Position numbers and translations under genes: made by a program. Under the pieces are notes generated by a model that saw nothing but the letters and a program-made list of their open reading frames with translations, ran no database searches and was not told the origin of the DNA. Of a DNA stretch of 53,840 nucleotides, positions 1-53,840 are shown one piece after another (position 1 is the stretch's first letter; each line of letters opens with the position of its first letter). Source of the stretch: Fragilaria crotonensis (taxonomy: Eukaryota > Bacillariophyta > Fragilariophyceae > Fragilariales > Fragilariaceae); the NCBI GenBank assembly GCA_022925895.1, contig JAKSYS010000423.1:1-53840 (forward strand). Reading direction: 5' to 3'.

Positions 1-1187
1 GAAACACTTTGCAGGCGCCCATTACCAGGGCCAGAAATAGAATCATTAATGCCTTGTTATGCATTAAGAGCGATAAAGGCATGAGCAGAAGTGGTTGGAT
101 TCAAGAATGCTCCCAATGACAAGACACTTTTCCACGCCGAATTTGTTGACGAGAAATATGTATACAAAGTATTGAAGAGATGCAAAGGTGAGTCCTGCAA
201 AGGACAGGACTTCACCAATCGCTGCTTCATTCATAGCCAAACCAGCAGAAGCAGACATGCAGAACAGAGGAAAAGCTTCATCGACAAGTGGACACAAAGG
301 CGAACAGCCAATGGTTGATCAAAAAGCGGCGAGTTTCGGGTCGGCTCATAATTGGCGGTTCGTCCGTTGCACTACTATTTGCCAAGGATTCCGTCTGCAT
401 GGGTTCGAGCAAAGACAGTCGTTCATCGACTTTCCCCTTCTGTCCGCAATGAAATTTACTCCATTGTGAACAGGTTGTGATTATAGACTGGCATACGTCA
501 CCAGGGATGTGTCGAGGACTCCTTCGTTTTTGAGGAGGCAGTGTTTCTGGTAAATAGCACCGGATCAACAAGGCGTTCATAATACACAAAATGAAAGCCA
601 CCAGATTCGGTAAGAGGAAGGGATATTCTGTCAGCATATACCGTATCCACTCTGTTGGTTGCCACTGCGGATATTGCGACAGAGGTTCTGCCAATGCTCC
701 CCAATGGCTGGGCATATCAGGAAACCCCAAGACCTCATTCCCACAACAACGCCCATAATACGACGCTCTAATGCATCATTCGAAGGATACTTCAGTGGCC
801 ATTGTTGCACTGAGAGTACCATTGCTCATGCCAGCACAAAATCTCCAAATTAATGCGGCAGGAGAGATTTGGAAGTTCCAAAGAGTAGCGAGAACCCGCC
901 TGCGAGGACAAGTGTCCATTCCATAACAAAGATCCGACCGTAGATATCGGCCGCCTTTCCCATGCGTACGAAGTAATGAATCGACCGATCATGAAGGACG
1001 ACGCGAGAAATCCGGCGTAAGAACCAACATTGTCAACCGTAGTCCCAGGGAGTAAACTAATTACCATGAAACCGCCGTATGGAAACATGCTTATCATGAG
1101 GTAGGCGTTCATGAACGAAGACAGACTTAGTGCCACCGTTGCAACTATGGGATTGGGTTGTGGTGGGAGGTCAAAATTGGCGACCAT
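1..1187 (-). pseudogene. MFS transporter (ZIFL-like), frameshifted, 3' end outside window
   Basis: A membrane transporter of the major facilitator superfamily can be read on the minus strand only by changing frame several times. It begins with MVANFDLPPQPN at 1187, then shows TM1 (IVATVALSL..), a PYGGFMV loop, the segment SYAGFLASSFMIGRF, an MFS motif A-like loop read in another frame (GKAADIYGR), GVVVGMRSWGFLICPAIG (motif C-like), and further TM segments down to position 1. Frame changes lie near 969, 853, 780, 690, 290 and 115. The closest recognisable type is the plant and algal zinc-induced-facilitator-like/peptide MFS group; that assignment is from family memory. The frames resume cleanly after each shift, so either recent decay or single-base assembly errors would explain it. 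Upstream lies a GTAC-rich palindrome and a miniature transposon. Confidence 0.7.
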
Positions 1188-1285
1188 CGTGAACACCTCA
1201 TTTTTGTGCCAGCAAGGGTGAGAAAAAGCACCAACAAATGCTCCTGAATTTTGGAACTTGTACTGTACTTTTGTACTTGTATAGG

Positions 1286-1308
1286 GTACCTGGTACAGTA
1301 CCAGGTAC
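1286..1308. repeat. Perfect palindrome GTACCTGGTAC-A-GTACCAGGTAC
   Basis: Eleven-base arms around a single A, visible by direct reading. It sits about 100 bases upstream of the MFS start. It is the clearest example of the GTAC/CCAGGTAC palindromes that fill spacers throughout the window. Function unknown. Confidence 0.85.
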
Positions 1309-1342
1309 ACGAGTACTACTACAACTCATGAACGAGGTTGTA

Positions 1343-1757
1343 CGGCTGGTTGCATTCATGGGAAAATTATAGTAGCCCACGTAGACCTTGGTATAAAACA
1401 TTAGCATTAACCCTGTAGACTTAAAATTATCGTGGCAAATTACATGCTGTGATCGGCTCACGATGGCGCGCAATGGTTTGTCAAGATCTCCGCCGTTTCT
1501 AGGTTTTTAGTATTTCCTCAAAAGGTTTTAGATGTGTCATTATGACCATGAGTGGAAAGCTTGCGAGGAAATATAGAAGACCTGAAAATTGTAAAATTAT
1601 GACCATATCGGTAGTTGCCACCATAGTGACACGCCATTCTTGTGTGAGTGAAACAACGAACTCGAGGGCTTCGAGTGCCTGGGAATTTCTTGGATAATTA
1701 AATCTATACGAGGGCCTACGTATCCTACTAAAATGATCTTCTCCGTGCAACCAGCTA
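1343..1757. mobile_element. Miniature TA-flanked element (MITE), about 415 bp
   Basis: The left end (TA then CGGCTGGTTGCA) and the reverse complement of the right end (TA then TAGCTGGTTGCA) form imperfect terminal inverted repeats. Matches continue about 60 bases inward, including a shared ACGTAG(A/G)CC block and a GTATA block. Both ends have TA flanks, as for Tc1/mariner/pogo-type insertion. No coding capacity is seen. The ends resemble those of the element at 12612-13068 and, more weakly, the termini of the 8833-12401 transposon. The first two bases of the repeats differ, so the exact boundary is uncertain by about 2 bases. Confidence 0.6.
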
Positions 1758-3331
1758 TATGTTGTATGTATCATACGACCTCCAAACGGGTTGCAAGTGT
1801 ACCTCCGGTGCAGGATAACAAAAGTAATAAGAATTGCCGTACGTACGTGCGAGTACTATTTGTACGTGACAGAAATTCGCGTCATCGTTTTTTCGCCGCA
1901 TAGCATTTTGTCAGAATAATGTACTGTAGAACCTGGTACAAATACTTGTGTAGTAGGCCTCCAAGCACTTAGTCGTTCTCTGTTACTGTTGTTATATGAA
2001 GACCTGGTTATGGTGAAACACATCATGCTAACTCAATCAAAATCACAGTAGTAACTGATTCATAACATATTAAACTACCGCAGTCTCCACTTGACAGAGC
2101 TTGCTTAGCATCTTCGAACTTGAGTTATGACTTGAGTCCCCCTCAATACTGTTAGCTGTAAAGCCAGGACAACGAAACGTCAGGTCCTTTCCTGCTGCAG
2201 GACGTTGCCGACACACCAACAGGTATTACATCATTGTTGCAGTCAGGGATTCCATAATTCGCTCATTGCCTCCAGGTTGCTATGGAGTCGGGCATCAAAA
2301 TACTCATTTTACTAGCCAAGTAACAGCATGGCAGGCAGGCAGTTTGTGATCAAACAAACTCTCCAACCGAAAGTCGATCGAGAAGTTGAGATTCCCAACA
2401 TTGCGCCAGGCACAACACCTTCCCCAAGCAAGGGTTCAATAGCTAGCTGAAATGCCATTGAGTGTGCCTTCAATGATTCCATCATGGACGCGCCAGTCGG
2501 GAATTCGATCCGGCTCTCAGTCTCATATTGTTGGGTGGATCAGTCGGATGAGCAATCCTCAGCACTGCCGTCAAACATTTCATGTAACACACCCAGTGAT
2601 GCTTCCTCCTACGTTCCATCCCTACTCCAACTCTTTCATGACACAATGTCATCGTCGTCAACAGTGATCCCACCTGAATTACGATCAAGTACGCCATCTG
2701 ACATTACATCAGAATGCATTTCCATCGGGTCCACATGTATTTCCTCGATTATTGTCGTCTTTATCAGGATTTCCTCGCCTACCATCGCATTCTATCTGAA
2801 CAGCCAAGTGATGTTCCATAAAAATTCCAATGGTGGTCCAACCAAAAGTCAATCGAGAAGTTGAGTCTTTAAAACCTCCTTCGCACGTTCTCCGAGTAAC
2901 TTGCTCGGAATATGAGTCGCCATTGATTGTGCTGACTTCGGTGATTCATCCCGGTTACACCATCACAAATCATAATCGTACATGTGGATTGATCTCGTCA
3001 ATCTCTAGAATGGGTGATGACGTGATGACTTATCCCCGAAAGATGCAAGTTGGGTCGAAAGTACGGTACGTGTAGTTGTTGTCGATGCTTCTGTGTTGTC
3101 ATTGCTAAGCTGGACGTACTCGTACCATACCAGGACGTACGTGATACCAGGTACACGTGCTTATTACAAGTCCATATTTCTGAGTGCATTCTGTGCATGA
3201 CTTTGTCCTGGTGAAGTGGATTAAAACTCCTGTAGAGGTGCAGTACGTTTGTACGACGTGAGCCAGAGTTTTGGATCCTGTAATTGGTTTTATCGGAGGT
3301 ACACTTGCAACTTGCAACCCGTTTGGAGCTA
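1758..3331. other. Spacer without a supportable gene; GTAC-rich, with a diverged direct repeat
   Basis: Open frames around 2452-3075 are short, serine/isoleucine-rich and lack any recognisable motif. A 29-base segment at about 2364-2392 (TCCAACCGAAAGTCGATCGA...) recurs at about 2835-2863 with two changes. The sequence CGAAACGTCAGGTC near 2174 recurs near 3466. These look like remnants of older duplications. GTAC palindromes cluster at 1830-1960 and 3100-3160. Nothing else is identified. Confidence 0.5.
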
Positions 3332-3691
3332 CCGTATTTCACGGAGATTTGTACCCGCGCATTCCTGTACCCACCTCCCAAAATTATGCACATTTTCGAA
3401 CCACTCGACTCAAAAATGAACGTCCATTTGTTATCCTTTGGCAGAAAAATCCTGGCATTTCACCGAAACGTCAGGTCATTTGAATTCCACTTGATGAAAG
3501 CTATCTATGCATGTATAACTCAAATGATCAGAAGACGAGTTTAAATATTCATTTTCCTTTTTTTCGTCGTCAGCCCGACATCAATTTTTCACGGATTCCC
3601 TCTATCCATCTGACATTTTCGATGAAAATTTGGTGGGATTCCGGAACCCCTCGATGAACATTTGGTGGGTACAAATCTCCGTGAAATACGG
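3332..3691. mobile_element. 360-bp miniature inverted-repeat element with 25-bp perfect ends
   Basis: Bases 3332-3356 (starting CCGTATTTCACGGAGATTTG) are the exact reverse complement of 3667-3691. TA dinucleotides flank both ends (3330-3331 and 3692-3693), the target duplication expected for Tc1/mariner/pogo transposases. Weaker inverted similarity continues inward through a GTACCCACC...AAATTTTCATCG block. No open frame of note lies inside. Perfect ends suggest fairly recent mobility. Confidence 0.8.
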
Positions 3692-4159
3692 TAGTATGCA
3701 TAGTGGGATCGAGTTCATACAGATACATACAAAAGGAGTACTCGTACATATACTTACTGGTACCGGTAGGTGCCATACTGGTATTTCTAGGACTAACCGT
3801 ATCACCGTATACCGTATGCATATCATACACATTCTCGATAATGGCATGTCTCCTCACATATCAGCAAGCAGAAGCATACAGTAGCAGTCCCATCCATTCT
3901 AAAGGATTGATACCGTATACACAGGTTATGTACATGTACTGTACAGTTTGTATTCATAGGTACTAACAATTTGTGGATCCAGTCGCAGGTTTTGGGTGTC
4001 GCTGGTACGAAATATACCCCGTTCTACGTGCGGACTCCAAAAGATACTCACACTTTGAACTTCCATCACAGGATGCTTCAAAATGCGTTCCGCAGGCAGT
4101 GACACCTTTACACCTTACACCAGTAACTCATTGCCTGATGGGAAGACTTCCATCGAATT

Positions 4160-5069
4160 TTGAAGTCACCATTGAGTTTGACCATGGAAACCAGTGAGCA
4201 TCATGAACTTTCTGAAGGGAGAGGACCTTTGGAATTGCTTTGTCATACGGCTATGATGCAAGGCGACAACCCAACGACATCAGAGCCCATGGTCGAAATC
4301 GAACCATTATCGGCACCTTGCACGGAGACAAGCCAAATAGATGACCTTCTCAAACCCTTGCCAGCTCTCTCATCTGAACCAGGGTCACCCTCAAATTTCC
4401 CTTGCGTCTTCGTTTCCTCTCGCGCGAAAGCTACTTCCAAGTGGGCTCCGCCTTCTTTCGTTGCGCTAAAGAAGAAGAAAAAACCATCGGTCGTTCCACA
4501 ATCTCCAACCTTGAGAATATCGATGGATCCGGGCTCTCAACACCTTCCACTTCTCCAAGCAAAGCTTGAGGAGGGCTGCTTGATTCATCTCGGTCTGAAA
4601 TGATAAGCAGCCCGCAGAGCAGGATTAAGTCATATCCCTGCCCTAAGCAACTAATTGGGAGAATGTTCAACTCAAGATCGAACTTGGAGATGCAAAGAAA
4701 GAGATTGCGAAACTCAAAAAAGAAATGAATCGAGCGAACTGTAACATTAGCGAGCTGAGATCCTTGTCCGGGGGTAACAAGATCTCAGAGATCCCGCTTG
4801 CCGACATGATTGAAATTATGCAGGAGTACGGTTCCGAGGTTTCCGGCCAGAGCTTTCAGAAACGAAAGGAGGATCCACAGCCGGCTTCCATTGTTCGGCA
4901 ATTTCGTCGTTGGAATCCAGATTTTCTCAAGTATTTTTGCCGAAAGAATGGCAAGTGGATTCCAAAATTGGGCAAGGCTGGAGAACTACAGCGCAGGCAG
5001 CTAAAGAGGGAAGCCCTGAAAGCTCACCGGCGCAACCCTTCCCAAGGTCCACCGGAACGGAACCCTTAA
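4160..5069 (+). CDS. Uncharacterised protein, probably two exons
   Basis: I do not recognise a function. The first open segment (4160-4603; its second Met, at 4184, is an alternative start) is Ser/Pro-rich with a lysine run (KKKKK), suggesting a nuclear protein. The second segment reads through a coiled-coil-like stretch (ELGDAKKEIAKLKKEMNRA) into a compact C-terminal domain: LADMIEIMQEYGS, then SIVRQFRRWNPDFLKYF, then GKWIPKLGKAGELQRRQ. I have the impression of similar RRWNP...GKW.PKLGK proteins in other diatoms, but that is memory only. The two segments join in frame if bases 4592-4645 (GTCTGA...CTAAG) are an intron, which is short with a weak donor. A frameshift or stop inside a decaying gene is the alternative. 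Confidence 0.5.
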
Positions 5070-5510
5070 CTGATGCGAGAGGAAAGCAACTTCCCGCAAT
5101 TTGTTAGGCTAGCTATAATATAGGCTGTAGATACGTAATCTCTGTTGCGTCCACTCCTCAACGTCGCAAGCGACTAGTCCAGTACAATACTCAATGGACG
5201 CTGATTACAATGCTTGAAGATTAAGTGCGCCGCATAATGCAACTTGCAACTCGCCCGTGTGCGTTGCGTCCACTTTCCTGAGGTATTAGAGTTACGGTAG
5301 AACAGGCGAAGGACAGAATCAAATTTTCGTTAGACCGGAGAAGAGGCACTGATACCTGCACTCTGCACTTCTCTGTTGTATTTTGGGCCAAAATGTGCCT
5401 TTATTTTGCTCATAATACTGGTACACTAATGATGCTTCCAACATCCAGCATCTGCTCCTCAAACCCCCACCGGTAGTCTACTGGGCAGAAACTAGAACTT
5501 TCAAACAACT

Positions 5511-5566
5511 CCACAGTCCACCATCCAAAGTCTGCCATCCACAGTCCGCCATCCACAGTCAACAGC
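5511..5566. repeat. 14-bp tandem repeat, about four units
   Basis: Units read CCACAGTCCACCAT, CCAAAGTCTGCCAT, CCACAGTCCGCCAT and a diverged CCACAGTCAACAGC. Minisatellite of no evident function. Confidence 0.8.
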
Positions 5567-6120
5567 CAACAGGGGTTCCATCAGGATTCATCAAAGCTGC
5601 CATCATGCATGTATTTTTGGTTGGCTTCAAGATCTCTGGTGATGGTGATTTGTCCCCAGCATTGCTTGAAATGCTGAAGAAGTGAGAGGCAGGAAACATC
5701 ACTGCTGAATATACTCATTATCATCTATACCTTTTAGGTTCTAAGCAGCAACCATGATGAGTTGTTTAATTCACAGGTTGGTAAGTAGGAAAGAGTTGCT
5801 GGCTTCTGTGATCTGGGCTGTTGTGAGGCTCATGGGGAGAGGGACATCATCCGGACCCAAAACGGGATCTTAAAGGGACTTGCTGCGATGAGGGCAAGGT
5901 AGGCCTCTGGAGAGCATGATGAGAGCATACAGGTGGCCATGATGGTTGCTCCCTGAAAACGAGTGGACAGATGTAGCGTTGGAACTAAGATCCTTCTGGA
6001 CAATGGTCAAGGTGAGGAAATTTGGTGGCACAGTGAGGCTCAAAATGGGTGTGGGGCGGGACGGGCCTCAGAAATTTTGCCGCAGTGGTGGTCGGCCATG
6101 GGTGGGTGGCGAGCTTTAAC

Positions 6121-6144
6121 TATGTATCTATGTATCTATGTATC
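6121..6144. repeat. (TATGTATC)x3 microsatellite
   Basis: Three exact 8-base units in direct tandem. Confidence 0.9.
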
Positions 6145-6639
6145 ATTCAGTGGTATTTGCAGTTTGCAGTATTGATGAAATCGTAAGAAGACAAAATGTG
6201 GAAATTGATGAACGGCATTATCAATAAGAAGTCTGGGAAAGTCATGGCGTTTCTGATTCCTTGTCTTATGACTTTTGACTAATAACTCACGACTCTGACT
6301 CGTGACTCATGAGCTCATGAGCGATGACGTTCTGGGTGTCTAGGACGCCGTCTGTTGTTGGTTCCTTGACAAAAAGGGCATACAAGACTGGAGACTTGCT
6401 GAGAACCTCCAGTCTCCTGTACTACCGTAAAGAGCGGAACACAAGCGCCAGGGAATGTACTGTTTTTTAATGCCGTGGCGCCTTTCTTCCACATATTTTT
6501 TCGAAGTGAGACACAAAGATTCCATTTGGATTCTATACGCACCGCGCCAGAACTCACCCAAAATTCAATTACAGAATGGCATCATAAACAAATAACTCCT
6601 TGGAATAGTACGATGCAGGACAGCTCTGATGATTAATCC

Positions 6640-7986
6640 TTGGCTTTGAGGGGAATGCAATGTCGTCAAGCACAGAAAAGGAGGCGCTTCACGAAACAAG
6701 AAAAGCTGTATTTCATTCGGAATGTCAAGAGACGACTTAAGAATGGGATGAGTCAACGAGAGGCCTGTAAGGACTTGAATATCCATCACAAGCAGTACGG
6801 CGTGTGGAGAAAGCAAATGGAAGAATTGCTACGGACGAGGAATTCAAAGGCAAAAAGTCTTTATCAAGGTTGCGTTTCTATTTTAAAAGCAGTAGTAGAA
6901 GAGGAGCTCCTGCGCTTTATCTTTGAATTGAGGGAACAGGGAATGTCAGTGTCGATTACAATGGTTATGCTTAGATAAGGTCATTTGTCTCGAAACTTTC
7001 GAGAAAAGTCACAAGTTGCACAATATAATTCTGCACGACGTTTTGTGAAGCACCAGCCATGGACTTGTACACCGGATGGATACCCACGAATCACAGCATT
7101 CTCCCAATGAAATGGCAGCTGATGCTGCGCAAGATTTCATGACCAGCCACAACAATGCCTGCCCCAAAGTTGCACAACCTTGTCGTGATGCTGCATTCAT
7201 TATAAACATGGATCAGACTCCTATCCCGTTTACATACAATTCGAGGAAAACAGGAAAACACTCGAACTCCTTGGGCGTAGAACAGTCCATGTCCAAAAAT
7301 CAACAAATGACACAAAATGAGCCACATTTGCTATGACTGTCACAGCATCAGGTGAGGTACTCACTCCTCTGGTTGTTTTCAAAGGAAAACCTGGTGGAAG
7401 GATTGCTCAGCGTGAATTTGCTACGTATCCACATGAAATGGATGAAAAGGTGATGTTGACATGGGTCGACACAATTCTGAAACCCTATGTGATGACAGCA
7501 CCAGATGGTGTTGTCCCGATTGTCTTTTGGAGCTCGTACCGATGCCATATGATGTCGTCTGTGGTTGAAGCTGTGCAGGATTTAGGTGTTGAAGTTGAGC
7601 ATATCCCTGGCGGCTGCACAGGTCTTTGCCAACCCGTTGATGTAGGCGTCAACAAACCTTTCAAGCATCGGATCCGACATCAATGGGAACGGTGGATGAT
7701 TGCTGAGGGTCTTGTTCATGGAACAACAAGTCCGCCTTCACGACTTGACATTTGCAGGTGGACGCTGGTTGCCTTCCAAAAACTACCGGAGCAAATGATT
7801 CGAAACGCTTGGAGGCATGGAGAATATACGTGGTTCCCAGGCAGCACTCGCGAGGAATACCCTCAGCCGACAGAAGGATTGCTCTTAGCAATGAGCGGGA
7901 AAGAGATTGAAGAACACAAAACAACACCACAAGCAAGAGACAACTGTGCAAGAACAGATTTGAAAGATCTGCCATCGCTAAGTTAG
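6640..7986 (+). pseudogene. Pogo/Tigger-type (DDE_1) transposase, broken
   Basis: This is the transposase of the surrounding element. Residues 13-60 of the first segment are a helix-turn-helix DNA-binding region (KRRRFTKQEKLYF...SQREACKDLNIHHKQYGVW). The catalytic part reads IINMDQTPIPF (first Asp), then VFWSSYRCHMM where the family normally has an Asp in LDSYRCH, then GLCQPVDVGVNKPFK (third Asp). The second acidic residue is therefore missing. The frame changes near 6975, 7085 and 7320, each time resuming family-like sequence such as ATFAMTVTASGEVLTPLVVF. Loss of a catalytic Asp plus frameshifts makes an active enzyme very unlikely. Identification rests on the DDE_1 motif order, which is clear. 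Confidence 0.85.
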
Positions 7987-8075
7987 CAGTAAGTATTCGC
8001 AGCACCGTTAGCACTACAGTATAATTTAGCTGCAACACAGGAAATACTTCAGTACTTCTACACTACAAGGAGCAG

Positions 8076-8626
8076 CTAATCATTCGTCTCATTGTATTTG
8101 TCATCGTCGTTATCATTTGCGTTCTCATCCATATCTTCATCATTGCCAGGTTTGTCATTTGGGTTCTCATCTACAATTGTCTTGCTTCTGTTGTTTGTGA
8201 CAAGTCAGTACTTCAGTAGTAGGTTGCTCTGGCGGCAGCAAAGATATGATTGCAGCAAGGTAGGCAACAACCCACATTATGCCGACTCTTCTTTCGCTTC
8301 GTGGGCTTTCGCTTTCTGCTGAGTATATCTCAGTGATTTGGGCCAATGCACCGTCATAGTATTTACAGTGCTTCTTGCTGATGAGGTGCCGTTGGAGGTA
8401 TCCAAGAACATGACAGCAATCAATTCCATCTGAAACCCAGTAAGCTGCGATTGCCGACTCCTCCTTCCCTTTGCATTGACAATCTGGACCTTCCGAGTCG
8501 TACTACAACAACATCCTCTGCCAGAATAGAGCCACAAACATCATGATCTTCACATGATCTACCGTTGCTGCTTGCCTCTATCCCAACAATTTTGACCGTA
8601 ATTCCACTTGGGTGAGTCGCCATCAT
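8076..8626 (-). pseudogene. Second, convergent gene of the pogo-like element (unknown function)
   Basis: On the minus strand inside the pogo-like element, a protein starts MMATHPSGITVKIVGIEAS at 8626 and reads through HDVCGSILAEDVVV. After frame changes near 8500 and 8460 it reads AYWVSDGIDCCHVLGYLQRH and YYDGALAQITEIYSA, and ends in a very acidic tail (NDEDMDENANDNDDDK) near 8078. The way family-like sequence resumes across frames indicates a real, decayed gene rather than chance. I think a VSDG.D.C...FLxRH...YDG.LAQ protein accompanies pogo-like transposases in other algal genomes, but this is memory and not verified. It converges on the transposase gene with a gap of about 90 bases. A DNA-binding accessory role would be inference only. 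Confidence 0.55.
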
Positions 8627-8832
8627 GAAATCAGTACGTCAAAGAAAAGTGTTTTGTTGCTTGTTGCATTTGTATGTTCATACGCATGCATGTGTTAAGT
8701 ATGAATGTTTGTTTACCAGTAAATACGGGACGATGTACAACATAATTTACTACTGGCGCGTTTCTTCCGGTGGCGCTTGTGTTCCGCTCTCTACGGTAGT
8801 ACTGGTCGTACTACATGTACGTATTATACGTA

Positions 8833-11800
8833 TGGCAGGTTTCATGCTCAACCCTCCTAGCGTATAGTTCGGTATATTTTATACACTCCATACAAAATCC
8901 TAGAGTAGAATTCCGCCAAATAATTCTGCAATCTTTCCGCAAATCGTATCCATAATCATTCATGGTTGATCATTGCACTCCTCAACTCAGAATGCACAAA
9001 GCCATTGTCAAAGTCAAGGACACATCTGTGCCCTTTGAAGGCTTTACTCACCCTCTCAATATCGGAGTATGACAGGAGCTCCTGCTTTATGTGTGAAGGC
9101 ATTCTGGCAGCAGGAGATGTTCTGTCGGCGTTGGAAGCTGAATTCGAATCTTCATGTTCTGCTGCTGCTCGCTTCTGCTGCTCCTGATGAAGGTGGTGGT
9201 AAGTACAAATATATGCACGTGCACGCGAAGCAAACTTCTGAATCCTTTGCTTTGTCAGCACATTCAAAGGGCAGGTGCAGTCTTTTACCAGTTGTTTAAA
9301 ATTGTCGCGTCCTCGCTTCCGAGACAGCGGCATGCGTCGATAATATGCTTTCGAATGTGCCCAGCTGTATTCGATACCTTCGCCGGCAAGCTCAGCGTGA
9401 AACTTGGGTGTCAGAAGTACCGTTACTCCAAGCTGTGTTCCGAGATACTGCAGCGCCGTTTCCTCTTCTTTGAAATCTCTGCAGTTGCCAAGTAGGCTGC
9501 GAAGTGAGTAATGTAAGTCAACTTCGCCCGTGATTGAATCCTTTCGCCCTTCCAAAGTGTATTTTTCTAACGATGCTCGTTCTATTAGCCCTCGCTCTCC
9601 GAGGACTTGCAAAAGACCTTTGGGTTTCCCCTCCCATCCAGGTGTGACTTGTTCCTTGCGATCATGTAACTCAATTTGGTTGTTGCGAGCAAAATCTTGA
9701 AGTTCTTTTTTGGAATAGCCTCGTTGCTGCTGAAGAGTAACACCTTTAGCATGCAATGCTTCAAGAAGCAGCTTTTTGGATCTCTCGACAAGTCTGATCT
9801 TGCCTGTTGGTCGGTCATGTCGTTGCATGGCTTGTTGCTCTGGAGACAGGTACCATGGCCCTTTATCTTTGGCTGCGAACGTCATTGATTGAATGTCCGC
9901 AACACGCAGCTCAGGTAAGTGTGGACCAAGATATCCTTCTTCTGCCATAATTGTCGTGTCTCTCATCAATGGCTGTGCTCCTCCGTAGGATTTTGACATA
10001 TGCTGCGCGCTGAGGGCTTGATCGCGTTTGCGAGCATGACCTTGACTGTGATCGAAGAGGAAGACCAGATCGAATTCGGGATAGAGGACTTGTAAACAAT
10101 CCACGACATCTTCCAGTTGGAGACTCATGTAGAAAGAATTCCAGTATCCTTCATTGTTGGCCCTGATGAAAAGGTATTTAACAAACGGTGATTCTGTCAA
10201 TGCCACTTTGTTGATTGTGCCTAGTATTTCCATGGCTGCGTGCGTATCAGTGTAAGTAGCTCTGCTTTGTTGTCGATGTAAGTTAATCCTCGCTAACTCA
10301 TCCTCCGTTAAAGGTCTTCCAAACCCAAACTCTCGCGAGACGAACGCAGATAACATATATCCATCGCCTTCCGACTTCGGAAGAAGGGGACGCTGTCCCT
10401 TTGGTCCTATCCAAGTCTTTGCTCCTAGGAGATATTGGGCGAATACACTTTCATCCTGGCCGACGATCATTATCGGCCTCGCAATTGACGACACCCGAAT
10501 GCTGGTTGTTGGATTGATGCTTTCCTGCTGAGTGCTACTATTCATGCTGGTGGCATCGGCACCACCGCAGTGCCGACTCCAGTAGTCAATATGGAATTCA
10601 ACTAGCTCCTCGTCTCGGATAATGTCAAAATAACGATGTCCAAATCCAATGTCCAACCCTTCTATCATCGTAGCTTTTGCAACAGGCAATTGTATCCATC
10701 GATTGCAATAGGGCTCCAATTTTGTGAGATACGTCTCGCAGAAGGTTTGTCGATTTGCAACCACATCCTCCCGTTCGTGGCCATCGACATAGAAGCTCTT
10801 CCTTCTAACATCATATTTGAAGCCTAGTAACCGCATCCAGCGCCATGTAGTTGAAAAGCTCATTGACTGAAGTCTATGAGCTTGAAGAAAGGAATCAGTT
10901 ACTGCTGCTTTGTTGCGGTCAGCATTGTCGTCAGCAGTACTTGCAGTGCTTGTTCCCGACGAGTCAACAACAATTTTGTGTTGTTGTTCATGATTGTCAT
11001 CCTGCCATACTACTACCAATCGTGGTATCACCGTAGACACAATGAAGTCATGCACACCTTCTATTGTTAGGGTTGTTAAATTCCTGACACCGAATGCAAC
11101 AATCTGTTCTTTTGCATCAGGAAAAGTTTCGAGCAATCGCGGCAGTGGTCGCTTCCCACACTGGACGTAGGCATTCGGGTGGGGGAAGCATTCGAGCTTC
11201 CTGTAGATTTTATTCCACTCTGCAATGGTCCTATAGAAAGTTGCTTGTTGCATTCCAAGATCATTCAAGCGGGAACAGGCTTCCTTACAACAATCCTGCC
11301 AAGTCCATTGGTTCATTTTTTGTAGTGCAAGTTGATATGCCAGACACAAAAATGATGCTCGTTGCCGAATCTCGAAGATTTCAATCTTCGAACAGAAATT
11401 ATCAGGATCTCCGCCCTTCACCACACCACGCCAGCTGTCTTCGCTCTCATGAACTGCCTGTAGTGCTGCAATGCGACGTTCAAGCGTCTCCTGAGGACTT
11501 TCGTCCAAAGTCATTGTATCAACGAGAGTAGTACTGTTGCTGCCAACGCCGACGCTGCCGATGCCAACGCCTCTACATATTGGTCCTCTGCTGCTGAACA
11601 ACTGACAAGCCTCTGGACTTGCAGGCCAATACGAGCATGAACTGCTGGCAACCGCTTCTAATCTTTGACGCTTTTTTTGGGACTCTTCCTCATCTTCATT
11701 GGCATCACCATCAGCCCCGACACTTGTTCCAAACACTGTACTAGAATCGACGGTAGCAGGTCGTCCCCTTGTTGATGGAATTGCAAGAGCATTTGAGGCG

Positions 11801-12401
11801 ATTTCGAGCACCCTATTCTTCCAAGCTCCATTCAGTGGAGATGGATACATCACCTGCTTCAACTCTTGAGTTAAATAGTAGTAGTGACGGTGCTGGAAGG
11901 TGACTCGGAACATGCCAGTAAGGTTTGACCCATCAAACCTCAACATTGCCGATCCGTAACAGCTGGATTTGGCAAACGCTGCATTGAATTGGCGGACACT
12001 AAAGATAAGGCCTTCATCAATGTGTCCAAGCTTCCTCAGTGCTTCCACCCAAGTTTCTGCAGGGAGCCAAGAATTCAACAATCTGGGTCCGTACGTGATG
12101 TCAGAACGAATCAACATGACAGCCCTGATAACAACAGCATAAATTCTCGTGTCAGCCATCGAGATAAACAACCCAGCCAACACAGCTCGTTACTTGGGAG
12201 TATTTTGAAGGCTTCTGTGTGTGCTGGGTAGTTTAAAAAGAGTGCATCTGTTGCAAACAACGGCATGCAATATCATTGTGGAAACCTCGCTTTCAGCACG
12301 AGAGTTTTTTCTAAACGTGACGTCACAGGCGCAATAATTCTTCCATTATGTAGAATCTATACTACGGCCTGCGCTAGGTTTCTCAGTTGCGAAACCTGCC
12401 A
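8833..12401. mobile_element. 3.57 kb TA-inserting DNA transposon with a large DDE transposase
   Basis: The left end (8833 onward, TGGCAGGTTTC) and right end (GAAACCTGCCA ending 12401) are inverted repeats, with TA on both sides (8831-8832; 12402-12403). Imperfect similarity runs inward about 50 bases, sharing an ACC(T)..CTAGCG block and a TATAxxxTxTAC block. The element contains one gene, the 1075-residue minus-strand transposase. The intact frame and paired ends make it a candidate autonomous copy. Confidence 0.8.
8956..12183 (-). CDS. Large DDE transposase, 1075 aa (IS630/Tc1/mariner-related)
   Basis: The enzyme would excise and insert the surrounding transposon. Motifs compatible with a DDE/RNase H fold are GQDESVFAQ (Asp577), FLFDHSQGH (Asp711) and GEGIEYSWAH followed by K and RR (Glu938). 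The E..W...K....R pattern is characteristic of the IS630/Tc1/mariner clan, and the TA target agrees. Spacing between the second and third acidic residues (about 226) is much longer than in classical Tc1 enzymes; the insert includes KGLLQVLGERGL and a Cys-containing segment. The N-terminal third has no domain I recognise, apart from an acidic-basic linker (DEEESQKKRQR) near residue 165. The start could be Met1 or Met9 (MADTR). The frame is uninterrupted over 3.2 kb. Related giant transposases exist in fungi and animals (from memory); I know no name for this lineage. Confidence 0.8.
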   Translation of the reverse strand: MLAGLFISMADTRIYAVVIRAVMLIRSDITYGPRLLNSWLPAETWVEALRKLGHIDEGLIFSVRQFNAAFAKSSCYGSAMLRFDGSNLTGMFRVTFQHRHYYYLTQELKQVMYPSPLNGAWKNRVLEIASNALAIPSTRGRPATVDSSTVFGTSVGADGDANEDEEESQKKRQRLEAVASSSCSYWPASPEACQLFSSRGPICRGVGIGSVGVGSNSTTLVDTMTLDESPQETLERRIAALQAVHESEDSWRGVVKGGDPDNFCSKIEIFEIRQRASFLCLAYQLALQKMNQWTWQDCCKEACSRLNDLGMQQATFYRTIAEWNKIYRKLECFPHPNAYVQCGKRPLPRLLETFPDAKEQIVAFGVRNLTTLTIEGVHDFIVSTVIPRLVVVWQDDNHEQQHKIVVDSSGTSTASTADDNADRNKAAVTDSFLQAHRLQSMSFSTTWRWMRLLGFKYDVRRKSFYVDGHEREDVVANRQTFCETYLTKLEPYCNRWIQLPVAKATMIEGLDIGFGHRYFDIIRDEELVEFHIDYWSRHCGGADATSMNSSTQQESINPTTSIRVSSIARPIMIVGQDESVFAQYLLGAKTWIGPKGQRPLLPKSEGDGYMLSAFVSREFGFGRPLTEDELARINLHRQQSRATYTDTHAAMEILGTINKVALTESPFVKYLFIRANNEGYWNSFYMSLQLEDVVDCLQVLYPEFDLVFLFDHSQGHARKRDQALSAQHMSKSYGGAQPLMRDTTIMAEEGYLGPHLPELRVADIQSMTFAAKDKGPWYLSPEQQAMQRHDRPTGKIRLVERSKKLLLEALHAKGVTLQQQRGYSKKELQDFARNNQIELHDRKEQVTPGWEGKPKGLLQVLGERGLIERASLEKYTLEGRKDSITGEVDLHYSLRSLLGNCRDFKEEETALQYLGTQLGVTVLLTPKFHAELAGEGIEYSWAHSKAYYRRMPLSRKRGRDNFKQLVKDCTCPLNVLTKQRIQKFASRARAYICTYHHLHQEQQKRAAAEHEDSNSASNADRTSPAARMPSHIKQELLSYSDIERVSKAFKGHRCVLDFDNGFVHSELRSAMINHE

Positions 12402-12611
12402 TATGCATGTGCATCCGGAACGAATGCATGCCGGTACAGTAGTACCGGTAGCTAGTAGTACAAACGGGAGTACTCATTGTATGTATCTCATACAAACGCA
12501 GAACTTGCGGTACGACACTTTTCCGCGATTTCGATCCATCTTGTGAATACGTGTATATGGTTTAAGATGTTCTACCAGTAAATATGGATTTCCTTTTTTT
12601 TAAAACATGTA

Positions 12612-13068
12612 CAGCTGGTTTCATATTCGGGCGACCTGACGTAGGCCTTGGTAATTTTCCTACGTAAAAATATTTAGCCTAAGTAAGTTGAAAAAAATTA
12701 ACACGATGACATCAACGCTTGGCCCATGCGAAATCAACGGGTCGTCAAAGTTCACAAGTTTGGTTCCCCGAGGCCTACCCCACTGCATACCCTGTGTTAT
12801 TAACTTGATTAGGGTGCAAGATGAGTGAGGCCGCGGGGTGTACAATCCGAACCCCCCAAAACAGTGATCCCATCAAGGGCCTTTATGCGCCGTTTGTGCT
12901 GATAAACACTGGTAAAGCGAATTTTGCACGCCAGCCGGGTATGTATGACATCGAGATGGCGCTGCCAACTGGTGTATATAATATGCGCGGCAATGCGCAA
13001 GGTGCCTCACCTACCTGTAGAAACATTACCATCGGGTACGTTGGGCCATTTAATTATGAAACCAGCTG
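12612..13068. mobile_element. 457-bp miniature TA-flanked element (MITE)
   Basis: Both ends read CAGCTGGTTTCAT.. inward, flanked by TA (12610-12611; 13069-13070). Inverted similarity continues to a TGGTAAT block about 45 bases in. No coding sequence is supported; the small open frames inside look random. The ends belong to the same group as those of 1343-1757 and resemble the ends of the 8833-12401 transposon, so mobilisation by that transposase is plausible but unproven. Confidence 0.75.
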
Positions 13069-13070
13069 TA

Positions 13071-13499
13071 TCCTACTATATTATAAATTAATTGTGTGCG
13101 TGCGTGCGTCCGTCTGTTACGGAGTATGACCACTCTGGGGTACTGTTGCACTGTTACGTGGATTACATGTAGTCGTACTACAGGTCTACAGTACATAAAC
13201 GGACGGTAATTTATGTTGAAACGACAGTGTGTTACGTTACTGAACTACAATACTGTACGAATTCAAAGTTACTAGATGGAATACTCATTGAATTTGCTGT
13301 GAACAGGTTGCTTGACAAATGCTACTGTAAAATATACCGTGCGATGAACTGCAATACTGGGGCATGATAGAGTACCTGGTACTGTACTTCATGAAGTTTC
13401 CTACGTTGGTACCATGGTACTGCATACTGTAGGGGAAAAAAGTAGTGGTACGGAGTACGACCAGGTTGGGGGTCCGATCAAATGTGAGGTACCCACTAG
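13071..13499. other. GTAC-rich spacer between two mobile elements
   Basis: Contains tracts such as GGTACTGTAC and TACCATGGTACTG, with no supportable gene. A CTAG lies at 13496-13499, immediately before the next element. Confidence 0.5.
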
Positions 13500-14743
13500 T
13501 GTCTATTTGACTTCTGTCTTTAATTAAAGACAAATCTTTAATTAAAGACAGTTTGGAGGGTATGCCGAAAATGGACTTCCCGCAACTATCATGAAAAACG
13601 ACGATTACCGTCGTGTTCAGCATATTCTCAAACCCTGTGGCACATGACAGTTTCCTTTAACTCTCACAATAACGCCATGAATTCCACAATCCAAAGAAGA
13701 GCGATGAATTTTTGATGAGTTTTCTCAATTTATTCTCATTAGTTAAATTACGTAGAATTTATACTGTATGCCACGACAGATTGCTAATTCATGACACATT
13801 TTGACCCTATGGTTAGATCAGACACCTGTCGCTTTTGACCGAAAACGAGGGCATAAATGTATTCATTATATAACAATAAGTGTAGGTCAAATGGGAGATG
13901 TGTTTTAATTCGCGGTATCAACGAAGTACCGTTGACTGGAAACATTCGATCAACAGCAAAAAAAACCGTTGAAAAATTATGTAGAATATATACGATACCC
14001 TACGCCAGATTTTCTGATTCAAGGCACATTTTGACCCTATAGTAAGATCATGCTCCTGTCACTTTCAACCAATAGTGAGGTCTCCAACGTCTTCGGCATA
14101 TATTCATTGTCGCAAGGGCATATACAAGGTTTGTCTGAAGCACAGGTACGTAAGCAATATGATGGAATAGAAAGTGTTCGATTCTCAAAAATCAACCGTA
14201 GAAAACTCATGTAGAATATGTACTATCCTCCTCGTCAGATTCCTGTGGTCATTACTCATTTTGATCGTGTGATTTGATAATACTCGTGCCATTTTCAACC
14301 AAAAGTGAGGTCACCGTCATATTCTTCATCTTTTACATAACGCCGGGGCACGTGGGAGGTTTGTCTGAAAGTTAAGTATTTACGCAGCAGTATTCGTTGG
14401 AAAAGAGCTCAATTTAGAAAGGGATCGTTGAAAAAATTCATGTAGAATGTATACCATGGCCCACGACAGATTTCCGCGTGCCGCAGAGTATTGATACGGT
14501 GAGCTAAAACGTAAAATTATGTACCAGCAACCAACCAACATGATTGCATGAACTAACATTTGAAGGAAAAAGTGCTTATTTGTGGCGTAATTCATATCGG
14601 TTGTCGGCCATTGTTCAAGTCAATTTTTGCGTTGCCGTGGTATCGATTGCACGAAGGGCCGTCTTGCAAACGTACGAAAAAATCTGTCTTTAATTAAAGA
14701 TAATTTTGTCTTTAATTAAAGATTGAGCCCAGACGGATAGACA
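13500..14743. mobile_element. Non-autonomous piggyBac-related element, 1.24 kb
   Basis: The ends read TGTCTATTTGAC and, in reverse complement, TGTCTATCCGTC, each next to a CTAG (13496-13499; 14744-14747). Within 60 bases of each end lie two copies of the palindrome TCTTTAATTAAAGA. The right-hand 130 bases share blocks such as TGGTATCGAT and CGTCTTGCAAA with the right end of the full piggyBac-like element at 48334-51419. There is no transposase; the interior is mostly a ~230-bp tandem array. It therefore appears to be a non-autonomous relative dependent on a piggyBac transposase supplied in trans. Confidence 0.8.
13700..14560. repeat. ~230-bp tandem array inside the non-autonomous element
   Basis: The landmark GTAGAAT occurs at 13752, 13981, 14211 and 14442, a spacing of 229, 230 and 231. 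Each copy is preceded by a CGTTGAAAAA-like run and followed by TATAC...C(A/G)CCAGATT, then CATTTTGACC and AACCAAxAGTGAGG in the better copies. Units are diverged at many positions. This is satellite-like DNA carried inside a transposable element. Confidence 0.8.
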
Positions 14744-15134
14744 CTAGTAGTATGTATAAAGTAAATTTTCTTCGACAATGCATGGAGATGGACATGTCGG
14801 CTATCCATAGAGCATAGAGTACATGTATTATAGGATTATAGGTTATAGGTCATTGTTGGCCAATAGATGACCTACGGCAATTGATGTACTCGGAGTAATT
14901 CATGGTATTCTCGAATATATGCGAGAGTTTAAGTGCCAGTTCTTCGTGCCTTCTCATTACTGTGCGCACCCTTCTGAGAAGGAAGGAGTCGCTTTTCCTC
15001 AACGTCGGCGCGTATCACAACCTCTGAACATTCATTAACAGGTAGGCAATCAACTCAAGGACATAATAAGTCGGGCTTCGGGTCTGTCACGAAAGTTGTG
15101 ACACCGTCCCAATCACTTTTCCGGAACCTTCGCA
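14744..15134. other. Upstream region of the PAS-protein gene
   Basis: About 390 bases with no gene. It includes a CTAG that may be the element's target duplication, a TATAAAGTAAA tract at 14756 and a TTATAGGATTATAGGTTATAGG direct repeat near 14829. A promoter is expected here but no specific element can be assigned. Confidence 0.4.
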
Positions 15135-16799
15135 ATGTCAGTGATGAATCGAAACCGTTCAAGTATCCCTCTTGATCTCATTCATATCGTGAATGCTTCA
15201 CTTCAACCAGCTCTCGTGATGGACAAGAGGGGGCGAGTTCGACATGCCAATGATGCATCAACCGTGTTATTCGACATAGCTGGTGATTCGCCTTTGAACC
15301 ATATCGATGCATTGATGATCTTTGTATCCTCAGCAAGAGACTTTGTCGGTGACTCAGACTCCTGTTGGAAGGATGTGTATATGGACTTGGCAGATCAAAA
15401 CGCCACGGCACAGTGGAACGTCAAATGCACACACCCGCACAATCAGACTGTCTTTTCAGCAAGTATGAACTTGGCTAAGGTGTCATGGACTGACGGAAAT
15501 GCTTATGTCGTAGGATTCTTGAATGCCAATGAGACGGAAAGAAGTGCGAAAGAAAAAGAAAAGAATAGACAGTTTGATTTGTCGTCCGATCCGATGATGG
15601 CAATAGACCAAATTGGCAATGTGCTCATGTTCAACCAAGCTGCCGTTGAAGCTATCGATTGGTGTGAGCCTGCTCTTGTCGGTCATCACATTTCTCTCGG
15701 TTTAAGACATCGAAACTTTGCGTGTCACCCTGATCCCATTATTGGCGTGGATCAAGATGGTACGATTGTGTCTGTGAACTCTGCCGCAGTTGATGACCTT
15801 TCGTGGTGCTCGCAAGACTTGGTTGGCTTGAATCTATTGAAGTTAGGCGCTAGTACAGTGGAAATGCATGACAACGTCGACGGAACAAAGCAACCATTCG
15901 CACAGCTCTCATCCTGGTTCGTCGCCAAGAAGGATGACGAGGTAAAAAGAAAGAAAGGCCCAGAAGTACTTCGCATATACGTTCTTGACAGATGCGATTC
16001 AACGCAATCGAAAAGTGCACTTCCGATGACATTAGAAAGCGGGTTCGAAGTTCATCAACAACGAGATTCCCTCATGACAGCCATTGTTGAAGCGTCACTC
16101 GACCCCATGCTCCAAATCAACGAGCAAGGGATCATTCAAATGGTCAATCAGGCGGCAGAACGCCAGTTCAGATATCGGCGCGAAGAATTGTTGGGATGTA
16201 ATATATCAATGATTTTGGGCGACGAGCACGCTGCAAAACATGATAAGTATCTCAAACGGTATTTGGAAACAGGAATTTCAGAGGTACTCGGCCAGAAGCG
16301 TGAACTTACGGCCCGAAGAAGTGACGGAACCGAGTTTCCTATCGATTTAGGAGTCGTCGAGATTGCTTCCTCTCAGGGGGACCCGCGTCTGTTCTGCGGC
16401 TTTGTTCATGACCTTTCTATCATTAAAAAGATGGAGCGCATTACACTAGACATCATGGAAGCGTCGCTGGACCCAATTTTTTTAATTGCCGAGAGTGGCA
16501 CGATTCGCATGGTGAACACGGCTGCTTCCACGCACTTTGGCTTTGATCACGAGGAATTCATCGGCCACAACATTTCACTCATTGTGGGTGGAGGGCACGA
16601 CAAGCATCACAACCAATACATTCAAAACTACCTTGCAACTGGGAACACGAAAGCTATAGGCAGGCTTCGTCAACTTCCAGCTCGACGGAAGGATGGTTCG
16701 GAGTTTCCGATTCATCTCACTGTCGTTGAAATGAAAACTAGCGAAGAAGAAGAGCGCACTTTCTGCGGCTTTGTGCACAATCTTACTGAAGTAAATTAG
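15135..16799 (+). CDS. Multi-PAS domain protein, 554 aa
   Basis: PAS domains are small sensor/dimerisation modules that bind ligands or partner proteins. Five repeats can be seen, each opening with a D..(P/A)..x(I/V)D..G.I...N.AA signature: near residues 13-45, 150-185, 200-235, 312-430 and 436-552. The last two are full length and clearly duplicates of each other (ASLDPM...VNQAA, HDKYLKRYLETG, RRSDGTEFPIDL; ASLDPI...VNTAA, HNQYIQNYLATG, RRKDGSEFPIHL). Domains two and three are shortened. No kinase, HTH, GAF or LOV-type photoactive Cys motif is present, so it is PAS-only, perhaps an adaptor or sensor partner. No signal peptide is seen. The start has a reasonable context and the frame is clean. 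A vestigial further PAS module follows the stop. Confidence 0.85.
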   Translation: MSVMNRNRSSIPLDLIHIVNASLQPALVMDKRGRVRHANDASTVLFDIAGDSPLNHIDALMIFVSSARDFVGDSDSCWKDVYMDLADQNATAQWNVKCTHPHNQTVFSASMNLAKVSWTDGNAYVVGFLNANETERSAKEKEKNRQFDLSSDPMMAIDQIGNVLMFNQAAVEAIDWCEPALVGHHISLGLRHRNFACHPDPIIGVDQDGTIVSVNSAAVDDLSWCSQDLVGLNLLKLGASTVEMHDNVDGTKQPFAQLSSWFVAKKDDEVKRKKGPEVLRIYVLDRCDSTQSKSALPMTLESGFEVHQQRDSLMTAIVEASLDPMLQINEQGIIQMVNQAAERQFRYRREELLGCNISMILGDEHAAKHDKYLKRYLETGISEVLGQKRELTARRSDGTEFPIDLGVVEIASSQGDPRLFCGFVHDLSIIKKMERITLDIMEASLDPIFLIAESGTIRMVNTAASTHFGFDHEEFIGHNISLIVGGGHDKHHNQYIQNYLATGNTKAIGRLRQLPARRKDGSEFPIHLTVVEMKTSEEEERTFCGFVHNLTEVN

Positions 16800-16858
16800 G
16801 GAACGCATCGTTAATGGCGTTATCGGGAGATCGTTAGATTCAATGTTGTTCCAGATAT

Positions 16859-16990
16859 GACGATCACGGCAAGATTGAAATGGTTAACCAGGCGGCAGTC
16901 GATACATTGAACGCCTCGAGTTATAATAGACGGCGTGTCTTTCATAGGAGACGGAAGTATGGCACCCAGTTTCCGATAGAGCTTGCGTGA
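16859..16990 (+). pseudogene. Vestigial PAS module downstream of the PAS gene
   Basis: One open frame reads DDHGKIEMVNQAAVDTLN, then a short basic stretch, then YGTQFPIELA and a stop. These are the beginning and end of a PAS repeat like the last two of the preceding gene, with the middle deleted. It shows the gene once carried at least one more repeat, or that a neighbouring copy has collapsed. Confidence 0.7.
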
Positions 16991-17125
16991 GGCGACTGGC
17001 AGGAACCTTTGTGAATGTGAGAGTACAGATTCAGGATAGTGCTATGCTTTTGAAATGTAGACACAGGCATGAATTGATACAATATTTCTGGACAAACTCT
17101 AAAGCATATTTACTCTACACCTTGT

Positions 17126-18895
17126 TTAGGAAGGATCATAAGATCCGTAGTCGTACAGGGATTCCTTCTTCTTCATTTGGAAAACAGTTTCCAGATGTTC
17201 TGTCTCGGACACCTCAAACTGCTGCTGGTAATCTGCAGTTGTTTCCATTGCGGAAGAGTGCCGCAAGCTTGCATCATCGCAAAACGATTCCATAGGATGG
17301 AAGTCCCGAAGCACGAACCTATGAACGAAATTCTTTTCAAAAGTTCGCAGCTTCCCTTGCAATAATCGAGCATTAGGAGATGACTCCATGTACCTGTCTT
17401 CGTCGACATTCATCTCGATATTCAGGTAATTGAGTAGTAACTCTGTCGCGCCACCGAGAAGGAAGACAGTCACAAGGACAATCGCCATGGTCACCACAAC
17501 AAATTCCGTTTGGTGATTGAAGGTATCCGGGAACGAGCGCACACAGGCGTAGGCGACGGCTCCTCGAAGACCCGAAAACCAAAGCATGTGGGCCGTTTTC
17601 CACCTAATCTTTAAGTCGCGCCGACTCTCAGGCGTCATGCTGCTTTGCATCCGTAACTGAGGAGCATTCGATTCGTCCTTTTTCTCTTCGGTGATATCCG
17701 TCATCTCAAAATGGCCGACAAACTCATTCTTATCGCTTTCGTGATACGTCATCAAAGGGATTTCATCTCGAAGTGATCGGTTGAAGAAAAACGCAATCGG
17801 ATACACATTGGCGGCACGACCAATCAAGCATGCGAGGATAGCCCACAGAATGAAACGCCACTGAAAGTTACCTTCTCCGGCAAAGAGAGGAAAGACACAC
17901 AGACCAAGCTCGAGAAAGATGGAAACCTCAGCAATGTGAGCGGCCAGCCGGAAGAAGGCCTCGGAGTTGGTCTGGGTGGAGAGTGACAGATTCGGAACGC
18001 AATAGCGCCGCGCCGCAATACCAGTGAAGAGAATCGTTACGATACCAGACATTCTCAGAATCTCCGCGCAGAGATAAGGAACGTACATGATGAGCACGTA
18101 AAGGCTGAGCTCCAGCAAGGGTGTCTTGCGCATGTCCACTTTCTTCAACAGCAAGGCTGCCAATAAAGCAGATACGACACCCAAAACAGAGCTACCGATG
18201 AAATCGAATGTGAAATCAATCAAAAACGTCAAGATTTCCACCGCCACTTTGTCGTATTGGGTCTCCACTTGCACAAATTTGGCAAATGCGTTGAAGAGCA
18301 CCAAACCCACTGCATCGTTGAGGACCGATTCCCCAAAAACAAGATAGAAGAGATGCGGGTCAACTCGCTTTGATTGAAAGACAGCTAGTGTTGAAACAGG
18401 GTCTGTGGCCGATATCAACGCGCCAAAGGTGAAAAGCTCGGACAACGTGGGGTAGAACGTGCCAGTCAGTTCAAAGTGCACGGCCGCTTTGAGGATCAAT
18501 GCCACAACAATTGTCGATACCAAAGTCCCAATGCAGGCAAAGAGACAAATGGGGGCAATGTGCCGGAAGAATAATTCTCGACGTAAGTGATATCCGCTGT
18601 TGAAAATGATTGGGGGGAGTAGTGCTATGAAAAACACGTTGGGAGAGAAGGAGAGTAGACTCTTAATGACATCCTCATCGTCGCCTTCGTTCTCAGGTTC
18701 TTTCGCCACCAAGGTAACCAGCGTTCCAGCGACGAATCCCACTAACAGAATCATCCCTACCTCGGGAAGAAGCGATGCAACGACTTCATGATCGTGCAAG
18801 ACTTTACTGAGAATGAGCACCACTGCAAGCAGAGACGAAAAGATGACGAAATAAACCGAAATTCCTTCCTCAGTGCCTGACTCCCAGTCTCCCAT
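17126..18895 (-). CDS. Na+/H+ exchanger, NHE/SLC9 family (NHE8-like), 589 aa
   Basis: A cation/proton antiporter that exchanges Na+ (or K+) for H+ and sets ion balance and pH of the cytosol or endomembranes. Ten to twelve hydrophobic segments run from residue 12 to about 500. Diagnostic motifs are FFIALLPPIIF (near 88; the amiloride-site-like segment of NHEs), ATDPVS (164-169), FGESVLND (187-194, with the Asn-Asp pair of electroneutral exchangers) and GLRGAVAYACVR. The FGALISATDPVSTLAVFQ stretch is closest to the organellar NHE6-9/NHX5-6 group, NHE8 in particular, by memory. The cytosolic tail of about 90 residues ends YDYGSYDPS and might carry a tyrosine sorting signal, which is inference. 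The frame is clean; the start MGDWESG follows a GCGAA context. It is convergent with the PAS gene. Confidence 0.92.
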   Translation of the reverse strand: MGDWESGTEEGISVYFVIFSSLLAVVLILSKVLHDHEVVASLLPEVGMILLVGFVAGTLVTLVAKEPENEGDDEDVIKSLLSFSPNVFFIALLPPIIFNSGYHLRRELFFRHIAPICLFACIGTLVSTIVVALILKAAVHFELTGTFYPTLSELFTFGALISATDPVSTLAVFQSKRVDPHLFYLVFGESVLNDAVGLVLFNAFAKFVQVETQYDKVAVEILTFLIDFTFDFIGSSVLGVVSALLAALLLKKVDMRKTPLLELSLYVLIMYVPYLCAEILRMSGIVTILFTGIAARRYCVPNLSLSTQTNSEAFFRLAAHIAEVSIFLELGLCVFPLFAGEGNFQWRFILWAILACLIGRAANVYPIAFFFNRSLRDEIPLMTYHESDKNEFVGHFEMTDITEEKKDESNAPQLRMQSSMTPESRRDLKIRWKTAHMLWFSGLRGAVAYACVRSFPDTFNHQTEFVVVTMAIVLVTVFLLGGATELLLNYLNIEMNVDEDRYMESSPNARLLQGKLRTFEKNFVHRFVLRDFHPMESFCDDASLRHSSAMETTADYQQQFEVSETEHLETVFQMKKKESLYDYGSYDPS

Positions 18896-19732
18896 TTCGC
18901 GGTGATAGACTGAATCGAAAGGAGTTATAGAATGCAGAAGTATAGGAAGCTCAGCGTCTGATGGAGGTCAGTACTTGCTGCAGATAGATGTATTGAAGAA
19001 AAGTTGTGAGATGATGGATCGTATGGATTGCATGATTACATCATCACGAAGAATTTCAGATTTGCTTGAGAACGATCTTCATGTGAAAGAATGAAGTAGG
19101 GTTTGTCCACGGAACATAACGCGTAGATACCTGTCAACGGATTTCTAAAATCGTGTCTGGGGCCTTTTAAACCTTAAAATACGGGCCCTCAGATACTGCA
19201 AGTATCATACGTGTGACATAGTAAGTAGCATAGCATGACTACACGGTACTAGTACTCGGAGGCTACTGCACTAGACACTACTGGTACTGGAGTAGGCGGA
19301 GTACTACTAAGGCATACTGCCACACGTTTCCTTTTATCACAAATCACAAGTGTATGCATTATGCATACTCTCGACTCTCGACTCTCGACTCTCGAAGTAG
19401 TACAAGTACTTGTACGTGTATATGTATGAAACAATGCTACGAGGATCAAAATCGGTAAGTCATGACTAACCAACGTCGACTCTAGAGCGGTAGCTTGAGA
19501 AGGCGTTCAATGAAAGCACGCATCCTACTGCAGCCTTCAGTATGACGGAGGTGTTCAGGTTAACAGACAATGTTAACATGAAGGTTTTAATGTCAAGAGA
19601 TGAAGGTACTGTCAGAACTAGGCTCGCTCTGGCCTTTCTGCTGGTGGAATGAACTGGATAGAGATGAATAAACCAGATGAAAAACTGCCCAAACTTGCGC
19701 TACAGCTCCCATCGGAAGTAACATTTTCTTAT
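18896..19732. other. Spacer between the exchanger start and the parvulin stop
   Basis: Holds the exchanger's upstream region (18896-19150), then a GTAC-rich stretch (19195-19310), a 7-bp tandem repeat and the 3' region of the parvulin gene. No gene is supported. Confidence 0.5.
19367..19394. repeat. (ACTCTCG)x4 tandem repeat
   Basis: Four exact 7-base units in direct tandem. Confidence 0.9.
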
Positions 19733-20194
19733 TCAGTACCAGTCTCCTCCACCAGTGCGCTTGTCCACTACAATCAGATGGTAGCCAAACTTGGTTTCGA
19801 CAGGACCCATGATTTCTCCAATTCTTGTTTCTGGCGAAAAGATGACCTTGTCGAATTCGGCCACCATGGTACCCGGTGAGAAGGATCCCAGAGATCCTCC
19901 TTGGGATTTCGAAGGGCAGGTGGAATACTGACTTGCCAGTAAATTCCAACTTTCGCCATTTTGGAGCTTGTCCAGAATCATATTGACGTCTTCCTTGGAT
20001 TTGACAAGAATGTGACGAGCATTGGCTTTGACCGCGTCGGGTGGAGCGCCATATTTTTCGTTGGAAAATGCTTTGGAAAGACCGTCGAAAAATCCCATTG
20101 ATAAGTGTGTGGTCCTTCCTGGAGCAGGCCATACCACAAATGCATGGGCACTGAGCCCAAGGAGAAAAGTTAACGTGATCAGTAGGTTCATCAT
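19733..20194 (-). CDS. Parvulin-type peptidyl-prolyl isomerase, probably plastid-targeted, 153 aa
   Basis: Catalyses cis-trans isomerisation of peptidyl-prolyl bonds during protein folding. Residues 1-18 are a hydrophobic signal peptide ending in AHA|FVV, close to the ASA|FAP-type cleavage motif in which Phe follows the signal peptide and directs proteins into complex red-lineage plastids. The following WPAPGRTTHLSMG would be the transit-peptide-like part. The rotamase domain spans residues about 58-149: ARHILVK (active-site His61), LASQYSTCPSKSQGGSLGSF, MVAEFDKV and FGYHLIVV. This is the short single-domain parvulin/PpiC form. Stromal location is inference from the presequence. The frame is clean and the gene is a single exon. 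Confidence 0.9.
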   Translation of the reverse strand: MMNLLITLTFLLGLSAHAFVVWPAPGRTTHLSMGFFDGLSKAFSNEKYGAPPDAVKANARHILVKSKEDVNMILDKLQNGESWNLLASQYSTCPSKSQGGSLGSFSPGTMVAEFDKVIFSPETRIGEIMGPVETKFGYHLIVVDKRTGGGDWY

Positions 20195-20916
20195 TTCGAA
20201 TACAACAACACTATGATACTGAAGCTCGTTGTGATGCCGTTGCTTGCTGTGCTTTATGATCTATATTGTCATGGCATAGTGTGAAAGCGGAGGAGAGTTG
20301 ACTATTAGTCATCCCGTTTGTCCACCTCATCCAATTGTCAGATTCGTCAGTGGCAGAATTGCGCGCCGATATAGCAACCACCAACGACTATAGAAGTACA
20401 AGTACCAGTACCGTGGTTACATCCCGCAGTACTTGTACCACGTAACAGTCAACAGTACATGTACCAGAATCCTGCAATGGAGGTGTGGAGGACAAGGTCA
20501 TGTTGGTTTACCAGTAGATTTGTTACAAGTACCAGATAGTACTCTACGGTAGTATCATACTCGTACTTCATTACAGGAGTATACATGTGCATACTCAAAC
20601 CTGTAGGACTGTAGCTACAGTATTAGTCGTGTGTAATCCCCTACGTATGGAATACTTCAGTTCGTTCCGCGCCCGAATTTCAAATGATGGTGCTCCTTTA
20701 CGTGTTGATTCATCGTGGCTCGTGCCTCCTGTGTACATCCCGGATCCCGGGTGGACCTGAGTATACCGGTTGAGGTAACAGGTAGTACGCGAGCCAGCGT
20801 GCATGAGTGCCACAATAAGCAACAAACATCCTTGGCGGTATATTCCAAAAAAGTGGGATCATCCTCCTCTGTGCTTGTGCCTTCTGCTCACACTCTACTC
20901 AGTATTTCATAAGGAA
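20195..20916. other. Spacer, divergent promoter region of the parvulin and RAD18 genes
   Basis: About 720 bases containing a dense run of GTAC/CAGTAC motifs (20390-20600) and a CCCGGATCCCGGG palindrome near 20739. No gene is supported. The two flanking genes diverge from here, so both promoters should lie in it. Confidence 0.5.
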
Positions 20917-22634
20917 ATGGACGACGACGAGTATGTCTGGACGACAGCCCCGTTCAGTAAGGCGAATCCATTGCACAAGGGATTGCAGGAATTCGAAAGT
21001 TGTCTGCATTGCCAAATCTGTGGCTCGTTCTACCAATCTCCGGTATCGATTCGGGGATGTTTCCATACCTTTTGCAGTGAGTGCATTCGCGGGACGATCC
21101 GCAATGGGAAGCTCAGTCTTCGGCGAACTGCGCTGTGTCCCATTTGCCGTGCACCAATAGAGGGAAACGAAAATGATTCCTTGTTGCCCAATCGCAGCAT
21201 TGAAGAGGTGGTCACCAAATTCAAGAACGTTCGAGGCAAACTTTCTACCAGCGCTATCTTCCTTGCAGGGAAGAACTGGCGAAGAAGTTTGTGTCGCCAA
21301 CAAGCAGGATACAGAAACGAGCGCTCCACCAAGTCCGCGATCTCGGAGCGACCGTCGACTCGCGAAGTCCAGTCCAGCTGCTTCCATCGTGACTGAGGAG
21401 AAAGAAAACTCCGACCCTGAACTATCGCAAACTCAACCGCTCAAGTCCAGGAAAAAGCTACCCACTACTTTCTACAACGGAATGAAACGAAAGAAGTTGC
21501 AGGAGAAATGTCGCGAGAATGGCTTGTCAGATCAAGGCACGGATCAGCAACTCAAAGCTCGGCATCAGGAATATGTTAACCTTTACAACGCCGAATGTGA
21601 TTCCTTGTATCCTCGCTCAGCCGAAGAGCTGGTGAAACTTATACACGACCGAGAAATGGCAATTCGAGTAAGTGTCTATGTAAGCGCCAGTGCATAATCA
21701 TGATTCTTCGCTGCCTTTGCTGATGATTGTCTTTTGCGAACAGGCCGAGGAACAAAAGGCGAGATTGAGTGGTGCAGCGGATCATTCCTTGCATATCCAG
21801 CGCATTAAGAATGCTCGCAAAGCGGTGGGAGAAGGAGCTTCGGTTGTAGTTGCAAGTGGGAATTCGAGTTTTGATTCCAAATTCACCCAAGGATTTAAGG
21901 AATTGTGCGCCAGTCTCAAAAAGCGAAAAATGGAAGAAACTGCCACTTCCGAGGATAATGCGGACCATAGATCGACGAAAGACCCAGGAACACCAGAGCA
22001 GATCTCCGATTCGTCTATTCCGGAATCCGCATCGTCGAAGGCCAAGTTGCCTGCCTCTCGAGACTTCATAACGAAGACCGAAGACTCGTCGGCGAATTCA
22101 CTGTCTGTCATCAAGGAAGCCCTGAAAACTCAGTCGGAAGTCAAATCACCCGAAGAACCCGTGATTGGCTCCGATTCAGGCTCAAGGCAAGGTTCAGTAA
22201 TCACCAAATCCTCGACGCATCGTAATGCGTCCCAAGTCAGGTCTGTCACCACTGCACCAGAATTGCCAGTTATTCCCCCCCAAAAGGCATTCGGTACACC
22301 AAATGAGACTGTCCATCAATGCTCCGACGACAGCAACAGTTCCTCTGTTGTGGTTATACCCAGTCACGCACTAAAACCCTCCGAAGCAGTCGGATTAGTT
22401 ACAAATCCTCAGGCAATGCAAAAGACACGCCAAAAGCGGAATTTAACTGAAGCAGAAGAGGAAATTTCACTGCAGGAGTGGAGGGCGAAGTTGCGTAGAA
22501 TTGTCGGCGACCGTAGCAGCGCACCATCCAGTGTTGGCCCATGGAACTGTCCCAGGTGCACGTTCTACAACGATGTACGAATCGGGAGCAGATCGAAGTG
22601 TGCGATGTGTGAAAGCCCTAGAGCAATTTCCTGA
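20917..22634 (+). CDS. RAD18: RAD18-like E3 ubiquitin ligase (RING-SAP-RanBP2 zinc finger)
   Basis: RAD18 with RAD6 monoubiquitinates PCNA at stalled forks and starts DNA damage tolerance in the nucleus. The protein starts MDDDEYVWTT. A RING finger covers residues about 32-77 (CQIC, CFHTFCSEC, CPIC), followed by NRSIEEVVTKFKNVRGKL, as in RAD18. In a second frame comes a SAP-type DNA-binding segment: KRKKLQEKCRENGLSDQGT, LKARHQEYVNLYNAECDS. A GT-AG intron lies at 21668-21743 (GTAAGT donor); after it the protein resumes AEEQKARLSG. The C-terminus is a RanBP2/NZF-type zinc finger (WNCPRCTFYN...CAMCESPR). The frame change between RING and SAP near 21230-21268 is either a 40-base intron (21229-21268, ending CTTCCTTGCAG) or a 1-base error; the conserved residues it would remove favour the error. 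Confidence 0.8.
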
Positions 22635-23713
22635 TGCGAGATGGATTTCTTGCAGATCGATTCCGTTGTAGGGAGTGGTAGGAAAGTTCAAGGTTGACTG
22701 TCCCAGTTTCCACCAACAAGCAGAGCTGTTCCACGAAAACATCCTGCAACCAACAGTCTGCATTCCAATTCTACAAGGAAGCCTGCGTGAAGGATGTACT
22801 TCCCTTCTTGTATGCACTTTGCAAGCTTCCACGTATCTGACATAGGTGGAGTGACTTGTCCCACGATAATTGGTATTGTTGCTTGCGGCGTCGAACAAGC
22901 CATGGTAATTTGCAGAAGCAGTGGATCATTCTGCAAAATGATCATTAGCGCAAACAACATGATGCATCTTGCGGGGTTGGCTAGAATTCATCTCGGACGA
23001 AGTCTACGTTCGATTCTGGGCTACTCTAGCTATAACAATAGCTTCGAATCAAGGAGCGTACACACCAATCACGCCAGCGAATGTAGTGTCATCGTCGCAC
23101 TCTTTTCTCGCATAAATTAAAGCATCACATTCATCTCTTTGCTCATCAAAGCCTGCTGCGGAATCCTTTACTGGTACCTTCAATCGCATAACCCTCCTTC
23201 ACCGTTCAGATTCTTATTCAGGGAAAAAGTATAGTGATACAGTGAGCCGTGAGCCTTGAGCCTTGGGCCATTTTGACTTCTTTTCGTGGACGACCTCCGA
23301 CTGCCTCGAACCTCTAGACAGCTCTTTGTGATAGAGATCGCAGACGTCGGGACGTCGGGGTTCGGAAACGCCCGTCTGCCTGGTTTTTCCTATTTGAAAC
23401 ATGTGCTTTGAATATAGATTGAGATATACATAGTGTCAAATACAACGATATGGATGCATGTATGCATATGCAGTATCACAGTATCACGCGTCACGCAATC
23501 CTACCGACTACTCCGAGTTCCGAGTAAGTATGTACTCGGAGTACATAGACATGCACACGCACATAAATGGATAATACACATAAAACAAGTATAACCACAT
23601 AACCCAACAAGCGTACGAAGTGTCCTATTTAAGAGTTCGTTTGTTCATTCCGATGAGAAGAGAGAAGTTCGCCGGACAACTTCTGACCAAAAGGCGGCGA
23701 GAAGTGTCGAACC
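22635..23713. other. Spacer without a supportable gene
   Basis: A minus-strand open frame (22688-22960) has an even composition (e.g. IPIIVGQVTPPMSDTW) but no motif I recognise and no conserved neighbour, so it is not called. The rest contains GTAC/ACTCGGAGTAC tracts near 23515-23545. Confidence 0.4.
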
Positions 23714-25242
23714 ATGATTGTGAAGGCCACATCCGTTGTTCCTATTGCTGGGGCATGTGGGATAATTGCCTGCCTCACCGTGGCGTCTATTGTAATTTGC
23801 CAGTGGTTGCCACCATCAAAGAAACAGCAGAAACTCTTTGCACGGCATCTCAGCCTATGGTTTGCTCGGTCTTTGGGGAGAAACTCGTTTGTTCTCAAAC
23901 GAGTGAAGGTTCCAATATCCGTCTTCCCCGTATCTGATTGTTCTTTGTCGATCATCCAGGACCAGGAAGGCTTGGTTGAGTGCAGCATATTCATAGAGCA
24001 AGGAAAGATTGGCAGCATCTCCACCGTCTTGGACGATCCCTCATGGTCAACACATTGGACGGTGGATTGCTATGGATCGATACTGATTCCTTGCTTCGTT
24101 GACGCCCACACGCATCTAGTCAAAACGCAGACAGTTCCTAGAATTCGCAACGTGTCAGGAACTATGGGAGAAGCCTTCTTTAAGTCTGAAGTGGCAGATC
24201 AGCCTCGCTGGGGAATCAAGGGGACGTCTTTCGTCGGATGGATTTTAGTGTCAGATGTGCTCTACACCATGGCACCCGAGCCATTCGCACACACTTGGAT
24301 GGATGCGATTCAGCTGACGAATGTGTGCGGCGTGAGGTCTACGCCGTTCGACGCCATCCGTGATAAATACAGGCCTTCATTATCGTTCAAGGCGTTGCCA
24401 ACTTGTACCTCTCTCTGGTCAACACCTATGGCCACTGAGCACGCGAACACGGCAAGCGCTCATGAAAATGTTGTTCTTGGGGCGTATGTAGGCCCTCCTG
24501 ACGATGAAACGACTGCGGCAATGGATGCTTTGTTTGGGCATGCACACAGACTCTCGATGGACTGCGATTTGCACATTGACGAAACCAACGACCCAGAATG
24601 CTGCGCACTTCGTAATCTCTGCGCATCCTTGTCTAAAGCACGGGCAGCTGGGTATCAAGGACGTGTCGGCCATTGCTCCTCCCTGTCGTTGCAGGATCAA
24701 GCAACACAGGATTTCATCTGCACACAACTTGCAGAGCTCCAGGCGTTCGTTATATGCAACCCATTTTCGAATCTCGGTCTTCAGGATAGAAAGGGATCGG
24801 AACCTCCCTTAGCAAATTCATCCCTGCTGACGCTCCTCGAACACCCCATTGGCGTGGTTTGACACTCCTGCAAGAACTTCGTCACGCCGGTGTCACGGTG
24901 GCCAGCGCGTCGGACAATGCGGGATCACTGGTACCCTACGGCGATTACGACATGCTCTCCGTTTGGTCTCAGGCTCAGGCGATGGGGCACTTGGACACGG
25001 ATCCTCGGAGGGATCGTGGGCGGACATTTGCACGACTGCGCCTGCGAAGGCAATGGGGCTTGATGAAGGGTCACTTCAAGTCGGGCAACCTGCGGATGTA
25101 ATCTGTTCCCAGCGCTCGTCGAGCGTCAGAATTGTTTGCTAGGCCGCAAGTGGATCGACTGGTCCTACGCCATGGGAAAGTTCTAACAACGACGCTTCCT
25201 GAATTCTCTGAGCTGGATGACTTGGTTGAGACCAAGACGTGA
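23714..25242 (+). pseudogene. Cytosine-deaminase-like amidohydrolase (CodA type), frameshifted
   Basis: CodA-type amidohydrolases remove the amino group of cytosine or related rings at a metal centre. The reading starts with an N-terminal hydrophobic anchor (IAGACGIIACLTVASIVI), then gives the metal-binding FVDAHTHL, ADQPRWG, DVFRRMDF and HHGTRAIRTHLDG (read in another frame), CDLHIDETNDP, RVGHCSSL, TLLQELRHAGV, SASDNAGSL and YGDYDMLSVW (metal Asp), TTAPAKAMGL, and the C-terminal ELFARPQVDRLVLRHGK. These blocks occupy different frames, with changes near 24215, 24355, 24840, 25005 and 25128. All diagnostic blocks survive in order, so decay would be recent; assembly errors are the alternative. 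The N-terminal membrane anchor is unusual for this normally soluble family. Confidence 0.75.
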
Positions 25243-25504
25243 TTTGGCTTTCGAATCCACGGATACTGTTCTACCTGATAATGCGGGAACCAGGTGCAGT
25301 TGGCTTGTATAAATGCCATTGGTCTTGCTTTGTCGTCAATGTTGTTATATTTTCTTGTAGCAGAAGGTGTGAATCAGACACGCAGCATCGATTGAGTTGG
25401 AAGTCGTCGATATGCGCCACGCGGCATCTATGGACATGATGGGTAAAATTTATGACATAGATCCATACGCTGTGGTACGTTTATATAGTTGACATCTGCA
25501 CTCG

Positions 25505-26108
25505 TCAGATGAGATTGTTCTCCGTCTTAACCTTCTCGTATGCCTCAGGATCTGCCTTCCCAAGCGGATGAGCCTTGGCCCAGGCCTGAATTCTCTCTAC
25601 AACGCCGCTCCCATCCGGAGTAGACAAAGCCTCTGGAATGTCAAGTCGCAACGTTACAATGTTGTAGATATCAATGGTATCCATGTTGACGAATGCTTCA
25701 AATTCATCTAATTCCTCCGGTGACAAGCTGGGCATTTTCATTCGCCCACGTTCCCAACAACAAATCCACTTCCAACCAACCTCGTTGTTTCGATCTGTAC
25801 ACCAATCGCTTCTTTCGGACTTGCAATTCCAACTCCTCATCACTGACAAGTTCATCTTGCGGTGGACCTAACGAGGCCCTTGGAATTTCACTCAATTTGG
25901 GAAAGCGAACATGACGTTCCATAATGGCATCCGATCGTGGCATGGCGACAGTCAGGAGCTCTTGTTCCTTGGCACTCAAATTTCGGGTTTCCGCATCGCC
26001 ACTTTCTCCTCGGTAGAAGCGGATCCCAGATGCTTTAGTAGTAGTAGTTGACAAACGTAGGGCTCGTCTGGAAAGAGCGGTTGCTGACAGTACGGAACGC
26101 ATACTCAT
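25505..26108 (-). pseudogene. SDHAF2: Succinate dehydrogenase assembly factor 2 (SDHAF2/Sdh5), one frameshift
   Basis: SDHAF2 inserts FAD covalently into the flavoprotein subunit of succinate dehydrogenase in the mitochondrial matrix. The N-terminus is Arg/Ser/Thr-rich (MSMRSVLSATALSRRALRLS), a typical mitochondrial presequence. The core signature RLVYRSKQRGWLEVDLLLG..A is the Sdh5 RSKRRGxxE motif. The frame ends in ANENAQLVTG, while the adjacent frame carries MPSLSPEELDEFEAFVN, MDTIDIYNIV and a family-like C-terminus up to 25505. The shift sits at the AAAA run near 25738. No intron fits. Because the gene is normally essential for respiration, a single homopolymer miscall is at least as likely as real loss; if so this is an ordinary gene. 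Confidence 0.75.
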
Positions 26109-26241
26109 TGTCGCTTATTGTGGTCACGAAATTAGACACTTTGTACGCTTTGAAGCTGTTCATTGCGTATTGCGTCTAGTTGGAGGGACGCCTACTGGCT
26201 ACTTGTACGAAGCCCTTTCGATGAGTCAACAAGTGCTCTCA
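26109..26241. promoter_or_regulatory. Upstream region of SDHAF2 left of the copia insertion
   Basis: Only 133 bases separate the SDHAF2 start from the 5' LTR. Together with 32349-32582 this was a spacer of about 365 bases between two divergent genes before the insertion. No specific promoter element is visible. Confidence 0.4.
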
Positions 26242-26385
26242 TGATTTATTGTATGCGTTGTACGGTACACGACTGTACAGTATGCGGTACAATAGCTCGA
26301 TCTCACAACTTGACCTATCCCATGATCTATACCCGTTACTAGCATATCGTTGCACCGTCTCCCTTAGCACGTCTACTTTTACTCA
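26242..26385 (+). repeat. 5' LTR of the decayed copia element
   Basis: 144 bases, identical to the 3' LTR. The 3' neighbour GTTTATCAGACCC would be the primer-binding site; I cannot assign its tRNA with confidence. Confidence 0.85.
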
Positions 26386-27496
26386 GTTTATCAGACCCAT
26401 CGCTCTGGATGATGACGGACGAGGTCATCTGACGATTTCGATGGCAATGTACATGCTCTTAGTGAATAGGGCTGCTCCCTTCGCTCGCGTCGAGTGACTC
26501 GTCAGCTGTGCCCAGGCATGCGTTGAACTGCCATAAAAATTACCCGTTGAAACCAGTGAACCATAACATGCGAGATGGTGCATGTGGCCTGAATCGGAAT
26601 GAGGTGATTCGCTGATCCCCATTCAATTTGTCGAACCGATCTCGACAACCGATTGATGGATTGATCACATCCATCCTTCGATCCGTACCATCGCGGATGA
26701 AAGATTCATACATCGCCCGTTAGGCAAGAGTATATATTATACAGTACGAATGATTATACTCGCACTGGCGTAATACGTGATCTCCGTTGAACGCATCCAA
26801 CAGGGATTGACCCCGGAACTTCAGGGAGGGTCCTTGATCGCTCTTTCGGTTCTCTCCCGGTTTTGAGTTCTACGCCGACATGGATATCCTGCAATGCGCA
26901 CAGCCTTTTGCCGTATCGGGTTCTACGAACAGGCTGCACAAGCCCTCGTCGAGGACCAGGGCACCAACTCCTATAGGAGATCAGACTTCTGTCTGATGAC
27001 AAGATCGAAAGACGCCCCGGAGGAACGATTCCTCCACCCAACGGGGCCGCCGTTGGACCCGCGCAGGTCCAGAACCGTTCTACCTTCTCCGTCAGGCACC
27101 AGGTGCCTCGGAGTTGTACAGTGGTCATCGCAAACGTTACGCTCGACAACATTTGCAGCATTTGCGAATATCGTGAGTACGAATCCACCACAAGTATCCT
27201 GATGACTTGCCCGTCATCAACTTGAAGGACTGGCCGAAAGGATAGAAGCCATCGGCAAATGCCCGCCCACGCTTGGTGGTTGAAGAATATAAAATCCTGC
27301 TAGCGTACACCATTTGTGAGACCGAGGCGATTGCGCCAGATGAGGAGAACTTCCCAACAAGTGCAAGACGAAATGATAGCGACGGCAGATCCTGTCTACC
27401 TTGTCAATCGTAAGAAGGTAGGGTACAGGGTCTTGCTCGCGTATCACTCGTAAAGGCCCTGTCTGGACGAATGACAAACCAGCGCGGAAACTGGAG

Positions 27497-27965
27497 ATGG
27501 TAGGATGGCCTATTAAAGCTTCTACGGCCATTACTTGGGCCCGCCGCATGGCCACGATGGCCGAAGACAAGCTGGAGTATACAGTCTACCACAGCGAGCA
27601 GCGTCGCTCGAATTTCGACAAATACGTGCACAAGCAGCAGCACTTGGTGTTGGAAGGCTTGATAGAGCACGGACATGTGGGTATTGATCCACATTCGAAG
27701 GCTCGACACTTGTCTTGTTGATGGTATCAAAACCGACAAGTTTGATGCCGTCAAAACTCGCATTACATCTGTGGAAATGTTGCGTTCCGACTTTGAAGAA
27801 GCGTGCGTAACTTTATCCCTGGTCTACATTTGCCAGACTTCGAAGAAAGGATCTTGCTTCCAAGCGCCTCAAGTGTGGCATGGCGCGAGTGATAGTGTGA
27901 TAACGAAGCGCAAAGAGAGCGACGTGCCGTCAACCGCTAGATGTCCCAATCGGCGATGCAACTGA
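27497..27965 (+). pseudogene. Copia gag remnant
   Basis: Reads KYVHKQQHLVLEGLIEHGHVGID then, after one frameshift near 27720, LVDGIKTDKFDAVKTRI and MLRSDFEEACVTL. This pattern (sK.rhL..GIk.d..davk..i) is typical of copia gag proteins in diatoms, as I remember them. Decayed and non-functional. Confidence 0.7.
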
Positions 27966-28352
27966 AGAAGACCTCGGTTGCAGTAATGACAGCACTCTTT
28001 CACAGGACTCCGGCATGTCAGCCGATGAGCCTTGCAACGTGTGCAAACAATGGCACCAGCAATCGCATGAACGCGGCGCTCACGCGCCAGAAGAAAGTCT
28101 CTAACGAAGAGCCCAAGAAGTGATGCTGTGCACGCTTGGCCGCCATTCGAACGTTGGGATTGCTCGACAAGTCGGTTGCCCATGAATCTGCATCCGACCA
28201 CTGTGCCATAGTAGGCAGTAATTGTTTAGTAGTCCGTGACTACGATCGTCAGATAAAACGTGTCGGGTTACAACACATCAGGTCCTGTCGCCACGGATCT
28301 TTAAACTGTTTCGGCGGCGCTCGCGTTTGATGATTTCGTAAGCGGTGAAACA

Positions 28353-28637
28353 GTGATTCGTCTCATGGTTCATCAGGCGATACATATCCCTGATATCGCA
28401 CCGAATGATGTTATTCTTGTGAACAACATTCCTCGTTTCTTAACCGAAAATGGCAATGACCTGACACACTCGTTGCTGGTGATTCCCACCGCTGACGACA
28501 CCTCCACCCCGTACGTGTCTCCGCTCTCGGTGCGCGGCGTCACCTTGACCTTTCGGACGCGACAGTCGCCCATTGAAGCATATGGGACGCTCCTCATGTT
28601 ACGCTCACGGGCGAAGATCTCCCGTGGGACCCTATGA
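28353..28637 (+). pseudogene. Copia protease/pre-integrase region remnant
   Basis: Reads HQAIHIPDIAPNDVILVNN, PRFLTENGNDLTHSLLVI and SPLSVRGVTLTFRTRQSP. These match the segment between protease and integrase in diatom copia polyproteins (HQAI.IP...NDV.VN..P+fL.....THsL.V), by memory. The flanking catalytic parts are not readable. Confidence 0.65.
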
Positions 28638-28682
28638 CAACGTTTTCACCGACGAGGAAGCTGCCCTCACGAAATACCTGTT

Positions 28683-28905
28683 GGAAACAGGACCGAATCG
28701 AGCACCGCCACCGTCCAGGCGACTACTATGCTCGGTTTCCAACTCGACGATGTTGGAAACAGGGGAACGAATCGGAGCACCGCCACCGTCCAGGCGACTA
28801 CTATGCTCGGTTTCCCATGTAATTCGCTCGGAAACAGGGGACCGAATCGGGCACCGCCACCATCCAGGCGACTACTATTCTCGGTTTCTAACATGCATCG
28901 CTCGC
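28683..28905 (+). repeat. 72-75-bp tandem repeat, three units
   Basis: Units begin at GGAAACAG (28683, 28755, 28830) and share ACCGAATCGxGCACCGCCACC and CCAGGCGACTACTATxCTCGG. Within the first 50 bases of the unit there are few changes. It lies inside the decayed copia interior, just after the protease-region remnant. Confidence 0.85.
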
Positions 28906-30369
28906 AAGCGAATTACAGAATTATAACGAGGACTCGATGCGACGCGCGACTGCATCGCTTCGGTCGTTGCTCGCCGGAAAGCCATTTGGTCCTCAACGCT
29001 AGTTGGCAAGGGATTGGGAATTAACATGCAAACTGCGAAGCGTATGCTGTACCATATACATGACGACTCGTCAATGTGCTGGCGTAGTACTACGCACCAC
29101 CGTACTGCATCCGATGCTGTCACGTCGGCTCTGCACTAACGTCTATCAGCTACGGTACCTGGTACCGTTGTCATTCACATCGCCTGATTGCTTCTTCACT
29201 GACACTCTGATATTGAATACTACTAATTCGCGAAGGAATTGTAAATATGTACAAGTATTCGCAACGTCCGATGGCTGTGTCGTGCGTACTGTGTACACCA
29301 TGATGAAAACGGACCACGGAGCCACACACGCTGTGGTCAAAACCTGCGGAGGCCGCAATCAGACAATGGAAGAAGGGTGTCGGGAGGCAAACGATTCGAT
29401 CCGGTACGCCCAAGCGCCTTTGGGATGATTGCCTGGAATGAGAGGCGTATGTTAGATTTCTAACCACGCACGACATCTGTAAACTTGACGGGTGAGGCCG
29501 TTTCCAGCGGCTGAACTGCTGTCGTACCACCATTTGCGCTGTTCGAGTGCATCGCTGGTGTTGGGCCACGATTTGGGCCCTGATATCCAGAAAGGTCCCG
29601 CCCGCTATGACAAGGAAAGTCCTTACTAAGCGGAATGGCCAAACGGTTTATTGTTCGACTGTTCGCTTGTTGACGCCAGACAAATTGGCGGACGAGTCGA
29701 TGAAGAAACAAAGTGCGAGGACTTTACGGAGAAGGCAAACTCGATTCTAGGGGACGAATACAAATGTGAGGATTTTGCGACAAACCCAGGATTTGTTGAC
29801 CTAGAGACTCTGCCTAACATTCTCGAATTACGTCGATGATGATGACGGCGAAGTGTCTTGAGTTCCTGACGCCGATGATGAGCCTGGTGCTGACACGTTC
29901 AATCAGTCTATTAGGGCCGAGGTGACTCTGCCAAACGACGATAAGATATTGAGTGCAAAGGTTCAAAGCTGACAGGTTGCACTTGCTTGATGGAAGTCCT
30001 GTTTGAAGGGCGAACCACAATCTGATCTTGCTTGGACACTCGAACTTTTAATGTTGAGTTCGCCGACGGCCAAACGGCAGAACTATCGGCCAACGTGATG
30101 ATGCAGAAGACGTATACAATGTGCAACACAGAGGGCAATCGATTTCTCCTGCAGAAGGGGATTGTTCATCATGAAGAAGACGGTTCTGCGGTCTAACTTG
30201 CAGATATGCTCGTCCAGCACGGATTGAATCGCCATCATCGCGAAACGACAAAGGGTTGGCAACTCTATGTCGAATGGAACAAGGAAGCATTTGTTCATGA
30301 GAACAACTCGCGGACTTGGAAGAGTCCAATCCCGTGGAGTTTGCTGACTATGCAATCGCTCAAGGAATC

Positions 30370-30860
30370 AAGAGCGAACCCGCTTTCGCGTGGTGGGTCC
30401 CATTCACAATTAAAGCGGCGCGATCGGATAATTGCGACTATAAATAACCGATACTACAAGCGGGTGCATAAATTTGGACTCGAAGTTCCAAAACATATGA
30501 GGATTGCACCCGCGTCGACCTCGAAAACGGTAACATTTTATGGCGGTATGCCTTTCGGACTGAGATGACTAAGGTGCGAATAGCCTTTCAGGTAATGAGA
30601 GGTGACTCGGAACCTCCTCCATTTTTGGGAAGACCCACTGCCATCTTGTTTTGATATTCAGATGGACGTCGAACGGAAAGCTTGCTTGGTGGCCGGCGGC
30701 CACGTGACGAAATCGCAGCCTACGTATGTGGCATACGCAAGCGTTCTTTCAAACTATTGGCTGATCTCAACGACTTAGGGTGACAGTTGCCAACATTGAA
30801 AATGATTACCTGACGGCACCAGAGAGTGAGAAGATCCGGTGTCGACTCGGTCTGTTATTT
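30370..30860 (+). pseudogene. Copia reverse-transcriptase remnant
   Basis: Fragments in several frames: EPAFAWWVPFTIK, DRIIATINNRYYKRVHKFG(L/I)E and VTVANIENDYLTAP. They correspond to the start of the copia RT domain, including the ADI.NAYL.AP region. The catalytic YVDD is not found intact. Confidence 0.6.
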
Positions 30861-31642
30861 GAGGCCAATGCTGAAATAGCGGCAGCAATTGTTCGGGCAC
30901 TATACAGTCTTTGAACTGCTGATGCAGATTTCATGTATCGTTTGGCCGACTACATGATTGCGGCGTTTGGGCTGAGGATCATGCGTGGCAGATCCGGATG
31001 CGTGTCTAAGGTCTACCTCTATTTGCGACCCTGAGTTTTACTTGGGTACGACGTTGTGAAATGCCACCACGTTGCCGAACGGAGTGCAACGTTGGGCGAT
31101 GAGCGAGTTCGTCCAGTGAGTACATCCACGAGGCCGTGCACAAACGTTCAGAAGTTCCATGATGTAAACTTCCCACGCGGCATTGGATATAGCAAGCAGA
31201 GAGACCGTTCCTTCCAGCTATGTGCCTGGAGTCGATGTTACTAGCCCGTTGTTGGACGCGACCTCTCTTCGTTCTCCCAGACGCAGATTGGTGTTCTGCG
31301 ATGGTGCATTGACTTGGGGCGAATCGATATCACAACTGAGATGTCGGAGTTGTTTTGTCTTGCTCAAGCGACCTCGTGACGGCCATTTGACCGCTGTCTT
31401 TTATACTTCGCGACTATCTCAATACGAAGAAATACAACGCAAGGACTGCGTTCGACCCGACGTATCTCGTGATAGACATGCCCTCGTCTAAGTAATGCGA
31501 TTGGAAGCAATGTTACGGGAACGTGAAGGAGGCGAAACCTCCGAATACGCCGGAGCCACAAGGAAGCAGTAGATCTTTGCCTACTTGTGGATTCCGATCA
31601 TGCCGGAGCTTCACGAACAGGTGAATTAGCTTCATCATCAAC

Positions 31643-31909
31643 ATGAATCAGCAGCCGCTGATTACGTGGTTCTTCTCAAGGAAACAGTCCACGATTGAGA
31701 CTAGTGTCCTCGGGGCCAAATTCGTGGCAATGAAGCAAGGCATGGGTACTCTTTGCAGTCTTCGCCACAGGCTCCGAATGATGGGTGTACAGCTATCCGG
31801 TCCCTCCTTCATTTGTTTGGGGACATGTGATACACAACACGCAACGACCGAATCGACTTTGAAAAAGAAGTCAATTCCGTACGTAATCATACAGTTCGCG
31901 AGGCGGTAG
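31643..31909 (+). pseudogene. Copia RNase H remnant
   Basis: Reads KQSTIETSVLGAKFVAMKQGM, LRHRLRMMGVQLSGPS and STLKKKSIPYVIIQFA. This is the copia RNase H segment (tSsfgaEfvAmk..., lr.kLRmmGv...gp, lkKKs..iayH). The catalytic Glu of the first motif is replaced by Lys and the DN motif by CDT. Confidence 0.75.
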
Positions 31910-32204
31910 CTCTGGGTGAATGTCTGACTGGACATGTGTCAATCCACGACAACCCCGCGGACATAAGTATGAAGTTTATCCCAGGTGGACAGAAGTATGA
32001 TCACCTTGTGGGATTGATCTTCTACGACCTTGCCGATCATCGTTGATAACCCCCTCATTGAGGTTCGAAGGGTTCTACGGGTTACCTTGATCGTCTTTTG
32101 ACGACTAAATATCACTTTGATCCGATGTTTCGTTTACATCTTGCTCGCTATATTACGACGAACTAAGCGACTCGCCCGACTTCGTCTGATTAGTTCGAGG
32201 GGAC

Positions 32205-32348
32205 TGATTTATTGTATGCGTTGTACGGTACACGACTGTACAGTATGCGGTACAATAGCTCGATCTCACAACTTGACCTATCCCATGATCTATACCCGTT
32301 ACTAGCATATCGTTGCACCGTCTCCCTTAGCACGTCTACTTTTACTCA
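32205..32348 (+). repeat. 3' LTR of the decayed copia element, just upstream of RRP15
   Basis: Identical to 26242-26385 and in the same orientation as the RRP15 gene. It ends 234 bases before the RRP15 start codon, so an LTR contribution to RRP15 transcription is possible. Confidence 0.85.
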
Positions 32349-32582
32349 CTCACGTGTTCACGGAATTCCTCGCATTTTTGTCGGGAGTCGTCGGGGCTCG
32401 GGGCGAGCGAAGGAACTCTTGGAAATTGAGTCGAATCAATCATTCATTTCTGTGTCTTGCTGTCAACCGCACAGGATCGCAAATCGCAACCATCAATCAT
32501 CGCCAGCACTTTTCAAGATTTTGTGTGTTTTTCTCTATTCGAATGCAAATCTGTTAGTCTGACAGGCGACAAAAACGTGACC

Positions 32583-33647
32583 ATGGCCAAATCCAAGAAC
32601 AAGACGAAGAAGGTGTCTCTCAAACGTAAAGCGCAAGAAGAGGCTGAAACTGGAGATCTCAAAAGATTTGCGGGGTCTAGTGACGAAGAACAAAACGATG
32701 ATGACGATATCGAGGACGATGACAACGTAGATCGGGACGACGAAGTTGATGATCTGGCTGTGGATGAAAACGAAATTGGAGAAGACGATGAATACGGGGT
32801 TGTCATGGAAGACGGTGAGAGAGACGAAGACCGTAATGATGGTGAAGAAGCCGATGTGGAAATAGAAGAATCAGATGAAGAAGATGCACAACGCGTGCAG
32901 GAAGAAGCTTCTGGCATGGCCAACGCAATGACTCGAATTCTCGGTACACAAACCAAAAAGGGGACCGCATCCGTCGTTCTTTCAAAGACTATCACACCCT
33001 TGCAGCGCCTTCAAAAAGAAGAGAAAGAACGGATATTAGCGGCGAAAGAGAAAAGAAAAATCAATCGGGATCGGAATCTCATGGCCTTGCACATCCCGCT
33101 GTCGGTTGCATCCTCGAACGCAACCACAACGAACACGTCCAACAGTTTAGTCAATGAATTGGAATTGGAACGCACACATCGTCGTGTAGCAACGCGTGGT
33201 GTAGTAGCACTCTTTAATGCTATTGCACAACATCAGAACGATGGACAAGGTGGTGCCGAAGCATCACAGCCCACAAAGGACTCAAAGGAAGTGAAGAAGA
33301 TGACGAAACACGGGTTTTTGGATCTGATCAAGACAACGGCCAAGGAGTCAACCACATCGTCAACAACCAAAGCAAATACAAATGAAGTTACTCAAAGCAC
33401 GGGATCGAAACCGAAGTGGAATGCACTTCAAGACGACTACTTGCTCGGGTCCAGGCTAAAGGATTGGGACAAGGAATCATCGGATGACGACGATGATGCC
33501 GCCGATGAGCCAGTGGATGACACTTGGGATGATGATGCGCCAAAAGACACTAAGGCTGTTCGAACCAAAAAGGCTCCTGATACCAAGAAAACGAAAAAGG
33601 TACCAGCGAAGGGCAGAGTGCGGACAAAGGAAGCGAACGAAAGGTAA
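32583..33647 (+). CDS. RRP15: RRP15-like ribosome biogenesis protein, 354 aa
   Basis: RRP15 is a nucleolar factor needed for maturation of the large ribosomal subunit rRNAs. I chose the Met at 32583 (context GACCATGGCC) over the in-frame Met at 32457, because the intervening residues look like translated leader. The N-terminus is Lys-rich (MAKSKNKTKKVSLKRK), followed by a highly acidic stretch (about residues 35-105), usual for nucleolar proteins. The conserved core begins GMANAMTRILGTQTKK, continues through LSKTITPLQRLQKEEKERIL and ends RRVATRGVVALFNAIAQHQ, the RRP15 hallmark. The C-terminal third is low-complexity with a WNALQDDYLLGSRLKDWD segment. The frame is clean. The promoter region is occupied by a copia LTR. 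Confidence 0.88.
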   Translation: MAKSKNKTKKVSLKRKAQEEAETGDLKRFAGSSDEEQNDDDDIEDDDNVDRDDEVDDLAVDENEIGEDDEYGVVMEDGERDEDRNDGEEADVEIEESDEEDAQRVQEEASGMANAMTRILGTQTKKGTASVVLSKTITPLQRLQKEEKERILAAKEKRKINRDRNLMALHIPLSVASSNATTTNTSNSLVNELELERTHRRVATRGVVALFNAIAQHQNDGQGGAEASQPTKDSKEVKKMTKHGFLDLIKTTAKESTTSSTTKANTNEVTQSTGSKPKWNALQDDYLLGSRLKDWDKESSDDDDDAADEPVDDTWDDDAPKDTKAVRTKKAPDTKKTKKVPAKGRVRTKEANER

Positions 33648-33764
33648 AAAATAAGTCATGAACCACAGGATACAGGAATGGTTTAATGATGGATGACCCC
33701 TTTCGTACGGTATGCTTCTCATTTCTGACGAGCATCTTACAAGATCGTAGTAGTACTCATAAAC

Positions 33765-34579
33765 CTACACTTGAGTAATGTTTCCACCATATTCCTCCTC
33801 ATCGAGTTCGTGCAGCGTATCCAGTTGATCGTGCCGTCCTTCGTTGCCTTCACTGTCGATCGCGAGCAACTCCGAGAGCCTGAGTAGTGTCCATATCGCA
33901 TGAGCGATGCTCGAAGACGTCGAACCTTGATGACTGCTGCTGTTACGAGTCGATGGACCATGGTTATTGCACATTGGAAACCATGTCCCAATTGTTCTTA
34001 CTACGATGTGAAAGCACTCAACATGAGCCCTGCTCTCAGACCCTCCTTCTTCAAGGTCCATGGTCGGTGTCTGGCTCCATGCGTCGAACGAAGCTCTTTT
34101 CCTGTTACTTCACAAATGTGGTTTTCCTTTTGCTTTCCGCATTTACCACACCTGTAGCTCTTTCTTTTTCTTCCTTGTGGAAGTTGCACCCTTGTCTCCA
34201 ATGCGATGGTCACTGCGCCTGCTGCTGGCGGGACACATACTTCTGCATTTATTGGATCAAGTTTTTGTCTCGTTCGTTTTGGCATGGCCTCATGCACATT
34301 GTCTGAGTCTCCAATCACGCCTACAGCGAGCAGTGACGACTCGAGGCTCTCGTCTGGTAAGCATCCAAACGGACCATTCAACAGATCCTCCAGCAGAGGG
34401 TCGAGGGAATCCTCGGATGCCGTTGATTGAACCTGCAGCACGACCGGGTCCTGACTTGGGACGCTCGCCGCTGCTGGCGAGGTGAAAGGATCACGTTTCT
34501 CCTCCTGCGACAACATCGACGGATTGTCAGACGGCTCCTCCGGCGCAGTCCACATCCTGGCTACCAGCAGAGAAAGCAT
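33765..34579 (-). CDS. Uncharacterised zinc-knuckle protein, split over two frames
   Basis: The first part (34579 downward) is acidic and Ser/Pro-rich (PLLEDLLNGPFGCLPDESLE), then carries KRKSYRCGKCGKQKENHIC, a CxxCxxxxxxHxC zinc knuckle that I associate with predicted nuclear proteins of diatoms and other stramenopiles. It stops at 34001. The adjacent frame continues with TIGTWFPMCNN, a Ser-rich patch, AHAIWTLLRLSELLAID and ELDEEEYGGNITQV ending at 33765, which looks coding. A frame change near 34000-34060 joins them; I see no convincing intron, so a 1-base indel is likely. Function unknown; DNA or RNA binding is inference from the knuckle. It is convergent with RRP15. Confidence 0.5.
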
Positions 34580-34957
34580 GTGTGAGATTGAGTGCTACTT
34601 CGTGTCAACAACAATTCTTTAGAGTGCTCGCATACCCAGCACAGCCGCTTGCACCCTGTCGACTTTATCTATGTTTGAAGTGGAATGAGAATAAAGTGTG
34701 TGGACTTAAAATTTTCAAAGTCTACGCCATGCTATAGGCAGTCTCAGGGCGGGATGTACAGCCGGCTGGCTCTGTCCGAACTCAAGTGATTGAGGAGGTG
34801 AAGTAGCAGTCACACATTCACTGTACCAGCATACTGTACCGGTACCAGGTACGAGTACAGTAGGAACACCGATATGAAATAGAGGTGCATGATCGCAGAA
34901 CACCAACTCTCGGCAGACACTCCATCTTCATTTTTCCACGACAATCTACCTTGACTG
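34580..34957. other. Spacer with GTAC motifs
   Basis: About 380 bases between the zinc-knuckle gene start and the synthetase stop. It contains CTGTACCGGTACCAGGTACGAGTACAG near 34836. No gene is supported. Confidence 0.5.
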
Positions 34958-37201
34958 TTAAGCGCTGATCGCCTTGTCCTGTGCACGATCTCTCTCGATT
35001 TCTGCTTCCTCGTCGCCATAGATTCTATTGATGATGTCCATGTACGTTTGAATAACCTTGTGTCGTCGGATACTCATCTTTGGTGTCAGCATATTGTTGG
35101 CTGCCGTAAATGGTGCTACGAATGCCCATCGAGTTGGCACTTCATACTTCTTGAGTCTCCAACAATTCGCAACAATCTCTGCATCAATCAGCGCTTTCAC
35201 ACGCTTATCATTGATCAGGTCCTCATCAGACACTTCGTTTGGATTGTTCAGTTTTAGCTCCGCCCGAATCGCATTAAGCTCTGGGACCAGGAGTGCAACA
35301 TTGTGGGGTCTGTTCGCTCCATAGAGCACAACCTGGTTGATGAATCGGCTCATTCCGATGGCCTCTTCGATAGGAGTCGGAACAACATATTTTCCATTCT
35401 CAAGCTTGTATTGCTCCTTCAAGCGTCCAGTCACCTTAAGAAAGCCATTGTCCATTCTCCCAAGATCGCCAGTGTGGAACCTAGAGGAGAAATTCTGGCG
35501 TGAGATCCAAAAATTGCAAGCGGGCAAGACAGAAATGAAGAAGAACGACATGAAAACTTACATCCTCGAAACACCATCGGGTGCCATCGAAATCACTTCA
35601 GCGGTTGCCTCGGGATTCTTGTAATAGCTTCGCATGATATTGGGACCAACGCAGCAAATCTCACCTTCCTCACCATCGGCTGCTTCCTTTCCATCGTTCA
35701 TGATAAGCACTTGAACACCACCAATAGGACGTCCGACGTAGCCATTGCGTCGATTCTCGGGAGTGTTAATAGCAATGATAGGCGACGTCTCTGTCAAGCC
35801 ATAGCCTTCGCAGACTGCAATACCCAAATCATCCATGAAGTCCAAAACTTCGGCTGGACAGGCAGCGCCAGCAACGAAGGCATGTTTCAAGTGTCCACCA
35901 AAGCGAGCCCGTATCTTGTCCAAAATAATGCGATCAAGGACTTTGAGTTGCAAATTCTCGAGTGGTCCCAAAGGTCCTCGCAGTCCAACAGCCGCATCGG
36001 CTTGACGACGGCCCATATCAAGTGCACGTTTCATGAGACGCTTCTTGAGCGGAGATGACGATTCAATCATATTGTGAACACCGTCATAGATACGCTTGTA
36101 CAAAGTGGGGACTGAGAATAGAATCGTTGGCTTCACAAGCTGCAAATCTTCCAAAATGAGTGGCACGCCCCTTCCAATTCCAATAGAGGCACCTTGCGAC
36201 ATGCAACCCCACAATTCACAGGTTTGCCCGTACGAGTGGGCCCAGGGAAGAAAAGCCAATGTCCGATCCGACTCGTGAATGAAATTGTGTGGATCTTCCA
36301 CCATGGTGCGGACACCAGCCTTGATATTTGAAACAATGTTGTTGTGTGTCAATTCAACTCCCTTTGGCTTTCCAGTAGTGCCAGATGTATAAATCAAGTC
36401 AGCCAGATCTTCCGATGTCGGCTTGATTACAGCAGCTCGTGTGGCTCCGACCTTGTCCAGTGCCGTGGCGAAAGCGTGCGGTTCGCCGAGTGAACCGTCA
36501 AAACATAGAGTCGCCTGAACCGATGGGGTTGAAGGCAACACTTCTTTCTGTACCATCTTGTAGATTGCTTCGGTGGCGCAAAAGAGAGTCGAGCAACCCG
36601 AGTCGTTGATAATATAAGTCCAATCGTCAGGGAGTTGAGCCTCGTACATAGGAACAACAGTAGCATTGAGTGAGTAGGAAGCCGTAGCAACGGCAGCCCA
36701 CTCCCAACGATTGTTAGCGATCAGTCCAACCTTAGAGTACTCGACAACGCCTGATGAAGGGAGTGACTGTTAGAAGACGACTTGTTCACTTGCGAACAAA
36801 ACGAAGCAACAATCATCACCCGTACGATGGCGTTACGTACCAATATCTTTGAGGACTGCTCGAGTCTTGTCGACCAGAGCGCTGAACTCCTGGTAAGTCA
36901 TCCACTGAAATGCTCCGCTGTCGCCCTCCTTCGCGTAAGTTCCGAATATGTTTCTCGGTTCAAAGACTGCGCAGGCTGAGAGTTGAAGCTCATGAAGCGT
37001 CTGAAAGTTGGTGTAACCCTCGCTGTCCATCATACCAGCAGCTTGGAGCGACGCCACGCGCTCATTCTTGGTCCCAGAGGCGAAGCTTCGGAATCCAAAA
37101 TCTTTGTTCGACGGAAAGATAGCCGCACCTTGAGATCCAGAAACTCGCACAACACGCGAGCCGACGCGATGAACGAGAGAGCGGAGCTGAGGAGACGCCA
37201 T
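34958..37201 (-). CDS. Long-chain acyl-CoA synthetase, three exons, 690 aa
   Basis: Activates long-chain fatty acids to acyl-CoA with ATP, feeding lipid synthesis or beta-oxidation. Exons are 37201-36841, 36750-35562 and 35480-34958; introns 36751-36840 (GTACGT...CATCAG) and 35481-35561 (GTAAGT...CTCTAG) rejoin the frame exactly (2073 nt). The N-terminus is Arg-rich (SLVHRVGSRVVRVS, FRSFAS), a likely mitochondrial presequence. The AMP-binding signature YTSGTTGKPKGVE lies near residue 241, followed by FLPWAHSYGQ, GYGLTETSP, HTGDLGRMD near 518 and the C-terminal GRLKEQYKLENGKYV linker, all typical of ACSL enzymes. The length is normal for the family. The substrate chain length is not readable. 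Frames are clean across all exons. Confidence 0.93.
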
Positions 37202-37739
37202 TGCAGCAGTAGTCGCTCTGAATTATGAGAATTGAGGAGAACTTATCGACGACAGTTGTCCCACAAGGGGTGATGGGGGTTCGGACATCGGATCGTGCCG
37301 AAGGAGGTGAACTATCACAGGGCACAGGGTGCGAAATTGATGATGCGCCGAATGTTGATGTCAAACCATTGACACCATTCTCAAGGCACCCGGAAAAGTG
37401 GCTTAAGGCAAAGTTTTTCTCGTATTAATCCTACTCGTGACGTCAATCCTTGAATTCCTATCTAATTCAGTTGTGAAAATGGACCTAGGACGTCCGGTAA
37501 ATGACGGTTGGAGTGATCTTCGGAGTAACGTCTTTGAAATTTTCGCGCGGTGGAAGCATCTGGTTCTGGCTGTCTGCGCGATGACCGATGACATCCATTT
37601 CAAGTCGCATCGTGTCTCGTGTCCCAGGTAAACGCGAAGCATTAGAACAGATTAAGTCGATCGAAGGATTTCGATTTTATTGATCAACCTCGACCAAACG
37701 TTATAGCGCTAAGGAAATATGGACATGTCGAAAACGGAT
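37202..37739. other. Upstream region of the acyl-CoA synthetase gene
   Basis: About 540 bases between the synthetase start and the cereblon stop, which lie on the same strand. No coding region is supported. It should hold the synthetase promoter and the cereblon 3' end. Confidence 0.5.
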
Positions 37740-39332
37740 TTAAAGTGTCGTGACTGAAGCCCCGCTTAAACCCCAAAATCGCTCAGGTCGATTGGCATCG
37801 GCTTTATTGGATCCGGATTGACTGACAGATTGGAACTTCCAACCGAGGTGAGAGAAACAATGCCGACAGTAAGTTATAGTCCATGAATAACCAGGAAACC
37901 AACTATCCTTGGTTTCTGCGCTTCCTGTGCACACAAGCTTTTGTTCTTCCACCTCTCGAACAGTGACCGTCTGGTGAATCACGCCATATTCGTTTACGTA
38001 GGCTCCAGTAGTACCATCGGCGCCTCCGACAGTAAACAAATTGGACGTGGCTGAGATCTTGGAACGACATAACTTGCAACAGACAAATGCTTGCTTCTGC
38101 TCCAGAGCAACCAACTTGATTTTCAAACACTTGAGCCGCTCCAGTGTCGACTCTAGTTCTAACAGATGCAACTTTTCAGATTCCTTGAGGGGCATGTTCG
38201 CCGCAATCCAAAAGGAAAAGGGTGTTGGATCTTTCGTCCCGATATTGTTCAATCCATTTAAGCCTGGGACTCGGACCAGAATATCTCTGATTTCGGACGC
38301 TATTTTCCAGGGCCACATCCTTTCGAGAATGAACTTTGGGATCATCGAAACAGAAGCAAGCTTGTCAATGATTCGGTCATGATGATCTGATACAGATCCT
38401 AGTGGAACTATTGGTGGAAGCGGTAGCTCTTCATCCCACATTTCCTCGACACGATAGAATCGAACTTCGGACGTGTAGTGATCAACTCTACTGGGACGGT
38501 GGCGACCGTCATCTACAGCCTGCATTACTCGGAAGCGACCAGTTCCCAGAGCAGTCACTGCCAACTCACCACTGCCGCTTGCTTGGCGCCATAATCCCCT
38601 TGACCCCAAATCTGTTGTTGTTTCATGTGTGTTCGTGATGGTGACCAGCGTTCCGATGCGGCCCAACAATGGGTCGCATTGAGAGTCATTTGGTCTTCTT
38701 GCGTGAGAACTAACTGGTACTTCGTCTTCGACTTCGTCACTTCCAACTTCGTCCTCCTGATCGTCGTCATTATTGAATAGCTGTTCCATGTCAAAATGCT
38801 GCAGCACATTCATTATATCAACACTTCTTCGACGATCGATAGTGGTTCGCATCCAGGAGTTTCGCTGCTGGGCGGCACGCCGCAGCTCCGCACGCGAATC
38901 TTCGACATCCGTCACGACACCAATTGTTATCTCTTCATCCGTTCCCAATTGTCGACTGGCATGAATTTTTTGCCCCAAATACTCAACCCAACGATCCTGA
39001 TGCAATCGAAGTGGAAGAACAGTCCCTGGAAATACAACGACATTCTTGACCAAAAGTATGGGTATTTCAATGCACTGAAGTTGACCACAGCCATCCGCAT
39101 TGTGTACATCCATATCAGCTCCACCCGGTGATGATATCGATCGACGATGCCTTTTTGCATTCATCATAGATTCAGACATGAGAGGATGGGATGTTCCTGG
39201 AAGGTACGTGTGATCTCGTGCTCGTTGCGGGACTGGAGCAGCAACAGAATCTTCTTCGTCATTGCCATCGTCGCTGTCCTCATTGGCTTGATCTTGACTC
39301 ATTCTTCTTGGGGGTGAGATGCGTGACATCAA
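37740..39332 (-). CDS. CRBN: Cereblon-like protein (Lon N-domain plus CULT domain), 530 aa
   Basis: Cereblon is the substrate receptor of a CUL4-DDB1 ubiquitin ligase; its CULT domain binds C-terminal cyclic imides of proteins and, in animals, thalidomide. The N-terminus is acidic and disordered (DSDDGNDEEDS). The Lon-type substrate domain starts at about residue 88 (IEIPILLVKNVVVFPGTVLP) and runs to about 390, with an acidic insert near 190-210. The CULT domain spans about 415-528: zinc ligands Cys419/Cys422 (CKLC) and Cys489/Cys492 (CRHC), YVNEYGVIHQTVTV, SWFPGYSWTI, HLGWKF and FWGL. The three Trp of the imide cage are present (478, 484, 498). The frame is clean and without introns. Confidence 0.92.
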   Translation of the reverse strand: MMSRISPPRRMSQDQANEDSDDGNDEEDSVAAPVPQRARDHTYLPGTSHPLMSESMMNAKRHRRSISSPGGADMDVHNADGCGQLQCIEIPILLVKNVVVFPGTVLPLRLHQDRWVEYLGQKIHASRQLGTDEEITIGVVTDVEDSRAELRRAAQQRNSWMRTTIDRRRSVDIMNVLQHFDMEQLFNNDDDQEDEVGSDEVEDEVPVSSHARRPNDSQCDPLLGRIGTLVTITNTHETTTDLGSRGLWRQASGSGELAVTALGTGRFRVMQAVDDGRHRPSRVDHYTSEVRFYRVEEMWDEELPLPPIVPLGSVSDHHDRIIDKLASVSMIPKFILERMWPWKIASEIRDILVRVPGLNGLNNIGTKDPTPFSFWIAANMPLKESEKLHLLELESTLERLKCLKIKLVALEQKQAFVCCKLCRSKISATSNLFTVGGADGTTGAYVNEYGVIHQTVTVREVEEQKLVCTGSAETKDSWFPGYSWTITYCRHCFSHLGWKFQSVSQSGSNKADANRPERFWGLSGASVTTL

Positions 39333-40085
39333 TCAGGGAAGACAGATCTCTAGTTGTGGGCAGCCAGGCGTCACTTGGATTGGGTATGCGGTGCAGGGTT
39401 CAATGTGTCAAGCCATCAGTCGATTGCGAACAGCAAGCAAAGGCAACAAGCATCAAGTTTTTCATCGAAAGCTGCAAGAAGCAAGAACCGAATGTCCGGT
39501 TATGTAAGTGTGACGTGTAAATGATCGCAATATAAGCGTCTGGGAGCGAGGCGTACGTTTACTTTCTTACGACAGTCATGCACTAAATGCGTGACACATG
39601 AGCTCCTTTTTATACAAAATCCGTGCTCTGCGTCTTTATGCGTAGTGCGCTATATCATTGAAACGAGTAAGTACGGTACACAAATAGGACGTACTTTGTA
39701 CCTTGTGCATAGCGTTGAAAGTTGAAACCATTTAGACCTACTTCCAGCTTTGACACGTTTGCTGATTTTGATATGCTGTTATACAGTACCTGGTACTTGT
39801 AGCATGTGTTAAATAGCGTATAGTACCTAGTACTCCAGTACTACAGTCACGGGATTGCAATACCGGTAGCAATATTGGAGTACTGGAGTACTGTCGTGAG
39901 TCGTGAGCACCAGAAGCGCAGAAGTGTATTCGTGCACTCGTGACTCTTGTGTTACTGGTACCTGGTACGAGTTTCGAGTGATGATGTTATACTACAGTAC
40001 TTTGTACTGTAGTACATGAAAATCGTACGAAGTCCTCCACCATTATCTCATTTTCTTGATTGTTCGTCTTGCTTGTCGACATCAG
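39333..40085. other. Divergent spacer between cereblon and the methyltransferase gene
   Basis: About 750 bases with the densest GTAC/CAGTAC/CTGGTAC content in the window (39660-40015), including the perfect hairpin at 39991-40013. No gene is supported. It should contain both flanking promoters. Confidence 0.5.
39991..40013. repeat. Perfect 10-bp hairpin ACTACAGTAC-TTT-GTACTGTAGT
   Basis: Inverted repeat with a three-base loop, about 70 bases upstream of the methyltransferase start. Function unknown; part of the GTAC palindrome family. Confidence 0.85.
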
Positions 40086-40102
40086 ATGCAATCCTCAACA
40101 TT
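40086..40102 (+). pseudogene. First five codons of the methyltransferase gene, cut by the copia insertion
   Basis: ATG CAA TCC TCA ACA TT| is interrupted by the 5' LTR. After the 3' LTR the duplicated ACATT is followed by AGCAAATGGAAACG, which continues the same frame (MQSST-L-ANGNDD). The target duplication is ACATT at 40098-40102 and 47184-47188. Confidence 0.8.
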
Positions 40103-40481
40103 TGTGGAAGTACGAAACGTCTTGCCTTAGGAGCATACGTCACGTACCTTCCATCATGTTTTTACGTTTCATTCTTATTTTCAAACCGATTTCTAAACTA
40201 TGCAAATGTGTCAGTTGGCACTTTGCACAGTTTAGTTTCGTATCACAATAATTCAATAACATGACATGCAAATCCCTTTCATCGAACTCGATCCAACTAC
40301 CGATCACCACGTCGCCCATATTCATGATCGACCATGTACAATAATCCTGCTATTGCCGTAGCATCTGCGTCGCGTGCATATACCGCTCAGTGCTATCATT
40401 CACACTTCGGATATCTAACTGCCCTTTACTAAGACGTTTCACGACTAAGCTACGGTCTAACGCAGAATACACCATTTCACA
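40103..40481 (+). repeat. 5' LTR of the intact copia element
   Basis: 379 bases, TG...CA termini. It differs from the 3' LTR only around 40232-40242. Confidence 0.93.
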
Positions 40482-40493
40482 GGTTATGAGCCC
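40482..40493 (+). promoter_or_regulatory. Primer-binding site GGTTATGAGCCC (internal initiator tRNA-Met)
   Basis: It directly follows the LTR. Its complement GGGCTCATAACC matches the anticodon arm of initiator tRNA-Met (the yeast arm reads GGGCUCAUAACCC), not the usual 3' acceptor end. This implies priming by a half tRNA, as known for Drosophila copia. Confidence 0.75.
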
Positions 40494-40806
40494 AATGTCT
40501 CGCTCCTTCTCGTTTCGCGAGATCAGAAATTATGACCGAGTTTCATCTTCATCCAAATCATCAGATTATCATTCCATCCTTTCCGGTCCAATCACGACTT
40601 TCTGAATCCTTCCATCTAGTCCCCACGTGATCACACTTCATCCTTCATCCCGCGCCACGTCCTTGACCATACCACTACCTAGCACAAGTCTACACATCTC
40701 TGGTACAAGCCATGCGCTATCTCTCATCTCTACACTCCGCCTAATTTCTCACAATTTCGACTTTTTCGACTATCTCTCCATCCCCTCATCCCTCCTTTCG
40801 TCAACC

Positions 40807-42410
40807 ATGACAACTCCAACACGTCTCGAAGATGTCGACATATCTACACTCGTTGATATCGGTCTCCCTACCGACCTTCTCAATGCCATCACCACCGCGC
40901 AGCTCGATCTTGCTAGTATCTCCATCGAGAGGGAATCCATGGAAGCCGAACGCGCCGCCGAGAGGGTTCAAACTGCCATCAACTTCGAGACCGAGCGCGC
41001 GCTACCACGAACAGACGCATTCGGGGTCTCGAAGAAGCTCTTGGTGCCCTCGCAAGCGAAAGGCCTGACGCCGCCCCCTCTTCAGCCGACGAACTTCCTG
41101 CAGCAACTGGCACCTACGCGGACCTTGTCGGGACCTATCTTCCAGAAGATCGCTCTGATCTCGACCTGACTCACTCCATCATGCAGGTCGTTACCAAGGA
41201 CGAACGCATCCGTATGTCTGCCTCCGACAAGGCCAAGCTCTATGCGACTTTCGTAAAGGGCTCTTCCACCAAGTTTAAAGCCGCCTCCACCATCGTTGGG
41301 GTGGAAGAAATCTCCACAATCGAAAACGTCTCCTCCCTTGCTCAGCTACGCTTGGAACTACAGAAGCACATCACTGGGATTTCCGTTCATCCAGTCTTCC
41401 TCGTTCTCAAGTTCGATCACGAAGGCACTCTCATTGATCCCGACACTCCCGAGGGGACTCCGACGAATCTGCTCTCCGTCAACATCCTTCCTCCCATTGC
41501 CGAAGTCGAGCAAACCGTACGTTTCTACCATCGTCGCGGGTCCACCTTCAATCGTGACAATCTCGTATGGTCCTTTGAGGCTGTTCGCAACTCGTGCGAC
41601 AAGGATCTTCAAGCCATCCTTGATGCGCAAATGTTGAAGTATCCAGCCACAGAGCACTTCGGGCCTCTATACTACTACGAGCTCATTCGTCAGATGACTG
41701 ATGTCGATAGCAAGGCCATTCGAGCAATCACGCAGGAGCTGACGTCACTTAAGGTCGTCGATCAGGACGGGCAGTCCATCACCAAGACAAGCAGCATCAT
41801 CCGCTCCACTATCATTTGGCTCGAAATGGTATCCATGGTCCCTCCCGATATCGATGCCATTGTGCTCGAGATTCTCGAGACTTGTACGGTCCCCGACTTC
41901 CAACTGTTCCTCAAGACCCTCGTCACCAATGCCAGTCTCAATCAGAAGACATTGACTCACATTGACCTCCTTCTAGCCGCGGAGAATCACTATCGCACGC
42001 TCATCGTATGCAAGAAATGGGATGCCATTGGTCACCAAGGGTCATCCTTTCAAGCTCAACGACTACCCGCACGAACTAACGCGACAAGCTCACGCCCACG
42101 TGTCAACATGCCGCCGTGGAGCAGGACTGCACCTTTAGATGGAGAGCCGCACGAAAAGGTGTTCGAAACCACTTCTTTCAAGTGGTGTTCCATCTGCCAG
42201 CGCTGGTTCTTCGGGCATCGCGCTCATCTCACTAACGAGCACCAGTCTGGGTATCCGCCCCAAGGCCGTCGTCAAAATATCGCCACTCCTACGCCTGCTG
42301 CTCCTGTCGTTTCTCCTCCTTCACCTTCAGTCCACCTTGCCGCATCCCATTCGTCCGAGGCACCAGTACCATCCTCGCTCTCCCGTACCTACTTTACCGG
42401 GGGTCTCTGA
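40807..42410 (+). CDS. Copia gag protein (one frame change near 41000)
   Basis: Gag forms the particle that packages element RNA. It starts MTTPTRLEDVDISTLV at 40807 after a leader of about 325 bases. A helical region ESMEAERAAERVQTAI follows. The frame then changes near 41000 (into RGLEEALGALASERP, then DLVGTYLPEDRSDLDL) and continues open from the Met at 41181 to 42410. The C-terminal part has a zinc finger with pairs of Cys and His (KWCSICQRW...HRAHLTNEH), seen in diatom copia gag in place of a classic CCHC knuckle, by memory. The last codon before the UGA stop is followed at once by the pol frame. The internal frame change could be a mutation or error; it would disable gag in this copy. 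Confidence 0.8.
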
Positions 42411-45400
42411 ATGCTTGGCCGAGTGCTCTTACCCCTGGTTCTTAGAGCGCTCGTTGGCCATCCTCCTTCTACCACGGCGTTCCCAGCACCCAGCTATGGC
42501 GACTCATGTCTTACACAACCCATCCATCGGCAGCTTTTCGGTGCACCGACCTTCGACCCCACACCTCAAGTCACCGCCCTTCTGCAAAATCATCTCCTTT
42601 CGCCATCATCTCTCGGCCGCCTTCTTCGCACCGTCCTCCTTCGGTACCTTTTCTCCCGCCTATTCATCTGTCTTCGCATAGTGTCTCTACTCCCATCGTG
42701 CCTCCTCCATATCTTCTTCCCTTCTCCGCAAGGAACTCACACACCCATCGTCTCGCTCCCATCCTTCATCCCTCTTCATGTCGCTCCATCTGCTTCTCCT
42801 TCTGCTCCTTCCCCATCTTTCGTCTTTCCCCTTCGTCTCACCTCGGGCATGTCCTCTCTCCCTCTGGCTCTCAATGCGCACATCGCTCGCTCCGACTTTG
42901 ATCCTGATTTCGTGGCTGCGCTTCTCTCCCGCACTCCCGGCGCCGACGTTGTCGATATCATTCTCGACACTGGCTGCACCTTCTCCATAACGCCCGACAA
43001 ACGCGATTTCGTCACCTACGAACCCGCTCACGTTAGCCAGGTCCAGACCGTAAATGGCCCTACTGCTTTGGTGGGCACCGGTCTCGTTCGCTGGACTCTG
43101 ATCAGCGAGGACGGCCAAACAATGGATCTTCTTATCCCATGTCATCACGTCCCTGCCTCATCCGTTCGCCTGCTGTCACCCCAAGATTTCTGCCAGTTCC
43201 ATGGTTTCGATCGCTCTCAAGATCATTTCGGGGGAAATTCCAACTACTTTTGGATGCACGCTGATTCTCAGCGCACCCGCTTCCAGTGTCCCATTGACCC
43301 ACGGTCCAATCTCCCCGTCGCTCTTGCCAAAACTCCTTGCAATCCGGGGGGGTGCATTGCTCTTGAAAGCTCTACTCCTGAATCGCCGGGTCCTCCTTGC
43401 GCATCTTGCCAGCGTCACAGCCTCGTCAGTCTATCCGTCCTCGACGAAACCAATCAGAACATCACCGCCGCTCAAAAGGATCTCCTACTCTGGCACTTTC
43501 GTCTCGGCCATCTTGGCTTCTCGCACCTTCAACACTTGATGCGACCTCGAACAATCGAAGACCTCCGCTCGAAAATCAAGTCCGAGAAACCAATTGTCAT
43601 TGATCCATGCATTGTGCCCAAGAATCCGTCAACACGCACCTGCAAGCCACCACTCTGTGCATCATGCCAGATCGCTCGCGCCAAACGACGCCCAACTGAT
43701 GTCTCAACCACTGTCGTGCACCAAGAATCCATCCTCAAGGAAGAGAATCTCGCTCCTGGGTCGCGCGTGTCCATCGACCAATATGAATCAGCCGTACGTG
43801 GTCGTCTCGCCACCACAAAAGGACGCGAAGCTTTCGGCCATAAGTATGCGGGCGGTACCATCTTCTGCGATCACGCAAGCGGCTACATCCAATGCTTCCA
43901 TCAGGTGTCTCTACGGACTGCCGATACCCTCGTTTCAAAACGTGCATTTGAACGGTCTGCCAAGTCATGCGGCGTCAAGATAAAATCCTACCACGGTGAC
44001 AACGGCGTTTTCAAAGCAAAAGAATTCACAGACTCCATCACGCAGTCGGACCAAGAACTACAATTCTCAGGAGTCGGCGCTCATCATCAAAATGGAGTCG
44101 CCGAACGGGCCATTCGCACCGTAACCGAGAAGGCTCGCACGATGATGCAACACTCCTTCATCCACTGGCCTGACGAATTTCAGGTACAACTCTGGCCCTT
44201 TGCGTTGGACTATGCTTGCTGGCTTCACAACCACACTCCACACAACTCTCATGGTTGGGCCCCGCTCGAGCTGTTCTGTGGAACGCAGGTTGATTGTCAA
44301 CATTTACAGCGAGCTCGCGTCTGGGGGTGTCCTTCTTATGTTCTCAGCCCAACTCTACAAGATGGCAAGAAAATTCCGAAATGGGCACCAAGAGCGCGTC
44401 GTGGCCAATTTCTTGGTTTCAGCCAGACTCACTCTTCCATGATCGGTTTGATGCGAAATGTACAGACAGGCTCCATCACGCCCCAGTTTCACGTGGTCTT
44501 CGATGAACTCTTCTCTACCGTCCACAGTCTCGATGAAGACGACCCCACATGGGTCGAATTGTTCGTATCGGAGCGCGATTACTATGGCCCCGATGAAGAG
44601 GAAGAAGACGCCGATGCCATCGCCTTTCCAGATATCGATCCCTCCTGGCTTCCCATCTCCGAAATTCACCAGCATCCTACAGAGGAGTCCACAACCGCTA
44701 TCCCCACTGCCGTCATTGACAGTCGTACCGTACACCGAACAAGCACTGAAGCCACTATTGATGATAATCCTCCCCCTTCCGCGCCAATCGATGTCACAAT
44801 TTCAGAGAGCACTGACGATGGAGTCGACATCCAGAACGAAACCGCCAGATATGATAACCCTGACGAGGATCACATTCCACTCGAGACCCCACTTCGCTCC
44901 GCACGCGTTCGTCAGCCAAACCGAAGAGTCTTTGGTGACGAATGGACCAACCACACCGTCCAATTAACTCCGACATCTCGTACCATGCTCGGGCACATCA
45001 TTCCCAGTCTCACACACGATGACCTCTTCCTCCACTCCCTCGATTGGGACGCTCCGTTCTCCTCCGAGTATGGGTCTCTCCACAGCCTCAACCTCCTTCA
45101 CGTCGATCCTTTCACCAACGAAGTCGATTGGGTTCATCCATTTACCCTGGCAGCAAAAGCATCCAGTGCCGATACTCCTACCTTTCGTGAAATTCTGTTA
45201 CTGCCACCTGACGAAGTCGAACTCTGGTACGAGTCCATGGACATCGAGCTCCAGGCATTGCACAACAAGAAGACCATGACAGAAATCAATCGTGTCGACG
45301 TCCCACACGGCAAGCAAATCGTCAAATCCACCTGGGCCTTCAAGAAGAAGAGACGGCCAAATGGAGAAATGTACAAACGCAAATCACGTTTTTGTATTCG

Positions 45401-46763
45401 AGGGGATCTTCAGATACTCGACGACAACGACAGCACATTTTCTCCTGTGGTCGACTGGAGTACCGTTCGCCTGCTCTTCATCATCTGCGTCGCACTCGGA
45501 ATGAAGAGTCGAACCATCGACTTCAATTCGGCTTTCGTCCAGAGTGACTTGCCCGAACCCATCTATCTCGAGTTACCGCCCGGTTACGGCGTTGTCGGTG
45601 AAGACAAGGTCTATCGCGTCGACAAATCCCTCTACGGTGACGTACGCGCTGCCCGCCTCTGGTACAAGCACCTTACCATGGCACTCCTCACCAAGCTTGG
45701 ATTCGTCAAAAGCGAGATTGATTCCTGCTTATACCTCCGCGACAACTTGATTTTTGTCTTCTATGTTGATGATGGCATCATCATCAGTCCCAACGACGAT
45801 GCCATTTTGAGTTTCATTGACGAGCTTCGCGTATGCGGTTTCGATCTTGACATTGAAGCCGACTACGCTGGGTATTTGGGAGTTGACATCATCACACAAC
45901 CCGATGGCACGATCCTGATGGCGCAATCCGGCCTCATCGCTCGTATTCTTACCGACTTTGGTCTCAGCGATTCCGCGTCCTCGAAGGTCACTCCTGCTTC
46001 CGAAGTTCTTGGACCCTTTAAGGCAAGCCCTCCTTTTGACGAGCACTTCAACTATCGCTCTGTCCTGGGCAAAATCCTCTACGTCTCTTCCAATACTCGC
46101 TGCGAAATCACATTGGCAAATCATCAGTGTTCCAGGTTCTCGATCGATCCAAGGTCACCTCACGGAGTCGCACTCAAACGGATTGGACGATATCTACTCG
46201 GTACCCGCGACAAAGGCATGATCATAAAGCCTAGCAAGGACCTCACTCTCGACTGCTACGCCGACGCCGACTTCTGCGGTCTCTTCTCCACTTCGGATCC
46301 AGATGACCCAAAATCCGTCAAATCCCGCTCTGGTTATGTCATCACTCTAGGGAAGATTCCCGTATCTTGGGGAAGCAAATTGCAGACCGAGACCGCCCTT
46401 TCTACCATGGAGGCTGAATACATCTCCCTTTCCCAGGCCTTGCGCGTTCTCTTACCCCTTCGTATCATTCTCGAAGAAGTCTCCAGTCATCTTCATCTCA
46501 AGCCCGATCCACGTTCCGTAATCAAGTCCACCATCTTCGAAGATAACCAAGCCTGCCTCCTTCTGGCTACTTCTGATCCACCCAAGCTTACTCCGCGGTC
46601 AAAGAGCATCGCCGTCAAATACCATTGGTTCCGCGAACACCTTGAGCCGGGCGTGATCGACATCAAACCCATCGCTTCTGAAGACCAACTCGCAGACATC
46701 TTTACAAAACCACTGGCTGCGATCAGTTTTCTCAGGTTGCGCAAACGATTGCTCGGCTGGTAA
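42411..46763 (+). CDS. Copia pol polyprotein, 1450 aa
   Basis: Encodes protease, integrase, reverse transcriptase and RNase H for element replication. The aspartic protease DTG is at residue 186 (ILDTGCTFSI). The GAG-pre-integrase HHCC finger spans about 361-420 (WHFRLGHLGF..LCASCQIARAKR). Integrase acidic residues are in SIDQYE (about 456), HGDNGVF (about 530) and QNGVAERAIR (about 564). The RT begins near 970 (KSTWAFKKKRRPNG), with FYVDDGIII at 1117-1125. RNase H occupies about 1282-1440 (CYADADFCG, TMEAEYISL, EDNQACLLL, VKYHWFRE, DIFTKPL). Integrase before RT defines Ty1/copia. The frame is the same as gag and is separated only by UGA, suggesting readthrough. The first 145 residues are low-complexity Pro/Ser/Leu. 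The sequence is pyrimidine-rich on this strand, unlike the host genes nearby. Confidence 0.93.
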   Translation: MLGRVLLPLVLRALVGHPPSTTAFPAPSYGDSCLTQPIHRQLFGAPTFDPTPQVTALLQNHLLSPSSLGRLLRTVLLRYLFSRLFICLRIVSLLPSCLLHIFFPSPQGTHTPIVSLPSFIPLHVAPSASPSAPSPSFVFPLRLTSGMSSLPLALNAHIARSDFDPDFVAALLSRTPGADVVDIILDTGCTFSITPDKRDFVTYEPAHVSQVQTVNGPTALVGTGLVRWTLISEDGQTMDLLIPCHHVPASSVRLLSPQDFCQFHGFDRSQDHFGGNSNYFWMHADSQRTRFQCPIDPRSNLPVALAKTPCNPGGCIALESSTPESPGPPCASCQRHSLVSLSVLDETNQNITAAQKDLLLWHFRLGHLGFSHLQHLMRPRTIEDLRSKIKSEKPIVIDPCIVPKNPSTRTCKPPLCASCQIARAKRRPTDVSTTVVHQESILKEENLAPGSRVSIDQYESAVRGRLATTKGREAFGHKYAGGTIFCDHASGYIQCFHQVSLRTADTLVSKRAFERSAKSCGVKIKSYHGDNGVFKAKEFTDSITQSDQELQFSGVGAHHQNGVAERAIRTVTEKARTMMQHSFIHWPDEFQVQLWPFALDYACWLHNHTPHNSHGWAPLELFCGTQVDCQHLQRARVWGCPSYVLSPTLQDGKKIPKWAPRARRGQFLGFSQTHSSMIGLMRNVQTGSITPQFHVVFDELFSTVHSLDEDDPTWVELFVSERDYYGPDEEEEDADAIAFPDIDPSWLPISEIHQHPTEESTTAIPTAVIDSRTVHRTSTEATIDDNPPPSAPIDVTISESTDDGVDIQNETARYDNPDEDHIPLETPLRSARVRQPNRRVFGDEWTNHTVQLTPTSRTMLGHIIPSLTHDDLFLHSLDWDAPFSSEYGSLHSLNLLHVDPFTNEVDWVHPFTLAAKASSADTPTFREILLLPPDEVELWYESMDIELQALHNKKTMTEINRVDVPHGKQIVKSTWAFKKKRRPNGEMYKRKSRFCIRGDLQILDDNDSTFSPVVDWSTVRLLFIICVALGMKSRTIDFNSAFVQSDLPEPIYLELPPGYGVVGEDKVYRVDKSLYGDVRAARLWYKHLTMALLTKLGFVKSEIDSCLYLRDNLIFVFYVDDGIIISPNDDAILSFIDELRVCGFDLDIEADYAGYLGVDIITQPDGTILMAQSGLIARILTDFGLSDSASSKVTPASEVLGPFKASPPFDEHFNYRSVLGKILYVSSNTRCEITLANHQCSRFSIDPRSPHGVALKRIGRYLLGTRDKGMIIKPSKDLTLDCYADADFCGLFSTSDPDDPKSVKSRSGYVITLGKIPVSWGSKLQTETALSTMEAEYISLSQALRVLLPLRIILEEVSSHLHLKPDPRSVIKSTIFEDNQACLLLATSDPPKLTPRSKSIAVKYHWFREHLEPGVIDIKPIASEDQLADIFTKPLAAISFLRLRKRLLGW

Positions 46764-46792
46764 TAGTTCTTCGCCCATCAGTCATTCTTCCG

Positions 46793-46806
46793 AAAAACAG
46801 GGGGAG
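46793..46806 (+). other. Polypurine tract AAAAACAGGGGGAG
   Basis: Purine run directly before the 3' LTR, the expected primer site for plus-strand DNA synthesis. Confidence 0.75.
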
Positions 46807-47183
46807 TGTGGAAGTACGAAACGTCTTGCCTTAGGAGCATACGTCACGTACCTTCCATCATGTTTTTACGTTTCATTCTTATTTTCAAACCGATTTCTAA
46901 ACTATGCAAATGTGTCAGTTGGCACTTTGCACAGTTGGATCGTATCACAATAATTCAATAACATGACATGCAAATCCCTTTCATCGAACTCGATCCAACT
47001 ACCGATCACCACGTCGCCCATATTCATGATCGACCATGTACAATAATCCTGCTATTGCCGTAGCATCTGCGTCGCGTGCATATACCGCTCAGTGCTATCA
47101 TTCACACTTCGGATATCTAACTGCCCTTTACTAAGACGTTTCACGACTAAGCTACGGTCTAACGCAGAATACACCATTTCACA
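46807..47183 (+). repeat. 3' LTR of the intact copia element
   Basis: 377 bases. Differs from the 5' LTR only near 46936-46944. Confidence 0.93.
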
Positions 47184-48179
47184 ACATTAGCAAATGGAAA
47201 CGACGACAAAAGCAGTCATTTAGATATCGACGACGATGGCTTGCAGGAAGGTTGGGTCCAGTTGCATTCGAAGCGCGACAGGAAGGTGTAGATCAGACGA
47301 TCCAGAAATGTGGCACAGGCAGCAACAGGAAGTCTACAACCACACCACTGTGACCAACCCTCCACTGAGCTTCCCCGGAATAACACTGATTATTTCAAAA
47401 GAGTATTGGGATGATCGATTCGCCGAAGAAGAGAGTGAACAATTGGTTGGTGACCTACGACGACGTTAAAGATCAACTTGCTCCTACCTGACCCCGAGTC
47501 GAAGATATTGGTAGTCGGATGCGGCAACTCGACGTTTTCGGAGGAAGTCTACGATGCAGGGTTCCATAACCTGTGGAATATCGATTTTCCGACGTTGTAA
47601 TTGAGGCCATGCGACCAAATATCGAGTCTCGAGACCGGACATGAAGTGGATTGTACGTATACAGTTCTAAGGTGGAGCCCTTGTCCTGAAAACCCCTCGT
47701 CGCCGTATTTGATATTTGATTACACTCACTTCCTCATCACAAAACGCCTCTTTATCTACTTCTAACTTAAGGTCATGGATATGACCGACATGAGCGAATT
47801 GGAGGATGAATCTTTCGACGTTGTGCTGGACAAGGCAGCCATGGATGCGCTTTTGTCGGCCGAGGGCGATGTGTGGCACCCTGATCCCACCCTGGTGATT
47901 TTGGCACACCGCATGTGTCAACACATCGCTCGCATCCTAGCACGGCAACATGGTCATCATTTGCAGATTTCCTTTGCGCAACCTCATTTTAGGAAAAAAT
48001 ATTTGCTGGGATGGCATTATTACGATAGTCATCCCGACGAACGGAAGATTGTGGTGGATACGCCGAATCTGGAAGATTATAGCCATGAATATGGGTGGAC
48101 ATTTCGATACGAAGCTATCCAAGAGAATCGTGGCTGTTTTCATCACTACCTGTACATCATGACAAAGGATACGAGATAG
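47184..48179 (+). pseudogene. eEF1A-lysine-methyltransferase-like (METTL13/EEF1AKMT4 family) gene, split and frameshifted
   Basis: SAM-dependent methyltransferase family that modifies lysines such as those of eEF1A. Continuing from the five codons at 40086, the frame reads ANGNDDKSSHLDIDDDG and stops near 47293. Successive frames then give ISKEYWDDRFAEEES (family start YWdeRF), NNWLVTYDDVKDQL, SKILVVGCGNSTFSEEVYDA (SAM-binding glycine motif), SDVVIEAMRPNIES and MKWI, with changes near 47290, 47437, 47490, 47597 and 47630. An intron at 47653-47771 (GTACGT...TTAAG) joins exactly to VMDMTDMSELEDESFDVVLDKAAMDALL. The last exon is clean to the stop and includes SFAQPHFRKKYLLGW. The gene is split by the copia element and its first exon is broken, so it is almost surely inactive. 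Confidence 0.8.
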
Positions 48180-48329
48180 CATATTCTCACTCTGACGACC
48201 TCAAATTCGAACCCATTGATTTCTCAGAGTGGTCTTGAAACCTGGTATTTCTATCTTGCCCTCCTCTAGGCTTTCAGCAGATGGGATCGGATGATAGCCG
48301 TCGGTTCTGGTTCATAGATGTACTTGTAT
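48180..48329. other. Short spacer between the methyltransferase remnant and the piggyBac-like element
   Basis: 150 bases with no feature, ending next to CTAG at 48330-48333. Confidence 0.4.
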
Positions 48330-48333
48330 CTAG

Positions 48334-51300
48334 TGTCTAAACGCCCGCTGTCGTTAATTAAAGATGGTCCACTGGTGAAATCTTTAATTAAAGATCAGTT
48401 TTGGCCCTTACTCAACTTCTTCATTTTTCATTTTTCACCAAAATTGAGACGGCCAATGTGTTTTCCATTGAATTAAACCCTGTGGGCCAAATGGGTGCTT
48501 CTTAGTTAGCGACAGTTCCTGAATAATGCTTTAGAAAGCAAAACTGGAGCCCATTTTCGGTGAGTTTTTGGGGTCGAAAAATAACACGTTTTGAGTACAT
48601 GCCTACGCAGCCTACACAGGGTCAGGTCCGTCGAGGCCTCAATTGACTCATCAAGTTCATCATCTTCCACTCGGATTGAGCCAAAACACAGAGTTACAAT
48701 TGCATTGATACGCTTTTATAGAAGAGGGTTGTTACTTCGGTACATATCCAGTTTTCATTCTTTCGTGAGTGATTCCAAGGCCATTGAGCCTCATCCAGAA
48801 AGAAAAAAATCCTTGTCTGACGAGCGCCACTATTTCTTTGACACCGCAATTCTTGATTCCGTGCTGTGATCAGCGTGTTGTTGACCATGCCACTTCAACC
48901 CAACGACCAAAGAGTTGTTGCTGGTGCTTGTGTTGAAACGAAGGCCATGTTTGTGACGGCCATGGCTGAGTGCAGTCGTCGCTTTGGCACCAACGCGAAG
49001 ACAAAAGTAGTCCCAGGAGTTGTTGTGTCAGTCAGCCATGAAAGTCCTCCTGGCCGAGCCCGTGCTACTACATTCATAATTGCAAATTATTACTTCGGTC
49101 CGAATGATGTGAAACAAGGTAAGGTGAATATTCGAAGCGTCGCGGCTGTCGAATGTTCCCAGTTGCATGAGGAGCTCAAAGAAATTCTGCGTCAACGTGA
49201 ATCACCAATCAACAATATTGCGGTGTCACCTCCAGCTGCCAATGCCCCGAACATAATGGCACATCAACCGTCACAAGCAGCAGCAAGAGGAGATGACGGC
49301 AGCAGTGCTACTACTCCTACTACTGCAAGCAGTATCAGGACACCACCAGGAACAACAACAACAACAACTACAACACCGGCAGCTGATGTTCGCACCACCA
49401 ACGATGACGAAGGTAGTCCCACACCTTTGATTTTTCATGAGACTGAATGGTTTGAAGCAGATCCGACAGTATTGGAACAAGACATGAATGGTCCAGTAGT
49501 CCGAAGGTTGTGGTCAATTCGAGATCATCGCACTGGTACCTTGTTGGAACAAGATTGCGATGAAGGTACATTGATGACACGACTCGACTATTTTCTGTGC
49601 ATGTTTCCTCCGCAAGCACTTCTGTCCATTGTCCGGTTGACAACTCGACAACTTACTCTTTTATCAAAACCAGCAACATCGAAAGGTGAGATTGTGAAGT
49701 TCTTTGGAGTGATTGTTTTGATAACTAAGTTCGAATTCGATGATCGTCGAAGTCTCTGGGCAACAACGGCGACGTCGAAATATATTCCGGCGCCATTGTT
49801 TGGAAAGATGATGTCACGCAATCGCTTTGATGATTTATGGCGATGTATTCGATTCAGTGATCAGCCATCAGTTCGTTCTACTGACATGACGGCAGAACAG
49901 TATCGTTGGAAACTTGTCGATGATTTTGTAAGGGAGTTCAATGATCATCGAGCATCAACATTTTCTCCATCGGAGAGAATTTGTGTTGATGAGTCTATCT
50001 CTCGCTGGTACGGAAAGGGAGGCCATTGGATAAACCATGGGCTGCCCATGTACGTTGCTATCGATCGCAAGCCCGAAAATGGATGCGAGATTCAGTGTGC
50101 ATCCTGTGGACAAAGTGGTGTCATGATTCGATTGAAGCTTGTAAAGACAGCCGAGGAGGAAGCTCGCCACATTTCATTGATGGATGAAGCTGCATCCGGT
50201 GAAGTCATGTCTGATCAAGGACTCTTACATGGGGCGAAGGTGATGAGAGACCTACTCATGCCATGGATGCATTCCGACAGAATTGTATGCGGTGATTCGT
50301 ACTTTGCTTCGGTTCCAGCGGCAACGATGATGATGAGGTATGGAATGCGATTTATTGGGGTAGTGAAATCTGCGACTCGACAATATCCTATGGCTTTCCT
50401 ATCACAAGTTGAATTGAACAATCGTGGCGACCGAAAAGGGATGGTGACAAGAGGTGGAGATACTGCTGGCGATCCGAAATTGCTGGCTTTTGTCTGGATG
50501 GATCGACAGAGACGATATTTCATTGCAACGTGTTGTTCGCTTGCTGAGGGGAGTCCGTACAAGCGACAGCGATGGAGACAGCTTGATGATTCATTGGAGG
50601 AGGACGAACATGCCGATCCGCAGCGTGTGGATTTAGTGGTGCCTCAGCCAAAAGCAGCCGAAACTTACTATGAGACATGTGCTATGATCGATCGTCACAA
50701 TCGACATCGACAGGATACGCTTGGAATTGAGAACAAGCTTGTCACACAAAGTTGGTCGATGCGGGTCAACTTGACTATTCTTTCGATGATAGTGGTTGAC
50801 ACTTGGCTTGCATACAAACAATGCAGGAGCGAGCAGGTGGAGAATCAGAAGAGTTTCTACACATTGCTGGCAGAAGAACTCATAGATAACAGATTGGATG
50901 CGGTGAATCCTCGAGATCGCTTTTCGACGCCAAGGAGGGAAGAGTTTGCACAATTGATTTATGACCGAACCGGCGATCCCAGAGCTGGAGTATCAGCTCA
51001 CCTCACCCCAACAAAGAGAAAGAAGCAAACGGCTATGGGGGAGATCACTTCGTTTAGTCTTCAGGGCCGATGCCGAGTCTGCAAGTCTCTGACGACGTTC
51101 ATCTGCTCATTGTGCGAAGATCAATTGGAGTGCATGACCACAATTTGGATTTGTCATACCAAGAAAGGAAAACTGTGCTTTCCCACTCACCTGGAGTCAT
51201 GCCATGGTGAATAATTAATAGGTTTCAATTGTTACTTTATGATTGTTATGCTTGATGTGTGATGATATTGACGACGGCAATTGGCCATTGTTGATGTCGA

Positions 51301-51419
51301 ATTTTGTGTTGGTGATGGTATCGATGTACATCGACCGTCTTGCAAAACATACGAAAATAGCCATCTTTAAAAAACGACAGATTTGTCTTTAATTAAAGAT
51401 ACCCCCGGGCGTTTAGACA
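48334..51419 (+). mobile_element. PiggyBac-like DNA transposon, 3.09 kb, apparently intact, CTAG-flanked
   Basis: Terminal repeats start TGTCTAAACGCCCG at 48334 and end CGGGCGTTTAGACA at 51419, 14 of 14 matching. CTAG stands on both sides (48330-48333, 51420-51423), whereas known piggyBac elements duplicate TTAA. Subterminal palindromes built on TTTAATTAAAG occur at 48353-48364 and 48382-48395 on the left and 51386-51400 on the right, with a damaged copy near 51362-51372. The transposase (48866-51214) is uninterrupted, so this may be an autonomous copy. The non-autonomous element at 13500-14743 shares its ends. Confidence 0.88.
48866..51214 (+). CDS. PiggyBac-type transposase, 782 aa
   Basis: Cut-and-paste transposase of the surrounding element. 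The DDE domain (DDE_Tnp_1_7) spans about residues 240-660. Landmarks are MMSRNRFDDLWRCIRFSD, ERICVDESISRWYGKGG (Asp375), DRIVCGDSYFAS (Asp477) and MIDRHNRHRQDTLG (Asp609). The position equivalent to the fourth Asp of insect piggyBac appears to be Asn612. The C-terminus is Cys/His-rich (CRVCKSLTTFICSLCE ... CHTKKGKLCFPTHLESCHG), matching the zinc-binding end-recognition domain of piggyBac. The N-terminal 110 residues contain a conserved-looking segment (VVPGVVVSVSH...ATTFIIANYYFG), followed by a Thr/Ser-rich linker. Met8 (MPLQPNDQ, 48887) is an equally good start. The frame is clean over 2.3 kb, which supports recent activity. Confidence 0.92.
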   Translation: MISVLLTMPLQPNDQRVVAGACVETKAMFVTAMAECSRRFGTNAKTKVVPGVVVSVSHESPPGRARATTFIIANYYFGPNDVKQGKVNIRSVAAVECSQLHEELKEILRQRESPINNIAVSPPAANAPNIMAHQPSQAAARGDDGSSATTPTTASSIRTPPGTTTTTTTTPAADVRTTNDDEGSPTPLIFHETEWFEADPTVLEQDMNGPVVRRLWSIRDHRTGTLLEQDCDEGTLMTRLDYFLCMFPPQALLSIVRLTTRQLTLLSKPATSKGEIVKFFGVIVLITKFEFDDRRSLWATTATSKYIPAPLFGKMMSRNRFDDLWRCIRFSDQPSVRSTDMTAEQYRWKLVDDFVREFNDHRASTFSPSERICVDESISRWYGKGGHWINHGLPMYVAIDRKPENGCEIQCASCGQSGVMIRLKLVKTAEEEARHISLMDEAASGEVMSDQGLLHGAKVMRDLLMPWMHSDRIVCGDSYFASVPAATMMMRYGMRFIGVVKSATRQYPMAFLSQVELNNRGDRKGMVTRGGDTAGDPKLLAFVWMDRQRRYFIATCCSLAEGSPYKRQRWRQLDDSLEEDEHADPQRVDLVVPQPKAAETYYETCAMIDRHNRHRQDTLGIENKLVTQSWSMRVNLTILSMIVVDTWLAYKQCRSEQVENQKSFYTLLAEELIDNRLDAVNPRDRFSTPRREEFAQLIYDRTGDPRAGVSAHLTPTKRKKQTAMGEITSFSLQGRCRVCKSLTTFICSLCEDQLECMTTIWICHTKKGKLCFPTHLESCHGE

Positions 51420-51423
51420 CTAG

Positions 51424-51903
51424 AGAGCCCAGAATCCAGATCAGCTTTGAACTCTGAGACAAACCACTACCAGTACTCGATTTCTCCAATATCAGTACTG
51501 CTACCAGGGAAACTGCTACTACCTGCTAACTCCTAGTAGTATGCATAAATCTGCTGTACTGTACGTAATCGATCAATAACCAGTATTCTGTACTGGCAGT
51601 ATAGTTCCGGTACTGTAATATCTCGGATATTCTATGTAGCACTCCATTACCTGGTACTCCGTCCTGTAGAAATCTAACTCAACCTGTGAGTACTGTAAGT
51701 CTTGTGTCTGAGGCGGGCACCATTCTCACGCGCCATAATTTCACACAGACTCTCTCAGAAATCTTTCCCTCCAAAACAAAATCCCCCAACATGATTACCT
51801 TTCTCAATCGATGATCAATCGCGGCTTATTCATCTATTTATACCCAGTGCTGATTGTTCGCTGCTCTTGCGTCGCTCGGTCCCTCCACACTTAAACGCCT
51901 ACC
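51424..51903. other. Upstream region of the Timeless gene
   Basis: 480 bases with GTACTGTA/CAGTACT motifs (51470-51700) and a TATTTATACCC tract at 51835 near the gene start, a possible TATA-like element. No gene is supported. Confidence 0.45.
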
Positions 51904-53840
51904 ATGTCAACAGCCCAAGTATCGCCATCGGCTGGCAACAAGATTAAACAATCCGGCAAAGCAATCGTTACGCCATCTGATGATACTTTGTACAAACGCA
52001 TGACAGCGGAACGCGGTGTTGTCGACGAACTCTTGCTCGTGTGTGGCGTCATTGGAACCACCAACACCGACGGAGATGAGTTGGTTCCCGTTACCGACTG
52101 TCTTAATTGGTTGCAGGATCTCAACGCCTTGCGACGAGACGATGATACATTTCGGCCAGTTTCGTTGTTGCTTGGCAAATGGAAGGTTGTACAACAAAAG
52201 TTGTTACCACTGGTCATGACGTGCCGATATGATACTCCCATGATCTTGACTATTGTCAAGATCTTGGTTAACTGACAAAGCCCCGGGACGGCCAAAGGCT
52301 GGACGCTTTGCAATTGATACAAAGAAGTATAGTGAAGAGTACGTGCAATCGTCACAATAGAACTGCTATTCAGCATCTTTCTAACCCGAGTGTTCTTTTT
52401 CAAATAGAACGATTAAGGAACAAATCAAACTCAGAGAAGAATGCCTTGGCGCAAAGCGAAATGTTGATGGAGTTCAAACGCGCAATGACACACCATCCAT
52501 CGCATTCCGGTGGCAAGGTGGAGGACTATTCTCCGTTTTTGTTTCACTGCTGGCGGAGCCAATCTCAAGACTGGTTCCGCTCGCAGCGACATGGATCATT
52601 TGACAATTGAACTAGTTCTGCATCTCTTTCGCAATCTTCTGACTGCAGAACCTCTTATCAAAAATTCGGCTGATGTATCAAACCAGCTCACAACTGCACC
52701 AGGAACTCGTGTGTTTGTTTGAGAGTGAGCTGGTGCTCAAATTCTATTGGTCGTTGCTCAAGACATGGAATCACGTGAGAATCAAATTACAATCTTCTCA
52801 TGATGGAATTGTTGAACCTGCTCCTCAAGTCGCAAGATCCCACCGCAGTGGCGAGGTCAATTAAAATTCAACCTTTCGTAGGTGGCAAGAACAAACCAGA
52901 AACAACTTCCTTACTACGAGACAGTCTCGCCAAAGAAAGACAGAAAATTCGCGCTATCGCCACATCCTCGCGCCATTCCAACTTTGGCGGGACGCTCGTA
53001 GTTCGAAAGCCCGACGGAAAACGGCAGTACCTGTCCGCGGCCCTCCTGGAGTCGTCGAACCACCAGGTGCCAGAAACGTCGCAATCGAAAACGGGAAGCC
53101 TTTGTGGGGGCCGGGCGCACCATGGTCTCACACACGGGGTGTCCATGCCCCCAGTCCCTCGGCCCTGAAGGCCCAACAAACGATTCATTCGTTTTGTGAA
53201 CGATTTACAGAGAATTGCTATGGGCCACTAATGAAGTCTATTAAAAACGGAATTTCGTCGCGATTCCGTGCGTTTGGAAGATGGTGACACCGTTGTCTTT
53301 TCGCATCGTTTGGTTCTTTGCGCAATGGTGGAGAATTTGTCGAAAGGAAGGACTGGGGCACTTGATTTTACTATGGATGTCTTCTCCTTCAAATTGGTCT
53401 TGGAGCCATGGACAACTATCTGCAGCAGAAGAAGTACCCGCAGTTGGCACAAACCACTGCGTTGTACAGTGAAATGATGCACTTGCTTTATGTAATGTAC
53501 TCCTCGAAGGATTCGACTGAAAACATGATGGCTCTGGGTCTCATGGACACCTTATTCTACGGAAATGAGCCTTTGGATCGGCTGCCAGCTCCTCTCCGGA
53601 TGGACTCCTGGAACGTCGACACGCGAGTATCTTTGCGACTTGGCTGAAGTTGTTCACATGACGTTAAAGCTCCTCGAGACCAACGCGACTGCGTGTCTCA
53701 GGACGAGGATCACGACGAGCACACTTCCAAGAAGGAGAAGAAGGATGCGAAGAAGAGGATGCCATCGCAAGCATGAAGGCGAACGCTGCTGAATTCGATG
53801 TCAACTCATACCTTCTCCGCAAACTTATTTCGAACCAGAC
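51904..53840 (+). pseudogene. Timeless/Tof1-like replication-fork protein, frameshifted, 3' end outside window
   Basis: Timeless/Tof1 with Tipin/Csm3 travels with replication forks and supports checkpoint signalling and cohesion. The start MSTAQVSPSAG at 51904 leads into the family N-terminus: VVDELLLVCGVIG, VPVTDCLNWLQDLNALRRDD and GKWKVVQQKLLPLV...VKILV. Beyond 52270 the frame changes repeatedly (near 52272, 52284, 52440, 52530 and 52690-52740, again beyond 52870, and near 53590). Recognisable blocks persist in order: AGRFAIDTKKYSEEY, EQIKLREE, MLMEFKRAMTHHPSHSGG, DHLTIELVLHLFRNLLTAEP, TALYSEMMHLLYVMYSSKDS, REYLCDLAEVVHMTLKLLE and FDVNSYLLRKLISNQ. A GT-AG intron at 52351-52407 fits. The gene is normally important for genome stability, so dense indels suggest either a dead copy with a functional one elsewhere, or poor assembly here. 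Confidence 0.75.

Follow-up and report, generated by a model that had tools for sequence, protein, structure and literature searches.

A clade of piggyBac-superfamily transposons in the diatom Fragilaria crotonensis that duplicates CTAG on insertion

We describe a transposable element from the pennate diatom Fragilaria crotonensis that is very probably a cut-and-paste DNA transposon of the piggyBac superfamily, with a transposase that selects the palindromic tetranucleotide CTAG, shows a preference for the context TA-CTAG-TA, and duplicates the tetranucleotide upon integration. The focal copy sits on contig C363 of the 62.1-Mb assembly, in the window (the whole stretch of 53,840 nucleotides that was analysed), as a complete element of 3086 bp with an open transposase frame (48334..51419, + strand). 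As the earlier note had pointed out, its 14-bp terminal inverted repeats (TIRs) are perfect and CTAG stands on each side, both of which can be read straight from the letters: TGTCTAAACGCCCG on the left (48334..48347, +), its reverse complement on the right (51406..51419, −), and the target site duplications (TSDs) at 48330..48333, for which family-wide counts also speak, and 51420..51423. A subterminal palindrome, CTTTAATTAAAG, is found near both ends (48382..48393 and 51387..51398, both +). The TIR length is inside the range of 12–19 bp stated for the piggyBac superfamily, and the TIRs start with TGTCTA, not with the CC[C/T]T stated for piggyBac in the same source (PMC2872659). Contig C339 is an allele of C363 (98.85% identity over 4866 bp including flanks), and the focal insertion is present in both haplotypes.

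The transposase frame (48890..51214, +) encodes 774 amino acids from the first ATG at 48890; the 782 residues reported previously apply if the GTG at 48866 serves as the start. The protein matches the DDE_Tnp_1_7 profile (PF13843; E = 9e-37, above the curated cut-off), as do all of the 42 relatives (42/42), and its closest database relative, P0001, has 774 amino acids and 92% identity to it. The DDD triad (D367, D469, and D601) is invariant across the 42 sequences and aligns with aspartates of piggyBat and of a sister group in the same genome (group B, below). Structure prediction shows a piggyBac transposase fold, with an extra folded N-terminal domain, predicted to be PWWP/Tudor-like, and with pLDDT below 50 for residues 371–398, the omega loop. 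Five C-terminal cysteines (C728, C731, C739, C742, and C755) are invariant in the alignment of relatives and may belong to the cysteine-rich DNA-binding domain of the superfamily.

The second copy in the window, also noticed earlier, has CTAG directly readable on both sides (13496..13499 and 14744..14747). This relative of 1244 bp (13500..14743) has ends of the form TGTCTA..., contains four CTTTAATTAAAG motifs and shares 95% identity with a copy found on contig C27. Since no part of it matched the transposase in tblastn, it is non-autonomous.

The specificity for CTAG holds over a clade of copies. A TIR pattern that was blind to the flank gave 52 matches, corresponding to 46 distinct ends, and the preceding 4-mer was CTAG at 38 of these, TTAG at two, CTAA at two, and AGAG, GTAG, TAGT, and CAAG at one each, the CAAG belonging to a single end (L075) outside the set of 57 insertions considered next. 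A second TIR pattern matched 168 places, compared to 4 with a reversed control; the first 100 of the 168 were listed, and only ends with a partner among these 100 entered the counts. Both patterns included TGTCTA, and a further search, which demanded equal 4-mers of any kind, found the ends of 17 insertions without it. With alleles dropped beforehand (C339, of C363, and C578, of C273) and single ends kept apart, 57 non-allelic insertions were read at both ends, 17 of them from the equal-4-mer search and 40 not chosen by flank. Copies aligned with their flanks in this way, as the earlier note had suggested, bear out the pattern seen in the window: 49 insertions are flanked by CTAG/CTAG, one by TTAG/TTAG (C38) and one by CTAA/CTAA (C415), and six pairs are imperfect (CTAG/CTAC, CTAG with one extra base, TAAG/CTAG, GAAG/CTAC, CTAG/CCAG, and AGAG/CTAC). 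Equal 4-bp duplications are thus present in 51 of the 57, and the canonical duplication, TTAA/TTAA, in none (0/57). The 40 insertions in whose choice the flank played no part comprise 32 with CTAG/CTAG, one each with TTAG/TTAG and CTAA/CTAA, and the six imperfect pairs, so that 34/40 have equal duplications. Since CTAG occurs only 65 times in the window (one per 828 bases), these flanks are not due to chance; TTAA is the commoner motif, at one per 481 bases. The preference extends outwards to the palindrome TA-CTAG-TA, with A at −1 in 56% and T at −2 in 54% of insertion sites, compared to a background of 29% and 32%, respectively, around the CTAGs of the window.

CTAG flanks are seen on copies with as little as 48% protein identity. 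A tree for which group B was chosen as the root, and which includes four members without typed ends (C691, C608a, C659, and C592), unites the CTAG copies and a metagenomic relative; in this relative, too, CTAG precedes the left end. A TTAA-flanked reading of two loci, L048 and L058, was rejected, as the TTAA pairs fall in subterminal TTAACCCC repeats and not at the ends; the true ends of these two were not found, and L053, L057, and L060 likewise gave no ends.

How might the transposase recognize CTAG? Compared to TTAA, CTAG alters exactly the outer pair of bases, while the central TA is the same. In the strand transfer complex of piggyBac, none of the four TTAA bases is paired; A3 forms a hydrogen bond with T0 and stacks on Y283, and the target is organised by the omega loop (PMC7351741). 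By analogy, strand transfer in the diatom element would take place at a melted tetranucleotide with a 4-bp stagger, the central TA would be kept, and the outer T0–A3 would have been swapped for C0–G3, one half-site at a time via TTAG or CTAA. Among 23,417 insertion sites of the Trichoplusia ni (T. ni) piggyBac in HEK-293 cells, 23,026 were TTAA, 110 CTAA, 100 TTAG, and nine CTAG (PMC3499496); the diatom branch reverses this order, with CTAG dominant and TTAG and CTAA as rare half-steps.

We hypothesize, from sequence comparison, that the change in specificity resides in the omega loop. Following the first aspartate, this loop has the sequence DES[IM]SRWYG[KQ]GGHWIN...GLP.Y...RKPENGCEIQ in the CTAG clade and hardly varies there, and the altered loop may carry the new recognition, the link between loop and specificity being a correlation on one branch. 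A comparison of target-binding residues with insect piggyBac, which had been proposed earlier, gave differences at two positions, Y374 in place of R275 and Y594 in place of N440, where the correspondence is mapped via piggyBat alignments and spacing from the catalytic aspartates. These substitutions, together with the extra folded N-terminal domain that is predicted, lend weight to a rival explanation, to which we assign a little under an even chance: that the target change is real, but is caused by something other than the omega loop, such as the insertion domain, the N-terminal PWWP/Tudor-like domain or the residue that corresponds to N440. Against this, N440 contacts A-2 in piggyBac, and the central TA is the same in CTAG; moreover, it is the omega loop that organises the target there (PMC7351741).

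Two other explanations question the target change itself, and both are bound up with the sites at which the element is absent. The genome was searched with the joined flanks of 38 insertions (C363 and C339 are alleles), with about 40 best candidates kept per list, and among the matches listed a spanning site without the element was present for 13 of the 38, and for neither of the window copies nor for C38 or C415. Of 33 unoccupied sites that were aligned, 23 have exactly one CTAG, four have one variant of it (CTAT twice, CGAG, and ATAG), two have CTAGAG, one has CTAGCTAG, and three, all relatives of C207 without a clean CTAG, are too diverged to be read. Four further aligned places, which match only the right flank of C415 (another repeat), were left out of the 33. 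The cleanest unoccupied site is that of C209 compared to C111, in which 446/446 bases are identical and one CTAG is present. For insertions located in repeats (C764, C827, C608, C232, and C677), other copies of the repeat show CTAG at the same place, albeit sampled in part (e.g., 5 of about 30 for C764), and therefore CTAG was most likely present already when the element inserted.

Taken together, because the unoccupied sites hold one CTAG, and because the direct, non-palindromic pairs TTAG/TTAG of C38 and CTAA/CTAA of C415 do not agree with a 4-mer that forms the end of an inverted repeat, we conclude that CTAG is duplicated target sequence and not part of the element. The earlier note had left the choice between a changed target preference and CTAG as the terminus to the empty sites, and these decide for the former. 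It is highly improbable that an original TTAA duplication mutated to CTAG, or that the family just sits in CTAG-rich repeats with no real preference; a part of the insertions does lie in repeats, and TTAG and CTAA are one step from both motifs, but 49 of 57 insertions have CTAG and none TTAA on both sides, the window has fewer CTAG than TTAA motifs, and CTAG is already present in element-free copies of several different repeats. As for CTAG being the true terminus of an element that makes no target duplication, a reading favored by the self-complementarity of CTAG, which would lengthen the inverted repeat, it is refuted by the 23 single-CTAG sites of the 33 and by the direct TTAG and CTAA repeats, and retains next to no probability.

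Three of the unoccupied sites carry candidate excision scars. C50 has CTAGCTAG where C133 holds the element (354-column alignment, 97.7%), C869 has CTAGAG where C73 holds it (901 bases aligned with no mismatches and 4 gap bases, of which 2 fall at the junction), and C879 also has CTAGAG compared to C27, at 92.7% identity; bases of the TIRs are absent from all three. In piggyBac, the geometry is one of 4-base 5′ overhangs (PMC7351741). Excision of the diatom element would leave complementary 5′ CTAG overhangs, which might be rejoined precisely or sometimes filled in, and we infer that CTAGCTAG and CTAGAG fit 4-base 5′ overhangs filled in or trimmed before joining, although CTAGAG could be mimicked by AG slippage. 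Precise excision looks the same in these data as a site that was never filled, which bears on any test of seamless excision. In PiggyMac of Paramecium, a domesticated piggyBac transposase, the 4-base overhangs keep only the central TA (PMC3408717); PiggyMac is a developmental excision enzyme, whereas the diatom element is a transposon that has a target preference of its own.

A sister group in the same genome, group B (C162, C2, C24, C230, and C706), has ends CGGATATTGG/CGGTTTA. It resembles the CTAG clade in having PF13843, with a profile match between the two (E = 6.5e-33), and in making 4-bp duplications, which are equal in 5/5 copies read at both ends; however, the duplications are different (ATAC, AAAA, CTAT, ATTT, and ATTT), the ends begin with CGG, and the loop lacks two 3-residue stretches of the CTAG-clade omega loop and has one extra residue further on. 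Relatives of C162 (85%) fit one ATAC at the unoccupied site, and relatives of C24 differ from it there by a gap of 3 bases. No PDB entry was matched in a sequence search with group B. Among the PF13843 copies of the genome that were typed, TTAA use is absent from both groups. We consider it an even question whether the target code of diatom piggyBac elements has been rewritten at least twice, with a strict CTAG branch that would have exchanged outer T-A for C-G via TTAG/CTAA along with an altered omega loop, and a sister branch using loosely AT-rich 4-mers.

The piggyBat transposon of Myotis lucifugus targets TTAA. The T. ni piggyBac (structure 6x67) likewise has TTAA as its target (PMC7351741; PMC3499496), and the diatom element differs from both it and piggyBat (structure 9c0f) in its CTAG target, its TGTCTA TIRs, a transposase that is about 180 residues longer, the extra predicted N-terminal domain, and the altered omega loop. 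No piggyBac family that mainly targets CTAG was found in the literature searched (open-licence full text). The statement in the earlier note that all piggyBac elements duplicate TTAA was too strong, given the CTAA, TTAG, and nine CTAG sites of the T. ni element (PMC3499496) and the oyster element PiggyBac-2_Cvir, for which TATG is reported, with scattered TTAG, CTAA, and other 4-mers that are taken there for mutations (PMC10813416). The oyster element is thus similar to ours in being a member of the superfamily with a non-TTAA duplication, but this is TATG and not CTAG, and the text consulted contains no empty-site proof (PMC10813416). Elsewhere TTAA is described with some deviations (PMC10140906; PMC12732532), and an element of Phaeodactylum tricornutum is described as weakly related to piggyBac, with no target given in the text consulted (PMC2806351). 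In the parts consulted of three other papers, CTAG is a linker, a Tol2 flank, and a readthrough motif, and not a piggyBac target (PMC1939997; PMC4818426; PMC10085805).

Several other elements were encountered. A contig filed as viral, IMGVR_UViG_3300049043_000356, contains a CTAG-clade transposon with 47% identity and a left end CTAG-TGTCTATCCTCCCG; it was the one contig that matched in the set of viral contigs searched, its right end was not found, and the contig is perhaps diatom DNA. Another repeat, starting with GGGCCACCCTTATGAG (L113–L116, and the right flank of C415), is preceded by TTA or TAA at four different places, as expected of a TWA-duplicating, PIF/Harbinger-like element. The window also contains an open frame of 1450 amino acids (42411–46763, +) that looks by eye like a Ty1/copia polyprotein, and one of 1075 amino acids (8956–12183, −).

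The CTAG family is a well-supported case of target change in the piggyBac superfamily. Targeting of TTAA is taken as a hallmark of piggyBac, serves both annotation and genome engineering, and has been given a structural account in terms of contacts to the melted TTAA. A piggyBac-type family that duplicates CTAG shows that this rule can evolve, and a natural branch with clean CTAG specificity provides a direct test of the structural account. The finding also gives reason to look more widely for non-TTAA relatives, which are overlooked when annotation relies on TTAA, and makes available an open transposase frame whose palindromic target is a different and rarer one. If the target code has indeed been rewritten at least twice in diatoms, target choice would be a module open to evolution, and one could find or engineer piggyBac-like integrases for other 4-bp targets.
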